DNA of 64,000 nt from Flavobacteriaceae bacterium. GTDB taxonomy: Bacteria; Bacteroidota; Bacteroidia; Flavobacteriales; Flavobacteriaceae. A program made the position numbers and the translations under genes. The stretch lies in the NCBI GenBank assembly GCA_014238425.1, contig JABABD010000016.1, positions 186,001 through 250,000 on the forward strand, written 5' to 3'. This document shows positions 1-64,000 of the stretch, piece by piece (the stretch's first letter is position 1; each line of letters begins with the position of its first letter). The notes below the pieces were generated by a model, which worked only from the letters and a program-made list of their open reading frames with translations, did no database searches and was not told the origin of the DNA.

Positions 1-1654
1 AGTTACTAAAACGTTTCAAGGTGCTAACACACCAGTTCTTAAAAATATATATTTAAGCTTTTTCTACGGAGCAAAAATCGGAATATTAGGCCTCAATGGT
101 TCTGGTAAATCTACCTTATTGAAGATTATAGCTGGAGTTGATAAAAATTATCAAGGAGATGTGGTGTTTTCTCAAGACTATTCGGTTGGATTGTTGGAGC
201 AAGAACCAAAACTTGACGATGATAAAACAGTATTAGAAGTGGTTCGAGAAGGAGCCGCAGAAACGGTAGCTATCCTCGATGAGTATAATAAGATCAATGA
301 CATGTTTGGTTTGGAAGAGATCTATTCTGATCCAGACAAGATGCAGAAACTTATGGATAAGCAAGCTGAGCTTCAAGATAAAATTGATGCGGCCAATGCT
401 TGGGAGCTCGATACAAAATTAGAAATCGCCATGGATGCGCTTCGCACTCCTGATAGCGATAAGAAAATTGGCGTATTGTCAGGTGGAGAACGTCGCCGTG
501 TAGCTTTATGTCGTTTATTGCTACAAGAACCTGATGTTTTACTGTTAGATGAACCTACTAACCACTTGGATGCAGAATCTGTACATTGGTTGGAGCATCA
601 TTTAGCACAATATAAGGGAACTGTTATTGCTGTAACCCATGATAGATACTTTTTAGATAATGTGGCTGGCTGGATTTTAGAGTTGGATAGAGGAGAAGGA
701 ATTCCTTGGAAAGGGAATTACTCGTCGTGGCTGGATCAGAAGTCTAAGCGTATGGCTCAGGAAAGTAAATCGGCATCTAAGCACCAGAAAACATTGGAGC
801 GTGAGCTGGAATGGGTACGTCAAGGTGCTAAAGGCAGGCAAACAAAGCAGAAGGCGCGTTTAAAGAATTATGACAAGTTAATGAGTCAAGATCAAAAACA
901 ACTTGATGAGAAACTAGAAATATATATCCCAAATGGTCCACGACTTGGAACTAATGTGATTCAAGCGTCGGGAGTTAGTAAGGGATACGATGACAAATTA
1001 CTTTATGAAGATTTGAATTTCGATTTGCCTCAAGCTGGAATTGTAGGTGTGATTGGCCCTAATGGTGCAGGAAAGACCACTATTTTTAGAATGATTATGG
1101 GTGAAGAAACTCCTGATAAAGGAGAATTTAAGGTTGGAGATACAGCGCAACTAGCTTATGTGGATCAGAAACATTCTAATATTGACCCTGAAAAATCTAT
1201 TTGGCAAAACTTTAGTGATGAGCAGGAATTGGTAATGATGGGAGGTAAGCAAGTAAATTCTAGAGCGTATTTAAGTCGTTTTAACTTTAGCGGAAGTGAG
1301 CAAAATAAGAAAGTTAAATTGCTTTCTGGAGGTGAAAGAAACCGTTTGCACTTAGCCATGACTCTTAAAGAAGAAGGTAATGTATTACTGTTGGACGAAC
1401 CTACTAATGATCTTGATGTCAATACATTACGAGCTTTAGAAGAGGGGCTGGAGAATTTTGCAGGTTGTGCCGTTGTGATAAGTCACGACCGATGGTTTTT
1501 AGACAGGATCTGTACACATATTTTAGCTTTTGAAGGTGACTCACAAGTCTATTTCTTTGAAGGTGGTTTCTCTGAATATGAAGAAAACAAGAAGAAACGT
1601 TTAGGCGGTGACTTAATGCCAAAACGAATTAAGTATAAGAAGCTTACTCGCTAA
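1..1654 (+). CDS. ettA: Energy-dependent translational throttle protein EttA (ABC-F), 5' end cut by window
   Basis: ABC-F ATPase that binds the ribosomal E site and gates the first elongation steps according to the ATP/ADP ratio; cytoplasmic. Reading from base 2 gives 550 residues without an ATG, so the gene starts just outside the window; the family is about 555-565 aa, so only about ten residues are missing. The first Walker A (GLNGSGKST) is at visible residues 30-38, followed by the signature LSGGERRR and the Walker B LLLDEPTNHLD. A second cassette has GPNGAGKTT, LSGGERNR and LLLDEPTNDLD. The basic linker between the cassettes (KGRQTKQKARLKNYD) is the P-site-tRNA interaction motif. Both cassettes look intact. 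Confidence 0.95.
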   Translation, partial: VTKTFQGANTPVLKNIYLSFFYGAKIGILGLNGSGKSTLLKIIAGVDKNYQGDVVFSQDYSVGLLEQEPKLDDDKTVLEVVREGAAETVAILDEYNKINDMFGLEEIYSDPDKMQKLMDKQAELQDKIDAANAWELDTKLEIAMDALRTPDSDKKIGVLSGGERRRVALCRLLLQEPDVLLLDEPTNHLDAESVHWLEHHLAQYKGTVIAVTHDRYFLDNVAGWILELDRGEGIPWKGNYSSWLDQKSKRMAQESKSASKHQKTLERELEWVRQGAKGRQTKQKARLKNYDKLMSQDQKQLDEKLEIYIPNGPRLGTNVIQASGVSKGYDDKLLYEDLNFDLPQAGIVGVIGPNGAGKTTIFRMIMGEETPDKGEFKVGDTAQLAYVDQKHSNIDPEKSIWQNFSDEQELVMMGGKQVNSRAYLSRFNFSGSEQNKKVKLLSGGERNRLHLAMTLKEEGNVLLLDEPTNDLDVNTLRALEEGLENFAGCAVVISHDRWFLDRICTHILAFEGDSQVYFFEGGFSEYEENKKKRLGGDLMPKRIKYKKLTR

Positions 1655-1672
1655 TACTAAGCAAGTTTATCA

Positions 1673-1837
1673 TTATTGTTGTCTGGTGTATTTCTTGATA
1701 TCTACTTCTGATGTGGTATTCATCCCTAATATAGTAGCATCAAATTTTTGTATCAATTTTTTGTTTGCTTGTTTTAAATAAATATACTGTATTAAAGCAA
1801 ATAAAAATGGAGATATAATTATTGATAAGATTACCAT
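1673..1837 (-). CDS. Small one-helix membrane protein, 54 aa
   Basis: Not a recognised family. The ORF runs from ATG at 1837 to TAA at 1673. An N-terminal hydrophobic helix (about residues 2-20) is followed by a polar tail rich in Lys and Thr. It starts three bases after the stop codon of the 79-aa membrane protein upstream on the same strand, so the two are probably cotranscribed and translationally coupled. It is the fourth and last member of a row of tiny membrane proteins ending next to ettA, which converges on it. The position, spacing and membrane helix support a real gene; there is no functional evidence. Confidence 0.5.
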   Translation of the reverse strand: MVILSIIISPFLFALIQYIYLKQANKKLIQKFDATILGMNTTSEVDIKKYTRQQ

Positions 1838-1840
1838 CTG

Positions 1841-2080
1841 CTAAGAGTTTAAGCTTTTTAAACGCTTAATTTCATTTCTTAATTGATTGCTTCTAACTAA
1901 GCTAAAAACCAATAGGACCAAGATGGTAATAAGGGCAATTGATAAAATGGTAGTAAGTCTTGATAACTCAAGAGCTTCCTGTTGTTGTTTAAATTGCTCA
2001 TGTACTTGTTTTTTGGCTTCTAGCGAAGCATCAGATTGAAAAATCAAGTAGTTAATTGTAAATAAGAATTTAGATAACAT
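1841..2080 (-). CDS. Small one-helix membrane protein, 79 aa, paralogue of its neighbour
   Basis: Unrecognised. An amphipathic or partly hydrophobic N-terminus (residues 1-15) and a charged stretch lead into a strong transmembrane helix (LTTILSIALITILVLLVFSL), then a short basic tail (NEIKRLKS). The helix and tail closely resemble those of the 69-aa protein encoded just upstream (LSTILSIALI..., AEIKQSK), so the two are tandem duplicates. It belongs to the four-gene row at 1673-2576, all on the minus strand with gaps of 3-26 bases. Such proteins can be regulatory microproteins or one-helix accessory subunits, but nothing in the sequence decides this. Confidence 0.6.
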   Translation of the reverse strand: MLSKFLFTINYLIFQSDASLEAKKQVHEQFKQQQEALELSRLTTILSIALITILVLLVFSLVRSNQLRNEIKRLKSLNS

Positions 2081-2103
2081 AGGTGGTTGGAGCTAATTTA
2101 GAA

Positions 2104-2313
2104 TTACATATTGACTTTTGATTGTTTTATCTCAGCTTTTAGTTTTGAAACCTTATAACGACTTACGATTAATAGAGTTATAACAATTATAAGAGCAATT
2201 GATAAAATAGTAGATAGCTTATTAAAAGCATCCATGCCATTCTTATAAGCCTCAACTTGAGAATGAGTATTAACTCCAGATTGAAGCAAGAAAAAACAGA
2301 ATTTTAAAAACAT
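2104..2313 (-). CDS. Small one-helix membrane protein, 69 aa, paralogue of its neighbour
   Basis: Unrecognised. A hydrophobic N-terminus (MFLKFCFFLL) is followed by a polar linker and a transmembrane helix (LSTILSIALIIVITLLIV) with a short basic C-terminal tail. The order of parts and the helix sequence match the 79-aa protein downstream, which indicates tandem duplication. Gaps to the neighbours are 23 and 26 bases on the same strand, so the row is probably one transcript. Confidence 0.6.
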   Translation of the reverse strand: MFLKFCFFLLQSGVNTHSQVEAYKNGMDAFNKLSTILSIALIIVITLLIVSRYKVSKLKAEIKQSKVNM

Positions 2314-2339
2314 AAGCGTATTAGATTATATATAATCTA

Positions 2340-2576
2340 TTAAGAGTCATTGCTGTACGAATGTGTCTCAGTAAAGTCGCGATAAGCTTCTTCAGGTTTG
2401 TCTTTCAAGTTTAAATCAATGGATTCCATTAATTTCCGATTCTCTTCATTGAGTTTTCTAGTTTTTCGAATACCAGAAATCAATAAAATCAAGAAAAATA
2501 AAGCAATGGAGCCAAAGGATAGGATAATACCTTCCGACGCAGTTAACACCAATAATAAGGCTATGAAATTTACCAT
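2340..2576 (-). CDS. Small membrane protein, 78 aa, first of the row
   Basis: Unrecognised. Nearly the whole N-terminal half is hydrophobic (residues 2-35, one long or two short helices), followed by a basic patch (IRKTRKLNEENRKLME) and an acidic tail. It has the hydrophobic helix plus charged tail of the other members, but no clear sequence match to them. It is the promoter-proximal gene of the minus-strand row. The 280 bases upstream, shared with the divergent coiled-coil operon, must hold the promoters of both. Confidence 0.55.
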   Translation of the reverse strand: MVNFIALLLVLTASEGIILSFGSIALFFLILLISGIRKTRKLNEENRKLMESIDLNLKDKPEEAYRDFTETHSYSNDS

Positions 2577-2665
2577 GGCAAGCAGATTGATTATGATTTG
2601 AGGGAGACCAAATATACCATTAATTATTTAATTATCAAGTAGTTCATCGAAAAGTGAGAAGATTA

Positions 2666-2686
2666 GTTATTAACAGTGTTATTAAC
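2666..2686. repeat. 9-bp direct repeat in the divergent promoter region
   Basis: GTTATTAAC occurs at 2666-2674 and 2678-2686, a 12-base period, in the 280-base region between the microprotein row and the AAA+ operon. The spacing suits a regulator binding on one face of the DNA, but no regulator is encoded nearby. In such AT-rich DNA chance is possible. Apart from this repeat the 2577-2856 region shows only AT-rich promoter-like DNA. Confidence 0.25.
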
Positions 2687-2856
2687 TAAGTTTTGTAGTA
2701 TACCTATTGTTTCATGAATATGTCTACCTATTCTAAAATGTAACATTTTGTATATTTTTACTACATATATTTTAAGTGATTTCTCTTTCGTTAAGTGATA
2801 ATTTTTCACGAAATTGCTTATCCTTAAAACAAGTTCAACAATCAAAACACATACCT

Positions 2857-4206
2857 ATGTCTGACGACTTCGATTTATTAGAAACCAATTCCAACGAAAA
2901 AACTGAAAAAGTAGATGTTAATTGGGGAAAGGCTATTGACCAAATGAAATCTAAATTGGCGCAAGAAGATGATCCAGAAAGTCGTCAAAAGATTCTAAAT
3001 GCGACCTTAGATAATGTTGTAGATATGGCAGAAAAGGATAGAAGTACACTTCTTGACGCTATTAAAGATCTTACAGACTATCAAGATGAAGTTGGTATTA
3101 TGTTCGAAGGGTTTTCGGCACTTAATGCAGCCGAACAAAAAATTATTGACGATGCCGTTAAACGTTTAGAACGTGCTAAAGTAGAACTGGAGGATGCCAA
3201 TAATAAACCAGATACTTGGTGGAATAACCTCTGGGGAAGAAAGAGCAAGATCAAAAAGGCAGAAGAAGAACTTAAAACGGCGCAAAAAGAACGAGATGCT
3301 TCAGATAACAAAGCAAAAGCTATGTTCCAACAGCGTATTGAAAATGCTGATGTACAAACCTTATTAAACGAGTTATCATTTAAAAGTCAAGCGGCAATTA
3401 AGCGCTTAAAGGATCGTGAAGTAGAAATTAAGGAAGTAGAGGAAAGCCTTAAAACGGCCATTGTTGAAGCTAGTAATAACCATACCAAAGCACTTCAAAA
3501 GAAAAAAGAAGTCGAAGCAAAATTAGAAGAACAATATGCGCTATTGAAACAAGCGCGTCAGGCTTTAGAAGAAGTTGCAGATAAACAATCTACAGAATAT
3601 TCTGATGCATTAGCAAAAGTAACGCAGTTAGAGCAGAAGGTAGAAGAGCTAGAAGGTCTTAAAAATGCTTATACTACACTTGCAGCTTCAAAAGATAGCT
3701 TTGTACATAAGCATAATTTAACGATCAAGGTGTTAACGTCATTGCGTAGTAATTTGCAAACACATCGTGCTAAATTGAAAAGTGATACAGATGAGCGTTT
3801 AAAATATTATGATGGTTATGTTGTGGCTTTAAAGGCACGTACAGATCAAGAATTTGCTGCTATTTTAGAGCACTTAGGTGTCAAAACTGATGAACATATA
3901 GGAGAAACTCTTGCGGCTATGCATACAGCAAGCGCTAAAGCACGTCAGGAAATGATGGATAACATTCCTGTGCATGAAAAAGTAATGCAGGGAGTTTATG
4001 GAAGTTATGCAGAGGCTTTACAGGAAATTAGAGAAAAGGATAAGAGCATTCAGAAAAATTTTGCTGAGCGTTATGGTATTGATATGAAAGAAATTTTTGA
4101 AGAATATTATGCAGCAGATCCGGATGCTCCATCTGGAGACGATGATAATGGAGGAGAACCTGACGGTAATGCAAAGCCTGAAGGCGAAGACGATTTGTTA
4201 TCTTAA
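2857..4206 (+). CDS. Large cytoplasmic coiled-coil protein, TelA-like in character
   Basis: 449 aa with no signal peptide or membrane helix. Long coiled coils (about residues 75-300) are interrupted near residue 120 by a Trp-rich insert (TWWNNLWGRKSK), followed by a helical region and an acidic disordered tail ending GEDDLLS. The composition and helical layout resemble toxic-anion-resistance (TelA) and so-called microtubule-binding annotations of bacterial coiled-coil proteins, but I see no diagnostic motif. An in-frame ATG lies upstream at 2776; I chose ATG 2857 (MSDDFDLLE) because the extra residues lie in AT-rich promoter-like DNA. It is first in the operon with the AAA+ ATPase and may be its partner or substrate. 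Confidence 0.75.
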   Translation: MSDDFDLLETNSNEKTEKVDVNWGKAIDQMKSKLAQEDDPESRQKILNATLDNVVDMAEKDRSTLLDAIKDLTDYQDEVGIMFEGFSALNAAEQKIIDDAVKRLERAKVELEDANNKPDTWWNNLWGRKSKIKKAEEELKTAQKERDASDNKAKAMFQQRIENADVQTLLNELSFKSQAAIKRLKDREVEIKEVEESLKTAIVEASNNHTKALQKKKEVEAKLEEQYALLKQARQALEEVADKQSTEYSDALAKVTQLEQKVEELEGLKNAYTTLAASKDSFVHKHNLTIKVLTSLRSNLQTHRAKLKSDTDERLKYYDGYVVALKARTDQEFAAILEHLGVKTDEHIGETLAAMHTASAKARQEMMDNIPVHEKVMQGVYGSYAEALQEIREKDKSIQKNFAERYGIDMKEIFEEYYAADPDAPSGDDDNGGEPDGNAKPEGEDDLLS

Positions 4207-4214
4207 AATAATTT

Positions 4215-4365
4215 GAGCGTTCCGTTTCCATCTCTGGCTTAGTCAAGAGAAGGAAACGGAAGGCTTTCCGCAGTCGCTTTTATTGCGCAACCTTGAGTAG
4301 AGTCGAAAAGCCTCAAACAGCAATAAAGAGCTCCGACAAATGCTTCAATCCTTAACGCATATCAA
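4215..4365. repeat. Composite palindromic intergenic repeat
   Basis: Bases 4220-4261 form a long hairpin: ten pairs (TTCCGTTTCC / GGAAACGGAA), one A-A mismatch, five more pairs (TCTCT / AGAGA) and a ten-base loop. Further on, CTTTTATTGC near 4277 and GCAATAAAGAG near 4320 form an outer inverted repeat around a GC-richer core. The layout resembles the REP-like intergenic repeats that I associate with flavobacterial genomes. It separates the coiled-coil gene from the rest of the operon and could act as an RNA-processing or attenuation site. Confidence 0.5.
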
Positions 4366-4378
4366 CACAACAATATAT

Positions 4379-4558
4379 ATGAATAAAAGAACTTTATTTT
4401 TAGCTGCAATTGTATTTACAGCTTGTGTAGCCTTGTACTTTATTTACAATTCCAACGATCATATCGAATGTGAAATTAAAACAGAAGTGACCTATGGATC
4501 CAAAGGAGAAAAAATAATTACAGATACGCACATCTGTAAAGAGAAATTCAACCTATAA
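4379..4558 (+). CDS. Small membrane-anchored protein, 59 aa
   Basis: Unrecognised. One N-terminal hydrophobic segment (about residues 5-22, LFLAAIVFTACVALYFIY) is followed by a polar extracytoplasmic-looking tail with two cysteines (HIECE, HICKE) about 20 residues apart that could form a disulfide. The sequence around the first Cys (FTAC) is a poor lipobox. The open frame extends upstream to 4340, but that part overlaps the intergenic repeat, so ATG 4379 is the better start. It lies 29 bases before the 357-aa gene on the same strand. Confidence 0.55.
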   Translation: MNKRTLFLAAIVFTACVALYFIYNSNDHIECEIKTEVTYGSKGEKIITDTHICKEKFNL

Positions 4559-4587
4559 TATTAAATAAGAATCCAGAATACGTAAAC

Positions 4588-5661
4588 ATGTCTATAAATC
4601 ATATTGTAACCCCTCTAGATTCTGCCGTTCTCGACTCTAAAGAACAGTATGCTTTTTATCATAAAATGGTCGAGCATGCATTAAAGGAGCTCATTGAGAG
4701 CATGAACTCTAATAATCTATGTAATGAGCAAGAACTGGTGTTTTTTAAGCAATATTGCGATTTGCTGCTCTATTCTATCGAAGCGATGCGTGTTAAATAC
4801 ATGTATGATGACGAAGATAACATGAAGATAGATCTTACTGAATCGGGGTTTCCTAATTACTTAGAGTTTCGCTATCTCTTTAATGACCTAGGATTACGTG
4901 ATAATTACATTCAGAAACTTCCAGATCTTGATGTTATAAAAGAAGATTTCCTAGATACTTTGCTTAGAAAAAAAGAGCATGTTAGCAAGCGAAAACTATT
5001 CCAAGCAGCATCCTTAAGGTATTATACTACGGTCGACCAGAAATATATCTACAATCGGTTTGTGCAGGGTAAGATTGTGGATGCGCCCAAAGACGTCAGT
5101 TCAAAATATATGACGAGTTGGAGTTTTTATGATGTGACTTTTAATAGACCATTTATATGTTTTATGTATTTTGATTACAAAGGAGGTAATGCTTTAAAAG
5201 ATAGAAATGCTATTTATGAAGTTCTTAAAAATTCAGCAGACAGACATATGGATTTAGATACTATGGCATACGGTATTGATAGAAAATTACCAGACATACT
5301 TCCAAAACATATTAAACGTATTGATTTAGGACCATTACATAATGTATTTGCCAAGGATGAACATATAATGACGCATTCCATACTCGAAAGTATTTCTAAA
5401 AAAGAGATTCCTTTAGAATCTTTCGCATTCTCACTCCAAATCGATGAAGTGTTTTCAGGTAGTGAATTTAAGGAGGGCAGCTATTTCAGCAAACAAACGC
5501 TTCAAAAATGGGACTACGTTCTTAAACAACCTTATGTCTTTGCGCCACATCGTATTATTCAATTGCTTTATAATAAAGCACCTGAGTTAATGAATAAATT
5601 AAAAAAAGCACCTTTTCAAGTAGGAAGTATTGAGTCTGCAGTCGGCAGTAATAAGATTTAA
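4588..5661 (+). CDS. Conserved-looking protein of unknown function, 357 aa, in the AAA+ operon
   Basis: No recognised domain, signal peptide or membrane helix, so probably cytoplasmic. The N-terminal third is helical and acidic; the middle contains an aromatic-rich segment (SWSFYDVTFNRPFICFMYFDYKGG) that looks like a beta-strand core. The last residues (ESAVGSNKI) are encoded by heptamer repeat DNA at 5633-5652, so the native C-terminus may have been replaced when the next gene arrived. It is cotranscribed with the downstream genes; the gap to the four-helix-bundle gene is only five bases. Confidence 0.65.
   Translation: MSINHIVTPLDSAVLDSKEQYAFYHKMVEHALKELIESMNSNNLCNEQELVFFKQYCDLLLYSIEAMRVKYMYDDEDNMKIDLTESGFPNYLEFRYLFNDLGLRDNYIQKLPDLDVIKEDFLDTLLRKKEHVSKRKLFQAASLRYYTTVDQKYIYNRFVQGKIVDAPKDVSSKYMTSWSFYDVTFNRPFICFMYFDYKGGNALKDRNAIYEVLKNSADRHMDLDTMAYGIDRKLPDILPKHIKRIDLGPLHNVFAKDEHIMTHSILESISKKEIPLESFAFSLQIDEVFSGSEFKEGSYFSKQTLQKWDYVLKQPYVFAPHRIIQLLYNKAPELMNKLKKAPFQVGSIESAVGSNKI
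5633..5652 (-). repeat. Heptamer repeat block, left flank of the four-helix-bundle gene
   Basis: Read on the minus strand this is ATT, then ACTGCCG, ACTGCAG and ACT: tandem heptamers of the form ACTGNNN. The same heptamer type, in the opposite orientation, occurs at 6054-6077. The block encodes the last residues of the 357-aa protein. Confidence 0.6.
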
Positions 5662-5666
5662 GATAA

Positions 5667-6026
5667 ATGAGTTTTAAGACTTTGTTAGCATATCAAAAAG
5701 GATTTGATTTAGCAATGGAAATTTTCCAGATGTCTAAAAATTTCCCTAAATCAGAACAATTTGGACTGACTTCTCAAATAGTCAGGTCAAGTCGTTCAGT
5801 TTGTTCAAACATTACAGAAGGTTATAGGAAAAGACAGTATGAGAAACATTTCAAGAGTAAACTATCTGATTCTGATAGTGAAAATTCTGAAACCCAATTA
5901 TGGCTGGATTTTGCATTTGCTTGCGAATATATTTCAGAAGATAAAAGAAAAGAATTACAAAATAAAAGTGAAGAGATCGGGAAGCTCATCTATTATATGA
6001 TGAATAATCCTGATAAATTTAAATAA
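5667..6026 (+). CDS. Four-helix-bundle protein (S23 / bacterial IVS-protein family)
   Basis: 119 aa, the usual length of this family (TIGR02436), which was first seen in intervening sequences of 23S rRNA genes and also includes the Avd accessory protein of diversity-generating retroelements. Typical motifs are the opening (F-x-x-L-x-A-Y-Q-K-G), FPKSEQFGLTSQIVRSSRSV, SNITEG and the TQLWLDFA helix. It probably forms a basic pentameric barrel that binds nucleic acid; the role of stand-alone copies is unknown. It sits inside an otherwise coherent operon and is bracketed by inverted ACTGNNN heptamer blocks, so it is probably a late insertion. No reverse transcriptase or rRNA gene is nearby. Confidence 0.85.
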   Translation: MSFKTLLAYQKGFDLAMEIFQMSKNFPKSEQFGLTSQIVRSSRSVCSNITEGYRKRQYEKHFKSKLSDSDSENSETQLWLDFAFACEYISEDKRKELQNKSEEIGKLIYYMMNNPDKFK

Positions 6027-6053
6027 GTATTAAACTATCAAGTCCAAATGTAT

Positions 6054-6077
6054 ACTGCGGACTGATTACTGAAGACT
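6054..6077 (+). repeat. Heptamer repeat block, right flank of the four-helix-bundle gene
   Basis: Three tandem heptamers (ACTGCGG, ACTGATT, ACTGAAG) and a partial fourth (ACT). They match the ACTGNNN heptamers at 5633-5652, which point the other way, so the gene between them has inverted flanks about 400 bases apart. The block ends six bases before the AAA+ start codon. Confidence 0.6.
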
Positions 6078-6082
6078 AAACA

Positions 6083-8044
6083 ATGGAACACAATTCAACA
6101 TTCCCCATAAAACAATCAGAACTCGATATGCTTCGTGATGAAGCTGCATCATACATAAAAAGTGTGCAGTGGGAGCAAGGTATGCGAGCTAGAAATAAAG
6201 ATAAAGATGCTAAGGACGATTCTATTCTGTTGTATCTCTCACGGGCCAAAGGCAATGGCGGAACTGATGTGACGTCAGTCTCTAAAACCATTTTATCATT
6301 GAAGAAACGTTTGTTACCTGATTCAGTAGCTATTCCTTTACATCTCAATCAAACCTTATTGTCTGTTCAAGAAGGCATAGCATTAGGAATTTGGATAAAG
6401 GATAGCTATTATGATGCTTCTGGTTTGTCTGCATTAAGTGAGAACAAATCAGCATTAGGGAATGACCAAAAACGTGAATACGAAAGCAAAATGCAAACAG
6501 CTACGGCGTTCATGTTATATGCTGCTGCGTATAATATTATTCATAATTTAAAGACTGTTGCCTCAGATGATCTATCAGTTATGAAGAACAAGTTTGCTGG
6601 TATTCCAGAACTGTCATTCATGTCTCCGTTAAAAGGTATTTCCTGTTCTTTATATTATTACGATAAGTATTTGAGTCATCCAGACGTTGTAAAGTCTGAT
6701 AAAGATGTTGCCGATTTTACTGTGGTATATTTTGAGGCACTTATTGATGAGATTCAACTTCGTAAGAGTTCTTTGGAGTATACAGAAACCATTACAGATA
6801 GAACCTATAAGTTAGAGAATTCTGAGTTTGCCATTTCCGGCTGGGATAATGTGTTTGCTGGTACGGCTAAGAGTATAGAATTCAACAAGATACAGTTTGA
6901 GCAAATAGTTGGTAACCGTGATGCAAAGCACTTTGCACGACGTTTGACTGAACGTATGCTGAGTTACGATTTTATCGCTAAAAAGAACCCATTTCAAGAA
7001 TTAGGAGGTTTCATGCCAGTGTTTATGGGGTACGGAATTCCTGGAACTGGAAAGAGTATGTTAATCGCTGCTATTGCCACGCGATTGAAAGAACATTGTG
7101 ATAATTTGGATATTCCATTCTTGTTTCATCCTATGCCAGATACTTTGATATCGACGTTTCAAGGAGGATCTGCTGAAAAGATGGTAGAATGGATGAAACC
7201 ACTACAAGACCCATCAAAACTCATATTTGCACCGATTGATGATGCAGAGAATAATCTCCAAGAACGTACGGCGCAAGGTGTGTCTGCAGGAGTAAAAGAA
7301 GTTATCGGTGTATTCTTAAGATATACAGAAGGCGCTTATGCCGTTAATTATGGAAATAGCTCAATTGGCTTGTTTACCAACCTTCCTGAGATGCTAGATA
7401 AAGCAGTTATATCTCGTGTACAAGGACGATTCAAGATTGACGGTGCTAGGACAGAACACGATTTCTTAGATCAAGATCACTTGTGGTGGCGCAAACTTCA
7501 AGACACTATGCCAGATTTTATCAATATGAATGACCCAAAGGGGTATAATTACTTAGCGGATCAAGGTTTGGCAAAGAATATGGGAGAGATCTTAAACGTA
7601 TCGGACAAACCAAATGAAGAGCGCGTATTAGAAGCATACGATAAAACTATAAAGATTCATAAAACTAATGATCACGTATTTTACGCGACTTTGTACAAAG
7701 AAATTCAGAAGCTGTTTCCGTTTTTTTCCTCAAGAGATGTTAGGAATATTCAATCTGCGGTATCTTTACGATTAACTGATTTTGATTTAGAAAAAGACTG
7801 GTTCGAGAATCCAGACATATATTTCAAACAAGATTACGACACTAAGTTTGGTATGCTACAAGAATTGATGCGTTCGAATATGAAAGGCTTGGACTTTTCA
7901 GAAATAAGACGACAAGAGGTGGTACGTTATCTCGATAATGTAGCTACTATTGCTGATACAGATTTTAAACGAAAAGTGGATGCTAGAATCAATCAATTGA
8001 ATATAGAGTTAGAGGCTAGAGAGCAATTTGATGATGGAAAATAA
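6083..8044 (+). CDS. AAA+ family ATPase, atypical, 653 aa
   Basis: The N-terminal region of about 300 residues has no recognised domain and is followed by one AAA+ module. Walker A is GIPGTGKS at residues 318-325 (K324); the Walker B-like segment is LIFAPIDDAE at 380-389, with DDAE where most AAA+ proteins have DE or DD plus a small residue. A sensor-1-like SIGLFTN follows, then SRVQGRF, which carries a candidate arginine finger. A helical C-terminal region completes the protein. It is cytoplasmic and probably oligomeric. Its stop overlaps the start of nudK, so the two are translationally coupled. The coiled-coil first gene of the operon is a natural candidate partner. The substrate is unknown. 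Confidence 0.8.
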   Translation: MEHNSTFPIKQSELDMLRDEAASYIKSVQWEQGMRARNKDKDAKDDSILLYLSRAKGNGGTDVTSVSKTILSLKKRLLPDSVAIPLHLNQTLLSVQEGIALGIWIKDSYYDASGLSALSENKSALGNDQKREYESKMQTATAFMLYAAAYNIIHNLKTVASDDLSVMKNKFAGIPELSFMSPLKGISCSLYYYDKYLSHPDVVKSDKDVADFTVVYFEALIDEIQLRKSSLEYTETITDRTYKLENSEFAISGWDNVFAGTAKSIEFNKIQFEQIVGNRDAKHFARRLTERMLSYDFIAKKNPFQELGGFMPVFMGYGIPGTGKSMLIAAIATRLKEHCDNLDIPFLFHPMPDTLISTFQGGSAEKMVEWMKPLQDPSKLIFAPIDDAENNLQERTAQGVSAGVKEVIGVFLRYTEGAYAVNYGNSSIGLFTNLPEMLDKAVISRVQGRFKIDGARTEHDFLDQDHLWWRKLQDTMPDFINMNDPKGYNYLADQGLAKNMGEILNVSDKPNEERVLEAYDKTIKIHKTNDHVFYATLYKEIQKLFPFFSSRDVRNIQSAVSLRLTDFDLEKDWFENPDIYFKQDYDTKFGMLQELMRSNMKGLDFSEIRRQEVVRYLDNVATIADTDFKRKVDARINQLNIELEAREQFDDGK

Positions 8045-8618
8045 TAGAGTTAAGAACATAGAGAAAAAACTATTGTCCGATAATTGGTATACACTTAATA
8101 AGTTCAGTTACGATTTTCAGACCAATAATGGTGAATGGATAAGGCAAGAGCGCGAAGCCTATGATCGTGGTAATGGTGCTGCGATTCTTTTATATAATGA
8201 AGAGAAACAAACGGTTGTTTTAACAAAACAATTCAGGATGCCTACCTATGTTAATGGAAATGATGATGGTTATATGATAGAGGCTTGTGCTGGGTTGTTG
8301 GATGATAATAATCCTGAAGATTGTATCAAAAAGGAAACAGAAGAGGAAACAGGTTATAGACTCAATAATGTCAAGAAAATTTTTGAAATGTACATGTCGC
8401 CAGGTTCTGTAACTGAAAAACTGTATTTTTTTGTGGCGGAATATGACTCCAAAATGAAAGTAAGTGATGGTGGTGGTGTTGAAACCGAAACCGAAGATAT
8501 TGAAGTTCTTGAATTACCTTTTGAAGAAGCGCTGGAAATGATGAATTCTGGAAAAATTGAAGATGCTAAGACGATTATTTTGTTGCAATATGCACAAATC
8601 TTTAGTTTAATGTCATGA
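8031..8618 (+). CDS. nudK: GDP-mannose pyrophosphatase NudK-like Nudix hydrolase
   Basis: Nudix hydrolase of the NudK (YffH) type, which cleaves GDP-mannose to GMP and mannose 1-phosphate; related members prefer other nucleotide sugars or ADP-ribose. About 195 aa, the family length. Characteristic NudK stretches are LSDNWYTL, YDRGNGAAILLYN, QFRMPTYVNGN and the Nudix box running from AGLLDDNNPE to KKETEEETG, then YMSPG and EDIEVLELPFEEALEM. The open frame begins at a TTG (8028); ATG 8031 or 8034 is more likely, inside the end of the AAA+ gene. The next gene starts in the overlapping ATGA. Its presence in this operon suggests a nucleotide-sugar or nucleotide-signal link. Confidence 0.9.
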   Translation: MMENNRVKNIEKKLLSDNWYTLNKFSYDFQTNNGEWIRQEREAYDRGNGAAILLYNEEKQTVVLTKQFRMPTYVNGNDDGYMIEACAGLLDDNNPEDCIKKETEEETGYRLNNVKKIFEMYMSPGSVTEKLYFFVAEYDSKMKVSDGGGVETETEDIEVLELPFEEALEMMNSGKIEDAKTIILLQYAQIFSLMS

Positions 8619-9850
8619 AAAAACTAATAGCTGCTAATCTATACCGAAGTGAATTATTGCCTATAAGTGGTAAACTCGTTGAACGTTATAACCAATGTTT
8701 GACTTTGCTTGGTTTTGGGCCTACAAAGCTCAAGACGTTTTCTATAGATGGTATTGGCTGGAGTCCAGAAATAGCAGAGAAACGTAAAAATCCGCATTAT
8801 CTAAATAGTGGAGATGCTAATCCGCATGCCATTATCATAACACCTCGGCAAAAAAACAAACCCGTGTATGTGCCCTTTCATTCCTTTGATCGAGATATCA
8901 TGAAACAGGTGTTCAGGATTCATGGAGAAAAGATTAGTGATATTACTCGTGACTGTGCAATTTGCGTGGACTTGGATCAATATATTGATGCGTTTTATGA
9001 GCCTCTAGACGTATTGAAGTACACGAATATTAATATTGGATTCAGACTGGTCAATGATTTGGATAAAGCCCAACAAAAGCAACTAGAACTTATAGAGACC
9101 TTTAAACAAGGCAATAATTTTATCGATGAAAATGTCCATATCCAATTACTGGGGATGGCAAAAAAATATGGTGATCTAAGAGATCGTGACTTGAACCTTC
9201 ATGAGCTTCAATTCACAACTGATTCCTTTTATACTAGGGCTTTTGGAGGTGTCTATGTGCTGCGGGATTTTATTTCACCAATCGTAGTTTTTGAAGATGA
9301 AAAATGGTACAAGGAGGCAATAAAAGACACGATGCATGATGTGCTTATTTATCATATCAAGCAACCAGAACTTATAGAGAAGCTTCGCGACCACGTCATT
9401 GTCACTTACGACCTCGAAGATGCTGTAAAGACAGAACGCTATGAGCGCATTAAAAAGTACATTTTTGCAAGTACTTTAAAAAACACCAATAATCCAATAA
9501 AAGATATTTTAGAAGATAATATTTTATTCAAAAGCTATTTAAACAAGGTAGATATTGATGCTCGCAAGCGTGTTATGTGTGTAGAACGTTATCTTGAAAA
9601 GTTAGAAATTAGTAACCAATATAAGATTTCTGATATGATTGATGACGATGTGTTTATCTCGTTACATGAGCCACATTCATCATTAATGGCAAAACACCAA
9701 GACCTTATATGGAAACTCTTGGTAAACATTGCGCCATTTGACCCTTTGCATCTATATTGGTATGACAAAGAAGGTTTTTATAAGACCTACCAAACTTGGG
9801 ATGACTCTTATAAAGACTGGGTTATAGATTATATCAGTAACAAAGTTTGA
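8615..9850 (+). CDS. Protein of unknown function, 411 aa, coupled to nudK
   Basis: No recognised domain, signal peptide or membrane helix. The N-terminal half contains a conserved-looking block (GIGWSPEIAEKRKNPHYLN, then NPHAIIITPRQKNKPVYVP) and an acidic segment (DLDQYIDAFYEP). The C-terminal half is helical with several conserved-looking Trp, Asp and Tyr residues (DPLHLYWYDKEGFYKTY). Its ATG overlaps the nudK stop (ATGA), which indicates translational coupling and a joint function with the AAA+ ATPase and NudK. I cannot name the family with certainty. Confidence 0.7.
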   Translation: MKKLIAANLYRSELLPISGKLVERYNQCLTLLGFGPTKLKTFSIDGIGWSPEIAEKRKNPHYLNSGDANPHAIIITPRQKNKPVYVPFHSFDRDIMKQVFRIHGEKISDITRDCAICVDLDQYIDAFYEPLDVLKYTNINIGFRLVNDLDKAQQKQLELIETFKQGNNFIDENVHIQLLGMAKKYGDLRDRDLNLHELQFTTDSFYTRAFGGVYVLRDFISPIVVFEDEKWYKEAIKDTMHDVLIYHIKQPELIEKLRDHVIVTYDLEDAVKTERYERIKKYIFASTLKNTNNPIKDILEDNILFKSYLNKVDIDARKRVMCVERYLEKLEISNQYKISDMIDDDVFISLHEPHSSLMAKHQDLIWKLLVNIAPFDPLHLYWYDKEGFYKTYQTWDDSYKDWVIDYISNKV

Positions 9851-9896
9851 TTAGAATAGACTAATTTTATAAGAAACATATTTAAATCCAACCATT

Positions 9897-10451
9897 ATGA
9901 CCATAGAACTCATCACTTTCATCGCAGCTATTTTATTTGGCGTATTACTTTATTGGCGAGAATCTAATGGAAACGGCATATATCGTTTCGTAAATAAATT
10001 GGCATATAGCAAAGAGCTTCAAATGAAGCCTGAAGATAGAAAAGGGTTTATTTACCAGCAGTCACTTCTGTTGCGTATTGTTTTTATTACGGCTTTGTTC
10101 TTGATTGGCATTGTAATTACACGATTCCTCATTCCAATTGATTTGGCTACCATTTCGTTATTTGCTTCGATGATCGTTGGAACCTTAGTAGGAACCTATG
10201 TTGCTGCCTTCGTTTTTAAGTCGGGAGAAGTCATTGATGAGAAATCAGATTCTATAGAAGATGTGTTTCATGACACTATTGAAAAAGGAAAAGATTTTAT
10301 CGAAGACCTTAAGGCAAAAGGAGAAAAGTCAGCTGAAGCAGTTGAAGAAAAAATAGAAGATGTAAAGGAAGACATTAAAGAAGTAAAAGAAGATATTAAA
10401 GAAGATGCTAAAAGCGCTAGAGAGCGATTAAAGGATAAGGGACTTTTATAG
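9897..10451 (+). CDS. Membrane protein with charged amphipathic repeat tail, 184 aa
   Basis: Three hydrophobic helices (about residues 5-20, 56-77 and 83-108) are followed by a long soluble tail of alternating acidic and basic residues. Within the tail the run EDVKEDIKEVKEDIKEDAK repeats with a seven-residue step, like YtxH or LEA-type amphipathic helices seen in stress proteins. It could lie along the membrane or bind the operon's coiled-coil protein. Same strand, 46 bases after the 411-aa gene. Function unknown. Confidence 0.65.
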   Translation: MTIELITFIAAILFGVLLYWRESNGNGIYRFVNKLAYSKELQMKPEDRKGFIYQQSLLLRIVFITALFLIGIVITRFLIPIDLATISLFASMIVGTLVGTYVAAFVFKSGEVIDEKSDSIEDVFHDTIEKGKDFIEDLKAKGEKSAEAVEEKIEDVKEDIKEVKEDIKEDAKSARERLKDKGLL

Positions 10452-10453
10452 AT

Positions 10454-10522
10454 TGTCATTCCGCATTAAATGCGGAATCCATCTTTAATTAATAAAAGAT
10501 TCCTGCAAAGGCAGTAATGACA
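10454..10522. repeat. REP-like element with terminal inverted repeats and two hairpins
   Basis: The outer ends TGTCATT (10454-10460) and AATGACA (10516-10522) are inverted repeats. Inside are a perfect hairpin (ATTCCGCAT, loop TAA, ATGCGGAAT at 10458-10478), an ATCTTT / AAAGAT pairing in the centre, and a second hairpin (ATTCCTGC / GCAGTAAT, one mismatch). This looks like a paired REP element of the kind scattered between flavobacterial genes. It lies between two operon genes and may reduce downstream expression. Confidence 0.65.
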
Positions 10523-10533
10523 AAACAAAATAA

Positions 10534-12231
10534 ATGATAAAAAGATACTGGCAAAAAGGAGCAAAGCAAAAAACCATAGTAATTGTAATAGGTTTGATTC
10601 TGCTCGTCGCATTGTTCATTCTTAGAGATGACTATCAACCTGCGTTGTTATTCATTAGGAAATTCATCTTCATTATTTTATTGAGTGCTATCATAATGTA
10701 TTTCGGGTTAAAGAAATTCAGAAGCTCAGCAAGGTCTGGAAAGCGATTAGGGATATTGGCATTATTGATTCTCTTCTTCGGAATCCTATATTTCGCAGGA
10801 TGGCATTTTAAAATGTACGATTATATGAAAACTTATAATGTTTTCAATAGCATGAACAAAGTAGAAATAGATGAATTACCGCTTACCCAAAACGAGCGTA
10901 TTCAGCCTTTACGTAATATCTTCTCAATGGCGAATGAATCCGTCGGGGAAACTTTGGATGTCTCTTTACCGCATTTGGTGCGAGTAGATGGCGAGAATAA
11001 ATGGACAATGGCAATCCAACCATCAGAACAATATACATTGCAACAAATAAAAGATAATACAGAAGAAGTGTTCGCAGTATCTAGCACAACACCATTTCCG
11101 AGGTTTTCTAACGAGAACAGGATCTCGGTGACATTCTCAATAGGAGAGTCTCTAAAGTTCAGTAGAAACACTTATAATGCAGTTGTACAACGTTTTAATC
11201 CTTGGATGCTCGTTAATTACGAACCAGGCGATACCTTTTACATGAAAAACGATGATGGTAAATGGGTTGAAGTAGTGAGCTTGATAAAATGGAAAGGATT
11301 CTTTTTTCCGTATCCAACCTTTGGTGGCGTGATGGTAGTTGATAGTGGAGAGCATGATTTCAATGATTATGTCGAGCGTATCTTGATCGGTAAAGGAACA
11401 TTTATTAGCCCTGAGGAGATGAAGAACTATCCCTACTTGACAAAGCAGAATACGTTATCAGAGAAAGTGTCGCGCTTACAGGCAAGTTCTTTAAAGTTCT
11501 TAGGCGGTTTTAGTGATCCACTACCATGGAATATGCAAACAGCAGTTAAGATTCCTGACTTGTCAAAAGATCAAAATGAACAACCTTTTGTAACGGATTT
11601 TGATTTTTCCGATACTAAAAGTAATGCTTATAGCGGATTATATCATTGGTTCGGACTAGAACCAGTAGGCGATGAACGGACTAGTTTAACCTATAGCGTA
11701 TTTGTTCCAGCTGATGGCACCGATGCCTTGTATTATTATGATCATGCCACAAGAAAGCAAGGATATGCAGGAGTTTCGGCAATGCCTTTAAAAGTTAAGG
11801 AATCTAGAAAAGAGTACGATTGGACCGCCAATACACCTGTAGAATTCAGGCCTTATATCAAAAATATTGCAGGACGTAAACGTATGTTTTTTTTAGGAAC
11901 TGTATCAGCGATCAGTGATAAAGACTCTGGTCAATTTGACGGTTCTGCGACACCAGATTTAGTGTTAATTGATAGTGAATATCGGGACGTCGTGTGGATT
12001 GATGTAAAACACCCAAGCACTTGGGACAAGATGGTGTATGACCAACTAAATGAAGCTTGGCGTTCTAGTGAAGGTATAGATGACTACTATGTTGAGGAAA
12101 CTAAAACGATTGAAAGGTTTAAAAGAATTGCAGATTCTTTAAAAACAATTCCTGTTCTGGATAAGAATGACGATAAGATTGAACGTTTACAAAGACAGAT
12201 AGATTCTATTAAAGCATTGAAGGGCAATTAA
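10534..12231 (+). CDS. Membrane protein with large soluble domain, 565 aa, unknown function
   Basis: Three N-terminal transmembrane helices (about residues 15-32, 37-57 and 70-88) are followed by roughly 440 soluble residues and a short C-terminal coiled coil (IERLQRQIDSIKALK). With an odd number of helices after a basic start (MIKRYWQKGAKQK), the large domain is predicted to be outside the cytoplasm. No recognised domain. It ends the plus-strand operon and converges on the RamB-like regulator with a nine-base gap and no clear terminator hairpin. The topology suggests it couples the cytoplasmic AAA+/NudK machinery to the envelope, but that is inference. Confidence 0.65.
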   Translation: MIKRYWQKGAKQKTIVIVIGLILLVALFILRDDYQPALLFIRKFIFIILLSAIIMYFGLKKFRSSARSGKRLGILALLILFFGILYFAGWHFKMYDYMKTYNVFNSMNKVEIDELPLTQNERIQPLRNIFSMANESVGETLDVSLPHLVRVDGENKWTMAIQPSEQYTLQQIKDNTEEVFAVSSTTPFPRFSNENRISVTFSIGESLKFSRNTYNAVVQRFNPWMLVNYEPGDTFYMKNDDGKWVEVVSLIKWKGFFFPYPTFGGVMVVDSGEHDFNDYVERILIGKGTFISPEEMKNYPYLTKQNTLSEKVSRLQASSLKFLGGFSDPLPWNMQTAVKIPDLSKDQNEQPFVTDFDFSDTKSNAYSGLYHWFGLEPVGDERTSLTYSVFVPADGTDALYYYDHATRKQGYAGVSAMPLKVKESRKEYDWTANTPVEFRPYIKNIAGRKRMFFLGTVSAISDKDSGQFDGSATPDLVLIDSEYRDVVWIDVKHPSTWDKMVYDQLNEAWRSSEGIDDYYVEETKTIERFKRIADSLKTIPVLDKNDDKIERLQRQIDSIKALKGN

Positions 12232-12240
12232 AAAGTAGAC

Positions 12241-13725
12241 TTATTGTATTTGACTAAATCTATTTGTCAATTCGCCAACCACTATTTCCGTGAGTGTGTT
12301 TTTAGATAAGCGTTCTAGAATAATTGCTGGAGCTTTTCTTTCCTTGCAATCAGCTATAGAACAGCGCTCACATGTAACACCAACATTTCGTGTTTTGATT
12401 TTTTTATCATCTAAAAATGCTATTTTACGTTTGAGTTGTTTATTAATTAAAAGCCCAACACTAATGCTGCGATAACGCTTAGTGCTAAAAGGGTCTTTAG
12501 TAGCAGATGAGAGTACTAAATAGTGTACGTCATCATCTGGATAATAAGAAACCTGAGCATCAAACACATGTTTTTTACTATTTTCACTAATATTTTTGAG
12601 AACATTTAACGACACCCATCGTCGGCAATAATGTTCATTGTTTTCATTAGCGTGAGGTGAGTGCTGATGCGATAAATGTAATTCCTTATTAAGATAAAAC
12701 CTTTGACTGCCTGCTTCATGCGTAAATCTTAAAAAAAACAGATTTTGAATATTGAAATCCTTTGGTAAAATATTGGTCAATCTTTGGTAAAAGGACTCCG
12801 GAGACGCATTAAAACCATTCATTGTTTTTAGAAAAAGTGATTTATCAAGAGTGTCTTTCTTAAAGAAATCAGCTAGTTGCTTGGTAATAATTGTTTTTGG
12901 TAAAATTAATGCACCAGCAAAATAAGACGCATAAAAATTATTTAGGACTTGATCAAAGTTCTCAAATTTAATCCACGAAAAGGTATATAAACGATCTTTG
13001 AATTCTAAAAAGTTATATGCTAACTCTTTGGCATAAATAAAGGTGCGTTGTGCATTATCTATATGATTCGCCAATAGAAGTGTTTTTGTTTTTGGAACAA
13101 AAACAGAACGCAAATTGCCTAGCGCTTCATGCTTGTTTAACTCATTTTTGTTAATGGTATAACCGTATTCCTCAATTAAGATGTCTTCCAGTTCTTTTGG
13201 AGAAATTGGCTTGTTTAAATCTAATTGATAAGCTTTTGCGAATTTTAGGACACTGTGCTCTAAATTATCAAAATAATTATTATTGGCTTCTTGGAATGAA
13301 CGTACTGAAGCCAAATAAAAACTTTCTCTGCTGACATTATAGTGTTGAGCAATTTTAATAATTGTGCTAATAAATGCATTTACTTTTGCTGGGGCATTGG
13401 CAACTATATCTATTAAGTTGCTTTCTTTTATTCCAAAAAGTTCGAGGGGTATTTCTTTTAAAATTTTGGATTGAAGAATTTCTCCAATTGGCGCTAGATT
13501 CTTATCTAGTTTTAGGGAAACAAAATGATCATAAGGAACATCTAGTTTTTCAGAGAGTATCGCGATCTTATCAGGTTTAGGGTATTTTTTTCCTTTTTCA
13601 ATTTCGTTTAAATATGATTTTGATAAGCCAGAAAGCTTTGATAGCCCAAACAACGACAGGTCTTTGTCTGTTCTTATTTGCTTAAGCTTCAATCCAAAAA
13701 TAAGTTTAATATAGTTTTCTTCCAT
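12241..13725 (-). CDS. RamB-like transcriptional regulator (XRE HTH + degenerate IrrE-type + C-terminal Cys domain)
   Basis: 494 aa. The N-terminal XRE helix-turn-helix (about residues 8-62, LSKLSGLSKSYLNEIEKGK) is followed by an IrrE/ImmA-like region in which the metalloprotease HExxH is degenerate (AKELAYNF). The C-terminal domain has the motif GVTCERCSIADCKER that marks short-chain acyl-CoA regulators such as RamB, the acetate regulator of Corynebacterium. An upstream in-frame TTG at 13734 is possible, but ATG 13725 is preferred. It is divergent from aceB-aceA across 127 bases, the arrangement expected for a direct regulator of the glyoxylate shunt, probably sensing an acyl-CoA. Confidence 0.85.
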   Translation of the reverse strand: MEENYIKLIFGLKLKQIRTDKDLSLFGLSKLSGLSKSYLNEIEKGKKYPKPDKIAILSEKLDVPYDHFVSLKLDKNLAPIGEILQSKILKEIPLELFGIKESNLIDIVANAPAKVNAFISTIIKIAQHYNVSRESFYLASVRSFQEANNNYFDNLEHSVLKFAKAYQLDLNKPISPKELEDILIEEYGYTINKNELNKHEALGNLRSVFVPKTKTLLLANHIDNAQRTFIYAKELAYNFLEFKDRLYTFSWIKFENFDQVLNNFYASYFAGALILPKTIITKQLADFFKKDTLDKSLFLKTMNGFNASPESFYQRLTNILPKDFNIQNLFFLRFTHEAGSQRFYLNKELHLSHQHSPHANENNEHYCRRWVSLNVLKNISENSKKHVFDAQVSYYPDDDVHYLVLSSATKDPFSTKRYRSISVGLLINKQLKRKIAFLDDKKIKTRNVGVTCERCSIADCKERKAPAIILERLSKNTLTEIVVGELTNRFSQIQ

Positions 13726-13787
13726 AATTCGCAATCAAATATAATGTTTTTTGCGGATTATCTATTTTTTAAGTATTTTAACTATTT

Positions 13788-13801
13788 AGCGAACGTTCGC
13801 T
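13788..13801. promoter_or_regulatory. Candidate operator, perfect 14-bp palindrome
   Basis: AGCGAACGTTCGCT is a perfect palindrome and unusually GC-rich for this AT-rich intergenic region between the RamB-like regulator and aceB. It ends at the -33 area of the proposed aceB promoter, so a bound protein could control both divergent genes. That the RamB-like protein binds it is inference. Confidence 0.5.
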
Positions 13802-13831
13802 TGTTTTTTGTTTTTTTGTTTCATAATATTG
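13801..13831 (+). promoter_or_regulatory. Candidate aceB promoter
   Basis: The -7 candidate is TAATATTG at 13824-13831 (seven of eight against TAnnTTTG), with a TTG at 13801-13803 in the -33 position and a 20-base spacer, slightly long. The start codon follows 21 bases later. Weak match; position relative to the palindrome supports it. Confidence 0.35.
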
Positions 13832-13852
13832 AAGTGTTAAAAATTTGTAAGC

Positions 13853-15451
13853 ATGGAAAACACATTATTGAAAGAGCAGAAAATAAATTTCTCAAAAGAG
13901 GTTAATAATTATTATCCAGATATATTAACAGATGACGCCTTAGCTTTTTTAACAGCTTTGCATGAAAAGTTTAACGATAAAAGATTGAACCTACTTGAAG
14001 AAAGACTTATGCAACAGACTGTATTTAATAAAGGTATGTTTCCTGAATTCCCTAAAGAAACGGCTTCTATAAGAAATGGAGATTGGGTTGCAGGATCTAT
14101 TCCTCATGATTTAAAAGACAGACGTGTTGAGATTACTGGACCTGTTGATAGAAAAATGATTATCAATGCATTGAATTCAGGAGCTAAAACCTTTATGGCA
14201 GACTTAGAAGACAGTAATGCACCCACATGGACAAATACTATAGAAGGCCAGAAAAACTTAATAGATGCTAACAAAAAAACAATTTTGTTGCACGATACCA
14301 AGAGAAACAAAAAATATGAATTGAATGATAAGACGGCTGTTTTATTAGTGAGGCCAAGAGGATTGCATTTAAATGAAAGACATATCTTAATTAATAAGGA
14401 AGAGGTTTCTGGAAGCTTGGTTGATTTTGGATTGTATGTATGGCATAATACAGCTACAATGCTAGAAAACGGTACAGCACCTTATTTTTATCTACCAAAG
14501 CTTGAACATTATGCTGAAGCACGTTGGTGGAATGAGGTATTTGAGTTTGCTCAAGATTATTTGGGAGTGCCTAAAGGAACATATAAAGCCACAGTTTTAA
14601 TAGAAACAATAACTGCTAGTTTTCAGTTAGACGAAATTATCTATGAACTAAAAGATCATATTGTAGGTTTAAATTGTGGACGCTGGGATTATATATTCTC
14701 TTATATCAAAAAGTTTCGTAACCACACTGATTTTATCGTGCCTAATAGAGATCAGGTAACTATGAGTACACCTTTTATGGATGCTTATTCTAAATTGGTG
14801 ATTCAGCGTTGTCATAAAAGAGGAATTCATGCAATTGGAGGTATGGCAGCACAGATCCCTATTAAAAATGATGAATATGCAAATATTGTTGCCCTAGAAA
14901 AGGTACGTGCAGATAAAGAACGAGAAGTTAAAAATGGGCATGACGGTACTTGGGTGGCTCATCCAGCTTTGGTTAGTGTTGCCATGAATGAGTTTAATAA
15001 ATATATGCCAACTGAAAATCAGTTGAATGTAACAAGGGACGACATTGTTATTACAGAGCAAGATTTAGTCGAATTGCCAAGAGGTACGGTTTCAGAAGAA
15101 GGAATTAGAAAGAACATTAATGTAGGCATTCTTTATATAGAGGCATGGTTAAGAGGTTATGGTGCTGTAGCGCTTTATAATTTAATGGAGGACGCTGCAA
15201 CTGCCGAAATATCTAGGACACAAATTTGGCAATGGTTAAAAAGAGAAGTGAAACTTGAAGATGGAAGGATTTTTACAATTGAGCTTTTTGACGATATTTT
15301 TAATAATGAGGTTGAGAAAATCATCACTGAAGTTGGAGAGGGAAATATTGGTAAGACTAAATTCAAATTGGCGATAGAATTATTCAAAAAATTAGTTACA
15401 ACTGAGGAGTTTGAAGAATTTTTAACATTATCAGCATATAATCATATATAA
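13853..15451 (+). CDS. aceB: Malate synthase A
   Basis: Condenses glyoxylate with acetyl-CoA to malate, the second step of the glyoxylate shunt; cytoplasmic. 532 aa, the usual length of the A isoform. The malate synthase signature KDHIVGLNCGRWDY is at residues 267-280, and substrate-binding stretches such as FMADLEDSNAPTW and HAIGGMAAQIPI are present. The start ATG follows a long AT-rich leader. It is first in an operon with aceA; an RNA hairpin lies in the 83-base gap between them. The divergent RamB-like gene suggests repression or activation in response to acetate or fatty-acid metabolites. Confidence 0.97.
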   Translation: MENTLLKEQKINFSKEVNNYYPDILTDDALAFLTALHEKFNDKRLNLLEERLMQQTVFNKGMFPEFPKETASIRNGDWVAGSIPHDLKDRRVEITGPVDRKMIINALNSGAKTFMADLEDSNAPTWTNTIEGQKNLIDANKKTILLHDTKRNKKYELNDKTAVLLVRPRGLHLNERHILINKEEVSGSLVDFGLYVWHNTATMLENGTAPYFYLPKLEHYAEARWWNEVFEFAQDYLGVPKGTYKATVLIETITASFQLDEIIYELKDHIVGLNCGRWDYIFSYIKKFRNHTDFIVPNRDQVTMSTPFMDAYSKLVIQRCHKRGIHAIGGMAAQIPIKNDEYANIVALEKVRADKEREVKNGHDGTWVAHPALVSVAMNEFNKYMPTENQLNVTRDDIVITEQDLVELPRGTVSEEGIRKNINVGILYIEAWLRGYGAVALYNLMEDAATAEISRTQIWQWLKREVKLEDGRIFTIELFDDIFNNEVEKIITEVGEGNIGKTKFKLAIELFKKLVTTEEFEEFLTLSAYNHI

Positions 15452-15457
15452 AAAAAT

Positions 15458-15488
15458 GTCTCGCAACTACTGTAATAGTTTACGAGAC
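15458..15488 (+). other. RNA hairpin between aceB and aceA
   Basis: GTCTCG (15458-15463) pairs with CGAGAC (15483-15488), and after small bulges AACTA pairs with TAGTT around a six-base loop. No T-run follows, so it is more likely an mRNA-stability or processing element than a full terminator. It could set the aceB to aceA ratio. Confidence 0.45.
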
Positions 15489-15534
15489 GTAATTATCAAA
15501 ATCTAGAATAACCTTAATAATTAAACACGAAATT

Positions 15535-17175
15535 ATGAAAAATTTAGCACAAAGTAATTATAGTTCTGCATTACAAACGGTAAGGAATCTTAAAATAAAG
15601 CATGGAAATGCTTGGAGTGCAATAAATCCTGAAAGTGCAGCGAGAATGGTTGCTCAAAATCGTTTTAAAACAGGTTTAGATATCGCTAAATATACAGCAG
15701 CCATTATGAGAGAAGATATGGCAGAGTACGATGCAGATTCAACTAAATATACCCAATCTCTTGGTTGCTGGCACGGATTTGTAGCGCAGCAAAAAATGAT
15801 TTCAGTTAAAAAACATCACAAAACAACAAGCAAAAGATATTTATACCTTTCAGGTTGGATGGTAGCAGCACTACGGTCGGAATTTGGACCGCTACCAGAT
15901 CAATCTATGCACGAAAAAACGGCAGTTCCATCATTAATAAAAGAAATTTATGATTTCTTACGTCAAGCTGATGCAATTGAGTTAAATGATTTATTTAAAA
16001 GACTTGAGAACGGAGAAGATGTACAAGCCCAAATTGATAATTTTGAAACGCATGTAGTTCCTATTATTGCTGATATTGATGCTGGTTTTGGGAATGAAGA
16101 AGCTACCTATTTATTGACAAAAAAAATGATTGAAGCTGGAGCCTGTGCCATTCAGATTGAAAATCAAGTTTCTGATGCAAAACAATGTGGACATCAAGAT
16201 GGAAAAGTAACAGTACCTCATGAAGATTTTATAGCTAAATTAAATGCTATTAGATATGCTTTTTTAGAATTAGGAGTAGAAGATGGAATTATTGTTGCAA
16301 GAACAGATTCTGAAGGAGCAGGTCTTACCCAAAAATTACCAGTCAGTACTGAACCTGGAGATTTAGCTTCTCAATATTTAGCTTTTGTAGAAGCTGAGGA
16401 AATGGACATTAAAGATGCTAAAGAAGATGATGTACTTCTTAAAAGAGATGGCAAAATAGTACGTCCAGTAAGATTAGCAAATGGTTTGTACAAGTTTAAA
16501 AGCCGGTCTAATATAGATAGAGTGGTATTAGATTGCATTACTAGTCTTCAAAATGGAGCAGATCTTTTATGGATTGAAACTCCAACACCAAATGTTAAGC
16601 AAATAGCTCATATGGTAAACAGAATTAAAGCAGTTGTACCTAATGCTAAATTGGTTTATAATAATTCGCCATCTTTTAACTGGACATTGAATTTCCGTAA
16701 TCAAGCATATGAAGAAATGCTTTTGGAAGGTGAAAATATGACAGCTTATGATAGAAATAATTTAATGGATGCAGAATATGACGCTTCGGAATTAAGTTAT
16801 CGTGCTGATGAGAAAATTAAAACGTTCCAAATAGATAGCGCAAGAGAAGCTGGGATTTTCCATCATTTAATTACGTTGCCAACGTATCATACTACAGCGC
16901 TTCACATGAATAATCTAACTGAAGGGTATTTTGGAGAAGAAGGAATGTTGGCTTATGTAAAAGGTGTTCAAAGACAAGAGATTCGTAAAAGTGTATCTTG
17001 TGTAAAACACCAGCGTATGGCAGGTTCAGATTTAGGAGATGACCATAAAACATTTTTTGCAGGAGATAAAGCGTTAAAAGCTGGAGGCGAAAAAAATACT
17101 TCTAATCAATTTAAAGTTGATGTAAAAAACATGGAGTCTAAAAATGAGCCTACTGTACTTGCTAAAGTAGTTTAA
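15535..17175 (+). CDS. aceA: Isocitrate lyase
   Basis: Cleaves isocitrate to glyoxylate and succinate, bypassing the decarboxylating steps of the TCA cycle. 546 aa, matching the long isocitrate lyase class found in many Proteobacteria and Bacteroidota rather than the roughly 435-aa E. coli type. The active-site loop is KQCGHQ with catalytic C218; the class-typical stretch CGHQDGKVTVPHEDF follows, and the metal-binding region PIIADIDAGFGN precedes it. SLGCWHGFVAQQ and YNNSPSFNW are further family markers. It is second in the aceBA operon and ends at a strong terminator hairpin. Confidence 0.97.
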   Translation: MKNLAQSNYSSALQTVRNLKIKHGNAWSAINPESAARMVAQNRFKTGLDIAKYTAAIMREDMAEYDADSTKYTQSLGCWHGFVAQQKMISVKKHHKTTSKRYLYLSGWMVAALRSEFGPLPDQSMHEKTAVPSLIKEIYDFLRQADAIELNDLFKRLENGEDVQAQIDNFETHVVPIIADIDAGFGNEEATYLLTKKMIEAGACAIQIENQVSDAKQCGHQDGKVTVPHEDFIAKLNAIRYAFLELGVEDGIIVARTDSEGAGLTQKLPVSTEPGDLASQYLAFVEAEEMDIKDAKEDDVLLKRDGKIVRPVRLANGLYKFKSRSNIDRVVLDCITSLQNGADLLWIETPTPNVKQIAHMVNRIKAVVPNAKLVYNNSPSFNWTLNFRNQAYEEMLLEGENMTAYDRNNLMDAEYDASELSYRADEKIKTFQIDSAREAGIFHHLITLPTYHTTALHMNNLTEGYFGEEGMLAYVKGVQRQEIRKSVSCVKHQRMAGSDLGDDHKTFFAGDKALKAGGEKNTSNQFKVDVKNMESKNEPTVLAKVV

Positions 17176-17217
17176 TCTGGAATCTTAGGTTTCGATAAGT
17201 AGTTTGAGTGATAGTGA

Positions 17218-17260
17218 AAAGCTGAAAGCAATAATTGTTTTCAGCTTTGATTTTCTTTAG
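17218..17260 (+). terminator. Rho-independent terminator of aceBA
   Basis: A 14-pair stem (AAAGCTGAAAGCAA with TTGTTTTCAGCTTT, one G-T pair) and three-base loop at 17218-17248 are followed by TTTTC. It lies 42 bases after the aceA stop. Confidence 0.75.
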
Positions 17261-17273
17261 TATAAAAGATACT

Positions 17274-18227
17274 TTACTCAAAATTAAGTTCCATCTTAAT
17301 ATTACTCCGCTTATATGGGCTCTCCGCCTCAACAGGGATTTCAATAAATCCGTATTTTCTGTATATATAAATAGCATTCTCTAAAATGGTGTTAGAATAA
17401 AGCATAAGCCCTTTAAAACCTTGTTCTTTTGCAAAATCAATGCAATATTGCATGAGTTGCTGTCCGATTTTATGACCTCGATGATTTGGAGAGACTGCCA
17501 TTTTTGTGAGCTCAAAAACACCAGTATCATTAGTAGGCATTAGAGCCACAGTTCCGACAACTGTGGTGTCAAGCTTTGTAAAAAAGATATGACCTCCTTT
17601 GTTTATGATGTATGTTTTTGGCTTACTTAATACCTCTTCGTCATATGGCTCTACATAGAAATAGGTCTTCAACCATTCAATATTTAACTCATAGAAATCC
17701 TTAGCGTATTGATTTTCATAATTTATTATTTGTAACCTATTTGCTATATTCATTTCTGCTTTTTTAATAATTGTTTCACTAAGACTTTTTTCATTGAGTT
17801 TTTTTTCCAAAGTATTTAAATGCTGTATTAAAGATGTTGATGACAAGTATGTATATTCTTTTATAATGGCATCTATGCTTTCCCATACTGGTGAAATATC
17901 GATAAGCAAGCGCTCACCATTTTTTGAGAGGTAGATCTTTTTCTTCCTTTTGTCCAAAGAATCAGCTTTTGCAATAATTAAGCCTTTTTTTTCGAGCCTA
18001 TTAATAGTTTGTGTTATTGCTGGCTGTGTTAGTTTAATTGATTCACAAATTTCTGTATTGGTCACACCATTTTTATTAGATATGATTTTATAGACTGGAA
18101 AAAGATAAGGGTCAAAATCTATATTGAAATAATCATAAACTGTTTGGGTCTCTTTCATCATAAATTCGCTTATTCTTTTTAATCTAGAACCCAAACTCAA
18201 CTCACCGAAACCTATCAATGCATCCAT
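17274..18227 (-). CDS. MarR-type HTH fused to GNAT acetyltransferase
   Basis: 317 aa with two domains. Residues 30-150 form a MarR winged helix (VTNTEICESIKLTQPAITQTINRLEKKGLI recognition region, then a DKRKKKIYLSKNG wing). Residues 165-315 form a GNAT fold, with the acetyl-CoA loop VSPNHRGHKIGQQL. This fusion is known in several phyla, but the acetyl acceptor is unknown. It lies 64 bases downstream of hutG on the same strand, which suggests a link to histidine or amino-acid use. A short inverted repeat upstream may be its operator. Confidence 0.85.
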   Translation of the reverse strand: MDALIGFGELSLGSRLKRISEFMMKETQTVYDYFNIDFDPYLFPVYKIISNKNGVTNTEICESIKLTQPAITQTINRLEKKGLIIAKADSLDKRKKKIYLSKNGERLLIDISPVWESIDAIIKEYTYLSSTSLIQHLNTLEKKLNEKSLSETIIKKAEMNIANRLQIINYENQYAKDFYELNIEWLKTYFYVEPYDEEVLSKPKTYIINKGGHIFFTKLDTTVVGTVALMPTNDTGVFELTKMAVSPNHRGHKIGQQLMQYCIDFAKEQGFKGLMLYSNTILENAIYIYRKYGFIEIPVEAESPYKRSNIKMELNFE

Positions 18228-18242
18228 AGTATTACTAATTAT

Positions 18243-18254
18243 ATAAGTGCTTAT
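18243..18254. promoter_or_regulatory. Possible MarR operator
   Basis: Inverted arms ATAAG and CTTAT with a two-base centre lie 16 bases before the MarR-GNAT start codon. MarR proteins often bind short palindromes at their own promoter, but this site is short and the region AT-rich, so chance cannot be excluded. Confidence 0.25.
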
Positions 18255-18291
18255 GTAAAAATAATATTATTTAATAAATTATCCAAATCGA

Positions 18292-19314
18292 TTATGCTCT
18301 CATAAAATCAGTTATTAAATAGGAGATAAGTTTACCAACCTGAGTTTTCTGTTGTTCAGAGTTCAAACTAGGAGCTGCCTCGCAGATATGGAGATATTTT
18401 GCGTGTTCATGTTTTCCGAAAAAAGAGACAAATTCACGAACTTCAGTACCGCTAAATCCAGAGGGAGACATTGCGCTACTAGGCATATTTTCAATAGCAT
18501 CACAGTCAACTTCAATGCCATAAGGGCGTTTTGAAATAAACTCAGAGCTAGTCTTAAGTTCTTCTTCAAAAGTCGTTTCCTTACGAATCTTAATTGCTTC
18601 AAAAGTGTTGTAAGCTATTTTCTTCTTTAGCTTTTTCATGGTTGTCAAGATGTTTTGCGAGGTGTAATTTTCATGTAATCCAAACACAAAATATTTATTC
18701 AAAAATTCTTCTGCATATGCATAACTAAATCCATTACCGCTATGTCTACCTTCTTCAGGACGAAAATCTGTATGTGCATCAAAATTCACTACATTAATAG
18801 CTTTGTTTAGGGCTAGCGATGTGCCTTTAATATTACCATAAGCGTTATTATGACCTCCACCAACAATTATTGGAATTTTCCCAGCTTTTACTATTTGATG
18901 AACTAAGTGTGTTACTTCTACGTCAATTTTATTAACCATTTTACGAGCTTTCTTGATGTCTTTTTTGTTTAATGCATCCAATTTTGAAAGCTTTTTTAAC
19001 GCTTTTTTAGGAAAAATATGCCCAAGTATTAGCAATTTGTTAGGAACTGTATAGTCATTGCTTTGTGTGTTTAACAAAACTTTAAGGGCTGTATTCCAAG
19101 CAGTCGAAGTGCCTGGTTTTCCGTGATTTGCAAAAACACCGATATCTTCTGAAATACCAAATAAAACATGTGTGACGTCCAATTTTAACATTTGGTCGTA
19201 TATAGTATTGAAATTGGATAACAATTGAACATGTTCACCAAATTTTGTTTCACCTTTTCGCTTGACAAGAATTTCTGTTCTTTGCGAATCATCAAATAAA
19301 ACAAGGTTGTTCAT
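18292..19314 (-). CDS. hutG: Formimidoylglutamase
   Basis: Ureohydrolase (arginase-fold) that splits N-formimino-glutamate to glutamate and formamide, the last step of one branch of histidine degradation. 340 aa. Mn-binding residues are visible: H155 in GGGHNNAYGN, D179, H181 and D183 in NFDAHTDFR, and the pair in VDCDAIENMPSSAMSP. It is on the same strand as hutI, but a plus-strand gene and the 187-aa gene lie between, so it has its own promoter. Agmatinase is the main alternative; the hut neighbours favour HutG. Confidence 0.9.
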   Translation of the reverse strand: MNNLVLFDDSQRTEILVKRKGETKFGEHVQLLSNFNTIYDQMLKLDVTHVLFGISEDIGVFANHGKPGTSTAWNTALKVLLNTQSNDYTVPNKLLILGHIFPKKALKKLSKLDALNKKDIKKARKMVNKIDVEVTHLVHQIVKAGKIPIIVGGGHNNAYGNIKGTSLALNKAINVVNFDAHTDFRPEEGRHSGNGFSYAYAEEFLNKYFVFGLHENYTSQNILTTMKKLKKKIAYNTFEAIKIRKETTFEEELKTSSEFISKRPYGIEVDCDAIENMPSSAMSPSGFSGTEVREFVSFFGKHEHAKYLHICEAAPSLNSEQQKTQVGKLISYLITDFMRA

Positions 19315-19345
19315 AGCAATAAAAAGTATAAGTTAAAGTTTAGAA

Positions 19346-19374
19346 CTAAATTACATTTTTTATTTATTTGCAAA
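19346..19374 (-). promoter_or_regulatory. Candidate hutG promoter
   Basis: On the minus strand TTTG (19374-19371) is followed after 17 bases by TAATTTAG (19353-19346), seven of eight against the Bacteroidota -7 consensus TAnnTTTG. The spacing is right, and the hutG start codon is 31 bases downstream. Confidence 0.5.
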
Positions 19375-19452
19375 CAGTTTCAACTAACAATTAAAAATCT
19401 AAAAAAACATTAATCTAACAAAGAGTATTAATTAATTTTTTTTAAACGAATT

Positions 19453-20337
19453 ATGGAAAACAACACAAGTAAAAGCACAGGTTTAAAGATTGCATTAGGA
19501 ATTTTATTAGCATTGTTTCTAGGAACGGGCTTTTATACTTCTAAGCTTTATAATGATAAAGCCGAAACTGAAAAGCAATTAACAGAAGAAAAGCAATTAG
19601 TCATGAACGATTTAAGTGCTATGGCTTCTCAATACGATATGGCTATTAAAGAGAATGAGATTTCTAACGATAATCTTGTAGATGCTAGAGGACGTATACA
19701 GGGATTAATTGACTCTCTTAAAGTATCGCAAACAAGCGTTAGAGGTTTGTGGAAATACAAAAAGAAATTCTTAAACCTTCAAAAGGAAATGGATGTCCTT
19801 TTAGTTGAGAATGACAAACTAAAAGTTGATAATGCTTTATTGGCAACAACTTTAGATAGCACAAGAGTTCAATTAGCTGAACGTTCTGTATTCACAGATT
19901 CTTTATTACTTCAAAACACAGAGTTAGCAACAGTTGTTGAAAATGCTGCGGTATTAGGCACTGTTGGTCTTAAAGGATTTGGAGTTATTGAACGTAGCTC
20001 AGGAAAACTGATTCCTACAGAAAAGGCTAGACGTACTGATAAAGTAAGAGTATGTTATACGGTAGCAAAAAATAATTTAGTACTAGCTGGCAATCAAGAA
20101 TTATATGTACAAGTATTGGATCCTAAAAATAATGTCATGGGAGCTAATGAACAGATTACTTTTGATGATCAAACATTAAACTATAGTGTTATTAGTAAGT
20201 TCAATTATGAAAACAGAAATTTAAATATCTGTGAGTTCGTAACTACGGGTGAGAAAGAGTTTGCTAAAGGACGGTATATTGTGAATGTATTTAATAAAAA
20301 AGATTTAGTGTCTTCTTCTGAATTTACTTTAGATTAA
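19453..20337 (+). CDS. Membrane-anchored coiled-coil protein, 294 aa
   Basis: Unrecognised at the family level. An N-terminal transmembrane helix (residues 11-28, LKIALGILLALFLGTGFY) is followed by a coiled coil (about residues 33-165) and a C-terminal globular domain of about 120 residues (GFGVIERSSGKLIPTEKARRTDKVRVCYTV onward) that looks beta-rich. The predicted topology puts the coiled coil and globular domain in the periplasm. Annotations of such flavobacterial proteins as chromosome-partitioning proteins rest only on the coiled coil and should not be trusted. Single gene, ended by a clean terminator. Confidence 0.75.
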   Translation: MENNTSKSTGLKIALGILLALFLGTGFYTSKLYNDKAETEKQLTEEKQLVMNDLSAMASQYDMAIKENEISNDNLVDARGRIQGLIDSLKVSQTSVRGLWKYKKKFLNLQKEMDVLLVENDKLKVDNALLATTLDSTRVQLAERSVFTDSLLLQNTELATVVENAAVLGTVGLKGFGVIERSSGKLIPTEKARRTDKVRVCYTVAKNNLVLAGNQELYVQVLDPKNNVMGANEQITFDDQTLNYSVISKFNYENRNLNICEFVTTGEKEFAKGRYIVNVFNKKDLVSSSEFTLD

Positions 20338-20356
20338 GAATAAGAAGTTGCATATT

Positions 20357-20388
20357 CAAAAAGCCTCGCATTCGCGAGGCTTTTTTTA
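20357..20388 (+). terminator. Rho-independent terminator, shared by convergent genes
   Basis: AAGCCTCGC and GCGAGGCTT form a nine-pair stem with an ATTC loop at 20361-20382, followed by seven Ts. It also works in the minus direction (A-run on the left) and touches the stop codon of the 187-aa gene at 20386. Confidence 0.9.
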
Positions 20389-20949
20389 TGAACTCAAATT
20401 GGCAATACATTGCTCTCTAATCTTCCAAATTTTTTCAAAAGAATAAGGAATGGCGTTTTCAATTATCCAGTTTTTCACATAAGATTGATGTAAATTCACT
20501 TTATGATCTGCAATTTGTTCAGGAAGTATTTCCTCCTCATATAATAGATGTTTTTTAAACGTAGAAGGCTTATTACTTGTATAATCTAAAATAGCACTGT
20601 TATATTTTAAATAGGTATGAGCTTCAGGAATGTAATCAAGATTATGGTTTTGCAATATAGTTCCTATACCTGGTGTGTTTATATTATTCATGCTATAAAT
20701 GCCTATATATAATATAATTCCAGAAAAACCATTCTCTCTTGCTATTTGAGCTAAAAAAGCATGCTTTGTTGAGCAAGTACCTTTTTCTTCAGACATCACT
20801 AAAGAGAGTTGGGTTTTATTAGCATTTCTACCATAAGGTAATTGTTTAATATACTGGCAAACAGACTCAAAATGTGTTAAATGTTTGTTTAAACATAATT
20901 TGGACAAGGGCTGTTCATTTAAAAGATTAAAGTTAAACGAAGCGTCCAT
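20386..20949 (-). CDS. Transglutaminase-like candidate, overlaps hutI
   Basis: 187 aa, not firmly recognised. The order of a possible Cys-His-Asp triad fits a transglutaminase or papain-like fold: C59 in EKGTCSTKHAFLAQIA at a helix start, H111 in EAHTYLKY and D122 in ILDYTS. No signal peptide. Its start codon lies inside hutI (17-base overlap, different frame), so it is translationally coupled to imidazolonepropionase. It could be a peptidase, an amidase or an inactive relative. The stop codon lies in the shared terminator. Confidence 0.6.
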   Translation of the reverse strand: MDASFNFNLLNEQPLSKLCLNKHLTHFESVCQYIKQLPYGRNANKTQLSLVMSEEKGTCSTKHAFLAQIARENGFSGIILYIGIYSMNNINTPGIGTILQNHNLDYIPEAHTYLKYNSAILDYTSNKPSTFKKHLLYEEEILPEQIADHKVNLHQSYVKNWIIENAIPYSFEKIWKIREQCIANLSS

Positions 20950-22168
20950 TAATTAATACTTTATCGATATGATTGATTCCAAATGCATAAGGTAGGAATG
21001 CATAGCTAGGAACTTTTTTTGTAATGATAAGATTGGCTTTTTTTCCTCTTGTAACGCTTCCGTATTGGGCTTCAATTCCCATCGCATAAGCACCATTTAT
21101 TGTTGCTGCATTTATTGCTTCTTCCGGAGTCATTTTCATTTTTATACACGCAGTACTTACAACAAAATTCATATTGCCACTAGGTGTAGATCCAGGATTA
21201 TAGTCGGTAGCTAATGCCAAAGGCAACCCACAATCTATAATCGTTCTAGCTGGTGTATAAGGAATTCCAAGAAAATAAGAACAGGAGGGAAGTGCTACAG
21301 GCATTGTATCTGATTTTTTTAAGAATTCTAGATCATTGTTCCCTAGGACTTCTAAATGATCCACAGAAAGTGCTTGATGCTCTACACCAACCTGAATGCC
21401 TCCAATGGCATTAAATTGGTTGACATGAATTTTGGGTATGAGATGGTACTGTTTAGAAGCTGATAGGATTCGGTTCGTATCATCAACCGAAAAATACCCT
21501 TTTTCGCAAAACACATCAATGAATTGCGCCAATTCTTCTTTTGCTACTTTTGGAAGCATATCATTTATGATCAAATCTAAATAGGCAGCTTTGTCATTCT
21601 TGTACTTTTTTGGAAGCGCATGTGCTCCTAAAAAAGTGGCTTTTACTTTTAATGGAAAATCTTGTTTAATACGTTTGATAACACGAAGCATTTTCAATTC
21701 GGCTTCTGTTGTTAATCCATATCCTGATTTTATTTCAACAGCTCCGGTGCCAAGTCTCATGACTTCTTCTATACGCCTAATGGATTGTTTATATAGTTCA
21801 TCTTCAGAAGTTGCTTGAAGTTGCTTAGCTGAATTTAAAATCCCGCCACCACGATTTGCAATTTCTTCATATGTTAAGCCATTAATTCGATCTACAAATT
21901 CCTGTTCTCTGTTTCCCGCGTATACAATATGTGTATGACTATCACACCAAGTTGGTAATACAATTTTCCCTGAACAATCTATGGTTTCATCAGTGTTTAT
22001 ACTACCAAGATCTTCCATTTTCCCAAAATCGAGAATGGTGTCATCTTCAATTAAAAGATATCCATTTTTAATGCTAGGAAGCTCGTTCATTTCTATGCCA
22101 GACACCTTTCTGATATGTTGCTCTCGAACTTGTAATAAGTTACTTATGTTTTGTAGTAAAATAGCCAT
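20933..22168 (-). CDS. hutI: Imidazolonepropionase
   Basis: Amidohydrolase that opens 4-imidazolone-5-propionate to N-formimino-glutamate, the step before HutG in histidine degradation. 411 aa, the family length. Metal ligands H78 and H80 are in DSHTHIVYAG; other family markers are RGGGILNSA, EIKSGYGL, KIHVNQFN and ALATDYNPGS. It overlaps the transglutaminase-like gene downstream. hutH and hutU are not in the window. It is divergent from the Crp-family gene, which is a candidate regulator. Confidence 0.96.
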   Translation of the reverse strand: MAILLQNISNLLQVREQHIRKVSGIEMNELPSIKNGYLLIEDDTILDFGKMEDLGSINTDETIDCSGKIVLPTWCDSHTHIVYAGNREQEFVDRINGLTYEEIANRGGGILNSAKQLQATSEDELYKQSIRRIEEVMRLGTGAVEIKSGYGLTTEAELKMLRVIKRIKQDFPLKVKATFLGAHALPKKYKNDKAAYLDLIINDMLPKVAKEELAQFIDVFCEKGYFSVDDTNRILSASKQYHLIPKIHVNQFNAIGGIQVGVEHQALSVDHLEVLGNNDLEFLKKSDTMPVALPSCSYFLGIPYTPARTIIDCGLPLALATDYNPGSTPSGNMNFVVSTACIKMKMTPEEAINAATINGAYAMGIEAQYGSVTRGKKANLIITKKVPSYAFLPYAFGINHIDKVLINGRFV

Positions 22169-22182
22169 TAATCAAATTTATA

Positions 22183-22190
22183 TATATTTG
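22183..22190 (+). promoter_or_regulatory. -7 element of the Crp-family gene
   Basis: TATATTTG matches the Bacteroidota -7 consensus TAnnTTTG exactly and lies 41 bases before the start codon. A matching -33 TTTG is not evident. Confidence 0.45.
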
Positions 22191-22230
22191 GGCCTCCCTC
22201 AAATTTATTTTCTAACAAACTTAATTTATT

Positions 22231-22812
22231 ATGGTTGACTACTATGAAGATAATTTTGATTTTTTAAAATCATTTCACTCAATGTCTAGAGAAATCTATG
22301 ACGAGCTTTATAATTTGGCAGAGTTAAAGACTTTAGAGCCCAATACTAGGTTGGTTAGTATTGGTGAAGTTCCGCAGAAAATATACCTAATAAATAAAGG
22401 GGTATTGCGATCGTTTTTTATAATGGATAATGGTAAAGAGATCACTAAGACTATTTTTACTCCCATTGACTTTTTCGCTTCGTTTACGTCATTACTTCTG
22501 CAAAAGCCTTCAAAGTTCATATACGAAGCTCTAACGGCGTGTCACGTATATGAGATAGATTATAAAAAGTTTATATCACTTTGTAATCAAAACTTTGAAA
22601 TTTTTAAATTTTATGCGAGATATTTAGAATTTTTGTTCATGGAAGGTGAACGTGTATTTATTGAAATATCTTCTATGAATGCAAAGCAACGCTATTTAAA
22701 ACTTAGAGAGAGAATTCCCGAAATCGATAATTTAATTCCTCAATATCAAATAGCTTCTTATTTAAACATTTCGCCTGTACAATTAAGTAGAATTAGATCC
22801 AAACTATATTAA
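22231..22812 (+). CDS. Crp/Fnr-family transcriptional regulator
   Basis: 193 aa, the usual length of flavobacterial Crp-like regulators. The N-terminal cyclic-nucleotide-binding-type beta-roll (LVSIGEVPQKIYLINKGVLRSFFI...GKEITKTIF) is followed by a dimerisation helix and a short winged helix (IPQYQIASYLNISPVQLSRIRS). No Cys cluster for an FeS centre, so not an Fnr-type oxygen sensor. Many of these proteins lack the cAMP-contacting residues, so the effector is unknown. It is divergent from hutI and upstream of fumC, which is convergent. Confidence 0.85.
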   Translation: MVDYYEDNFDFLKSFHSMSREIYDELYNLAELKTLEPNTRLVSIGEVPQKIYLINKGVLRSFFIMDNGKEITKTIFTPIDFFASFTSLLLQKPSKFIYEALTACHVYEIDYKKFISLCNQNFEIFKFYARYLEFLFMEGERVFIEISSMNAKQRYLKLRERIPEIDNLIPQYQIASYLNISPVQLSRIRSKLY

Positions 22813-22924
22813 TTAATGCACTTATTAACATATGTTAATGGATAATAGGGCAGAAGGTTTTAGATTCGTTCGAGCTTATATATTAACCCTTATATAGCTA
22901 ATCCCGATAATTACATAGCTAGTT

Positions 22925-22956
22925 AAAACCGACAGACTTTTGTTTGTCGGTTTTTT
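22925..22956. terminator. Bidirectional terminator between crp-like gene and fumC
   Basis: AAAACCGACAGAC pairs with GTTTGTCGGTTTT around a TTTT loop (one G-T pair), followed by a T-run on the right and preceded by As on the left, so it serves both convergent genes. The 110 bases between the crp-like stop and this hairpin hold only a short palindrome (ATTAACATATGTTAAT). Confidence 0.85.
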
Positions 22957-24352
22957 AATTTAAACCACCAATCATGTTTTCTGGTTTTACCCATTGATCA
23001 TACTCTTTTGAAGTAACATAGCCGAGATTAATAGCTTCTTCTTTGAGTGTCGTTCCATTTTTATGAGCAGTATTTGCAATTTCTGCTGCTTTATAATAAC
23101 CTATTTTGGTATTCAGTGCAGTAACTAGCATTAATGAATTATTTAACAGCTCTTTAATTACAGAATGATTTGGTTCAATGCCAATAGCACAGTTAATATC
23201 AAAACTAACACATGCATCTCCTAGAAGCTGAGCTGATTGTAATATATTCGCAGCCATCATTGGTTTAAATACATTAAGTTCATAATGACCTTGCGTGCCA
23301 CCAACTGTAACGGCTACATCGTTACCCATAATTTGTGCGCAAACCATTGTTAACGCTTCTGATTGTGTTGGATTGACTTTTCCTGGCATAATTGAACTTC
23401 CGGGTTCGTTTGCTGGAATGATAATTTCTCCAATACCGCTACGAGGACCAGATGCCATCATACGAATATCATTGGCAATTTTATTTAAAGACACTGCTAT
23501 TTGTTTTAATGCACCGTGACTTTCCACAATTGCATCATGCGCCGCTAACGCTTCAAATTTATTATCGGCAGTAATGAAAGGAAGCTTTGTGAATTCAGCA
23601 ATATATTCTGCTACTCGTTTACTATACCCTTTAGGCGTATTTAATCCTGTACCGACGGCGGTACCGCCGAGAGCCATTTCACTTAAATGCTCTAATGTGT
23701 TTTCTAGGGCTTTCAAGCCATGGTCTAATTGAGAGACATAGCCAGAGAATTCCTGTCCAAGAGTTAAAGGTGTAGCATCCATAAGGTGTGTACGCCCAAT
23801 TTTTACACAATCCTTAAATTCTTCAGATTTTTTCTTTAATGTATCACGAAGTTGCTTTATACCAGGAATAGTAGTATTTACAATTTTTTTGTAAGCTGCA
23901 ATATGCATGGCAGTAGGGAAGGTGTCATTTGAGGATTGAGATTTATTCACATCATCATTTGGTTGAATTGTCTTATCACCTTCTCCAATGATTTTTCCCG
24001 CTATTTGATGAGCTCTATTAGCTACTACCTCATTGACGTTCATATTACTTTGTGTGCCTGAACCCGTTTGCCATATAACTAAAGGAAATTGATTATCATG
24101 TTGACCATCAATAATTTCATCACAAACTTGACTAATATAATCGCGTTTTTCAATTGGTAGAACACCTAATTCACAATTAGTATAAGCTGCGGCTTTCTTA
24201 AGATATGCAAATGCATGAACAATTTCAATAGGCATGGAAGCAGGCGTTCCAATCTTGAAATTATTTCGAGAACGCTCGGTTTGCGCTCCCCATAGCTTGT
24301 CTGACGGGACTTTTACTTCTCCCATGGTATCTTTCTCAATTCTATAGCTCAT
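22955..24352 (-). CDS. fumC: Fumarate hydratase class II
   Basis: Iron-independent fumarase, converting fumarate and L-malate in the TCA cycle; homotetramer in the cytoplasm. 465 aa, the normal length. The lyase-family signature [11 protein letters not shown] includes S319 and S320 on the flexible catalytic loop. Other markers are [26 protein letters not shown] and [20 protein letters not shown]. Single gene with its own promoter and a shared terminator. With aceB and aceA 7 kb away it completes the malate-forming steps. Aspartase and argininosuccinate lyase are excluded by the [11 protein letters not shown] and TGLNTPKGY motifs. Confidence 0.97.
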
Positions 24353-24371
24353 AGTGAATCATTTTATATTA

Positions 24372-24379
24372 CAAATTTA
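24372..24379 (-). promoter_or_regulatory. -7 element of fumC
   Basis: TAAATTTG on the minus strand is an exact TAnnTTTG and lies 20 bases before the fumC start. The -33 position is only T-rich. Confidence 0.5.
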
Positions 24380-24488
24380 AGAGTTTAAACCATGAAAAAT
24401 AAGCTTGTATCGAATATAAAATTGAATTACTTACAATTTTTATATTTTAGCCACCCTAAATAATTAGAATACTAAAAATTAGTCGATT

Positions 24489-25484
24489 ATGAGTGAAAAG
24501 GGGAAATTTGTAATTTCTTTGGATTTTGAACTTCTTTGGGGAATGCGAGACAAAAAGTCCATAGATGACTATGGTGCTAACATTCTCGGTGTATGGGATG
24601 TTGTGCCACGTTTAATTGACCTTTTCGAAGCATATGGTGTTGGAGCGACTTGGGCGACTGTTGGTTTTTTATTTGCTTCGAACAAGGAAGAAATATTTGA
24701 ATATGCCCCAGAAGTAAAACCAAGTTATGACGACCCAAATTTATCTCCATATAATGGACATTTCGATTTGGTAAAAACCACTGAAGAAGAAGACAAATAT
24801 CATTATGCATCTGCGTTAATCGGGTTATTGCGAAAATATCCGTCTCAAGAAATTGCAACACATACGTTTTCGCACTACTACTGTAATTCAAACGGACAAA
24901 CAATCGATGACTTCAGAAAGGACATAAAGGCAGCTATAAATATTGCGAATGACAAAGGAGATAAACTTTTGAGTTTAGTATTCCCAAGAAATATGTTTAA
25001 TGAAGATTATATAAAGGTATGTGAAGAGAATGGTATTTTAACATACAGAGGTAATGAAGAAATATGGTATCATGATTCCGAAATCAATGCATCTAAAATG
25101 AAGGAGTTGAGTAAAGCCATGTTTCGCTTGCTAAACACCTACATTAATTTATCCGGACATCACTGCTATACTGAAAAAGACATTGCAAAAGAAAAACCAT
25201 ACAATATCCCTTCGAGTCGATTTTTAAGACCATTTTCTCCCAAATTAAAAATATTTGAAGGCTTAAGAAAAAAGAGAATACTTAATAGTATGACATATGC
25301 AGCAAAGAATGATTTGTTATATCATTTATGGTGGCATCCACATAATTTTGGTCAAGATCAAGAACAAAATTTTGCATTTTTGGAAGATATCTTACTGCAT
25401 TACAAAAAGTTGAACGAAATGTATGGATTCACAAGTATAACTATGGGCGATCTCGCTAAACAAATAGACGCAATAAATGGATAA
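24489..25484 (+). CDS. Polysaccharide deacetylase family protein (NodB-like)
   Basis: 331 aa with a carbohydrate-esterase-4 fold. The catalytic motif 1 is ISLDFE (D12); motif 2 is HTFSH with metal ligands H125 and H129. The C-terminal region (LLYHLWWHPHNFG) provides further His residues. No signal peptide, so it probably acts on a cytoplasmic, lipid-linked or nucleotide-linked sugar rather than on exported glycan. The next gene starts eight bases before its stop, so the two are coupled. The three-gene operon looks devoted to changing acyl groups on a surface sugar. Confidence 0.88.
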   Translation: MSEKGKFVISLDFELLWGMRDKKSIDDYGANILGVWDVVPRLIDLFEAYGVGATWATVGFLFASNKEEIFEYAPEVKPSYDDPNLSPYNGHFDLVKTTEEEDKYHYASALIGLLRKYPSQEIATHTFSHYYCNSNGQTIDDFRKDIKAAINIANDKGDKLLSLVFPRNMFNEDYIKVCEENGILTYRGNEEIWYHDSEINASKMKELSKAMFRLLNTYINLSGHHCYTEKDIAKEKPYNIPSSRFLRPFSPKLKIFEGLRKKRILNSMTYAAKNDLLYHLWWHPHNFGQDQEQNFAFLEDILLHYKKLNEMYGFTSITMGDLAKQIDAING

Positions 25485-26250
25485 AAAGATAATCATGCTT
25501 GCGGGTGATGGCCGATCTACAAAGCTTATGTATAATGGTTTAAAGGAGTCATTTAGGATTGAAAAAGTTATCATTCCAGGACCTTCGCCTGGTGGCATGA
25601 AAAAATTCTTGCAAAGGCGTATTAAGCGTTTAGGGTATTGGGAGGTATTTGGCCAGATTTTGTTTCAGGTCTTTTGTTTAAAACTTTTAAATATCACATC
25701 TAAAAAACGCGCTTCCGAAATTAGAAAGGAGTTTAATCTCTCGGAAACAGAAATCCCACATGAAATTAGAATAGATGTTCCTTCTGTGAATTCAGATGTA
25801 TGCTTGAATACTTTAAATGAGCTAGACGCAGATATTATCATCGTTAATGGAACTTCTATTATTTCAAAAAAAATATTAAATGGTGTGCGTGCTATATTTG
25901 TCAACACACATGTAGGCATTACACCAACGTATAGAGGTGTTCATGGTGGCTATTGGGCACTAGCAAGTGATGATAAAGAAAATTGTGGGGTAACAGTGCA
26001 TCTGGTTGATGCGGGAATAGACACTGGTGGTATTTTACACCAAGGTTATATTGAGCCAACTAAGAAAGACAATTTTACTACTTACCCATTGATGCAAACC
26101 GCCGAAGGTGTTAAAATGATGAAGTTAGCACTAAACGATATTATAAATGACACGGTATCTCCAAAAATTGGAGGATCCGAAAGTAAATTATGGTATCACC
26201 CAACCATTTGGGGATATTTGTATACTTGGATTGCAAAAGGAATAAACTAA
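25477..26250 (+). CDS. Formyltransferase-family enzyme, probably sugar N-formylation
   Basis: 257 aa with the formyl-transferase catalytic triad N143, H145 and D182 in FVNTHVGITPTYRGVHG and VDAGIDTGGI. The N-terminal Rossmann-like half is shorter than in methionyl-tRNA formyltransferase, and there is no C-terminal tRNA-binding domain, which excludes Fmt. A sugar N-formyltransferase using 10-formyl-tetrahydrofolate is the likely role. It overlaps the deacetylase gene; a deacetylase could expose the amine that this enzyme formylates. Confidence 0.8.
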   Translation: MDKKIIMLAGDGRSTKLMYNGLKESFRIEKVIIPGPSPGGMKKFLQRRIKRLGYWEVFGQILFQVFCLKLLNITSKKRASEIRKEFNLSETEIPHEIRIDVPSVNSDVCLNTLNELDADIIIVNGTSIISKKILNGVRAIFVNTHVGITPTYRGVHGGYWALASDDKENCGVTVHLVDAGIDTGGILHQGYIEPTKKDNFTTYPLMQTAEGVKMMKLALNDIINDTVSPKIGGSESKLWYHPTIWGYLYTWIAKGIN

Positions 26251-26276
26251 TGATTTGATCAGTTGAAAACAGCTAA

Positions 26277-27380
26277 ATGAAAAAATCGACTAGAATATAT
26301 CAAATAGACTTATTTAGATTTATTGCGGCCTTATGGGTTGTCTTATTTCACTATACGTTTAGAGGGCATTCTGCAGATAATCTGTCCTTACTTAAATTGC
26401 CTGAATTAGGCGCCTATTTTAAGTATGGTTATTTAGGAGTCGATTTGTTTTTTATAATTAGTGGATTTGTAATAATCCTTTCTATCAAGAATAACGATTT
26501 GATTGCATTTGTAAAATCGAGAATTGTTCGATTATATCCCGCTTATTGGTTTTGTCTTGCTCTTACATTTTTAGTGGTTGTCATTTGGGGAGGTACAAAG
26601 TTTAATGCATCTTTTAGTCAGTTGTTAGTTAACACGACCATGATGAATGGTGTAGTGGGCGTAGAAAATGTGGATGGTGTTTATTGGTCTTTATTAGTAG
26701 AATTGAAATTCTATTTTATGATAGCTGTTTACCTTGTTCTCGTTAAAATTAGAAATTTCAGTCTAAATCATGTCATCTTGTATTGGTTGATTCTCTCTTG
26801 TGTTTTCGTTGGAATCGACATGGCTGGCTTAGAATATGCCTTTGTTTCAAGAGTCCTTAATTTCTTTTTTATTCTCAAATACAGTTCCTATTTCATTGCT
26901 GGCATGTTGTTTTTTAAGATTTATAAAGAAGGGCAGAACATCTGGTATTTTGTAGGCTTAGTAGCTAGTCTTGCTATATCTCTTTATCATGGATGGGATC
27001 GCATTGATTACATGGTAGAAAAGTATGACACCTCATTTTCACACCTAATTATTGGCCTGTTTATTTTGTCTTTTTATGTAGTAATGTATTTGGCAAGTAC
27101 TCAGAAATTATCCGCGATTAACTCGCCTAAACTTTTGAAATTAGGAGTTTTGACCTATCCACTGTACTTAATTCATCAAAACATAGGGTATATCACTTTC
27201 AACGCTTTTGTCGGGTCCATGAACAAATATGTATTGTTGACAATCGTTCTTGTCCTAGTAATTTTTGTATCATATCTAATAAACACGTTTGTCGAGGTCC
27301 CTTTTAGTCGAAAACTTAAAGAGATAATTGAAAAGGGTATTGAAAATTATAAAAAGAAAAGAATATCAACTTCTAAGTAA
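26277..27380 (+). CDS. Acyltransferase 3 family (OafA/YrhL-like) membrane protein
   Basis: 367 aa with about ten transmembrane helices. The start (RIYQIDLFRFIAALWVVLFHYTFR) carries the conserved R/H pair of the family, followed by GYLGVDLFFIISGFVI. These proteins move acetyl or other acyl groups from the cytoplasm onto sugars outside the membrane, for example O-acetylation of O-antigen. It is third in the operon, 26 bases after the formyltransferase. No clear terminator follows; a separate promoter drives the next small gene. Confidence 0.9.
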   Translation: MKKSTRIYQIDLFRFIAALWVVLFHYTFRGHSADNLSLLKLPELGAYFKYGYLGVDLFFIISGFVIILSIKNNDLIAFVKSRIVRLYPAYWFCLALTFLVVVIWGGTKFNASFSQLLVNTTMMNGVVGVENVDGVYWSLLVELKFYFMIAVYLVLVKIRNFSLNHVILYWLILSCVFVGIDMAGLEYAFVSRVLNFFFILKYSSYFIAGMLFFKIYKEGQNIWYFVGLVASLAISLYHGWDRIDYMVEKYDTSFSHLIIGLFILSFYVVMYLASTQKLSAINSPKLLKLGVLTYPLYLIHQNIGYITFNAFVGSMNKYVLLTIVLVLVIFVSYLINTFVEVPFSRKLKEIIEKGIENYKKKRISTSK

Positions 27381-27458
27381 AAGTATTTACTAGGATTATT
27401 TATATATAGATTTTTTTTAGCTTGTTAAAATCCCTGTTAATAAATCTGAAGTTTTTAT

Positions 27459-27488
27459 TTTGAGAAACAGATTCCTGTTGTATCTTTG
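27459..27488 (+). promoter_or_regulatory. Promoter of the 53-aa membrane protein
   Basis: TTTG at 27459-27462, an 18-base spacer and TATCTTTG at 27481-27488: an exact match to the Bacteroidota consensus TTTG-N17-19-TAnnTTTG, the best promoter in the window. The start codon is 28 bases downstream. Confidence 0.75.
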
Positions 27489-27516
27489 CATTATCAAAAT
27501 AAAACGATAACTCATT

Positions 27517-27678
27517 ATGTTTGATTTCGACCAGTATTTAGGTTTCTTAGCATTCTTAACGATTTTAACCATTGGTTTTTGGTTAATGATATTTTTAATT
27601 GGATTTATTTCATTGTACTGGTTACCTGGCAGCATAGTAGATGCCATTAAAGAATGGAGAGAGAAGAAAAAAGCATAA
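27517..27678 (+). CDS. Small membrane protein, 53 aa
   Basis: Unrecognised. Most of residues 8-33 are hydrophobic (FLAFLTILTIGFWLMIFLIGF), followed by YWLPGSIVDAIKEWREKKK, an amphipathic basic tail. The gene has an excellent own promoter and its own terminator hairpin, so it is very likely expressed as a single-gene unit although it is short. Confidence 0.65.
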   Translation: MFDFDQYLGFLAFLTILTIGFWLMIFLIGFISLYWLPGSIVDAIKEWREKKKA

Positions 27679-27698
27679 TATAGATAGTTAATATAATA

Positions 27699-27727
27699 AA
27701 AAAGGAAGCCAATTGGTTTCCTTTTTT
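27699..27727. terminator. Bidirectional terminator
   Basis: AAAAGGAAGCC pairs with GGTTTCCTTTT around an AATT loop (one G-T pair), with T-rich tails on both strands. It ends the 53-aa gene and the convergent TonB-receptor gene. Confidence 0.85.
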
Positions 27728-27742
27728 ATGTTCAAAACCTTA

Positions 27743-30175
27743 CTATCCTTCAAAATCTAAATCCTCATCACCTCCGCTGCGCTGACCTCGTTCACGTTGT
27801 TTTTTCTGATTGAATCTATACGTAAATGATAAATTAAAACTACGTTGACGAAATTGAAATTCGCTAGTGCCTCTAAACGTTGGTGTAAATGATTCGCTCA
27901 TACGTTTCCTAGAATTAAACACATCGCTCACCCTAAATGCTAAGGACGCCTTGTCCTTGAAAAGATCTTTACTAAACGCTAAACTTGTTGAGAAAATGCC
28001 TTTGCTTTTGTTTTGAGCCGTTTCACTTGGTCCACGATAAAATATTCGTGTCTGCCAATCGATATCTGCTGGTAGAGTATATTTAGCATTTAATCTGGCA
28101 AACCAACTTAAATTCTCGGCATCAAATACTTGATTTTCAAAAGAGCCTTTGGTTATCGATTGAAATAAGTTGAAATTCGCATTCAAGTTGAATTTTTTAC
28201 TGGGCCTATAAGTTATAGTTGCCTCTCCGCCATAACGATCGTTTGTTGCTAAGTTAATCGGGCCACGTTTAATTACTGGTACCTCAGTACCACCAACAAT
28301 AACCGTTGTGCCAGTATCTCGGCTTACAAAGCTAAATATATCTGTGGCATGCTGATAATAAACAGATCCATTCAAAGTTACTTTTCCAAGTCTGTTTAAA
28401 TACCCAAGGTCGAACGCATCTGATATACTTGGATCTAAATCTGGATTACCTTGAAATAGGCTAGTAGCACTACTTCTGGAAGGAAACGGATTAATAAATC
28501 TCGATCTAGGTCTGCGTATTCGTCTATTGTAACCTAATGTAATACTCTCATCTTCAGAAATGGCATAACCAAGATTTACAGTTGGAAATAATTGAGTATA
28601 ACTTTTCTTTTCGAGATTGTTACTTGTCCTTTGATCAATCGTGATTCTTGTACTTTCCATTCGTAACCCCAATAAATATGAAAATTTCTCACCGAGTTTA
28701 TTCCCGTACTGAGAATAGAGGGCATTTACTTGTTGGATGAAATTTAGATTATTACTTAAATCTGTATTATTGACAAACGTGTTACCATCATCACTAAACT
28801 CAACCAGGTAATCTGTATTGAGAGTTTGAAAGTTTCCACGATAACCAAGTTCGAATTGTCCATTCTCGTTTATGGGTTCTACATAATCTGCTTGAAGCAG
28901 GATTCGCTGTTGTTCTTCATCAGTAAAGACATTCTCGATATCCAAGCCATTTTGATTAATTAGTGAGGCCTCAGTTTCTTCACTGTCCTCATATTGAAAA
29001 GCAAAGGTGAATTTATGTTGGCTATTCCCTTTAAATTGTTTGTCAAAATTCAAAGAATATTGAATGGTTTTATCCTCCTCTAATTCAGGGTCTAACCGAA
29101 TTGTTCTATTTACAAGTATGCCATTTGTATCTAATTCGTCAATGAAGTTTGTTGTGTTACTTTCGTTGTCACTATTGCGATACACAATAGATGTCGTAAT
29201 AGAGGCATTGTCATTTACATACCATTCGACACCAAAATTGGTATTCAGGCCTTTTCTTATTCTATCAAAATCGCGCTCTTCTCTTAAAAAGGTGCTTGGA
29301 TTGTTTCCATTAAAGAACTCAGTGCTTGTAAATGAATTTCCTGGCGTTTCTCTATAATTATATCCAGTTGTATTAAAAAAATTTAGGTTTCCTGTTCTAT
29401 AATTTATGTTTCCAGAAATACCAGCTTGAAACGGATATCCAGTATTTAGGGTTACCGCACCATTAAGGCCTTGTAGTTTGCTTCGTCTTAAAATAATGTT
29501 TAGGATCCCAGCTGTACCTTCGGCATCATAGCGCGCAGAAGGTGAGGTGATAACTTCAACTCTTTCGATGGATTCTGCTGGCAATTGGCGTAGCGCGTCG
29601 GTTGAATTGAGTCCTACTAAACCTGATGGTTTACCATTGATCAAGATTCGTACGTCATCATTACCACGAAGTGATACATTACCTTCAACGTCTACAGAAA
29701 CAGAAGGCACATTGTCCAAAACATCACTAACAGTCCCGCCACGAACGGTTAAGTCTTTACCGACATTGTATATTTTTTTATCCAATTTTATTTCAACAGT
29801 GGTACGTTCGGCAATGATTTCTACAGCATCTAAGGCTTCGACATCTAAACCAAGAGAAATTGTTCCAAGATTGGTATTCTCTGTAATGCGTTTGCCAGGG
29901 AAGGATTCTGTTTTAAAAGCAATGTATTCGACTGTCACATCATACATTCCAGATGGTACAGGGATACTGAAATCACCATTGATATCAGTAATGCCGCCAG
30001 TAACAACCTTATTTTGTCGTTTACTAAAAAAAGCAACCGTAGCATATTCTAAAGGTTCTTGGGAATCTTTATCAATAATTTTTCCGGAAACTATAACTTC
30101 CTTTTGCTCAGGTCGTTGAGCTTGTGTTATTGAAATACAAAATAGGGTGAAAAAGGTTAGCGTAAGATACTTCAT
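27743..30175 (-). CDS. TonB-dependent-receptor-like outer-membrane protein with carboxypeptidase-regulatory domain
   Basis: 810 aa with a signal peptide (MKYLTLTFFTLFCISITQAQ). Residues 25-105 form a carboxypeptidase-regulatory-like beta sandwich (VSGKIIDKDSQEPLEYATV), residues 115-225 a plug domain (VSDVLDNVPSVSVDVEGNVSLRGNDDVRILINGKPSG), and the rest a large beta barrel of the outer-membrane-protein-beta-barrel type with an aromatic C-terminal region and a basic tail. The substrate is unknown. There is no adjacent SusD gene, so it is not a SusCD glycan system; peptide, siderophore or envelope roles are possible. Single transcript. Confidence 0.9.
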   Translation of the reverse strand: MKYLTLTFFTLFCISITQAQRPEQKEVIVSGKIIDKDSQEPLEYATVAFFSKRQNKVVTGGITDINGDFSIPVPSGMYDVTVEYIAFKTESFPGKRITENTNLGTISLGLDVEALDAVEIIAERTTVEIKLDKKIYNVGKDLTVRGGTVSDVLDNVPSVSVDVEGNVSLRGNDDVRILINGKPSGLVGLNSTDALRQLPAESIERVEVITSPSARYDAEGTAGILNIILRRSKLQGLNGAVTLNTGYPFQAGISGNINYRTGNLNFFNTTGYNYRETPGNSFTSTEFFNGNNPSTFLREERDFDRIRKGLNTNFGVEWYVNDNASITTSIVYRNSDNESNTTNFIDELDTNGILVNRTIRLDPELEEDKTIQYSLNFDKQFKGNSQHKFTFAFQYEDSEETEASLINQNGLDIENVFTDEEQQRILLQADYVEPINENGQFELGYRGNFQTLNTDYLVEFSDDGNTFVNNTDLSNNLNFIQQVNALYSQYGNKLGEKFSYLLGLRMESTRITIDQRTSNNLEKKSYTQLFPTVNLGYAISEDESITLGYNRRIRRPRSRFINPFPSRSSATSLFQGNPDLDPSISDAFDLGYLNRLGKVTLNGSVYYQHATDIFSFVSRDTGTTVIVGGTEVPVIKRGPINLATNDRYGGEATITYRPSKKFNLNANFNLFQSITKGSFENQVFDAENLSWFARLNAKYTLPADIDWQTRIFYRGPSETAQNKSKGIFSTSLAFSKDLFKDKASLAFRVSDVFNSRKRMSESFTPTFRGTSEFQFRQRSFNLSFTYRFNQKKQRERGQRSGGDEDLDFEG

Positions 30176-30181
30176 AGCATG

Positions 30182-30216
30182 AATCGATTTTTATATCGAT
30201 TTAGATGACAAAAGTA
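30182..30216 (-). promoter_or_regulatory. TonB-receptor promoter and leader hairpin
   Basis: On the minus strand TACTTTTG (30216-30209) matches TAnnTTTG exactly. The short leader after it contains an inverted repeat (AATCGAT / ATCGATT at 30183-30201) just before the start codon, which could control translation. Confidence 0.45.
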
Positions 30217-30254
30217 TTAGAGACTTGCGTCAGTTCGGTTAAAAGTTTGTTAAA

Positions 30255-30593
30255 CTATAAAAGGTCTATAATTTTTTTTGGAGGTTTACCTATGGTCGCT
30301 TTGTTCCCATTGATAATGATTGGACCTTCAATAAGTTTCGGATATTCGATTAATAGTTCTACAAGCTGTTCGTCATTGATTTTTAGGTTCTTGAAGTTCT
30401 CTTGCCACAAGACTTCCGTCTTACGCACTATTTCAATTGGTTTTACTCCTAATAATTTGATAATCTTGGTCAATTTTTCGGAGGTTAGTTCTTCGTCGTA
30501 CTTAACAGCTTTATAATCTGCTTTCTTGGTCTCAAGTATTTCTAGGCATTCCTTGGTATTGGAAGACCCTGGATTGTGATAGACAACTATCAT
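30255..30593 (-). CDS. ArsC-like protein lacking the catalytic cysteine
   Basis: 112 aa with the thioredoxin-fold ArsC/Spx architecture: MIVVYHNPGSSNTKEC at the start, LGVKPIEIVRK in the middle and the C-terminal PKLIEGPIIINGNKATIGKPP. The catalytic Cys of the family (position 10, C-S-K-S) is Ser here (G-S-S-N), so it cannot be a normal arsenate reductase. It is a tandem paralogue of the next gene upstream and has diverged. A Cys remains at position 16. It may be a redox-independent binding protein or a pseudoenzyme. Confidence 0.8.
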   Translation of the reverse strand: MIVVYHNPGSSNTKECLEILETKKADYKAVKYDEELTSEKLTKIIKLLGVKPIEIVRKTEVLWQENFKNLKINDEQLVELLIEYPKLIEGPIIINGNKATIGKPPKKIIDLL

Positions 30594-30732
30594 GAATACG
30601 TTATTAGTTAGTTTAAGTTATCCTAAAATTATTACATTTTCGGCATAAAACAATAAACATGTGTAAATTTTTGAAGCTCTTTGTTTTAACTATTTAATCA
30701 CTAGACAAATACAGGAAAGGAATACTCATATA

Positions 30733-31074
30733 CTAAATAAAATCTATGATTTTCTCTGGAGGTCGTCCAATGATGGCCTTATTATCTTTTATGATGATAG
30801 GTCGTTCTATAAGTTTTGGGTGTTTGATCATGGCCATTAAAACATCCTTGTCTGTCATTGCCTTGCCTTTATAATTTTCTTTCCAAACAGACTCGTTTTT
30901 CCTAACTAACTCTATAGGGTTTATGCCTAGTAATTCAATGATATTTTTTAGTTCTGTCTTTGTAGGAATAGCATCCAAGTACTTTACTATTTTAAATTCT
31001 TTTCCAGAATTTTCTAGAATTTCTAGTCCGCATCTAGATTTGCTACATCTTGAGTTGTGGTATATTGTAATCAT
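30733..31074 (-). CDS. ArsC-family glutaredoxin-like protein
   Basis: 113 aa. It has the catalytic Cys at position 10 in HNSRCSKSRCGLEIL and a second Cys at 15, the ELVRKNE segment and the cis-Pro-like region ERPIIIKDNKAIIGRPPE, as in arsenate reductase (glutaredoxin) and YfgD-type proteins. No arsenic transporter or ArsR is nearby, so the true role may be general thiol redox chemistry. Its start overlaps the HAD-gene stop by four bases (ATGA), so it belongs to the prfB operon. Confidence 0.85.
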   Translation of the reverse strand: MITIYHNSRCSKSRCGLEILENSGKEFKIVKYLDAIPTKTELKNIIELLGINPIELVRKNESVWKENYKGKAMTDKDVLMAMIKHPKLIERPIIIKDNKAIIGRPPEKIIDFI

Positions 31075-31688
31075 ATAATAATATCGTAATTTTTTAATTG
31101 CTCAATCAGTGTTTCAGAATTCTTAAAATGAATACCATTAATTCCTAACGCATTTGAAGCTTGAATATTTCTTAAATTATCATCTATAAAAATAGAACGC
31201 TCTGCAGCTATGTTGAATCGATCTAAAGTCGTTCGATATATCTCAGGAAATGGCTTACGTGTCTTTTCTTCACCCGAAACTATAATACCTTCGAACCAAT
31301 GTAAAAAATCAAACCGTTGTAATGCAATCGGGAAAGTTTCATGACTCCAGTTGGTAAGCGCGACCACTTTGTACTTGTCATTTTCGACGAGGCTTTTTAA
31401 GATGTTTACAGTGCCTTGAATACGCTCGCCCAACATATCTACCCAACGATCATAATACATGCGTATTAGTGTTTCGTGTTCTGGAAACATTGCAACACGC
31501 TCTTCGGTAGCTTTGTTGATAGGATATCCTGCGTCCTGGTTTTCATTCCAATCCATGGTGCAAATTTCATCAAAGAACCATTGCATTTTTTTTCTATCGC
31601 CATTAAATACATCTAGGTATACGTATTCAGGATTCCAATCGATCAGGACACCTCCGAGGTCAAAGATTATAGCATTTATATGGTTCAT
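31071..31688 (-). CDS. HAD-family hydrolase (YihX / haloacid-dehalogenase-like)
   Basis: 205 aa phosphatase-type HAD. Motif I is FDLGGVLIDW with nucleophile D10 and Gly in place of the second Asp, as in the YihX and epoxide-hydrolase N-terminal subfamily. Motif II is VALTNWS, motif III the K in GEEKTRKPFPEIY, motif IV FIDDNLRN. Substrate unknown; YihX acts on glucose 1-phosphate. Its ATG follows the prfB stop with no gap and its stop overlaps the next start, so it is cotranscribed with prfB. Confidence 0.88.
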   Translation of the reverse strand: MNHINAIIFDLGGVLIDWNPEYVYLDVFNGDRKKMQWFFDEICTMDWNENQDAGYPINKATEERVAMFPEHETLIRMYYDRWVDMLGERIQGTVNILKSLVENDKYKVVALTNWSHETFPIALQRFDFLHWFEGIIVSGEEKTRKPFPEIYRTTLDRFNIAAERSIFIDDNLRNIQASNALGINGIHFKNSETLIEQLKNYDIII

Positions 31689-32799
31689 CTATAATTCATT
31701 TGGGTGCTCATCTTTTTGCCCCATCATCATAAGATAGGCTTTAAGAAATTCTTCAATCTGTCCATCCATAACAGCATCTACATTTCCTGTTTCATGAGCC
31801 GAGCGTACATCTTTAACCAATTTGTATGGATGCATCACATAGTTACGAATTTGGCTTCCCCACTCAATCTTCATTTTTCCGGCTTCAATATCGTCTCTTT
31901 GCTCACGCTGTTTTTGCAATTCAATCTCATATAACTGAGATTTTAACATCTGCATAGCACGATCTCTATTGTCATGCTGAGAACGCGTTTCTGAGCACTG
32001 AATTTGAATTCCAGTTGGTTTGTGGTGTAATTGTACTTTGGTTTCAACTTTATTTACATTTTGACCTCCAGCACCACTAGATCGAGCGGTTGTTATCTCG
32101 ATATCTGCAGGGTTTATTTCTATTTCTATTGTGTCATCTACTAACGGATAAACATATACCGAAGCAAAACTAGTATGACGTTTAGCATTGCTATCAAAAG
32201 GGGAGATACGTACCAATCGATGCACACCATTTTCGCCTTTTAACCAACCAAAAGCATAGTCGCCATTTATTTCTATAGTCACTGTCTTTATACCTGCAAC
32301 ATCTCCTTCTTGATAATTGAGTTCTTTGACCTTAAAACCATTTTTTTCAGCATACATTAAATACATGCGCATGAGCATGCTGGCCCAATCACAACTTTCA
32401 GTACCTCCAGCACCAGCCGTAACTTGTAAAACTGCACTCATACTGTCGCCTTCGTCAGATAGCATGTTTTTGAATTCTAAGTTTTCGATGAGTGTTAGAG
32501 CCTTATCAAACCGATTTTGGACGTCTTCTGCGCTAGCTTCACCTTCTTTATGAAATTCATAAATGACTTCGAGATCTTCAGTTAGTGTTACACCAGATTC
32601 GTAATCTTCAATCCATTTCTTTTTGTTTCGAAGAGATTGCATCACAGCTTCTGCCGCTTTCGAGTCATTCCAAAAATTTGGATCAAATGTTTGTTCCTCT
32701 TCGTTGGTTATTTCAATGCGTTTGGCATCGACGTCAAAGATACCTCCTCAACGCGCCAAGGCGTTCTATAAGACCCTTGATTTGATCCGATGTTATCAT
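31689..32799 (-). CDS. prfB: Peptide chain release factor 2, with programmed +1 frameshift
   Basis: Recognises UGA and UAA and releases finished proteins. The main frame contains the GGQ loop ([12 protein letters not shown]) and the discriminator tripeptide region. The true start is ATG 32799: 21 codons ([10 protein letters not shown]...) run to an in-frame TGA at 32736-32734, where the ribosome slips +1 from CTT to read GAC. The joined product is 369 aa, the usual RF2 length. The slip site is the classic AGGAGG-TAT-CTT-TGA-C, so RF2 shortage raises RF2 synthesis. It heads an operon with the HAD hydrolase and ArsC proteins. Counting only the uninterrupted ORF from 32645 would lose about 50 residues. 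Confidence 0.97.
32733..32748 (-). promoter_or_regulatory. prfB: prfB programmed frameshift site
   Basis: On the minus strand AGGAGG (32748-32743) lies three bases before CTT, then TGA, then C. The Shine-Dalgarno-like element pairs with 16S rRNA and pushes the ribosome +1. Notable because Bacteroidota barely use Shine-Dalgarno pairing for starting translation. Confidence 0.95.
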
Positions 32800-32897
32800 A
32801 AGAATTGTTTAGAACACAAAAATAGAATTTAACTCATATAGAGAAAACTATTGTTGATATATTTTATAGATTTATACTTTAATTAATTCCAACCAGA

Positions 32898-35300
32898 ATG
32901 AACTCACAAAGACTAACTACTCTAATAGTATTTCTATCCCTTTCTTTACAAGGTTTTGCGCAATCTACTACAACCGATTTTAAAGGATATTTTAATTTCA
33001 CTTATGATGAATCTAAAGATAAGATTACATTAAACGTTGATAAATTAAATACGGAGTTTCTCTATGTTAATTCTCTTGCGACAGGAATTGGAAGTAATGA
33101 TATAGGTTTAGACCGAGGTCAATTGGGTAATGAGCGGGTTGTTAAGTTTGTAAAAGCAGGAAACAAGTTATTGCTTGTGCAACCAAATCAAAATTTCAGG
33201 GCGAACACTTCCAATGAACTTGAACGTAAAAGCATAGAGCAAGCGTTTGCTAAATCGGTTCTTTTTGGGTTTAAGATTATAAACAATGAAAATGGCGTCT
33301 ATAATATTGATTTAACACCTTTCTTAATGCAGGATGCTCATGGTGTTGCCAATAGGTTAAAGCGAGGTAAAGAAGGGAATTACTCTATAGATGCATCTAA
33401 AAGTGCACTGTCTTTAAATCGCACGAAAGCATTTCCAAAAAATGTAGAGTTTGAGGCTTTACTAACATTTAAGGGTCAACCAACTGGCTCAAATTTAAGA
33501 AGCGTGACTCCAACCGCATCTTTAGTAACAGTGACCCAACATCATTCTTTTGTTGAATTACCAGACAGTAATTATACACCACGCGAATTTGATGTGCGTA
33601 GCGGTGCAATTTCTATGTCGTACTTGGATTATGCAACACCAGTACAAGAGCCCATTAGAAAGCGTTATATAACTCGTCATCGTTTAGAAAAAATAAATCC
33701 TGCTGCAGCTGTAAGCGAGGCTAAAGAACCGATTATATATTACTTGGATCCTGGAACTCCAGAACCAGTACGCTCAGCCTTACTTAATGGTGGTCGTTGG
33801 TGGAACCAAGCATATGAGGCTATCGGTTATAAAAATGCATTTCAAGTAAAGATGCTTCCAGCTGATGCAGATCCAATGGATGTTAGGTATAATGTTATTC
33901 AATGGGTGCATAGAAGTACCAGAGGTTGGAGTTATGGTGGTAGTGTTATGGATCCTAGGACAGGTGAAATCATTAAAGGACATGTAAGTTTAGGAAGTTT
34001 AAGGATTCGTCAAGATTTTTTAATTGCACAGGCTCTTTTAAACAAGCCTTTTGCCGAGCGAGATGATAATTACCAACCCATGTTAGAAATGGCGTTAGGA
34101 AGAATTAGACAACTATCTGCACATGAGATTGGTCATACTATTGGGTTTGCTCATAACTTTGCAGCCAGTGCAAGTAATAGAGCTTCTGTTATGGATTATC
34201 CTCACCCTCAAGTAAAACTAACCAATGGTAAGATAGACCTAAGTGATGCTTATGCTACGGGAATAGGAGAATGGGATAAAGTAACTGTGGCGTATAGTTA
34301 TTCAGAATTCCCTAAAGGAACTAATGAGAAACAGAAATTAAATGGCATTTTGGAAAATGCCTATTCTAAAGGTATGCGTTTTATTTCTGATTCAGATGCA
34401 CGTGCACCTGGCGGTGCTCATGTGTCAGCCCATTTATGGGATAATGGAAAAAGTGCGGCCGAAGAATTGGATAATGTTTTAGCGGTGAGAGAACATGCTA
34501 TTAATAATTTTTCTTCAGATAACATTAGAAGCAATGAACCCTATACTGTTTTAGAAGATGTTTTTGTTCCATTATATTTTTTTCATAGATACCAAACTGA
34601 AGCTGCGGTTAAAATCGTTGGAGGGCTCAATTATAACTATGCGGTAAAAGGAGATAATCAATTTACGGTAAAACCTGCCTCTAAAACAGAACAAAAACAA
34701 TCTTTAAAAGCATTATTAGCAACTTTAAGCCCTAAGGTTTTAGCTATTCCAAAAGAAAAACTGGAATTGTTTCCTCCAAGAGCATTTGGTTATTGGAGAA
34801 CCCGTGAATCTTTTAAAGGAAAGACCGGTGTTGCTTTTGATGCCTTAAGTGTAGCATCGACATCTAGCGACATGACTTTGAGATTATTATTGCATCCAGA
34901 ACGCGCCAATAGATTAGTACAGCAAAAAGCCTTGGATGGCAATCAATTAGGCCTACAGGATGTGTTAGTTAAATTATTTGATCAGACATTGAAGAAAAAG
35001 AAGGTTAAGGGATATCATCAAGAAATTCAAAATATGGTGAATTATAGTGTTTTAAATCATGTCATGGCTATGGGTGGAAGTAGCAATGCAATACCCCAAG
35101 TAACAGCTATTACAACTTTTGAACTGATGAAATTAAAGACCTTATTGGCTAAGGATCATATCAATCCAATCTCTATTAATATGATTAAAATGATTGATGG
35201 TTACATAGGTAACCCTAAAGGCTATAAATCAATAACATATCCAAAGATTCCAGATGGTTCACCTATAGGTAGTGATATGTGTTCTTATACTGATTATTAG
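32898..35300 (+). CDS. Secreted zinc-dependent metalloprotease (HExxHxxGxxH)
   Basis: 800 aa with a signal peptide (MNSQRLTTLIVFLSLSLQGFAQ). The metzincin motif HEIGHTIGFAHN gives zinc ligands H409, H413 and H419 and catalytic E410; a downstream SVMDYPHP supplies the Met-turn. The N-terminal 300 residues and the C-terminal part match large Bacteroidota zinc-dependent metalloproteases with DUF5117, DUF5118 and DUF4953 regions. No type IX secretion C-terminal domain is visible, so it is probably periplasmic. Two bases separate it from the threonine aldolase gene. Confidence 0.9.
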   Translation: MNSQRLTTLIVFLSLSLQGFAQSTTTDFKGYFNFTYDESKDKITLNVDKLNTEFLYVNSLATGIGSNDIGLDRGQLGNERVVKFVKAGNKLLLVQPNQNFRANTSNELERKSIEQAFAKSVLFGFKIINNENGVYNIDLTPFLMQDAHGVANRLKRGKEGNYSIDASKSALSLNRTKAFPKNVEFEALLTFKGQPTGSNLRSVTPTASLVTVTQHHSFVELPDSNYTPREFDVRSGAISMSYLDYATPVQEPIRKRYITRHRLEKINPAAAVSEAKEPIIYYLDPGTPEPVRSALLNGGRWWNQAYEAIGYKNAFQVKMLPADADPMDVRYNVIQWVHRSTRGWSYGGSVMDPRTGEIIKGHVSLGSLRIRQDFLIAQALLNKPFAERDDNYQPMLEMALGRIRQLSAHEIGHTIGFAHNFAASASNRASVMDYPHPQVKLTNGKIDLSDAYATGIGEWDKVTVAYSYSEFPKGTNEKQKLNGILENAYSKGMRFISDSDARAPGGAHVSAHLWDNGKSAAEELDNVLAVREHAINNFSSDNIRSNEPYTVLEDVFVPLYFFHRYQTEAAVKIVGGLNYNYAVKGDNQFTVKPASKTEQKQSLKALLATLSPKVLAIPKEKLELFPPRAFGYWRTRESFKGKTGVAFDALSVASTSSDMTLRLLLHPERANRLVQQKALDGNQLGLQDVLVKLFDQTLKKKKVKGYHQEIQNMVNYSVLNHVMAMGGSSNAIPQVTAITTFELMKLKTLLAKDHINPISINMIKMIDGYIGNPKGYKSITYPKIPDGSPIGSDMCSYTDY

Positions 35301-35302
35301 AT

Positions 35303-36325
35303 ATGATAGATTTACGAAGCGATACTGTAACCAAATCTTCTAAAGGGATGCTTGAAGCCATGTTCAAGGCCGAAGTTGGTGACGATATATATAAAGAGGA
35401 CCCTACTGTTAATTTATTAGAAGAACGTTTGGCTGATATGTTTGGAAAATCAAACGCGCTGTTTTTTCCTAGTGGCAGTATGGCTAATCAGACGGCAATT
35501 AAATTACATACTAATCCAGGAGAACAAGTTATTGCTGATAAATGGGCTCATGTTTATAATTATGAAGGCGGAGGAGCATCTTTTAATAGTGGAGTGTCTT
35601 TTAAGCTAATTGACGGTAACAGAGGCATGTTTAATGCAGAACAGGTGGAAGCTTCTATTAATGCGCCTGATTTTTATCATAGTGCTTTAACCCGATTAGT
35701 CGCTATTGAAAATACGACAAATAAAGGAGGAGGAGCCTGCTGGAATCTTGAAGAACTGAAACGCATTAAAAATGTCTGCGAGAATAATGGTTTAGGGTAT
35801 CATTTAGATGGTGCTAGATTATGGAATGCAATTGTAAAGAATAACGAAGACCCAAAACAATATGGACTGCTTTTCGATACAATATCTGTGTGCTTAAGTA
35901 AAGGTTTAGGATGTCCAATAGGTTCGGTTCTTATAGGAGACGAAAAAATAATGGAAAACGCTATTAGAATAAGGAAAATTCTTGGAGGAGCCACAAGGCA
36001 AGTAGGGTATTTGGCAGCAGCAGGAATCTATGCATTAGATAATAACATGAATAGACTTAGTGAAGATCATGACAAGGCGAAAGAATTGGGAATCGTTCTT
36101 GAAGAACTCAAATTTGTTGAAAAAGTAGAATTGATAGAGACTAATATTGTCATTTTTACTCTAAATAATAAAATATCTAAAGAATCTTTCTTTTTACAGA
36201 TGAAAAAACATAATGTTTTGCTAAGCGACATGGGTGGTGGGAAAATTCGTATGGTCACTCACCTAGATTATACTTTTAATCAACATAATCAATTACTTAC
36301 GATTTTAAGGGATATTAACCCTTAG
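35303..36325 (+). CDS. ltaE: Low-specificity L-threonine aldolase
   Basis: PLP enzyme splitting L-threonine or allo-threonine to glycine and acetaldehyde. 340 aa, the normal length. The family start IDLRSDTVTK, the segment GDDIYKEDPTVNLLEE, HLDGARLWNA with the cofactor Asp, and CLSKGLGCPIGS with Schiff-base K200 are all present. It follows the metalloprotease with a two-base gap, so peptide breakdown and amino-acid use may be coexpressed. The gene symbol rests on family membership. Confidence 0.92.
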   Translation: MIDLRSDTVTKSSKGMLEAMFKAEVGDDIYKEDPTVNLLEERLADMFGKSNALFFPSGSMANQTAIKLHTNPGEQVIADKWAHVYNYEGGGASFNSGVSFKLIDGNRGMFNAEQVEASINAPDFYHSALTRLVAIENTTNKGGGACWNLEELKRIKNVCENNGLGYHLDGARLWNAIVKNNEDPKQYGLLFDTISVCLSKGLGCPIGSVLIGDEKIMENAIRIRKILGGATRQVGYLAAAGIYALDNNMNRLSEDHDKAKELGIVLEELKFVEKVELIETNIVIFTLNNKISKESFFLQMKKHNVLLSDMGGGKIRMVTHLDYTFNQHNQLLTILRDINP

Positions 36326-36513
36326 TAATATTACTCCTACGTTTTAGAATGATTCTAGTTTGATTTTCACTTTATCGGAAAAAAGATGCATTTCGTCTAA
36401 ATGTTAATTTTTTAACAAATATTATCCTACACTTTGGACGTATATAATAATAGTTTTGTGAGACAAAATCGTTAAATTAGTACGATTGATTAACCATTTA
36501 AAAACTATATATA

Positions 36514-38736
36514 ATGAAGAAAATTTTATTCAGCTGCGTATTTTTTGCCATGTGCATGGTCACATTCGCGCAAAACTTACCAACAAATCCAGAACCTGGT
36601 AAATGTTATGTACGTTGTGTAACACCAGACATTTGGACAAACCAAGATGTAACAGTGCAAGTAGCACCTGCTTACAAAAGACTTAAAGTAGTTCCGGCTC
36701 AATATACTACAGAGAATCAAACAGTAGTGGTATCTGCTGCTGGGCAAACCTTATCGGTAGTTCCTGCAAAATATGAAACACAAACGTTTACTGTAGAGAC
36801 TCAAGGACCAGGACAACGCTTAGAAAAAGTTGCTTCTTCGTATGAAAAGGCTTCTGAAACCTTAATTGTAAAAGATGGTTATCAGTCTTTAAAAGCTGTT
36901 CCAGCCAAGTATGCTACAGAAAACTTCTCAGTAGAAACTACTGGAGCTGCACAACGTTTAGTGGTTGTACCTGCTAAATTAGGAACTGAAAATTTTGTTG
37001 TTGTTGTTAAAGAAGCTAGCCAACGCTTAGAAGTTGTGCCTGCAAAATATGAAACAAGAACAGAGACTGTAGTTGTTCAACAAGGGTATCAAAAATTGGT
37101 TAAGGTTTCTGCTAAATATGAAACAAGAACTGAAACGGTTGTTGTACAAGAAGCAAGCCAACGTTTAGCAGTTGTTCCTGCTAAATGGGGAACTGAAAGT
37201 GTAACGGTTGTTGTTCAACCAGCTACTACTAAAGTACAAATCGTTCCTGCTAAATATACTACGGAGACCGTTGAGGTTGTCGTTAAAGAGGCTAGCCAAC
37301 GTATGGAAGTAGTTCCTGCTAAATGGGGAACTGAAACTTTAACATATAACAAAAGACAGTATGGCTCTACTATTAAAACAGTACCTGCTAGATTCACTCC
37401 TGGTGCTGAAACTATTGAGACGAAGCCAGCTTCTGCTAAGTGGGAGATGAGCGATGCTGCACCAGATTGTGCTTCCAGTGACCCCAACGATTGTAGATAC
37501 TGGTGTTACAAGAACGTTCCTGCTCAAACAGTAACTGTTTCTACCACTGAGTTAGCTGCTGATGCATCGACTCAAGTAACTCCTGGATGTGATTCTAGTA
37601 ACGATCCTAACTGTGGACAAGGTACTTATACTAAAAGAGTGGTACTAACACCTGCAACTACAAGAGTTATAGATATTCCAGCTGTAACTAAAACAGTTAA
37701 GAGAACAGTAATGGCAACACCTCCTACTACAAGAACAGTGGATGTTCCTGCCATAACTAAGACTATAAAGAAGACGGTATTAGTATCTCCTGCTACAACA
37801 AGAGTTACTGATATTCCTGCAGTTACAAAAACAGTTAAAACAACAGTAATGGTAACACCTCCTACAACTACAGTTGTGGATGTACCAGCTATTACTAAAG
37901 AAGTTAAAAGAACAGTAATGGTTACACCTCCAACTACAAGAGTAGTTGATATTCCAGCTGTAACTAAAACAATGAAGCGTACTATTGTTGCTACTCCTGC
38001 TACTACAAGAGTAGTTGATATTCCTTCTAAGGCTACAACCCTGAAACGTACTGTAATGGCAACACCTCCTACTACTGTAGCTGTGGATGTTCCTTCAGTT
38101 TCTCAAAATGTAGCTAAAACTATTGTATCTCCAGAATCAACTAGAGTTGTTGATATTCCTGCAAAGTCAACTACTATGAAGCGTACAGTAATGATAACGC
38201 CTCCAACTACAAGAGCAACTGATATTCCTGAAAAAATGGCTACGCTTAAACGTACTGTTTTAGCTAGTGATGCTCGTGTTGATGAGGTTACTGTTCCTCC
38301 TGTAACTAAAACTGTTAGGAAAGAAGTACTTCAAACTAAAGGTGGATTAACTACTTGGAAAGAAGTTGACTGTAAAGTTCTTGAATATAATGACCTAAAC
38401 ATTAATTGGGATCTTGGTAGTGCGACATTAACTCCAGCTGCTAGAGCAGAAATCGATGCTAAATTATTACCAGTATTGAAAGATGGTGTTGCTGTAGAGA
38501 TTGCTTCTCATACTGATTCTAGAGGTTCTAAAAACAGTAACAGAAGCCTTTCTGAAAGAAGAGCTCAAGCTGTTACTAATTACTTAATCTCTAAAGGAAT
38601 CAATTCAAGCCGTATCGTATCTAATGGATATGGAGAAAGCAGATTACTTAACAGGTGTTCTGATGGTGTGTCTTGTACTGAAAGAGAGCACAGAACAAAC
38701 AGAAGAACTCAGTTTAGAGTGATTAATCAAAACTAA
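36514..38736 (+). CDS. OmpA-family protein with two sets of 23-residue repeats
   Basis: 740 aa with a signal peptide (MKKILFSCVFFAMCMVTFAQ). Residues about 42-295 hold some eleven repeats of 23 residues built on VVPAKYETxTxxVVVxxASQRLE; about 382-590 hold nine repeats, also 23 residues, built on TRVVDIPAVTKTVKRTVMATPPT. Between them is a Cys-rich spacer (six or more Cys). The C-terminal OmpA domain has the peptidoglycan-binding HTDSRG and LSERRAQAVTNYL. It likely anchors to peptidoglycan while the repeats form an elongated outer-membrane or periplasmic fibre. Single gene with terminator. Confidence 0.88.
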   Translation: MKKILFSCVFFAMCMVTFAQNLPTNPEPGKCYVRCVTPDIWTNQDVTVQVAPAYKRLKVVPAQYTTENQTVVVSAAGQTLSVVPAKYETQTFTVETQGPGQRLEKVASSYEKASETLIVKDGYQSLKAVPAKYATENFSVETTGAAQRLVVVPAKLGTENFVVVVKEASQRLEVVPAKYETRTETVVVQQGYQKLVKVSAKYETRTETVVVQEASQRLAVVPAKWGTESVTVVVQPATTKVQIVPAKYTTETVEVVVKEASQRMEVVPAKWGTETLTYNKRQYGSTIKTVPARFTPGAETIETKPASAKWEMSDAAPDCASSDPNDCRYWCYKNVPAQTVTVSTTELAADASTQVTPGCDSSNDPNCGQGTYTKRVVLTPATTRVIDIPAVTKTVKRTVMATPPTTRTVDVPAITKTIKKTVLVSPATTRVTDIPAVTKTVKTTVMVTPPTTTVVDVPAITKEVKRTVMVTPPTTRVVDIPAVTKTMKRTIVATPATTRVVDIPSKATTLKRTVMATPPTTVAVDVPSVSQNVAKTIVSPESTRVVDIPAKSTTMKRTVMITPPTTRATDIPEKMATLKRTVLASDARVDEVTVPPVTKTVRKEVLQTKGGLTTWKEVDCKVLEYNDLNINWDLGSATLTPAARAEIDAKLLPVLKDGVAVEIASHTDSRGSKNSNRSLSERRAQAVTNYLISKGINSSRIVSNGYGESRLLNRCSDGVSCTEREHRTNRRTQFRVINQN
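36637..37400 (+). repeat. Coding tandem repeats, set A (about 11 x 69 bp)
   Basis: Units of 23 codons with the core VPAKYET and QRLE. The units differ at many silent and replacement positions, so the array is old, not freshly expanded. Confidence 0.75.
37660..38280 (+). repeat. Coding tandem repeats, set B (about 9 x 69 bp)
   Basis: Units of 23 codons with alternating VVDIPAVTK and KRTVMATPPT cores. The period is the same as set A although the sequence differs, which suggests a shared structural period. Confidence 0.75.
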
Positions 38737-38758
38737 GTTTTATAAATAGTTTATCAAT

Positions 38759-38790
38759 AAAAAAAGCCTTGTATGTTACAAGGCTTTTTT
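38759..38790. terminator. Bidirectional terminator between ompA-like gene and ybaB
   Basis: AGCCTTGTA and TACAAGGCT form a nine-pair stem with a TGT loop at 38765-38785, flanked by A5 and T6. Confidence 0.88.
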
Positions 38791-38805
38791 GCTTCTAATA
38801 TGTAA

Positions 38806-39132
38806 CTATTTAAACAACTTATCCATGCCTGGAATATTAGGCATCCCTTCTTTTGCAACAGCGCCTAGTTCTATTTCATTTATTTTCGTTGCCTTTTCAA
38901 TAGCTTTATTAAGTGTTAAAATTAAATAATCTTCAAGTTCTTCTTTGTTTTTAAGTAATGTGTCATCTATGTCTATTGATTTTATGCTCCGATTGGCAGT
39001 CATAGTTACCTTTAATTTGGCATCATTGCTTTCTTGACTAACTAACACCGTATCTAGTCGTTTCTTTGTTTCTTCTACTTTTTTCTGGGTTTCCTTTAGT
39101 TTGCCCATCATACCCATTAGGTCTCCAAACAT
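38806..39132 (-). CDS. YbaB/EbfC nucleoid-associated protein
   Basis: 108 aa, the family size. N-terminal [26 protein letters not shown] is the long helix of the tweezer-shaped dimer; the core [18 protein letters not shown] and C-terminal AIEKATKI follow. YbaB binds DNA with little sequence preference and often sits next to dnaX and recR; here it is alone, with the convergent OmpA gene on one side and the divergent oligopeptidase on the other. Confidence 0.92.
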
Positions 39133-39271
39133 ATTTTGTCGTTTTAATATTAATACTACTCAAAATTATTAAATTGCCCTATTAATCAAAACAATTTTGA
39201 TACTGAAAAGTTTGTCAATTTTTATTGTATAGGTATGATGCTTACTATTTCATGTAAAAAAAGAAGAGACT

Positions 39272-41335
39272 ATGTCGAAAAAAATTGAGACACCCGTTGC
39301 TAAAAAAGTTGAGAAGAAACTCGAAAAGCATGGTGATATAAGAATTGATAACTATTACTGGTTAAATGATAGAGAAAACCCAGAAGTTATTGATTATCTC
39401 AACCGAGAGAATGATTATCTAAAGGAAAACATGGCTGGTACTGAAGATTTTCAGAAATCATTATTTATAGAAATGAAATCTAGAATCAAGGAAGATGATG
39501 CTTCAGTCCCGTATAAGTATAATGGCTATTGGTACATCACTAAATATGAAAAAGGAAAGGATTACCCTATATATACACGTAAGAAAGAAACCCTTGATGC
39601 AAATGAAGAACTTCTTTTTGATTGTAATGTAATGGCAGAAGGCCATTCCTATTTTAGGTTGGTAGGGTTGAATGTTAGCCCGGATAATGAGAGAATTGCT
39701 TTTGGTATTGATACAGTAAGTCGAAGGAAATACACTATTCAGATTAAAAATCTTGAAACAAATGAAATATATCCTGAAAGTATGGAAAATACTACTGGCG
39801 GTTCTACATGGGCAAATGATAATAAGACACTTTTTTATACTCGAAAAAATGAACAAACACTTAGATCTGATAAAATCTATAAACATAAGTTAGGATTAGA
39901 TGCTTCGTCAGATTTACTCATATTTCATGAGAAAGATGAAACTTTCGGTACTTATGTTTACAAAACAAAATCTAAGAAGTTCTTGATAATTGGAAGCTAC
40001 AGTACCTTATCTAGTGAATTTCGAATATTAGATGCAAATACTCCTGATGGAGATTTTAAAATGTTTCAGAAACGCGAAAGAGACCTTGAATATGATATTA
40101 GTCACTATAATGGTCACTTTTATATTGTTACAAATAAGGATGATGCCATTAATTTTAAGCTTATGAAGACATCTGAAACGAGCACGCATAAAAAAAATTG
40201 GAAAGATGTTATTCCACACAGAGAGAATGTTTTATTAGAAGACATAGATATTTTTAATGAATATCTTGTAGTTAGTGAACGAAAAAACGGACTCAATGAG
40301 ATTCATATTAAACCCTGGAATTCCAATAAAGAAGAATATTACCTGCCTTTTGATAATGAAACTTATACTGCGTATACTTCTACTAATGTAGATTTTGATA
40401 CAGATATTTTGAGATATGCATATAATTCATTGACTACACCATCTTCTGTTATTGATTTTAATATGAATGATAAATCTAAAACGCTTAAGAAGGAACAAGA
40501 AGTTTTAGGAGGCACATTTAAAAAAGACAATTATGCATCAGAGCGAGTTTGGGCTACAGCGCAAGATGGAGAAAAGATACCGGTTTCTTTAGTCTATAGA
40601 AAAGGAATGATTAAAGATGGTAAAAACCCATTATTGCTTTATGCTTATGGTTCTTATGGAGCTACCATAGACCCATCATTTTCGACTATTAGATTAAGCC
40701 TGCTAGATAGAGGGTTTATTTTTGCAATAGCACATATTAGGGGCGGTCAATATTTAGGAAGACCTTGGTATGAAGACGGGAAACTATTCACAAAGAAAAA
40801 TACGTTTATAGATTTTGTAGACTGCTCAAAATATTTGATTGAACAAAATTATACATCACCAGAGCATCATTATGCCATGGGAGGTAGTGCTGGAGGTCTT
40901 TTAATGGGGGCAGTAGTAAATATTGCTCCTGATCTTTATAATGGTGTTATTGCTGCGGTGCCATTTGTTGATGTAATTACAACGATGCTTGATGATAGTA
41001 TACCTTTAACGACAGGAGAGTATGATGAATGGGGAAATCCAAATAAAAAAGAATATTATGACTATATGAAGTCTTATTCGCCTTATGACCAAGTTGAAAA
41101 TAAAGCATACCCAAGTATGCTTATCACAACGGGCTTACATGATTCTCAAGTACAATATTGGGAGCCTGCCAAGTGGGTAGCTAAGCTTCGAGAATTAAAG
41201 ACGGACGATAATATTCTATTGCTACGTACCAATATGGAAACTGGACATGGAGGCGCATCTGGTCGCTTTGAATCTCTCAAGGAAGATGCTCAAGAATACG
41301 CCTTTTTGTTTGATTTGGAAGACATAAAAGAGTAA
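39272..41335 (+). CDS. ptrB: Oligopeptidase B (S9A serine peptidase)
   Basis: 687 aa prolyl-oligopeptidase-family enzyme cutting short peptides after basic residues. An N-terminal beta-propeller (about residues 70-400) limits access to the C-terminal alpha/beta hydrolase. The nucleophile is S539 in GGSAGGLL; the Asp lies in a loop after LLITTGLHDSQV, and the His is in ETGHGGASGR near residue 660. HIRGGQYLGRPWYEDGK is typical of the S9A group. No signal peptide, so cytoplasmic. Single gene. Confidence 0.92.
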   Translation: MSKKIETPVAKKVEKKLEKHGDIRIDNYYWLNDRENPEVIDYLNRENDYLKENMAGTEDFQKSLFIEMKSRIKEDDASVPYKYNGYWYITKYEKGKDYPIYTRKKETLDANEELLFDCNVMAEGHSYFRLVGLNVSPDNERIAFGIDTVSRRKYTIQIKNLETNEIYPESMENTTGGSTWANDNKTLFYTRKNEQTLRSDKIYKHKLGLDASSDLLIFHEKDETFGTYVYKTKSKKFLIIGSYSTLSSEFRILDANTPDGDFKMFQKRERDLEYDISHYNGHFYIVTNKDDAINFKLMKTSETSTHKKNWKDVIPHRENVLLEDIDIFNEYLVVSERKNGLNEIHIKPWNSNKEEYYLPFDNETYTAYTSTNVDFDTDILRYAYNSLTTPSSVIDFNMNDKSKTLKKEQEVLGGTFKKDNYASERVWATAQDGEKIPVSLVYRKGMIKDGKNPLLLYAYGSYGATIDPSFSTIRLSLLDRGFIFAIAHIRGGQYLGRPWYEDGKLFTKKNTFIDFVDCSKYLIEQNYTSPEHHYAMGGSAGGLLMGAVVNIAPDLYNGVIAAVPFVDVITTMLDDSIPLTTGEYDEWGNPNKKEYYDYMKSYSPYDQVENKAYPSMLITTGLHDSQVQYWEPAKWVAKLRELKTDDNILLLRTNMETGHGGASGRFESLKEDAQEYAFLFDLEDIKE

Positions 41336-41350
41336 TTGAAAAATTTGACT

Positions 41351-41358
41351 TATTTTTG
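41351..41358 (+). promoter_or_regulatory. -7 element of the CysK-like gene
   Basis: TATTTTTG matches TAnnTTTG exactly, 43 bases before the start codon. The -33 region is not clear. Confidence 0.45.
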
Positions 41359-41401
41359 CCACGTTTTAGGTTAAATGGAATGTTGGGCGTAAAAAGATTA
41401 T

Positions 41402-42442
41402 ATGGATAATAATCCTAAAGTATATAATAATGTGTTGGATCTTATTGGACAGACACCTCTTATTAAATTAAATAATATTACTTCAAATTTTAAAGGCAAC
41501 TATTTTGCAAAAGTAGAGGCTTTTAATCCAGGCCATTCTGCCAAGGATCGAATTGCACTTCATATTATTGAAGAAGCTGAAAAAAAAGGAATTCTCAAGC
41601 CTGGAGATACTATTATTGAAACCACATCTGGAAATACAGGATTTAGTATTGCGATGGTCAGTGCGATTAAAGGTTACAATTGTATTTTGGCTGTAAGTTC
41701 TAAATCTTCTGCAGACAAAATCGATATGCTCAAATCGATGGGGGCAATGGTGTATGTTTGTCCCGCTCACGTAAGTGCAGATGATTCAAGATCTTATTAT
41801 GAAGTTGCTAAACGTTTGCATAATGAAATAAAAGGCTCAGTTTACATCAATCAGTATTTTAATGAGCTTAATATCGATGCACATTACAATTCAACAGGAC
41901 CAGAAATCTGGGAACAAACGAAAGGTGAAATAACACACTTAGTTGCATGTAGTGGTACTGGAGGAACAATTTCTGGAATATCGAGATATTTAAAAGAACA
42001 GAATAAAGATATAAAAATAATAGGCGTAGATGCTTTTGGGTCTGTTTTAAAAAAATATCATGAAACTAAAGAGTTTGATGAAAAAGAAATCTATCCATAT
42101 AGAATTGAAGGATTAGGAAAGAATTTAATCCCAACTGCAACTGATTTTGAATCCATTGATAAATTTATAAAGGTTACTGACGAAGAGAGTGCGCATACAG
42201 CTCGTGAAATAGCTAGAGCAGAAGGTTTATTTGTTGGATATACGAGTGGAGCAGCTATGCAAGCCATTAAACAACTTGATGCTGCTGGTGAGTTTACTAA
42301 AACTGATAATATAGTTGTTATTTTTCCGGATCACGGCTCTCGATATATGAGTAAAGTGTATAGTGATAAATGGATGGGAGATCAAGGTTTCTTCGATTCT
42401 CAGAATGAAGAAACAACTTCAAGTATTCAATACGTAAAATAA
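41402..42442 (+). CDS. CysK/CBS-type PLP enzyme, candidate cysteate synthase
   Basis: 346 aa, fold type II PLP enzyme of the cysteine synthase / cystathionine beta-synthase family. Schiff-base K48 is in [11 protein letters not shown], where normal CysK has NPxxSVKDR; the phosphate-binding TSGNTG loop and GTGGTISG loop follow. The gene directly precedes a serine-palmitoyltransferase-like enzyme. In sulfonolipid-making Bacteroidota a CysK-like enzyme makes cysteate from sulfite and a serine derivative, and this pairing fits that role. Ordinary O-acetylserine sulfhydrylase is the alternative; the unusual active-site loop and neighbour favour cysteate. Confidence 0.75.
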
Positions 42443-42521
42443 TAATCGATTTAACTTATTGATTGTTACTTGTTTGAGTGTAAATATTGACTCTTTTTCA
42501 ATGAATTGTTGTTAATAATAG

Positions 42522-42565
42522 TGCATAAAAATATTATGCAATTATCACATTATTACCTAAATTTG
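42522..42565 (+). promoter_or_regulatory. -7 element and upstream hairpin of the acyltransferase gene
   Basis: TAAATTTG at 42558-42565 matches TAnnTTTG exactly and lies 20 bases before the start codon. Upstream TGCATA / TATGCA (42522-42540) forms a small palindrome where a regulator could bind. The gene can thus be transcribed apart from the CysK-like gene. Confidence 0.45.
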
Positions 42566-42585
42566 CAGCATCTAACTAAGAACTA

Positions 42586-43845
42586 ATGAAGGATTTATTT
42601 GATAAAATATACAAGGATAAAGGGCCTTTAGGAAAGTGGGCTTCTCAAGCCGAAGGTTATTTTGTGTTTCCTAAACTTGAAGGGGAGATAGCAAACCGAA
42701 TGAAATTTCGCGGTAATGATGTTATTACTTGGAGTATTAATGATTATTTAGGTTTAGCAAATCACCCAGAAGTAAGAAAGGTGGATGCTGAAGCTGCAAA
42801 AGATTACGGTTCGGCGTATCCTATGGGTGCCAGAATGATGTCAGGGCATACCTCATTGCATGAGCAATTACAAGATGAATTAGCGGCCTTTGTTAATAAG
42901 GAAGCTACATATTTACTGAATTTTGGATATCAGGGAATGGTGTCTACCGTCGATGCTTTGGTAAGTAAAGATGATATTATTGTATATGATGTTGATTCGC
43001 ATGCCTGCATTATCGATGGTGTAAGATTGCATATGGGTAAGAGATTTACCTTTAAGCATAATGACATGGAGAGTTTAGAAAAAAACTTGGATCGCGCTAC
43101 CAAAATGGCAGAACAGACAGGCGGAGGAATCTTAGTGATTTCTGAAGGTGTTTTCGGAATGAGAGGCGAGCAAGGAAAACTAAAAGAAATAGTTGCACTT
43201 AAAAAGAAATATAACTTTAGATTATTTGTTGATGATGCTCATGGTTTTGGCACTTTAGGTGAAACTGGAGCTGGCGCTGGCCAAGAACAAGGGATTCAAG
43301 ATGATATAGATGTGTATTTTGCAACTTTTGCAAAATCCATGGCCAGTACAGGAGCTTTTATCGCTGCTGATAAAGAAATTATAGATTACTTAAAGTATAA
43401 TTTGCGTTCTCAAATGTTCGCAAAATCTTTGCAAATGCAATTGGTGGTAGGAGCTTTAAAGCGTTTGGATATGTTGCGAACAATGCCAGAATTACAACAG
43501 AATCTTTGGAACATTGTGAATGCACTTCAATCTGGCTTAAAGAAACGTGGATTCGATATTGGTAATACAAGTAGTTGTGTTACACCAGTATATCTTAAAG
43601 GGAGTATTCCTGAAGCAATGGCTTTGGTAAAAGATCTTCGTGAGAATCATGGAATTTTCTGTTCTATTGTGGTATATCCAGTAATACCTAAGGGATTGAT
43701 CCTGTTGAGAATGATACCTACAGCTTCCCACACACTTCAAGATGTGGAAGACACATTGAACGCCTTTGACGCCATTAGAGATCGCCTTGAAAACGGAACA
43801 TACAAACGCTTATCTGCAGCTGTTAGCGCAGCTATGGGAGAGTAG
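42586..43845 (+). CDS. Alpha-oxoamine-synthase-family enzyme, candidate cysteate fatty acyltransferase (capnine synthesis)
   Basis: 419 aa, fold type I PLP enzyme of the KBL / AONS / serine palmitoyltransferase family. Key segments are the N-terminal WSINDYLGLANHPEV, GSAYPMGARMMSGHTSLHEQLQ, VDDAHGFGTLGETGAG with the cofactor Asp, and FATFAKSMASTGAF with Schiff-base K250. An enzyme of this family joins cysteate with a fatty acyl thioester to make the capnine base; in Flavobacterium johnsoniae it is needed for sulfonolipid and efficient gliding. The upstream CysK-like gene supports cysteate over serine or glycine. Alternatives are 2-amino-3-ketobutyrate CoA ligase and serine palmitoyltransferase. 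Confidence 0.8.
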   Translation: MKDLFDKIYKDKGPLGKWASQAEGYFVFPKLEGEIANRMKFRGNDVITWSINDYLGLANHPEVRKVDAEAAKDYGSAYPMGARMMSGHTSLHEQLQDELAAFVNKEATYLLNFGYQGMVSTVDALVSKDDIIVYDVDSHACIIDGVRLHMGKRFTFKHNDMESLEKNLDRATKMAEQTGGGILVISEGVFGMRGEQGKLKEIVALKKKYNFRLFVDDAHGFGTLGETGAGAGQEQGIQDDIDVYFATFAKSMASTGAFIAADKEIIDYLKYNLRSQMFAKSLQMQLVVGALKRLDMLRTMPELQQNLWNIVNALQSGLKKRGFDIGNTSSCVTPVYLKGSIPEAMALVKDLRENHGIFCSIVVYPVIPKGLILLRMIPTASHTLQDVEDTLNAFDAIRDRLENGTYKRLSAAVSAAMGE

Positions 43846-43865
43846 TTTGTTTAATTTATAGATTA

Positions 43866-43900
43866 AAAATGCCATCATGATTTATCTTGATGGCTTTTTT
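43866..43900 (+). terminator. Terminator after the acyltransferase gene
   Basis: GCCATCA (43871-43877) and TGATGGC (43888-43894) form a seven-pair stem followed by six Ts; the A-run before it gives some activity for the convergent GNAT gene. Confidence 0.8.
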
Positions 43901-45020
43901 ATTCTAATTTCTTTTTGTAAGTATGCCTCTTGATATATATTTCTGGGAAGAAATCTTTCCAAAGTTTATGTATGGCATGATTGTCAATGAGCTCAGGAGT
44001 GCGATAGCAAGTTTCTATGCCTTTTTTCTTGAAAGTATGATAATATTGACTAAATATGATTCCAGTTAAACCCTTATTTTGGTAGCTTGGATGTACACCT
44101 ATTAAGTAAAAGGTTACATCTTTACTATGCTTTTTAGCATGTAATAGGTGTTTAAATCCCATTGGAAACAATTTGCCTTTTGCTTTTTGAAGTGCTTTGC
44201 CGAAGGAGGGCATCACGATAGCGAAAGCTACCAATTTATCTTCTTTATCTACAACGAACTTAATATATTCTGGATTTACGAAGGAAATAAATTTTTTCTT
44301 AAAATAGGCCTTTTGAAGGTCAGTAATAGCAACAAACGAGGATAAGGAAGCATAACTCTCATTAAAAAGATTGAACATCTCATCAGCATAACCCATAACC
44401 TCCTCAGTCGTTGTTAGCTCCAGTGCCTTCAACCCATATCGTTTCTTTACTAACGTCTGTATTCTTTCAAAAAATTTCGGTTTTACGTTCTCGAAGGGAA
44501 ACTTATTTTCTAGATATGTTTTCTCTATGGTCATCCCATAGTTTTCATAGTGTTTGATATAATAAGGATGGTTATACCAAGTGATCATTCTGCCTAGATG
44601 TCCAAACCCTTCACTCATCACACCAACCTTGTCTAGGTTTGAGAAACCTACAGGACCTTCAGTATACTCCAAGTCATGGTCTTTTCCTATAGTAATGACT
44701 GTATCTAAAAGTGCTTTTGAAACGTCTAAGTCATCAATGAAATCAAACCAACCAAAGCGCATCTTCTTTTGGTTTTGTTGGTTCACTTCTATCCAATTGA
44801 TAATAGCGGCTACACGACCAACGATGACGCCATTTTTATATGCCAAAAAGAAATGGGCATTTGCGTCATTAAATACAGGATTTTCTTTTTTATTAAAGGT
44901 GCTTAGTTCTTGTTTTATAATAGGAGGGACCCAATATTTTGAATCTTTGTAAATAGAGAAAGGTAATTTTACAAAGGCTTTAAGGTCTTTTTTAGTTAGA
45001 GCTTCTTTAATTTCAATCAT
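43899..45020 (-). CDS. GNAT-fold N-acyltransferase-like protein, 373 aa
   Basis: The N-terminal half has ANAHFFLAYKNGVIVGRVAAIIN, and the C-terminal half is a second GNAT-like unit with the acyl-CoA loop FYLIGVHPSYQNKGLTGIIF. Flavobacterial homologues are sometimes labelled GTP cyclohydrolase, which nothing here supports. It converges on the capnine-base gene and may supply the missing N-acylation step of sulfonolipid synthesis; bacterial ceramide synthase is, as I recall, a GNAT-related protein too. That link is inference from location and fold. Its ATG overlaps the upstream outer-membrane gene's TGA, so it is translationally coupled. Confidence 0.7.
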   Translation of the reverse strand: MIEIKEALTKKDLKAFVKLPFSIYKDSKYWVPPIIKQELSTFNKKENPVFNDANAHFFLAYKNGVIVGRVAAIINWIEVNQQNQKKMRFGWFDFIDDLDVSKALLDTVITIGKDHDLEYTEGPVGFSNLDKVGVMSEGFGHLGRMITWYNHPYYIKHYENYGMTIEKTYLENKFPFENVKPKFFERIQTLVKKRYGLKALELTTTEEVMGYADEMFNLFNESYASLSSFVAITDLQKAYFKKKFISFVNPEYIKFVVDKEDKLVAFAIVMPSFGKALQKAKGKLFPMGFKHLLHAKKHSKDVTFYLIGVHPSYQNKGLTGIIFSQYYHTFKKKGIETCYRTPELIDNHAIHKLWKDFFPEIYIKRHTYKKKLE

Positions 45021-46018
45021 AGGCTATCGTCGCTATCATCATCTTTAGAACCTTTCTTCTTTTTTTTCTTTAATTTTTTGAGTTCATCTCTAGTTTGTCT
45101 CTTTTGTTTTCTAAGGTTCTTGATCATATTATTTTCTGGCTTCTTATCTTTATGAAAATCCAATCTATACGATGCTCCAAAATTGACACCAAAAACAGAA
45201 GGCGTGTCCTTGGCATTAAATGTGAGTGCAGTATCTAATTGAAAATCTTTTCCAAAAAGATATGCGCCACCTAATCTAAATAAATTATCTGCATAAAAAT
45301 CACTCTTGATACCCTGAGTTTCACCAAATACTACAAATTTTTCATTTATAGATTTAGTAATAGTAACCAAATATTGATATTCTGGAAAATCAGTTGAAAT
45401 TCGATCTCCAATAAGGTTTATGACCATCACCCATCCGCCAACAAAATTGTTTTGTGTAGCGACCATAACTTTTGGGCTAATGCCTTCAATTCCAAAAGCC
45501 GTATATGGATTATTCTTGGTGTCAAAATTTGCTCCAGCATACACTGCTACTGCAGGAATTAAAGATTTCCATTTAAATTGTCTATTGGATTTCCAACTAT
45601 AGAGATTTGGCTTGCCCTCTTCTGCGTTTTTATATGGGTCGTATACCAAATACTTAAATCCAATAGTATTGTACTTAAAATTACTGCGTTTGTCTTCTTG
45701 GGAGATGGCAGAACGATTATCTGTAAACGTATCATTTTGATAGGTGCCTTCTAAACTCACTTCCAATTCTTCTAATAAAAAACCATAGCGAATAGCATAG
45801 TCAAGACCGAATCCTGAAACTTCATATTTTAAAGGCGTATGCTCCTCTTTAATAATATATGGACCAGCTTCAAATTGTACAACATTGACACCAACAGAAA
45901 AGGCACTTCTTGAAACACCTGGTCTGTTAGAGTTAATCAATTCTGTATATTGAGAAAAACTATCGGTGGAGAAAAGGGTAGCTATAAAAAGAAACAACAA
46001 GGATTTATAGGTATTCAT
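45017..46018 (-). CDS. Outer-membrane beta-barrel protein (phenol-MetA-type transporter family)
   Basis: About 333 aa from ATG 46018 (a TTG 21 bases upstream is unlikely). Signal peptide MNTYKSLLFLFIATLFSTDSFS, then INSNRPGVSRSAFSVGVNVVQFEAG, which resembles the barrel family represented by the Phenol_MetA_deg Pfam domain. The C-terminus is odd: after the last strand (GASYRLDF) there is a tail of about 40 residues very rich in Lys, then DDDSDDSL. It is coupled to the GNAT gene by an ATGA overlap, so it may serve the same envelope-lipid process. Confidence 0.75.
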   Translation of the reverse strand: MNTYKSLLFLFIATLFSTDSFSQYTELINSNRPGVSRSAFSVGVNVVQFEAGPYIIKEEHTPLKYEVSGFGLDYAIRYGFLLEELEVSLEGTYQNDTFTDNRSAISQEDKRSNFKYNTIGFKYLVYDPYKNAEEGKPNLYSWKSNRQFKWKSLIPAVAVYAGANFDTKNNPYTAFGIEGISPKVMVATQNNFVGGWVMVINLIGDRISTDFPEYQYLVTITKSINEKFVVFGETQGIKSDFYADNLFRLGGAYLFGKDFQLDTALTFNAKDTPSVFGVNFGASYRLDFHKDKKPENNMIKNLRKQKRQTRDELKKLKKKKKKGSKDDDSDDSL

Positions 46019-46099
46019 ATTAGTTTCGTTTAATTTCAAATATAGATGAATTTATTATTTTTTTCACACTTAAGAACGTTTTTTCGGCAAGAAGAATTG

Positions 46100-46107
46100 T
46101 ATTTTTG
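46100..46107 (+). promoter_or_regulatory. -7 element of the DUF4834 gene
   Basis: TATTTTTG matches TAnnTTTG exactly, 18 bases before the start codon. Confidence 0.45.
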
Positions 46108-46124
46108 AATAAAGATTTAAGTTA

Positions 46125-46406
46125 ATGTATCAGTACGCTTCAATACCGGGTCTCATTAGGACTTTTCTTATAATACTCCTTATATATTTTGGTTTCAAGA
46201 TATTGGCACGCTTGTTTGCGCCCATTCTTATGCGTTATGTTACAAAAAAAGCTGGACAGAAATTCGAACAACAATTTGGGCAATACCAACGTCCACAAGA
46301 CCCAAAAAGAAAAGAAGGAGAAGTTATTATAGATAAAGCTCCAAAACAAGATAAAGGGTCTAATAAAAACGTCGGAGAATACGTTGATTACGAAGAAGTT
46401 GATTAA
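46125..46406 (+). CDS. DUF4834 family small membrane protein
   Basis: 93 aa with one transmembrane helix (residues 10-30, IRTFLIILLIYFGFKILARLFAP) and a polar tail ending in EYVDYEEVD. Its helix, length and acidic tail match DUF4834, a Bacteroidota-only family. In other Flavobacteriaceae it precedes the YfhO gene, as here (100 bases). Function unknown. Confidence 0.8.
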   Translation: MYQYASIPGLIRTFLIILLIYFGFKILARLFAPILMRYVTKKAGQKFEQQFGQYQRPQDPKRKEGEVIIDKAPKQDKGSNKNVGEYVDYEEVD

Positions 46407-46506
46407 TTATTGAAAATTTAAAGATGTGAATAGAATATTTAATCTATTTTAAAAAAGTTTCGAAAATATCCTTAATTTCCTGAATTCGTAGTCTTAAAAC
46501 AATTTC

Positions 46507-48975
46507 ATGAACCAATCCATAAAGAAATTACTACCACATCTCATTGTATTGGTGGTGTTTATTATTACTTCATTAGTATATTTCAGCCCTGTTTTAGAAG
46601 GAAAACAAATATTTCAAAATGATATTAAGCATCATAATGGAATGGCTAAGCAGCAGCGTGATTTTCGAGCGCAAACAGGAGAGGAAACATATTGGACTAA
46701 TAGTGCTTTTGGTGGTATGCCCACCTACCAGTTAGGAGCGAGATATCCTCACAATTATATTAAATCACTCGATAGTACATTGCGATTTTTACCAAGACCA
46801 GCAGATTATTTGTTTTTATATTTTATTGGGTTCTACATTCTTCTATTAGTTCTTAAAGTAGACTATAAGCTTGCTGCTTTGGGAGCCTTTGCCTTTGGAT
46901 TTTCTACATATTTAGTGATTATTTTAGGAGTAGGACACAATTCAAAAGCGCACGCCATTGCTTATATGCCTCTGGTATTAAGCGGGATTATATTAACATT
47001 TAGGAAACAATACATTTGGGGTTTTTTACTCACTGCCACTGCTATGGCTTTGGAGATTGGAACAAATCATTTTCAAATGACTTTTTATTTGATGCTATTA
47101 GTTATAGTGTTAGGTATCGCCTATTTAATTGATGCATACCGAAAAAAAATGCTTCCTCATTTTTTTAAATCTATTGGAATATTAGTTGCCGCAGTAGTAT
47201 TATCTATAGGATTGAACGCTACCAACCTTATGGCTACCCAAGAGTACGTTAAAGAAAGTACTCGGGGAAAAAGCGAATTAACAATTAATCCTGATGGTTC
47301 AAAAAAAGAGATTACTAATGGATTAGATAAAGAATATATAACTAGATATAGTTACGGAATTGTTGAGAGTTTCAACCTTTTTATTCCTAGATTCATGGGA
47401 GGAGGTACGTACGAGGACGTGGGTAAGGATTCTAATACTTATAAATTATTCAAGGAGATTGGAGCATCTCCAGTTCAAGCAAAAAATGAAGTGAAACAAA
47501 CCCCAACGTATTGGGGAAAACAGCCAATTGTTGAGGCGCCTGCCTATATAGGTGCTGTTATTTTGTTTTTGTTTGTATTAGCATTGTTCTTAGTGAAAGG
47601 CAGACTGAAATGGTGGCTAGTTGGAGGAACTTTATTGTCGTGGATTTTATCATGGGGAAAGAATTGGTTTTGGGGGGCACACGGGAATCCAGAGAATAAT
47701 CCGATTACGAACTTTATGATTGATTATTTTCCACTATATGATAAATTCAGAGCTGTTAGTTCTATTCAGGTTATTTTAGAATTATGCATACCTATCTTGG
47801 CCATTTTCGGATTATCGAGGTTATTTAATGAGTATCAAAAAAATGAAGACAAACTAAAAGCCTTAAAATATACACTTGGTATAACTGGAGGAATAGCAGT
47901 ACTATTTTTACTCTTTAAAGGAAGTCTTTTTGAATTTGTAGGTTTGCGTGATGGTCAGTTCAGTCAAATGTACGGAGAAATAGGGCCTAGATATATAGAG
48001 GCAGTGAAAGCGGACAGGATATCTATTTTTAATAGTGATACTGTGCGAACACTTATTTTAGTACTACTTTCAGCAGGAACTATTTGGGCATTTCTTAAGA
48101 ACAAGTTATCAGAGATTATAGTTGTTGTGGTATTTGCTGGATTGATTTTATTTGATTTAGTTGGTGTTGATAGACGTTACGTTAATAATGATGATTTTGT
48201 ATCGGCTAGACAAATAAAGCAGCCGTTTCAAGCCAATGCAGCAGATTTAACAATACTAAAGGATAAGAGTCATTTTAAGGTATTAGATGAATCTGGCGAC
48301 CCTCTTAATAGCGGTCGTGCATCGTTTTTTCATAATGCTTTAGGTGGTTATCATGCGGCTAAGCCAAGACGTGTTGAGGATGTCATGAGTTATAGAAACG
48401 AAAAGAACAATATGACCATACTGAACATGATGAATGTAAAGTATATTATTAGGTCAACCGAAGAAGGTCCTGTGGCGTTACAGAATCCAGACGTTAATGG
48501 TAATGCATGGTTTGTTGAAAAACTAAACACGGTAGACATAGCAGATGATGAAATAAAAGCATTGGACAATTTAAACACCAAACAAGAGGCTTTTACTGCT
48601 GGAGAGTGGTTTAAATCTAAACCAAAAGAGAGCTATTCAAAAGATAGTCTGGCAGTAATTGATCTAAATGATGTAAAACCGAATTATTTAAAATATACTA
48701 GTTCTAACTCTAATAATGGTTTCGCTGTTTTTTCTGAAAACTATTATCAGGATGGCTGGAATGCTTATATTAATGGTGAGCCACAACCACATTATCGTGT
48801 TAATTATGTGTTGAGGGGTATGCCAATCCCAAAAGGAAATCATATCATAGAATTTAAATTCGAACCCAAGGTTGTACAAAATGGAAGCAAGGTTGCCTTA
48901 GGAAGTTCATTATTACTAGGTTTGTTGATTTTAAGTGGATTGTATTTCGAGTTCAAGAAAAAGAGTAAAACTTAG
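46507..48975 (+). CDS. YfhO family membrane glycosyltransferase-like protein
   Basis: 822 aa with an estimated dozen or more transmembrane helices and a C-terminal periplasmic domain (about residues 600-790). Start: LLPHLIVLVVFIITSLVYFSPVLEGK, then NDIKHHNGM, a charged loop after the first helix as in GT-C glycosyltransferases. YfhO in Bacillus glycosylates lipoteichoic acid; the Bacteroidota substrate is unknown. The next genes are a cytoplasmic GT4 and a flippase, so surface glycan assembly is likely. A REP-like repeat separates it from them. Confidence 0.88.
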   Translation: MNQSIKKLLPHLIVLVVFIITSLVYFSPVLEGKQIFQNDIKHHNGMAKQQRDFRAQTGEETYWTNSAFGGMPTYQLGARYPHNYIKSLDSTLRFLPRPADYLFLYFIGFYILLLVLKVDYKLAALGAFAFGFSTYLVIILGVGHNSKAHAIAYMPLVLSGIILTFRKQYIWGFLLTATAMALEIGTNHFQMTFYLMLLVIVLGIAYLIDAYRKKMLPHFFKSIGILVAAVVLSIGLNATNLMATQEYVKESTRGKSELTINPDGSKKEITNGLDKEYITRYSYGIVESFNLFIPRFMGGGTYEDVGKDSNTYKLFKEIGASPVQAKNEVKQTPTYWGKQPIVEAPAYIGAVILFLFVLALFLVKGRLKWWLVGGTLLSWILSWGKNWFWGAHGNPENNPITNFMIDYFPLYDKFRAVSSIQVILELCIPILAIFGLSRLFNEYQKNEDKLKALKYTLGITGGIAVLFLLFKGSLFEFVGLRDGQFSQMYGEIGPRYIEAVKADRISIFNSDTVRTLILVLLSAGTIWAFLKNKLSEIIVVVVFAGLILFDLVGVDRRYVNNDDFVSARQIKQPFQANAADLTILKDKSHFKVLDESGDPLNSGRASFFHNALGGYHAAKPRRVEDVMSYRNEKNNMTILNMMNVKYIIRSTEEGPVALQNPDVNGNAWFVEKLNTVDIADDEIKALDNLNTKQEAFTAGEWFKSKPKESYSKDSLAVIDLNDVKPNYLKYTSSNSNNGFAVFSENYYQDGWNAYINGEPQPHYRVNYVLRGMPIPKGNHIIEFKFEPKVVQNGSKVALGSSLLLGLLILSGLYFEFKKKSKT

Positions 48976-48983
48976 CACTAAAA

Positions 48984-49044
48984 TGTCATTTCGAGCAGAG
49001 TCGAGAAACCTTTATTAGACATCTCAACTCCGCTCGATGTGACA
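48984..49044. repeat. REP-like palindromic element
   Basis: Two arms of about 23 bases (starting TGTCATTTCGAGC on the left, ending GCTCGATGTGACA on the right) pair with only four or five mismatches or G-T pairs. The arm sequence is of a type I associate with dispersed flavobacterial intergenic repeats. It lies just after the YfhO stop and before the GT4 gene. Confidence 0.7.
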
Positions 49045-49078
49045 GAAATATTAAGAATGATTTTCCTTTTTGGGATGT

Positions 49079-50359
49079 ATGAATAAAAAAAAAGCACTCA
49101 TCATAAGCTATTATTGGCCACCAGCTGGAGGGCCAGGCGTACAACGTTGGCTAAAATTCGTAAAGTACCTTCCAGAGTTTGGGATTGAGCCTATTGTCTA
49201 TATTCCTAAAAACCCCAATTATCCAATTATTGATAACAGCCTTGTGAGAGACGTTCCTGATGGAATTACAATTTTAAAACAGACAATTAAGGAGCCTTAT
49301 AAATGGGCCAGTTTATTATCTAATAAAAGCGCAAAAACAATTAGTAAAGGTGTTATTCCTGCTAAGAAAAAGCAGAATTTTATTGAAAAAATCATGCTGT
49401 ATATTAGAGGAAATTTCTTCATCCCTGATGCACGTAAAGCATGGGTTGCACCTTCGGTCGAATTTTTATCTACATATATTCAAGATCATAAGATAGAAAC
49501 TATAATTACAACTGGACCGCCACATAGTTTGCATCTGATTGGACTTCAGCTTAAGAATAAAATAAGCCTAAAATGGATTGCTGATTTTCGTGACCCATGG
49601 ACCACAATTGGATATCATAAAAAACTAAAATTAACAAAAGCCTCAACTAAAAAGCACAGACAATTAGAAACTTTAGTATTAAATACTGCTGACCAAATAG
49701 TTGTAACTAGTAATGTGACTAAAAATGAATTTTTAACAATCACTGAAAAGCCTATTTCTGTAATTACAAATGGTTATGATTCTGTAGCTCCAAAAATTGT
49801 TTCGTTGGATAAAAAATTTACAATCTCCCATATAGGGTCATTGCTTTCTGATAGAAATCCAGAAAATTTATGGAAAACATTAAGTGAATTAATCTCTAAG
49901 AATGATTCTTTTGCACAATCCTTTCAACTTAATTTAATAGGAACCGTAAGCGAAGATGTTCTCCAGTCTGTTTATAAACACAATCTAAAACCATACATTA
50001 ACGTTATTGGTTATGTATCTCATAAAGAAGCTATTACTTATCAATATCAATCGCAATTGCTTTTGCTTGTCGAAATAAATTCTGAAGACACTAAATGTAT
50101 CATTCCTGGTAAACTCTTTGAATACATGGTTTCCAATCGCCCAATTATAGCTGTAGGGCCTGCAAATTCGGATGTTGAAATTATTATTGAGGATACAAAT
50201 TCTGGTCACTATTTTTGTTATGAGGCCTATACTTCGTTAAAATCAGTAGTTTTGGACTACTTTGAATCCTATAAAAAGAACGATTTAAAAAATAATCCTA
50301 TAGGGATTGAAAAATATAGCAGGAAGGAACTAACAAAGTCTTTATCAGAACTAATATAA
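49079..50359 (+). CDS. Glycosyltransferase family 4 protein
   Basis: 426 aa GT-B fold enzyme using a nucleotide sugar in the cytoplasm. The N-terminal acceptor domain starts with KKALIISYYWPPAGGPGVQRW; the middle has ADFRDPW, and the C-terminal donor domain has SHIGSLLSDRNPENL and the EX7E-like end (IPGKLFEYMVSNRPIIAVGP). The open frame extends to a TTG at 49070; ATG 49079 is the better start. One base separates its stop from the flippase start, so they form one unit. The polysaccharide is not identified. Confidence 0.88.
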   Translation: MNKKKALIISYYWPPAGGPGVQRWLKFVKYLPEFGIEPIVYIPKNPNYPIIDNSLVRDVPDGITILKQTIKEPYKWASLLSNKSAKTISKGVIPAKKKQNFIEKIMLYIRGNFFIPDARKAWVAPSVEFLSTYIQDHKIETIITTGPPHSLHLIGLQLKNKISLKWIADFRDPWTTIGYHKKLKLTKASTKKHRQLETLVLNTADQIVVTSNVTKNEFLTITEKPISVITNGYDSVAPKIVSLDKKFTISHIGSLLSDRNPENLWKTLSELISKNDSFAQSFQLNLIGTVSEDVLQSVYKHNLKPYINVIGYVSHKEAITYQYQSQLLLLVEINSEDTKCIIPGKLFEYMVSNRPIIAVGPANSDVEIIIEDTNSGHYFCYEAYTSLKSVVLDYFESYKKNDLKNNPIGIEKYSRKELTKSLSELI

Positions 50360-51814
50360 ATGGGAATTGTATTAAGTCAATCATTCAAGAATACCATTTG
50401 GACCTATGTTGGTTTTGCTATTGGTGCGATTAATACGCTCTTTCTTTATACTAATTTTATTTCTCCTGAATATTATGGCCTTGTTACTTTTATCTTATCA
50501 ACAGCGTATATAATGATGCCTTTAATGGCTTTCGGAGTCCATAATACCATTATAAAATTTTACTCTTCTTATAAGACTAAAAATAGTTTAAATAGTTTTC
50601 TAACTTTAATGCTATTGCTTCCCTTAATTGTTATCATTCCTTTTACGGTTATTGGTTACCTATCGTATGATGCTATAGGAGAGTTGTTGTCTCAAAAGAA
50701 TACTATTGTGAAGGATTATGTATGGCACATTTTTGTTGTTGCTATTTCATTAGCATATTTTGAAATATTTTATGCTTGGTCTAAAGTGCAAATGCAAACA
50801 GTATTTGGAAATTTCATGAAAGAAGTTTTTCACAGGGCAGGAGTAATGATATTGCTGTTCTGTGTCTATAAGATGTGGTTAACCGTTGAAGAATTTATTA
50901 TAGGTGTTGTTCTAGTATATGTGCTGAGAACCGTCATAATGAAATTATATGCCTACAGTATTCATCTTCCAATAATTAGATTTAAACGTGTCCCAAATTT
51001 AAAACCTGTACTGAAATATTCAACACTTATAATTATCGCAGGATCGGTGGCAGTATTATTACTCGATATAGACAAATTTATGCTTGGAGAGTATATAGAG
51101 ATAGAGAATGTTGCCTACTACGGTGTTGCAATTTATATAGCAACCGTTATTGGCGTACCATCTAGATCTATGTACCAGATAACAAATCCAATTACTGCTG
51201 AATATTTAAATGAAGGGAAAATCAATGACCTTAAAGATTTGTACAAAAAAAGTTCATTGAATCTATTTATTATTAGCGGTTTAATTTTTTTGCTCATCAT
51301 TTTAAATATTAATGAACTTTATAAAATTATACCACAGGAGTTTTCGGGTGGTTTGCTAGTGGTTTTCTTAATTGGTTTGGTGAAATTATATGATAATCTT
51401 TTGGGAAATAACAATGCTATTCTTTTTAATAGTAATTATTATAGAATTGTGCTTGTATTTGGAGTGTTACTAGCCATACTTACGGTTATTTTAAACATGG
51501 TTTTTATACCAATGTATGGAATTAATGGCGCGGCCTTTGCCACATTCATAGCGGTTGTTCTGTATAATACATCAAAGCTTATTTTCGTCAATAATAAATT
51601 CGAAATGCATCCATTTACGTCTGATACAGCTAAGACATTTGTATTGATATTGGTATTAATAGCCGCTTTTTATTTCTGGGAATTCTCATTCCACCCTCTA
51701 GTAAATATAACTTTGAAATCTATAATTGTAAGTCTCTTATATATTATCTCGGTTTATGCGTTTAAATTATCTGACGATATTTCTAAAGTTGTCAAAAAAT
51801 ACTTAAAACTATAA
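50360..51814 (+). CDS. Oligosaccharide flippase family protein (Wzx-like)
   Basis: 484 aa with about 14 transmembrane helices. The start SQSFKNTIWTYVGFAIGAINTLFLYTNFISPEYYGL is typical of the polysaccharide-transport (PST/MOP) family that flips lipid-linked sugars to the periplasm. It follows the GT4 gene directly. No Wzy polymerase is in the window, unless YfhO acts on the flipped product. Confidence 0.88.
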   Translation: MGIVLSQSFKNTIWTYVGFAIGAINTLFLYTNFISPEYYGLVTFILSTAYIMMPLMAFGVHNTIIKFYSSYKTKNSLNSFLTLMLLLPLIVIIPFTVIGYLSYDAIGELLSQKNTIVKDYVWHIFVVAISLAYFEIFYAWSKVQMQTVFGNFMKEVFHRAGVMILLFCVYKMWLTVEEFIIGVVLVYVLRTVIMKLYAYSIHLPIIRFKRVPNLKPVLKYSTLIIIAGSVAVLLLDIDKFMLGEYIEIENVAYYGVAIYIATVIGVPSRSMYQITNPITAEYLNEGKINDLKDLYKKSSLNLFIISGLIFLLIILNINELYKIIPQEFSGGLLVVFLIGLVKLYDNLLGNNNAILFNSNYYRIVLVFGVLLAILTVILNMVFIPMYGINGAAFATFIAVVLYNTSKLIFVNNKFEMHPFTSDTAKTFVLILVLIAAFYFWEFSFHPLVNITLKSIIVSLLYIISVYAFKLSDDISKVVKKYLKL

Positions 51815-51823
51815 AACAAAAGA

Positions 51824-51865
51824 AAACCCTGCAAGGTGCTTTGAGGCATACGTCTTGCAGGGTTT
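51824..51865 (-). terminator. Terminator hairpin with conserved 18-base loop, copy 1
   Basis: AAACCCTGCAAG pairs with CTTGCAGGGTTT (12 pairs). On the minus strand it lies 20 bases after the stop of the 399-aa gene and is followed by a T-rich stretch (TTTTCTTTTGTTTTAT), so it terminates that gene. It may also serve the convergent flippase. The loop matches copy 2 at 16 of 18 bases. Confidence 0.85.
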
Positions 51866-51885
51866 AACTAACCAACCAAAAAATC

Positions 51886-53085
51886 TTATTGTATTCCTCT
51901 TCTAGATCTAGAGGTTCTACTTTTACTAGTATTACTACGCCCTCTATTTGTTGAAGCCTTTGATCTGCTTTGAGTAGGTCGTTGGGACACTCTACTCTTT
52001 GACTGACTTCTAGTTGGACGTTTCTGTATTGTATTTGTTCTTTTTCTATTTTGCTGTGTAACTGACTTACGATTATTTTGAACTCTCGGTTTTCTAACTT
52101 GAGAAGAAGTTGAATTTCTTCTAGTTTGCTGAACTACTCTGCTAGATCTTTTCGAAGTAGTACCTCTTACTCTTGAAGAATTATTATTTCTTCTTGGAGA
52201 ATCCACTCTTTGTTGTGTGTTACCTCTTCTAGATGCAATATTAGAGTTATCTCCTCTAGTTCTTCTTGCAGAGTTTACTGTTGAATTCCCTCTTCTAGTA
52301 TCTAATCTTTTCACATTTTTATCACCAGTATTTCCTCTTCGAGATTTTGCAACGGCATTACCACGTCTGCTTGTGGAAGATTGTCTGTAACGGTCACTGC
52401 GTTTTGATTTGTTTTGAGCTACAGCCCCTCTTCGACTAGCACTATAACTTCTGTTGAATCTTGGTCTATGATTATCTCTGTAAGGTCTGTAGTAAGTATA
52501 TCTTATTGGAGCATAATATTGTCTGTAAGGCCTGTTGTATACAACACAGTTGTTATATGCTGGTACACTATAATATCTGTGCCAAGGTCTTGCAATATAA
52601 AATCTATTGAAAATATTGATGTAACCTGTATAATGTGAAAATACATTGTATCTGTTATAGTGCACGTACAGTCCACCAACACGAGCTACTCTTCCGTAAC
52701 TGTTATAGTTGATTCTGACATCGCCAGCTCTGCTAATACGTCCGTAATAATCATAATAGATAGGAACATTCTCAATCTGGATAATAGCTCCAAAATCATC
52801 ATATTGTACATAAGGATTATAGTCATAACCAGTATTGAAGCTGATGTTTACATTTCCGTTTCCGAAACCAGCACTTATGTTTGGTCCGCGATTGGACATG
52901 TAGAAATCGAATTGCCCATCTGGGAAAACCGAAAATTCGACACCGTTCTCTACAAATATGAAAGAATTGCCATAACCTCTCACAAAAGTGGATGTATTGT
53001 CTAAATCGCTCGTTTTGGTGGTTTCAGCCTTTACCGTTGTTCCTATAAGAAGCAGAGCAGTAAATAATAATGATATTCTTTTCAT
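51886..53085 (-). CDS. Secreted Tyr-rich protein with Arg-rich SRRGN-repeat tail, 399 aa
   Basis: Signal peptide MKRISLLFTALLLIGTTVKA. Residues 35-200 share a domain with the 243-aa neighbour: FVENGVEFSVFPDGQFDFY matches its FVERGVEFLIFPNGSFDFN, and both carry repeated YGRxxRxGxVxxxY units. From about residue 220 to the end the protein is almost only Arg, Ser, Asn, Thr, Gln and Lys, with repeated SRRGN and TRRGN. Such a tail is probably disordered and very basic; it may bind nucleic acid, anionic polysaccharide or lipid A outside the cytoplasmic membrane. No known family recognised. Confidence 0.75.
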   Translation of the reverse strand: MKRISLLFTALLLIGTTVKAETTKTSDLDNTSTFVRGYGNSFIFVENGVEFSVFPDGQFDFYMSNRGPNISAGFGNGNVNISFNTGYDYNPYVQYDDFGAIIQIENVPIYYDYYGRISRAGDVRINYNSYGRVARVGGLYVHYNRYNVFSHYTGYINIFNRFYIARPWHRYYSVPAYNNCVVYNRPYRQYYAPIRYTYYRPYRDNHRPRFNRSYSASRRGAVAQNKSKRSDRYRQSSTSRRGNAVAKSRRGNTGDKNVKRLDTRRGNSTVNSARRTRGDNSNIASRRGNTQQRVDSPRRNNNSSRVRGTTSKRSSRVVQQTRRNSTSSQVRKPRVQNNRKSVTQQNRKRTNTIQKRPTRSQSKSRVSQRPTQSRSKASTNRGRSNTSKSRTSRSRRGIQ

Positions 53086-53192
53086 AATTGCAGTATTTAA
53101 TGTTATACATTTTTATAATACCAACCATCGTGCCAAAACGAAAATGATATAATTTTTAAAAAGGAAAATCAAGGATCAAAAAGTAAAAGAGA

Positions 53193-53235
53193 AAACCCTA
53201 CAAGGTGCTTTGAGGCATACTGCTTGTAGGGCTTT
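53193..53235 (-). terminator. Terminator hairpin with conserved 18-base loop, copy 2
   Basis: CCCTACAAG pairs with CTTGTAGGG, extended by A-T pairs after one mismatch. On the minus strand it lies about 40 bases after the stop of the 243-aa gene and is followed by TTTTCTCTTTTACTTTTT. Compared with copy 1, one stem pair has changed from G-C to A-T on both sides, keeping the pairing. Confidence 0.85.
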
Positions 53236-53274
53236 CCAACTAACTAAATCAATAATTTTTTTATCAAATAGAAA

Positions 53275-54006
53275 TTAATCGTTGTATTTATAGCGCTTCT
53301 TTAATTTTTTACGCTTGAACTTTTTTTGTTTTCCATTTTTGCGGAAGTAATAAAAATCATCGTTTCCAAAATGGTCATCATCATAGTCGTTGTCATACCA
53401 ATCTAATCCACGTCCGTGGTCAAAATGATCCATTGAACAACTTGTAGTTCCACAGAATCCACAACCTTGATTACGATAGTTCACATTTCCACTCATACGA
53501 ATAAGTCTTCCATGTCTGCCGTAGATTAAACGTAATCCTCCAACTTGTATGAGTTTTCCTCTGCTGTATCTCATGTATACAGACCCAACACGTTTCACTC
53601 TTCCGTAGTAATCATAGTTTATAAATACGTTACCTACTCTTCGGACATTGCCCCATCGATCATGAATCACTCTTTTACCTCTACTGTATCTAGAAGATGT
53701 GTAATTAATTCGTGAACCTGGTACACCAAAAGTCCTGTTAATTGATCCCCTTCTACTTCTATTGCCTCTGTAGTAGTAATCGTCGTCGTTAGACCAATTA
53801 TCATACTCGGTATTAAAGTCGAAGCTTCCATTTGGGAAGATCAAGAATTCCACACCACGCTCCACGAACAAAATAGGTTGCGTATAACGATAGCGTTTTG
53901 TAATTGTTAAATCTTCACCCGTTTTTTCAGAAACGAATTCTGATGCTGTTGCAGATGTCATTCCTATGATCATCATTGCAAATAATAGTTGTAATTTTTT
54001 CATCAC
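53275..54006 (-). CDS. Secreted basic protein, 243 aa, paralogue of the 399-aa protein
   Basis: Signal peptide MMKKLQLLFAMMIIGMTSATA, or from the second Met. The shared domain (residues 48-175) has three or four units of the type DxWGNVRRVGNVFINY / DYYGRVKRVGSVYMRY. A Cys motif (GCGFCGTTSC) follows, then a His/Asp-rich segment (DHFDHGRGLDWYDNDYDDDHFGNDD) suited to metal binding, and a Lys-rich end. It differs from its paralogue in lacking the SRRGN tail. Function unknown; the two genes arose by duplication that included the terminator. Confidence 0.75.
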   Translation of the reverse strand: MMKKLQLLFAMMIIGMTSATASEFVSEKTGEDLTITKRYRYTQPILFVERGVEFLIFPNGSFDFNTEYDNWSNDDDYYYRGNRSRRGSINRTFGVPGSRINYTSSRYSRGKRVIHDRWGNVRRVGNVFINYDYYGRVKRVGSVYMRYSRGKLIQVGGLRLIYGRHGRLIRMSGNVNYRNQGCGFCGTTSCSMDHFDHGRGLDWYDNDYDDDHFGNDDFYYFRKNGKQKKFKRKKLKKRYKYND

Positions 54007-54174
54007 TATTAGGTTTTAAGATTATGCCTACTCATCTAGCTTTTCGGCTTACGCTATTTGTTTCAGAGTTTTCAATTAGCGTGCCAAAAATATTAAAGTG
54101 CTGATTATTAGATATTTAAAATGGAATTGGATAATACTTTCTTTTTGTATTTTTAACATATCATTAATTAGCTT

Positions 54175-55275
54175 ATGAGCCAACCCATAGAAAACTGCAG
54201 GAATTGCGAGAAAGAATTTGAAGAAGGATTTGAGTTTTGCCCACATTGTGGACAGAAGGCCAAAGACGAACTTACCTTAGGAGTTCTTTTTTATAATACT
54301 ATTAGTAATTACTTTTCTTTTGATGCGCGTTTCCTAAAAAGTTTTCTCCCTCTATTGTTTAAACCTGGGTACTTAGCAAAACGCTTTATTGAAGGCAAAC
54401 GATTATTGTATTTACATCCAGCGCAATTGTACTTGTTTATATCCGTTGTGTTTTTCTTTTTGTTCTCATTTAATGCAAGAAAACAAGTGCAAAAACTGGA
54501 TGAAAACTTAGCTAAGACATTAGTAAAGAAAGTTGATACCATTACAGATCAAAGAGTTAAAGACTCTTTGAAATTGGCAAAAGTGATAAACGACAAACGA
54601 AATGACTCTATTGCAAAAGCAGGAGCTAAGAGCGCTCTGATGAGCACTAGTCAGTTTACTGGAATGTCAGAGGCGCAAATTGATTCTATTGTTAATAGTG
54701 AAAAATTTAAGACAAGCAATAATGGAAACGTAAACTTTGATTTTAATCAAGAAGCTGTAGACTCACTTATAGCGATAAACGCGCCAGACAAGGTTATTTA
54801 TGAAACCATGGGCATGAATGACGATGCAGGATTTTTAAAAAGAAAGTTCTTTGCTCAAATGCTAAAGTTTTATAAATCAAGAAAAGGAGGAAGTGTGCTT
54901 CAAGCATTTTATGATACCATTCCTATTGCCATGTTTTTTTTGTTACCAATTTTCGCTTTTATTTTAAAAATATTGTACTATAACAGAGGCCGTTATTCTC
55001 ATCATTTGGTTTTTAGCTTTTATTATTTCTCCTTTTTGTTTACTGTTTTGAGCATTGTTATTGGCGTTAATTTTATTTGGGATATCCCAGATTGGATAGA
55101 TTGGTTAGTCGGTTTTTCAACTATATTTTACCTCTTTATTGCTTTGAAAAAATTCTATCAGCAACATTGGATTTGGAGTTTCTTTAAAACAGGTTTTGTT
55201 GCGTTTTTGTTCTTGCTGTTTGTGATACCCTTAACGGCGGTTATTTTAGGACTGTTTGCTTTTATGTTTTACTAG
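54175..55275 (+). CDS. DUF3667 domain protein with N-terminal zinc ribbon
   Basis: 366 aa. Residues 8-25 form a zinc ribbon (C8, C11, C22, C25 in NCRNCEKEFEEGFEFCPHC). The DUF3667 core follows (FDARFLKSFLPLLFKPGYLAKRFIEGKR, LHPAQLYLFISVVFFFLF) with a first helix near residue 90, a long cytoplasmic or periplasmic helical segment (100-230), then four membrane helices to the end. Known family, function unknown; common in Bacteroidota and some Proteobacteria. Single gene. Confidence 0.9.
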   Translation: MSQPIENCRNCEKEFEEGFEFCPHCGQKAKDELTLGVLFYNTISNYFSFDARFLKSFLPLLFKPGYLAKRFIEGKRLLYLHPAQLYLFISVVFFFLFSFNARKQVQKLDENLAKTLVKKVDTITDQRVKDSLKLAKVINDKRNDSIAKAGAKSALMSTSQFTGMSEAQIDSIVNSEKFKTSNNGNVNFDFNQEAVDSLIAINAPDKVIYETMGMNDDAGFLKRKFFAQMLKFYKSRKGGSVLQAFYDTIPIAMFFLLPIFAFILKILYYNRGRYSHHLVFSFYYFSFLFTVLSIVIGVNFIWDIPDWIDWLVGFSTIFYLFIALKKFYQQHWIWSFFKTGFVAFLFLLFVIPLTAVILGLFAFMFY

Positions 55276-55421
55276 AATTGTTGAGAGCTTTATAGGTGAC
55301 TTGGCTTTAATTCGTTGACTTTTTAATTTTTTTAAAACTAACTTCGCTTAACTGTCGATAAACAAACATTAAAACGTTTTTTATCTTCACATTGTGCTTC
55401 ATTATGACAAACCGCTAACCA

Positions 55422-56168
55422 ATGATAAAATTCTTTAGAAAAATTAGACAAAATTTACTTTCAGAAGGAAAAACGGGAAAGTATTTAAAGTATGCCATTG
55501 GTGAGATTGTTCTTGTAGTTATCGGAATTTTAATTGCATTGTCAATCAATAACTGGAATGAATCCAAAAAATTCAAAATAAAAGAAAAAGAAGCTCTCTC
55601 GGAAATTATTTCCGATTTAGAAACTAATATCTTAGAGCTTAAAAGATTATTGAATGGTGAAGAATGGAATATTTCAACAACTATTAGTTCAATCGATTTT
55701 CTTATTGGTTATTTAGAAGCTGACAATGTATATCATGATTCTATTAATTTACATTTTAATTATGCAAATCAATACGAAGAATTAAATCTAAAAACCAGTG
55801 GATATGAGTCTATAACTTCTAGTGGTATAGATATCATCCTTGATTCAAAAATTCGTTCCAAAATAGGTGAATATTATTCTTCGACAATAGAAAAACCTAA
55901 AATAGCTTACAGTGAAGTTAGGGATGATTATTATCATTATATGCTTGATTATCTTAGAAATGATTTTTTTCAGTCCTTCAATAAAACACTAAATACAACT
56001 CTAATTACTCCAAGGAATTACATTAAACTAAAAGAGAAAACTGATTATATTGAATCCTTGAAAGTGTTTTATGATGTGAATCTATATTATAGAAGTGAAC
56101 TGAATAAAGCCATGAAAGGGTCAAGAAATTTAAAAAAGGAAGTTGAAAATTACACAGCTAATGAATAA
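55422..56168 (+). CDS. DUF6090 family membrane protein
   Basis: 248 aa. The start MIKFFRKIRQNLLSEGKTGKYLKYAIGE, followed by the helix IVLVVIGILIALSINNWNE (residues 29-47), is the hallmark of this Bacteroidota family. The rest is a helical extracytoplasmic domain. Many Flavobacteriaceae carry numerous copies. Function unknown. It converges on uvrA. Confidence 0.88.
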   Translation: MIKFFRKIRQNLLSEGKTGKYLKYAIGEIVLVVIGILIALSINNWNESKKFKIKEKEALSEIISDLETNILELKRLLNGEEWNISTTISSIDFLIGYLEADNVYHDSINLHFNYANQYEELNLKTSGYESITSSGIDIILDSKIRSKIGEYYSSTIEKPKIAYSEVRDDYYHYMLDYLRNDFFQSFNKTLNTTLITPRNYIKLKEKTDYIESLKVFYDVNLYYRSELNKAMKGSRNLKKEVENYTANE

Positions 56169-56169
56169 T

Positions 56170-56195
56170 CGGAAAATCATAACTTGATTTTCCCG
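56170..56195. other. Hairpin between the DUF6090 gene and uvrA
   Basis: GGAAAATCA and TGATTTTCC form a nine-pair stem around a five-base loop, directly after the DUF6090 stop. No T-run follows, so termination is uncertain. Confidence 0.4.
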
Positions 56196-56233
56196 TAACC
56201 AATCATGCACGAACACGTTAAGCGTAACTCTAG

Positions 56234-59020
56234 TTAAATTTTCTCATTTAAATACTGTCCAGTATACGAAGCTTTTACTTTAACAATTTCTTCAGGAGTA
56301 CCTTGGGCTACTAATGCACCACCAGTTTCACCACCATCTGGTCCAAGATCAATTATATAATCGGCACACTTTATTAATTCTAAGTTATGCTCAACAACGA
56401 TGATGGAATGCCCTTTTTCGATTAGTGCATTAAAGGATTTTAACAGTTTCTTGATATCGTGAAAATGCAGTCCTGTTGTTGGTTCATCAAAAATAAAGAG
56501 TGTTTTTTCTGCTTTATTACCCTTAATTAAAAATGAAGCCAATTTGATACGCTGCGCTTCGCCACCAGAAAGGGTAGAGGAACTCTGCCCTAAAGTAACA
56601 TAGCCTAAACCTACATCTTGAAGCGGCTTTAATTTTGATGTAATCTTATCTTGGCCATTATCCCTAAAAAAATCTACAGCATTATCGATCGTCATGTTTA
56701 AAATATCATCGATGTTTTTATCTGCAAAAGTTGCTTCTAAGACTTCTTTTTTGAAGCGTTTGCCTTTACAGGTTTCACATTCAAGGTGAACGTCTGCCAT
56801 AAATTGCATTTCAATAGTTACTTGACCTTCACCTTTGCAAGTCTCACAACGACCTGCATCTACATTAAAAGAGAAATGCTTTGCCTGATAATTTCTAATG
56901 ACACTGACTTTCTGTTTTGCAAACAATGCACGGATATCATCATATGCTTTTATGTAAGTCACTGGATTGGAACGTGATGAGCGACCAATGGGATTTTGAT
57001 CAACAAATTCAAGATGTTGTACATTACTGAAATTGCCTTCTAATTTTGTGAATTGTCCAGCTTTTTCTCCATAGCCACCAATTTCTTTTAGCAAAGCAGG
57101 ATATAATATTTTCTTTACAAGTGTGCTTTTTCCACTTCCAGAAACACCAGTTATAACAGTTAACATGCCTAATGGAAATGTTACATCAATATTCTTTAAG
57201 TTGTTTTCTCTAGCGCCAACTATGTCAACATAGTATTTTGATGTTCTCCTGGTTTCTGGAACTTCAATCTCCATCTCTCCATTTAAATATTGGGCGGTAA
57301 GCGAATCTGAGGCCAAAATATCGGTATAGGTGCCAGTCGCTACAACTTGACCACCTAAGGTGCCAGCTTCTGGACCTATATCAATGATCTCGTCTGCAGC
57401 TTGCATGATGTCTTCGTCGTGTTCAACGACAATAACTGTATTTCCTAAATCTCTTAGTGATCGTAGTACGGTAATTAAGCGTTCTGTATCTCGTGGATGC
57501 AGACCAATACTTGGTTCATCTAGAATGTACATGGATCCTACTAAGCTACTTCCTAGCGAGGTTGCTAGATTTATACGTTGACTTTCGCCACCAGATAGAG
57601 TGTTAGATTTTCTGTTGAGAGTTAAATAATCCAACCCCACATTAGATAAAAATAAGAGACGGGTATTAATTTCTTTCAGCAAGCGATTGGCTATTTTTTG
57701 ATCATAATCATTCAGCGTCACTTGTTTGAAGAAATTTGCTAATGTATTTAGCGGCATTTCCACTAAATCTGTAATAGTTGCATTGGCAACTTTCACATAA
57801 TTTGCTTCTGGTCGCAGACGTTTGCCATGGCAAGTATTACATTTAGTCTTTCCTCTGTATCGCGATAGCATCACACGATTCTGTATTTTGTAGGCTTTGC
57901 TTTCTAATTCAGAAAAAAAAGAGCTTAGTCCTTCAAAATATTGATTTCCATTCCATATTAATTGTTTATGAGTGTCACTCAATTCAAAATAGGGTTTATG
58001 AATAGGGAAATCGAACTTATGAGAATTATTGACCAGTTGGTCACGATACCAGCTCATACTTTCACCGCGCCATGGAAAAATAGCATTTTCATAGATTGAT
58101 AACCCTGTATTTGGAACGACCAAATCTAAATCAATACCAATCACATCTCCATAACCTTCGCATTTTGCGCAAGCACCATATGGATTGTTAAAACTAAATA
58201 AATGAACATTTGGCTCAAGGAATAACATCTCATCTAATTCAAACTTATTGCTAAAAAGCTCTTGTTTATTATCTTCTAAAGATTCGATGATACATTCTCC
58301 TTTGCCTTCAAAAAATGCAGTTTGAATAGCATCTGCAAGACGATTATAGAAATCTTCTTCTTGTCTTACAATAATCCTATCTACCACAAGGTAAATGTTT
58401 TCTGCTTTTTTTGGAATAGTATTTACGTCCTCAATTCGGACTACAGAATCATTAAGCTTAACTCTTGCATATCCCTGTTGATGTAAGACTTTTAATTTGT
58501 CATCCATATGTCTCCCAGCCTCCAAATGTATTGGAGCTAGCAGTAATAATTTTGCGTTTTCTGGATATGATTTTATAACGTTTAGGACATCGGTAACAGA
58601 ATCTTTTTTTACTTCTTTACCAGAAACAGGAGAGTAGGTTCTACCAATTCTTGCAAACAATAGCTTTAAATAATCATAAATTTCTGTTGTAGTACCAACT
58701 GTTGAGCGAGGATTTGTTGAGTTTACTTTTTGTTCAATAGCAATTGCAGGTGCAATACCTTTTATAAAATCTACTTTTGGTTTGTTGAGCCTTCCTAAGA
58801 ATTGACGCGCGTAACTTGATAAGCTTTCTACATAGCGTCTTTGTCCTTCGGCATATAAAGTATCAAATGCCAAACTAGATTTTCCAGACCCAGATAGGCC
58901 TGTAATGACTACTAATTTGTTCCTTTTGATAACAACATCTATATTTTTTAAGTTATGGAGCTTGGCTCCTTTAATAATGATATTTTCTTTTGGATTGACG
59001 TCTAAAATACTAGTGTTCAT
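56234..59020 (-). CDS. uvrA: Excinuclease ABC subunit A
   Basis: Damage-recognition ATPase of nucleotide-excision repair, acting as a dimer with UvrB. 928 aa, the usual length. The first Walker A is GLSGSGKSS with K47, the second is GVSGSGKST near residue 630. Signatures NTLSGGESQR and STLSGGEAQR, Zn-binding CxxC pairs (CAKCEGYGD, CNTCHGKR, CETCKGEGQ, CETCKGKR) and the LDEPSIGLHPRD and FDEPTTGLHFHD Walker B segments are intact. Single gene with its own promoter. Confidence 0.98.
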   Translation of the reverse strand: MNTSILDVNPKENIIIKGAKLHNLKNIDVVIKRNKLVVITGLSGSGKSSLAFDTLYAEGQRRYVESLSSYARQFLGRLNKPKVDFIKGIAPAIAIEQKVNSTNPRSTVGTTTEIYDYLKLLFARIGRTYSPVSGKEVKKDSVTDVLNVIKSYPENAKLLLLAPIHLEAGRHMDDKLKVLHQQGYARVKLNDSVVRIEDVNTIPKKAENIYLVVDRIIVRQEEDFYNRLADAIQTAFFEGKGECIIESLEDNKQELFSNKFELDEMLFLEPNVHLFSFNNPYGACAKCEGYGDVIGIDLDLVVPNTGLSIYENAIFPWRGESMSWYRDQLVNNSHKFDFPIHKPYFELSDTHKQLIWNGNQYFEGLSSFFSELESKAYKIQNRVMLSRYRGKTKCNTCHGKRLRPEANYVKVANATITDLVEMPLNTLANFFKQVTLNDYDQKIANRLLKEINTRLLFLSNVGLDYLTLNRKSNTLSGGESQRINLATSLGSSLVGSMYILDEPSIGLHPRDTERLITVLRSLRDLGNTVIVVEHDEDIMQAADEIIDIGPEAGTLGGQVVATGTYTDILASDSLTAQYLNGEMEIEVPETRRTSKYYVDIVGARENNLKNIDVTFPLGMLTVITGVSGSGKSTLVKKILYPALLKEIGGYGEKAGQFTKLEGNFSNVQHLEFVDQNPIGRSSRSNPVTYIKAYDDIRALFAKQKVSVIRNYQAKHFSFNVDAGRCETCKGEGQVTIEMQFMADVHLECETCKGKRFKKEVLEATFADKNIDDILNMTIDNAVDFFRDNGQDKITSKLKPLQDVGLGYVTLGQSSSTLSGGEAQRIKLASFLIKGNKAEKTLFIFDEPTTGLHFHDIKKLLKSFNALIEKGHSIIVVEHNLELIKCADYIIDLGPDGGETGGALVAQGTPEEIVKVKASYTGQYLNEKI

Positions 59021-59043
59021 AGGATATTGAAGGTATAATTTCG

Positions 59044-59051
59044 CAAAGATA
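59044..59051 (-). promoter_or_regulatory. -7 element of uvrA
   Basis: TATCTTTG on the minus strand, an exact TAnnTTTG, 24 bases before the start codon; a T-run lies 19 bases further upstream. No LexA-like box is evident. Confidence 0.55.
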
Positions 59052-59141
59052 CCATTTCTTCATCAGCTATAAAAACAACATATTGTGCAATAAAATGTTA
59101 AAAAAATTGATTTCTTTTTGCTTTTTAGGAATGATTCTTGT

Positions 59142-59149
59142 TATATTTG
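59142..59149 (+). promoter_or_regulatory. -7 element of the sigma-factor gene
   Basis: TATATTTG, an exact TAnnTTTG, with TTTTTG 21 bases upstream (spacing slightly long). It implies a leader of about 100 bases. Confidence 0.5.
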
Positions 59150-59224
59150 AACCGTACAATTCTAATTAATTGATTTTAAGCCTATAGAAAAAACATTACT
59201 TTTTAATTTATAAACCCCAAGCCC

Positions 59225-59238
59225 GGAAGTTTTCTTCC
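59225..59238 (+). other. Leader hairpin before the sigma-factor start
   Basis: GGAAG, loop TTTT, CTTCC, 18 bases before the start codon. Small but GC-richer than its surroundings; it may affect translation of the sigma factor. Confidence 0.3.
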
Positions 59239-59255
59239 AAGCGTTTAAAAAAGTA

Positions 59256-59846
59256 ATGAATATGCGACAAGAAATCATTTCAGATGCACAGTTGGTGAGT
59301 AACTACATCAAAGGAGAAGAAAGTGCACTTTCCACATTAATTTATCGGCACAAGCAAAAAATTTACAGTTTTATCTATTCAAAAGTATTTGATAGAGATT
59401 TAGCTGAAGATATTTTTCAAGACACTTTTATTAAGGTTATTAAAACCTTAAAACGTGGTGCATATAATGAAGAGGGTAAGTTCTTGCCTTGGGTTATGCG
59501 AATCTCACATAACTTGGTCATTGATCATTTCAGAAAAAATAACAGAATGCCAAAATTCGATAATTCTGGTGAATTCAGTATTTTTTCTGTACTCGGAGAT
59601 TCTGCATTAAACGCTGAAAAACAATTAATAAAAGATCAAGTAGAAAGCGATGTTAGACGATTAATAGAGGAACTTCCTGAGGATCAAAAACAAGTTCTTG
59701 TGATGCGTATGTATAATGATATGAGTTTTAAGGAAATCTCAGAAAGAACAGGTGTGAGCATTAATACGGCTCTTGGTAGAATGCGTTATGCTCTTATTAA
59801 TTTAAGAAAGGTCGTAGATAAGCATAATATTGTTTTAACGAACTAA
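59256..59846 (+). CDS. ECF RNA polymerase sigma factor
   Basis: 196 aa, sigma-70 regions 2 and 4 only. Region 2 has LIYRHKQKIYSFIYSKVFDRDLAEDIFQDTFIKVIKTL with the core-binding DLAEDIFQDTF, then LPWVMRISHNLVIDHFRK (-10 recognition). Region 4 has LPEDQKQVLVMRMYNDMSFKEISERTGVSINTALGRMRYAL (helix-turn-helix). ATG 59262 is an alternative start. No anti-sigma gene follows; instead a 47-aa protein is encoded 56 bases downstream. The sigma factor may be regulated by expression rather than by a membrane anti-sigma factor. Confidence 0.93.
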   Translation: MNMRQEIISDAQLVSNYIKGEESALSTLIYRHKQKIYSFIYSKVFDRDLAEDIFQDTFIKVIKTLKRGAYNEEGKFLPWVMRISHNLVIDHFRKNNRMPKFDNSGEFSIFSVLGDSALNAEKQLIKDQVESDVRRLIEELPEDQKQVLVMRMYNDMSFKEISERTGVSINTALGRMRYALINLRKVVDKHNIVLTN

Positions 59847-59902
59847 TACAATAAACCAAGTTTTGCCACGTTAATTAATATAATTAACAACAAAACCATA
59901 AA

Positions 59903-60046
59903 ATGGCAAAACTTTACATTAAGGGTTCACAAGAAGTGGACAATCAAAACCCGCGAGAAGAAACGGTTAAATTTCTTCTAGATTATTCAAAGGCTTTAAG
60001 TGTTATAGATTATAAAAAGATGAAGTTTGAAGCGCTTCTCAACTAA
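59903..60046 (+). CDS. Small soluble protein, 47 aa, downstream of the sigma factor
   Basis: A short ORF with ATG at 59903. The protein is MAKLYIKGSQEVDNQ followed by NPREETVKFLLDYSKALSVIDYKKMKFEALLN: a polar N-terminus and two amphipathic helices. It is followed by a strong terminator only seven bases after its stop, so the sigma gene and this ORF form one unit. The size and position suggest a regulatory partner of the sigma factor, but there is no direct evidence. Confidence 0.6.
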   Translation: MAKLYIKGSQEVDNQNPREETVKFLLDYSKALSVIDYKKMKFEALLN

Positions 60047-60052
60047 ACTTTG

Positions 60053-60087
60053 AAAAAGTCCTGATAAAGCCATCAGGACTTTTTTTT
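60053..60087 (+). terminator. Terminator of the sigma-factor unit
   Basis: AGTCCTGA and TCAGGACT form an eight-pair stem around an eight-base loop, followed by eight Ts. It contains the stop codon of the convergent nth gene (60073). Confidence 0.9.
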
Positions 60088-60729
60088 ATGGTATGCTTTT
60101 AAAACAGTAGCCCTTCCAATTGTTTTTGTGATAATATCTTTGTCTAAATTCCAACCTCTAGCTGGCGAGTACTCTCTTCCATACCATATTATTTGTAGGT
60201 GTAAATCATTCCATAATGCTTTAGGAAACAAACGCTTTGCATCCTTTTCAGTTTGAACTACATTTTTTCCATTACTCAAATTCCAACGATACATTAACCT
60301 TTGTATATGCGTATCAACAGGAAAAGCTGGAATTCCGAAAGCTTGGGATAATACAACAGCGGCAGTTTTATGACCAACAGCTGGGAGTTCTTCTAATGCT
60401 TCATATGTTTTTGGAACTTCTCCGTTATACTTATCAATAAGGATGTGAGAAAGCCCATAAATACCTTTACTTTTCATTGGTGACAAGCCTACTGGCCTAA
60501 TGATATCTCGAATTTCCTCGACGGAAAGTTTAATCATATCATAAGGATTATCTGCTTTGGCAAACAATATGGGCGTTATTTGATTGACCCTTACATCGGT
60601 ACTTTGAGCTGACATTAATACCGCTATTAGCAAAGTGTATGGGTCTTTGTGCTCTAGAGGAATAGGGATTTCAGGATATAATTCATTTAATGTATTAATA
60701 ACGAATTCTACCTTTTCTTGTTTGGTCAT
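60073..60729 (-). CDS. nth: Endonuclease III homologue without the iron-sulfur cluster
   Basis: 218 aa HhH-GPD DNA glycosylase that removes oxidised pyrimidines. The helix-hairpin-helix LPAVGHKTAAVV carries catalytic K121, and FPVDTHIQRLMYRW carries D139, aligned with K120 and D138 of E. coli. The four C-terminal cysteines that hold the 4Fe-4S cluster are absent: the region reads WYGREYSPARGWNLDKDIITKT. Some bacterial relatives also lack the cluster, so activity is likely preserved. The stop codon lies in the terminator of the convergent sigma unit. Confidence 0.9.
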   Translation of the reverse strand: MTKQEKVEFVINTLNELYPEIPIPLEHKDPYTLLIAVLMSAQSTDVRVNQITPILFAKADNPYDMIKLSVEEIRDIIRPVGLSPMKSKGIYGLSHILIDKYNGEVPKTYEALEELPAVGHKTAAVVLSQAFGIPAFPVDTHIQRLMYRWNLSNGKNVVQTEKDAKRLFPKALWNDLHLQIIWYGREYSPARGWNLDKDIITKTIGRATVLKAYHKKKS

Positions 60730-60765
60730 AAATGGTATTTTTACAGGACATAAATTTAAAGAAAT

Positions 60766-61218
60766 ATGACCACATTAAAAGCAGGAGATAAAGCACCAGA
60801 ATTCAATTCGGTAGATCAGGAAGGTAATGCTATAAGTTTGACTGATTATAAAGGAAAGAAACTTGTAGTTTTCTTCTATCCTAAAGCAAATACTCCAACA
60901 TGCACAGTTGAAGCTTGTAATTTAGGAGATAATTACACAACATTACAAGATGCTGGATATGAAATATTGGGTGTAAGTGCCGATTCTCAAAAACGTCAGC
61001 AGAATTTCAAGAACAAATTTAGTTTTCCATATCCATTGTTAGCAGACGTAGATAAGTCAGTTATTGAGGCCTTTGGAGTTTGGGGCCCAAAGAAATTTAT
61101 GGGTAGAGAGTTTGATGGAATTCATCGTGTAACTTTTGTGATTGATGAAAACGGTATTATTGAAAAAGTGATAGATAAAGTGAAAGCTAAAATTCATTCT
61201 GAACAAATACTAGAATAA
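60766..61218 (+). CDS. bcp: Thioredoxin-dependent thiol peroxidase (Bcp, atypical 2-Cys peroxiredoxin)
   Basis: 150 aa. Reduces hydrogen peroxide and organic hydroperoxides with thioredoxin. The peroxidatic C46 is in TPTCTVEAC and the resolving C51 lies five residues later, the alpha-helical Bcp arrangement. VVFFYPKANTPTC and FGVWGPKKFMGREFDGIHRVTFVID are family segments. It is divergent from nth across 36 bases, so oxidative-damage repair and peroxide removal share a control region. Confidence 0.95.
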   Translation: MTTLKAGDKAPEFNSVDQEGNAISLTDYKGKKLVVFFYPKANTPTCTVEACNLGDNYTTLQDAGYEILGVSADSQKRQQNFKNKFSFPYPLLADVDKSVIEAFGVWGPKKFMGREFDGIHRVTFVIDENGIIEKVIDKVKAKIHSEQILE

Positions 61219-61242
61219 AAAAATAGTCGTTTGACTCCTTTT

Positions 61243-62694
61243 TTATCCTTTTTCAATGACTTCCTCAGTTTCACAGCCAAAGAGGCTTTGCTCTTTTATA
61301 AGTTGGGCAACACCTTCAGGAAGCATTGGTTCCCATCCAGCTTTACCATCATTAATCATTTTAAGAACCGTTCTTGAGAAAATGGATAACGTTTTTGTAT
61401 CGTAGTCATCAATATCTACAACTTTTCCATTGTATTTAAAGAACTTGTATAACTCTTTCATTCTTGGGTGTACTTTCAAGTTTTCACTATTGGTAATGGT
61501 ACCGTCTTCATTTTTCTGAGGATATAAGTAAACTCTTAAATCCTTGAAGAATAATTTACCAAAGGCTTCAAGAATCCCACCGCTAAGATGACGATAGTAT
61601 TTCTCATCAAAGATATCTACCAAGTTATTTACACCCATTGAGAGACCCATTCTGTTTTTGGAGTATTGAGAGAAATATTCTACTAACTTATAATATTCCT
61701 TAAAATTTGATATCATTACTGTTTGACCTATTGAACACAATAATCGGGCTCTGTCCATAAAATCTTGTTCATCTATTTCTCCTTCAGCTCTTAAATTTGA
61801 CAAGGTGATTTCAAAAATCACCTGCGTATTTTCAGGTTTAACTCGATTCTCCTTTAGGAACATGTTATATGCTTTTTCATACATGTCCATATTTACCTTA
61901 GTAACGGGTCTAAAACTTCCACGCAATGTCAAAATATTCTTTTTGTAAAGGACTCTAGCTGGTAAGACATTGTTTCCGTCTGGAGCAAACATCACAGCTT
62001 CTGTCATACCATTTTTAACGAGTTGCAAACTCATCAAACGATTATCGACATCTTTAAAAAGTGGACCAGAAAAATTTATAGTATCAATTTCTACTTGATC
62101 TTTGTGTAAGTGATCGTATAGATAGCGTAATAATTTTCTTGGTTGATTGTATTTGTAAAAAGCGCCATAAACAAGATTAGTACCTAATATCCCTAAAGTC
62201 TCTTGCTGTAGTTTAGCATCATTTTCTCTAAAGCGAATATGCAGAACTATTTCATTATAATCTTGATTTGGTTCAATTTGATAGCGAATGCCTACCCAGC
62301 CATGACCTTTATATTTTTTTGCAAAATCGATGGTCGCTACTGTATTGGCAAAAGTAAAAAAGACTTTGCTAGGATGTTTTTCCCTAGAAATACGATCCTC
62401 TATCAGTTTAGTTTCATGAAACAGCATTTTTTTAAGGCGTGCTTCTGTGACGTAACGTTTATCGTCTTCAATACCATAAACGGCATCACTAAAATCTTTA
62501 TCATAAGCAGACATGGCTTTCGCTATGGTACCTGAAGCTCCGCCAGCTCTAAAGAAATTTCTCACTGTTTCTTGACCTGCACCAATTTCGGCAAAAGTAC
62601 CGTAAATGTTTTCATTTAGATTTATTCTAAGTGCTTTGGTCTTGATGGATGGAATATCATCAAATTCTTTATCTCCCTTTAGGGTAATTTCCAT
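61243..62694 (-). CDS. Conserved cytoplasmic protein of unknown function, 483 aa
   Basis: No signal peptide, membrane helix or recognised catalytic motif. The start (IKTKALRINLNENIYGTFAEIGAGQETVRNFFRAGGASGTIAKAMSAYDKDFSDAVYG) looks like a strongly conserved block and may bind a nucleotide or phosphate. Similar proteins in databases carry unreliable names such as nicotinate-nucleotide adenylyltransferase; no HxGH motif is present here, so that name is not supported. Single gene, convergent with bcp and divergent from the metallo-hydrolase. Confidence 0.75.
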   Translation of the reverse strand: MEITLKGDKEFDDIPSIKTKALRINLNENIYGTFAEIGAGQETVRNFFRAGGASGTIAKAMSAYDKDFSDAVYGIEDDKRYVTEARLKKMLFHETKLIEDRISREKHPSKVFFTFANTVATIDFAKKYKGHGWVGIRYQIEPNQDYNEIVLHIRFRENDAKLQQETLGILGTNLVYGAFYKYNQPRKLLRYLYDHLHKDQVEIDTINFSGPLFKDVDNRLMSLQLVKNGMTEAVMFAPDGNNVLPARVLYKKNILTLRGSFRPVTKVNMDMYEKAYNMFLKENRVKPENTQVIFEITLSNLRAEGEIDEQDFMDRARLLCSIGQTVMISNFKEYYKLVEYFSQYSKNRMGLSMGVNNLVDIFDEKYYRHLSGGILEAFGKLFFKDLRVYLYPQKNEDGTITNSENLKVHPRMKELYKFFKYNGKVVDIDDYDTKTLSIFSRTVLKMINDGKAGWEPMLPEGVAQLIKEQSLFGCETEEVIEKG

Positions 62695-62763
62695 ATCCGT
62701 TATCTGGATTAATTCTTACCTAACAAAGGTATTAAATTAGATATGCAAACAAAAAAATAAGTT

Positions 62764-62771
62764 TACTTTTG
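62764..62771 (+). promoter_or_regulatory. -7 element of the metallo-hydrolase gene
   Basis: TACTTTTG, an exact TAnnTTTG, only 18 bases before the TTG start codon, which supports that start because nothing upstream could be transcribed from it. Confidence 0.45.
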
Positions 62772-62788
62772 TTTTAAAGATTATTGCT

Positions 62789-63553
62789 TTGAGAGTCACA
62801 TTTTTGGGAACAGGAACATCACAAGGAATTCCGGTAATTGGAAGTAATCACCCTGTTTGTTTGAGTGAGAATTCAAAGGATAAAAGATTGCGTGTTTCTA
62901 TATTGATAGAATGGGATGGTATAACATATGTTGTAGACTGTGGCCCTGATTTTAGACAGCAAATGCTTAGTGCAGAATGCAGTCATATTGACGGTATTTT
63001 ATTTACGCATGAACATAGCGATCATGTGGCTGGTCTTGATGATATAAGACCTTTCTTTTTTCGTCAAGGCGATATTCCTATTTATGCCCATAAGCGTGTA
63101 TTAAAAGCTTTGAAGAAGCGCTTTGACTATATTTTTGTTGATGAAGCTAATAAATATCCTGGTGTGCCTAGTGTTCAAGCGATTGAAATAAAAAATAAGC
63201 CTTTCAAAATTAAAGAGTTTGAAGTGATTCCTATTAATGCAGAACACAATAGATTACAAGTGTTTGGATTCAGGTTTAACGAGTTTGCATATCTAACAGA
63301 TGTTAAGACAATTGAAAAAAAAGAGCGAAAAAAATTAGATGGTGTTAAAGTATTAGTTGTTAATGCACTACAACAAAACCCTCATCATTCGCATTTTAAC
63401 CTCAAAGAGGCCCTTGAATTTATACAAGAAATACAACCAAAACGAGCTTATTTAACGCATATCAGTCATCATTTAGGATTTCATGATGATACACAACAAC
63501 GATTACCTAAAAACGTTTATTTAGCTTACGATAACTTACAAATTACTATTTGA
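62789..63553 (+). CDS. Metallo-beta-lactamase-fold hydrolase (PhnP-like)
   Basis: 254 aa. The start codon is TTG: the protein opens RVTFLGTGTSQGIPVIGSNHPVC as expected for the family, and no ATG precedes it. Zn ligands H74, H76, D78 and H79 are in THEHSDHVAG; the third motif is INAEHNR and the last LTHISHHLG. PhnP is a cyclic phosphodiesterase, and related members act on RNA ends or nucleotides; the true substrate here is not known. It is directly followed by the truncated gene at the window edge, two bases on. Confidence 0.9.
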   Translation: MRVTFLGTGTSQGIPVIGSNHPVCLSENSKDKRLRVSILIEWDGITYVVDCGPDFRQQMLSAECSHIDGILFTHEHSDHVAGLDDIRPFFFRQGDIPIYAHKRVLKALKKRFDYIFVDEANKYPGVPSVQAIEIKNKPFKIKEFEVIPINAEHNRLQVFGFRFNEFAYLTDVKTIEKKERKKLDGVKVLVVNALQQNPHHSHFNLKEALEFIQEIQPKRAYLTHISHHLGFHDDTQQRLPKNVYLAYDNLQITI

Positions 63554-63555
63554 CC

Positions 63556-64000
63556 ATGAAGCAAAAGATTTTTATGTATCTCTTTATTTTTTCAATACTT
63601 CTCGTGTTATTTCTATACGTAAATTCTAAAAACATTCTTGAAAATCAAGAAAGTAGAATTGTTAAACTAGAACAGAAAGTAACAATGTATAAAGATTCTA
63701 TAATAACGCTACAAGACGCCAATTATGATCTGTCTTTGTTCAATTTAGAACAAAATGATGATGCTCTTGAATACTTAGAGGATCAAGGCTATGACCCTAC
63801 TACTTTAATCCCCTTGATTCGGGATGAATTATATGGTTTAAATGAGGTTAAAGGCGAGCATCCACTGGTTCCCTATGTCGCATCTGAGGGTAACAAAATG
63901 TTAATTAACACTATAAAATTACTTAACCATAAATGGATTGTCGCTAATTTTTCGGATGGACCGATTTGGGGTGAAATGTTTCTTACATATGAGGTTATAG
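63556..64000 (+). CDS. Membrane-anchored protein with short coiled coil, cut by window end
   Basis: 148 codons before the edge, no stop. The N-terminus has one transmembrane helix (about residues 5-22, IFMYLFIFSILLVLFLYV), then a short coiled coil (NILENQESRIVKLEQKV) and a globular domain that begins near residue 65 (LEYLEDQGYDPTTLIPLIRDELYG) with GNKMLINTIKLLNHKWIVANFSDG. Bacteroidota homologues are annotated as hydrolases, but no catalytic motif is visible in this part. It starts two bases after the metallo-hydrolase gene, so the two are cotranscribed. Confidence 0.7.
   Translation, partial: MKQKIFMYLFIFSILLVLFLYVNSKNILENQESRIVKLEQKVTMYKDSIITLQDANYDLSLFNLEQNDDALEYLEDQGYDPTTLIPLIRDELYGLNEVKGEHPLVPYVASEGNKMLINTIKLLNHKWIVANFSDGPIWGEMFLTYEVI

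Follow-up and report, generated by a model that had tools for sequence, protein, structure and literature searches.

An uncharacterised gene module around an atypical AAA+ ATPase and a coiled-coil protein, with a four-gene core shared between Flavobacteriaceae and Proteobacteria

Classical-clade AAA remodellers, such as VCP/Cdc48, Vps4, the proteasomal ATPases, and Pch2/TRIP13, combine a Walker A motif, an aromatic pore loop 1, a sensor 1, and arginine fingers with an Asp-Glu Walker B motif. The aromatic pore loop is a device of protein-threading AAA enzymes. In the ESCRT-III/Vps4 and PspA-AAA+ pairs, the genes for a helical coiled-coil protein and an AAA ATPase lie together, in the vicinity of membrane-protein genes. 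A survey of Psp partners found PspA and Snf7 repeatedly paired with AAA+ ATPases (PMC11237479); in the part of that survey considered here, the module described below is not among the pairs described.

The window, a 64,000-nucleotide stretch of a Flavobacteriaceae genome, contains nine co-directional ORFs between positions 2857 and 12231, which encode proteins A to I (Table 1). The successive intergenic gaps from A to I are 163, 29, 5, 56, -14, -4, 46, and 82 nt. Both start-stop overlaps described in an earlier note on this DNA are present: the nudK ATG at 8031 precedes the stop codon of E (8042-8044), and nudK and G overlap by 4 nt (ATGA). A promoter scan of the locus gave counts near chance, a scan for promoters and terminators revealed no clear internal boundary, and the spacer at 4207-4370 was not found as a dispersed repeat, being single copy. 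The earlier note read these genes as a nine-gene operon. The co-directional ORFs and short gaps are confirmed, but only six of the nine genes are conserved as a unit.

Table 1. Genes of the locus and conserved motifs of proteins A and E (positions in the window).
Feature	Position	Strand	Description	Match or conservation
A	2857..4206	+	449-aa coiled-coil protein, core gene 1	
A, N-terminal motif	2863..2886	+	[DE][DE]FDLLET	M[SAP][DE][DE]FDLLET starts 136/136 distinct flavobacterial sequences
A, C-terminal motif	4189..4203	+	DDLLS	DDLLS, DDLLG or DDMLS ends 126/136 distinct sequences
B	4370..4558	+	62-aa single-TM protein	no match in 80 related loci
C	4588..5661	+	357-aa soluble protein without family, core gene 2	
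D	5667..6026	+	119-aa 23S rRNA-intervening-sequence four-helix protein, passenger	PF05635, E 8.8e-33
E	6083..8044	+	653-aa AAA+ ATPase, core gene 3	PF00004
E, Walker A	7028..7057	+	GYGIPGTGKS	G.G.PGTGK[ST] in 148/148
E, pore loop 1	7151..7171	+	STFQGGS	S.[FY]QG.S in 148/148
E, Walker B	7226..7249	+	FAPIDDAE, Asp replacing the catalytic Glu	IDD in 148/148
E, sensor 1 Asn to arginine fingers	7373..7429	+		F[TS]N..E..D.A...R...R in 148/148
F	8031..8618	+	NudK GDP-mannose pyrophosphatase, passenger	NF011585, 263.5 bits
G	8615..9850	+	411-aa DUF6638 protein, core gene 4	PF20343, E 6.8e-35
H	9897..10451	+	184 aa, three hydrophobic segments and a charged coiled tail, lineage-specific partner	
I	10534..12231	+	565 aa, three TM segments then a ~450-aa domain, predicted extracytoplasmic; lineage-specific partner	

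Eighty loci, about one per genus (about 75 genera), were excised from genomes of the family and searched with the proteins of the window. A, C, E, G, H, and I share a fixed order and strand in 74 of these loci. The remaining six comprise four loci with E, G, H, and I only, one with A, C, E, and G, and one with G and H, and several of them end at a contig or stretch boundary; H is found in 79 of the 80. The other three genes are less constant, with NudK present in 36 loci, the four-helix gene D in 11, and the 62-aa gene B in the window only. Pairwise divergences among the core genes correlate at r 0.75-0.93 (0.48-0.79 in the NudK-bearing subset of genomes), compared with r 0.15-0.30 between NudK and any core gene. 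Owing to these locus counts and the weak divergence correlation of NudK, we regard NudK, D, and B as passengers, although the earlier note had listed NudK as a component. The natural unit is six genes, not nine, and the nine-gene set is particular to the genome of the window. Conservation of the neighbourhood in relatives, which the earlier note had named as the check on its proposal, therefore holds for six genes and fails for NudK, D, and B. The central proposal, an uncharacterised conserved system around an atypical AAA+ ATPase and a coiled-coil protein with membrane partners, is borne out by the six-gene synteny. An ABC-F-like gene lies upstream of A in 52 of the 80 loci, which indicates that the site is stable.

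Presence of the module is close to all-or-none. DUF6638 (protein G) was found in 112 of the 397 genomes of the window's family, and E in 114, including all 112 with DUF6638. The two genomes with E only (G338 and G512) are fragmented assemblies, in which the match to E is partial or on a short contig; in one further genome (G282), E and G lie apart. The association of E and DUF6638 has a Fisher value of 4e-98 over the 397 genomes, which ignores shared ancestry; that no genome is cleanly discordant is the more robust observation. Similarly, when 198 genomes were sampled evenly across the phylum, full-length E, G, and I were each found in the same three genomes. The module is patchy by genus (76/237 genera), and about three in ten of the sampled Flavobacteriaceae carry it.

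Outside the phylum, the 10 of 72,556 plasmid-type records that contain a full-length relative of E are exactly those that contain a relative of G: four from Vibrio, four from Sinorhizobium, and one each from Shinella and Rhizobium. Six of these loci were read, and in each the two genes upstream of E are homologues of A and C. Comparison of flavobacterial with proteobacterial profiles by hhalign gave 96.7% for A (E 3.8e-10), 99.2% for C, 100% for E, and 99.9% for G, against 0-4% for cross-pair controls. Across phyla, linkage and order are retained with a sequence identity of about 20-25%. H and I have no counterpart in the proteobacterial loci (profile comparison, six loci read), so that the shared unit is A-C-E-G, which by these alignments is a core with its order kept across Bacteroidota, Alphaproteobacteria, and Gammaproteobacteria. 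In Sinorhizobium and Shinella, a DUF2333 membrane protein is encoded downstream of G; neither H nor I is its counterpart (hhalign 0.1-0.3%). No membrane protein was found next to the core in Vibrio, and none obvious is adjacent in one Rhizobium, which suggests that membrane action may be a flavobacterial addition.

Protein E matches PF00004 with 36 bits (cut-off 21.2), and in profile alignments its AAA domain aligns with those of a VCP-like ATPase (E 2.9e-10), proteasomal ATPases, Pch2, and Vps4. It contains a single AAA domain. Pfam recognised no domain in the ~270-aa N-terminal and ~200-aa C-terminal regions, a PDB profile search with the N-domain gave nothing credible, and neither an MIT nor a Vps4 C-terminal domain was matched in Pfam at E<=1. 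The motif counts in Table 1 refer to 148 distinct sequences, proteobacterial ones included. STFQGGS and its variant SSYQGKS align on the pore-loop-1 segments SKYYGQS/SKWVGES of the VCP-like ATPase, and IDDAE/IDDVD align on its IDEID. The DDAE Walker B-like motif of the earlier note is present, and because Asp at the position of the catalytic Glu is fixed across phyla, it is a property of the lineage and not decay. Judged from its motifs, E belongs to the classical clade of AAA proteins; its pore loop is aromatic, and its Walker B is an invariant Asp-Asp. Protein threading is its predicted activity, given the pore-loop aromatic.

Among the proteins of the module, conservation is highest in the coiled-coil protein A, with a mean pairwise identity of 85% (75 sequences; 80% for E). 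It has no match above the curated cut-off in Pfam or NCBIfam, where in Pfam the Snf7 and PspA families in particular gave no match, and no credible PDB profile match. A relationship to PspA was rejected (hhalign 0.3-0.9%), as was one to TelA (no match to PF05816, hhalign 0.1%). An AF2 model is all-helical with long helices but of low confidence (mean pLDDT 61), and Foldseek searches with this weak model returned generic coiled coils, none at E<0.001. Acidic-leucine motifs mark both ends of the flavobacterial proteins: the ten C-termini outside the main pattern are near variants of it, and the C-terminal motif is preceded by a variable, low-complexity linker. This pattern suggests docking peptides. 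Both motifs are absent from the proteobacterial homologues, so they are a flavobacterial feature and cannot form a universal docking site.

Among the remaining proteins, C has no credible match in Pfam, NCBIfam, or PDB, and a Pfam scan of all members of its alignment found no family. G is a member of DUF6638 (PF20343), well above the curated cut-off (121.2 bits, cut-off 27). A PDB profile search with G gave nothing credible, and its AF2 model (mean pLDDT 64) had no Foldseek match below E 0.001. Of the proteins that the earlier note assigned to no family, C remains without one, the 411-aa protein belongs to DUF6638, and the 119-aa protein is a 23S-IVP four-helix protein. The assignment of F as a nucleotide-sugar pyrophosphatase is upheld, since it passes the NCBIfam NudK equivalog cut-off of 234 bits. 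A search of the open-licence literature retrieved no paper on DUF6638 or on this set of genes, and description elsewhere is possible. H and I have no match above the curated cut-off in Pfam or NCBIfam. A PDB profile search with I gave nothing credible, and a Pfam scan of all members of its alignment found weak DUF4199-like similarity in the TM part only. Hydropathy analysis predicted three hydrophobic segments in H, three in I followed by the ~450-aa domain, and none in A, C, E, and G of the window. The two membrane proteins reported earlier, one with a large domain, can accordingly be recognised in H and I, but B is a third, with one TM segment.

It is very probable that A, C, E, and G, the four core proteins, work together, although their conserved order could also stem from co-regulation of proteins with separate actions. 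Our main reading, to which we give a probability of roughly 40%, is that the module is a cytoplasmic AAA+ remodelling machine, in which E acts on A, C and G are partners, and H and I provide a membrane tether. E would form a ring whose pore loop grips and pulls polypeptide, with ATP hydrolysis that the Asp-Asp Walker B would render slow or conditional. The resident substrate (or scaffold) of E would be the helical protein A, which probably forms a higher-order assembly; that E acts on A is a tentative proposal, a little short of even odds. The end motifs of A may dock it to E, C, or G, and C and G may serve as adaptors or assembly factors. H, with its TM segments and cytoplasmic coil, and I, with its TM segments and extracytoplasmic domain, would hold the machine at the inner membrane and may feed an envelope signal into it. 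We infer that the module could serve the envelope or a stress response; our best guess for its physiological output is envelope maintenance, and a role in envelope protection is doubtful. It is quite unlikely that the module is, in full, an undescribed cross-phylum system in which an Asp-Asp ATPase works on a helical protein distinct from PspA and ESCRT-III, is coupled to the envelope through lineage-specific membrane proteins, and replaces Psp-type protection in part of the Flavobacteriaceae.

A related reading makes the module a functional analogue of ESCRT-III/Vps4 or Psp, with E disassembling membrane-associated polymers of A and so safeguarding the inner membrane in lineages where PspA is mostly missing. 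The alignment of E with the AAA domains of Vps4 and VCP is consistent with this, as is the linkage of membrane-protein genes to the module throughout Flavobacteriaceae. Furthermore, PspA occurs in 3 of 114 module carriers and in 30 of 283 non-carriers (p 0.008), an anticorrelation that is suggestive only because it is uncorrected for phylogeny and that shared ancestry alone may yield. Three genomes, however, carry PspA and the module together, profile comparison shows no homology between A and PspA, neither an MIT nor a Vps4 C-terminal domain was matched in E (Pfam, E<=1), and in Foldseek the weak A model resembles generic coiled coils. PspA (PspA_IM30) was not found in the window's genome, which places the locus outside the PSP system. 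Taken together, we consider such an analogy possible but unlikely. That the module is a conserved gene string without a common machine, its separate proteins being co-transcribed by history, we consider improbable: the shared machine is deduced from linkage, but linkage and order have survived divergence between phyla, and presence is all-or-none.

An anti-phage or conflict system around the AAA+ ATPase and its partners would fit the patchy presence among genera and a weak similarity of the AAA domain of E to IetA (E 3.2e-5), and is very improbable. PADLOC otherwise gave only partial AAA or coiled-coil matches and no convincing full-length component, phage records gave no match, and viral contigs gave one weak AAA-only match and nothing full-length. 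Unlike typical defence islands, the module evolves slowly, its genes co-diverge as one unit, and it often keeps the same ABC-F-like neighbour. The resemblance to TelA/Ter islands drawn in the earlier note does not reflect homology. A and TelA are both helical proteins of ~360-450 aa, and Ter islands likewise mix membrane and nucleotide-processing genes. Against a tellurite/Ter-like metal-stress system with A in place of TelA, TelA was not found in the window's genome, the profile of A does not match it, no TerC/TerD-type family was found among the proteins of the module (Pfam, NCBIfam), and in three of four relatives TelA instead adjoins TerD-like genes, as read from their sequences. Such a system is the most improbable of these explanations.

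In the reading that we favour, three "hypothetical" families (A, C, and DUF6638) and an unusual AAA ATPase would become a single testable machine with a core of four defined genes and a corrected parts list, in which NudK lies outside the core. If A is the substrate of E, bacterial cell biology would gain a new coiled-coil/AAA pair and also an AAA lineage in which a Walker B substitution is fixed.

Compared with known systems, the module resembles TelA/Ter systems in broadly mixing helical proteins, an ATPase, and membrane proteins, whereas no homologous component was found. E has the Walker A, aromatic pore loop 1, sensor 1, and arginine fingers of the classical-clade remodellers, but differs from them in its invariant Asp-Asp Walker B and in the regions without recognised domains that flank its single AAA domain. 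In gene content the module resembles the ESCRT-III/Vps4 and PspA-AAA+ pairs, which likewise combine the gene for a helical coiled-coil protein with that for an AAA ATPase, close to genes for membrane proteins. The module differs from these pairs in that A lies outside the PspA/Snf7 family, E is without MIT and Vps4_C domains, and two extra soluble partners, C and G, are constant.

The operon has been invaded repeatedly by small passenger genes, as seen in the window (Table) and around position 12549 of another locus, L111. These passengers comprise 23S-IVP four-helix, GIY-YIG-like and 213-aa TM proteins, and their insertion sites are mostly identical slots between core genes. In S. meliloti Ak57, the AAA+ and DUF6638 genes are separated by an element of the IS4 family together with a gene whose product has an endonuclease domain (locus L225, 10851-12596). 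G282, one of the 397 family genomes, carries a natural split of the operon, in which the AAA+ gene lies about 0.75 Mb from the DUF6638 gene on one contig (locus L096); it is the sole genome in which these genes are this far apart.

The genes flanking the module were also compared across the 80 DUF6638-bearing loci. Homologues of a single-TM protein of about 78 aa, of the kind found upstream of the coiled-coil gene A in the window, occupy the same side of A in 43 loci. On the 3' side, homologues of the 497-aa HTH regulator are present in six. The regulator and its neighbour, whose product reads like a malate synthase, appear unrelated to the module; the pair looks like a control unit for glyoxylate or short-chain acyl-CoA.

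Features within and beside the module (window coordinates)
Feature	Position	Strand	Remarks
Small single-TM proteins	1841-2576	-	three, consecutive
Passenger gene	5667-6026		23S-IVP four-helix
HTH regulator, 497 aa	12241-13734	-	similarity of M78-peptidase type and to the ScfR C-terminal domain
Malate synthase-like protein gene	13853-15451	+	divergent neighbour of the regulator gene
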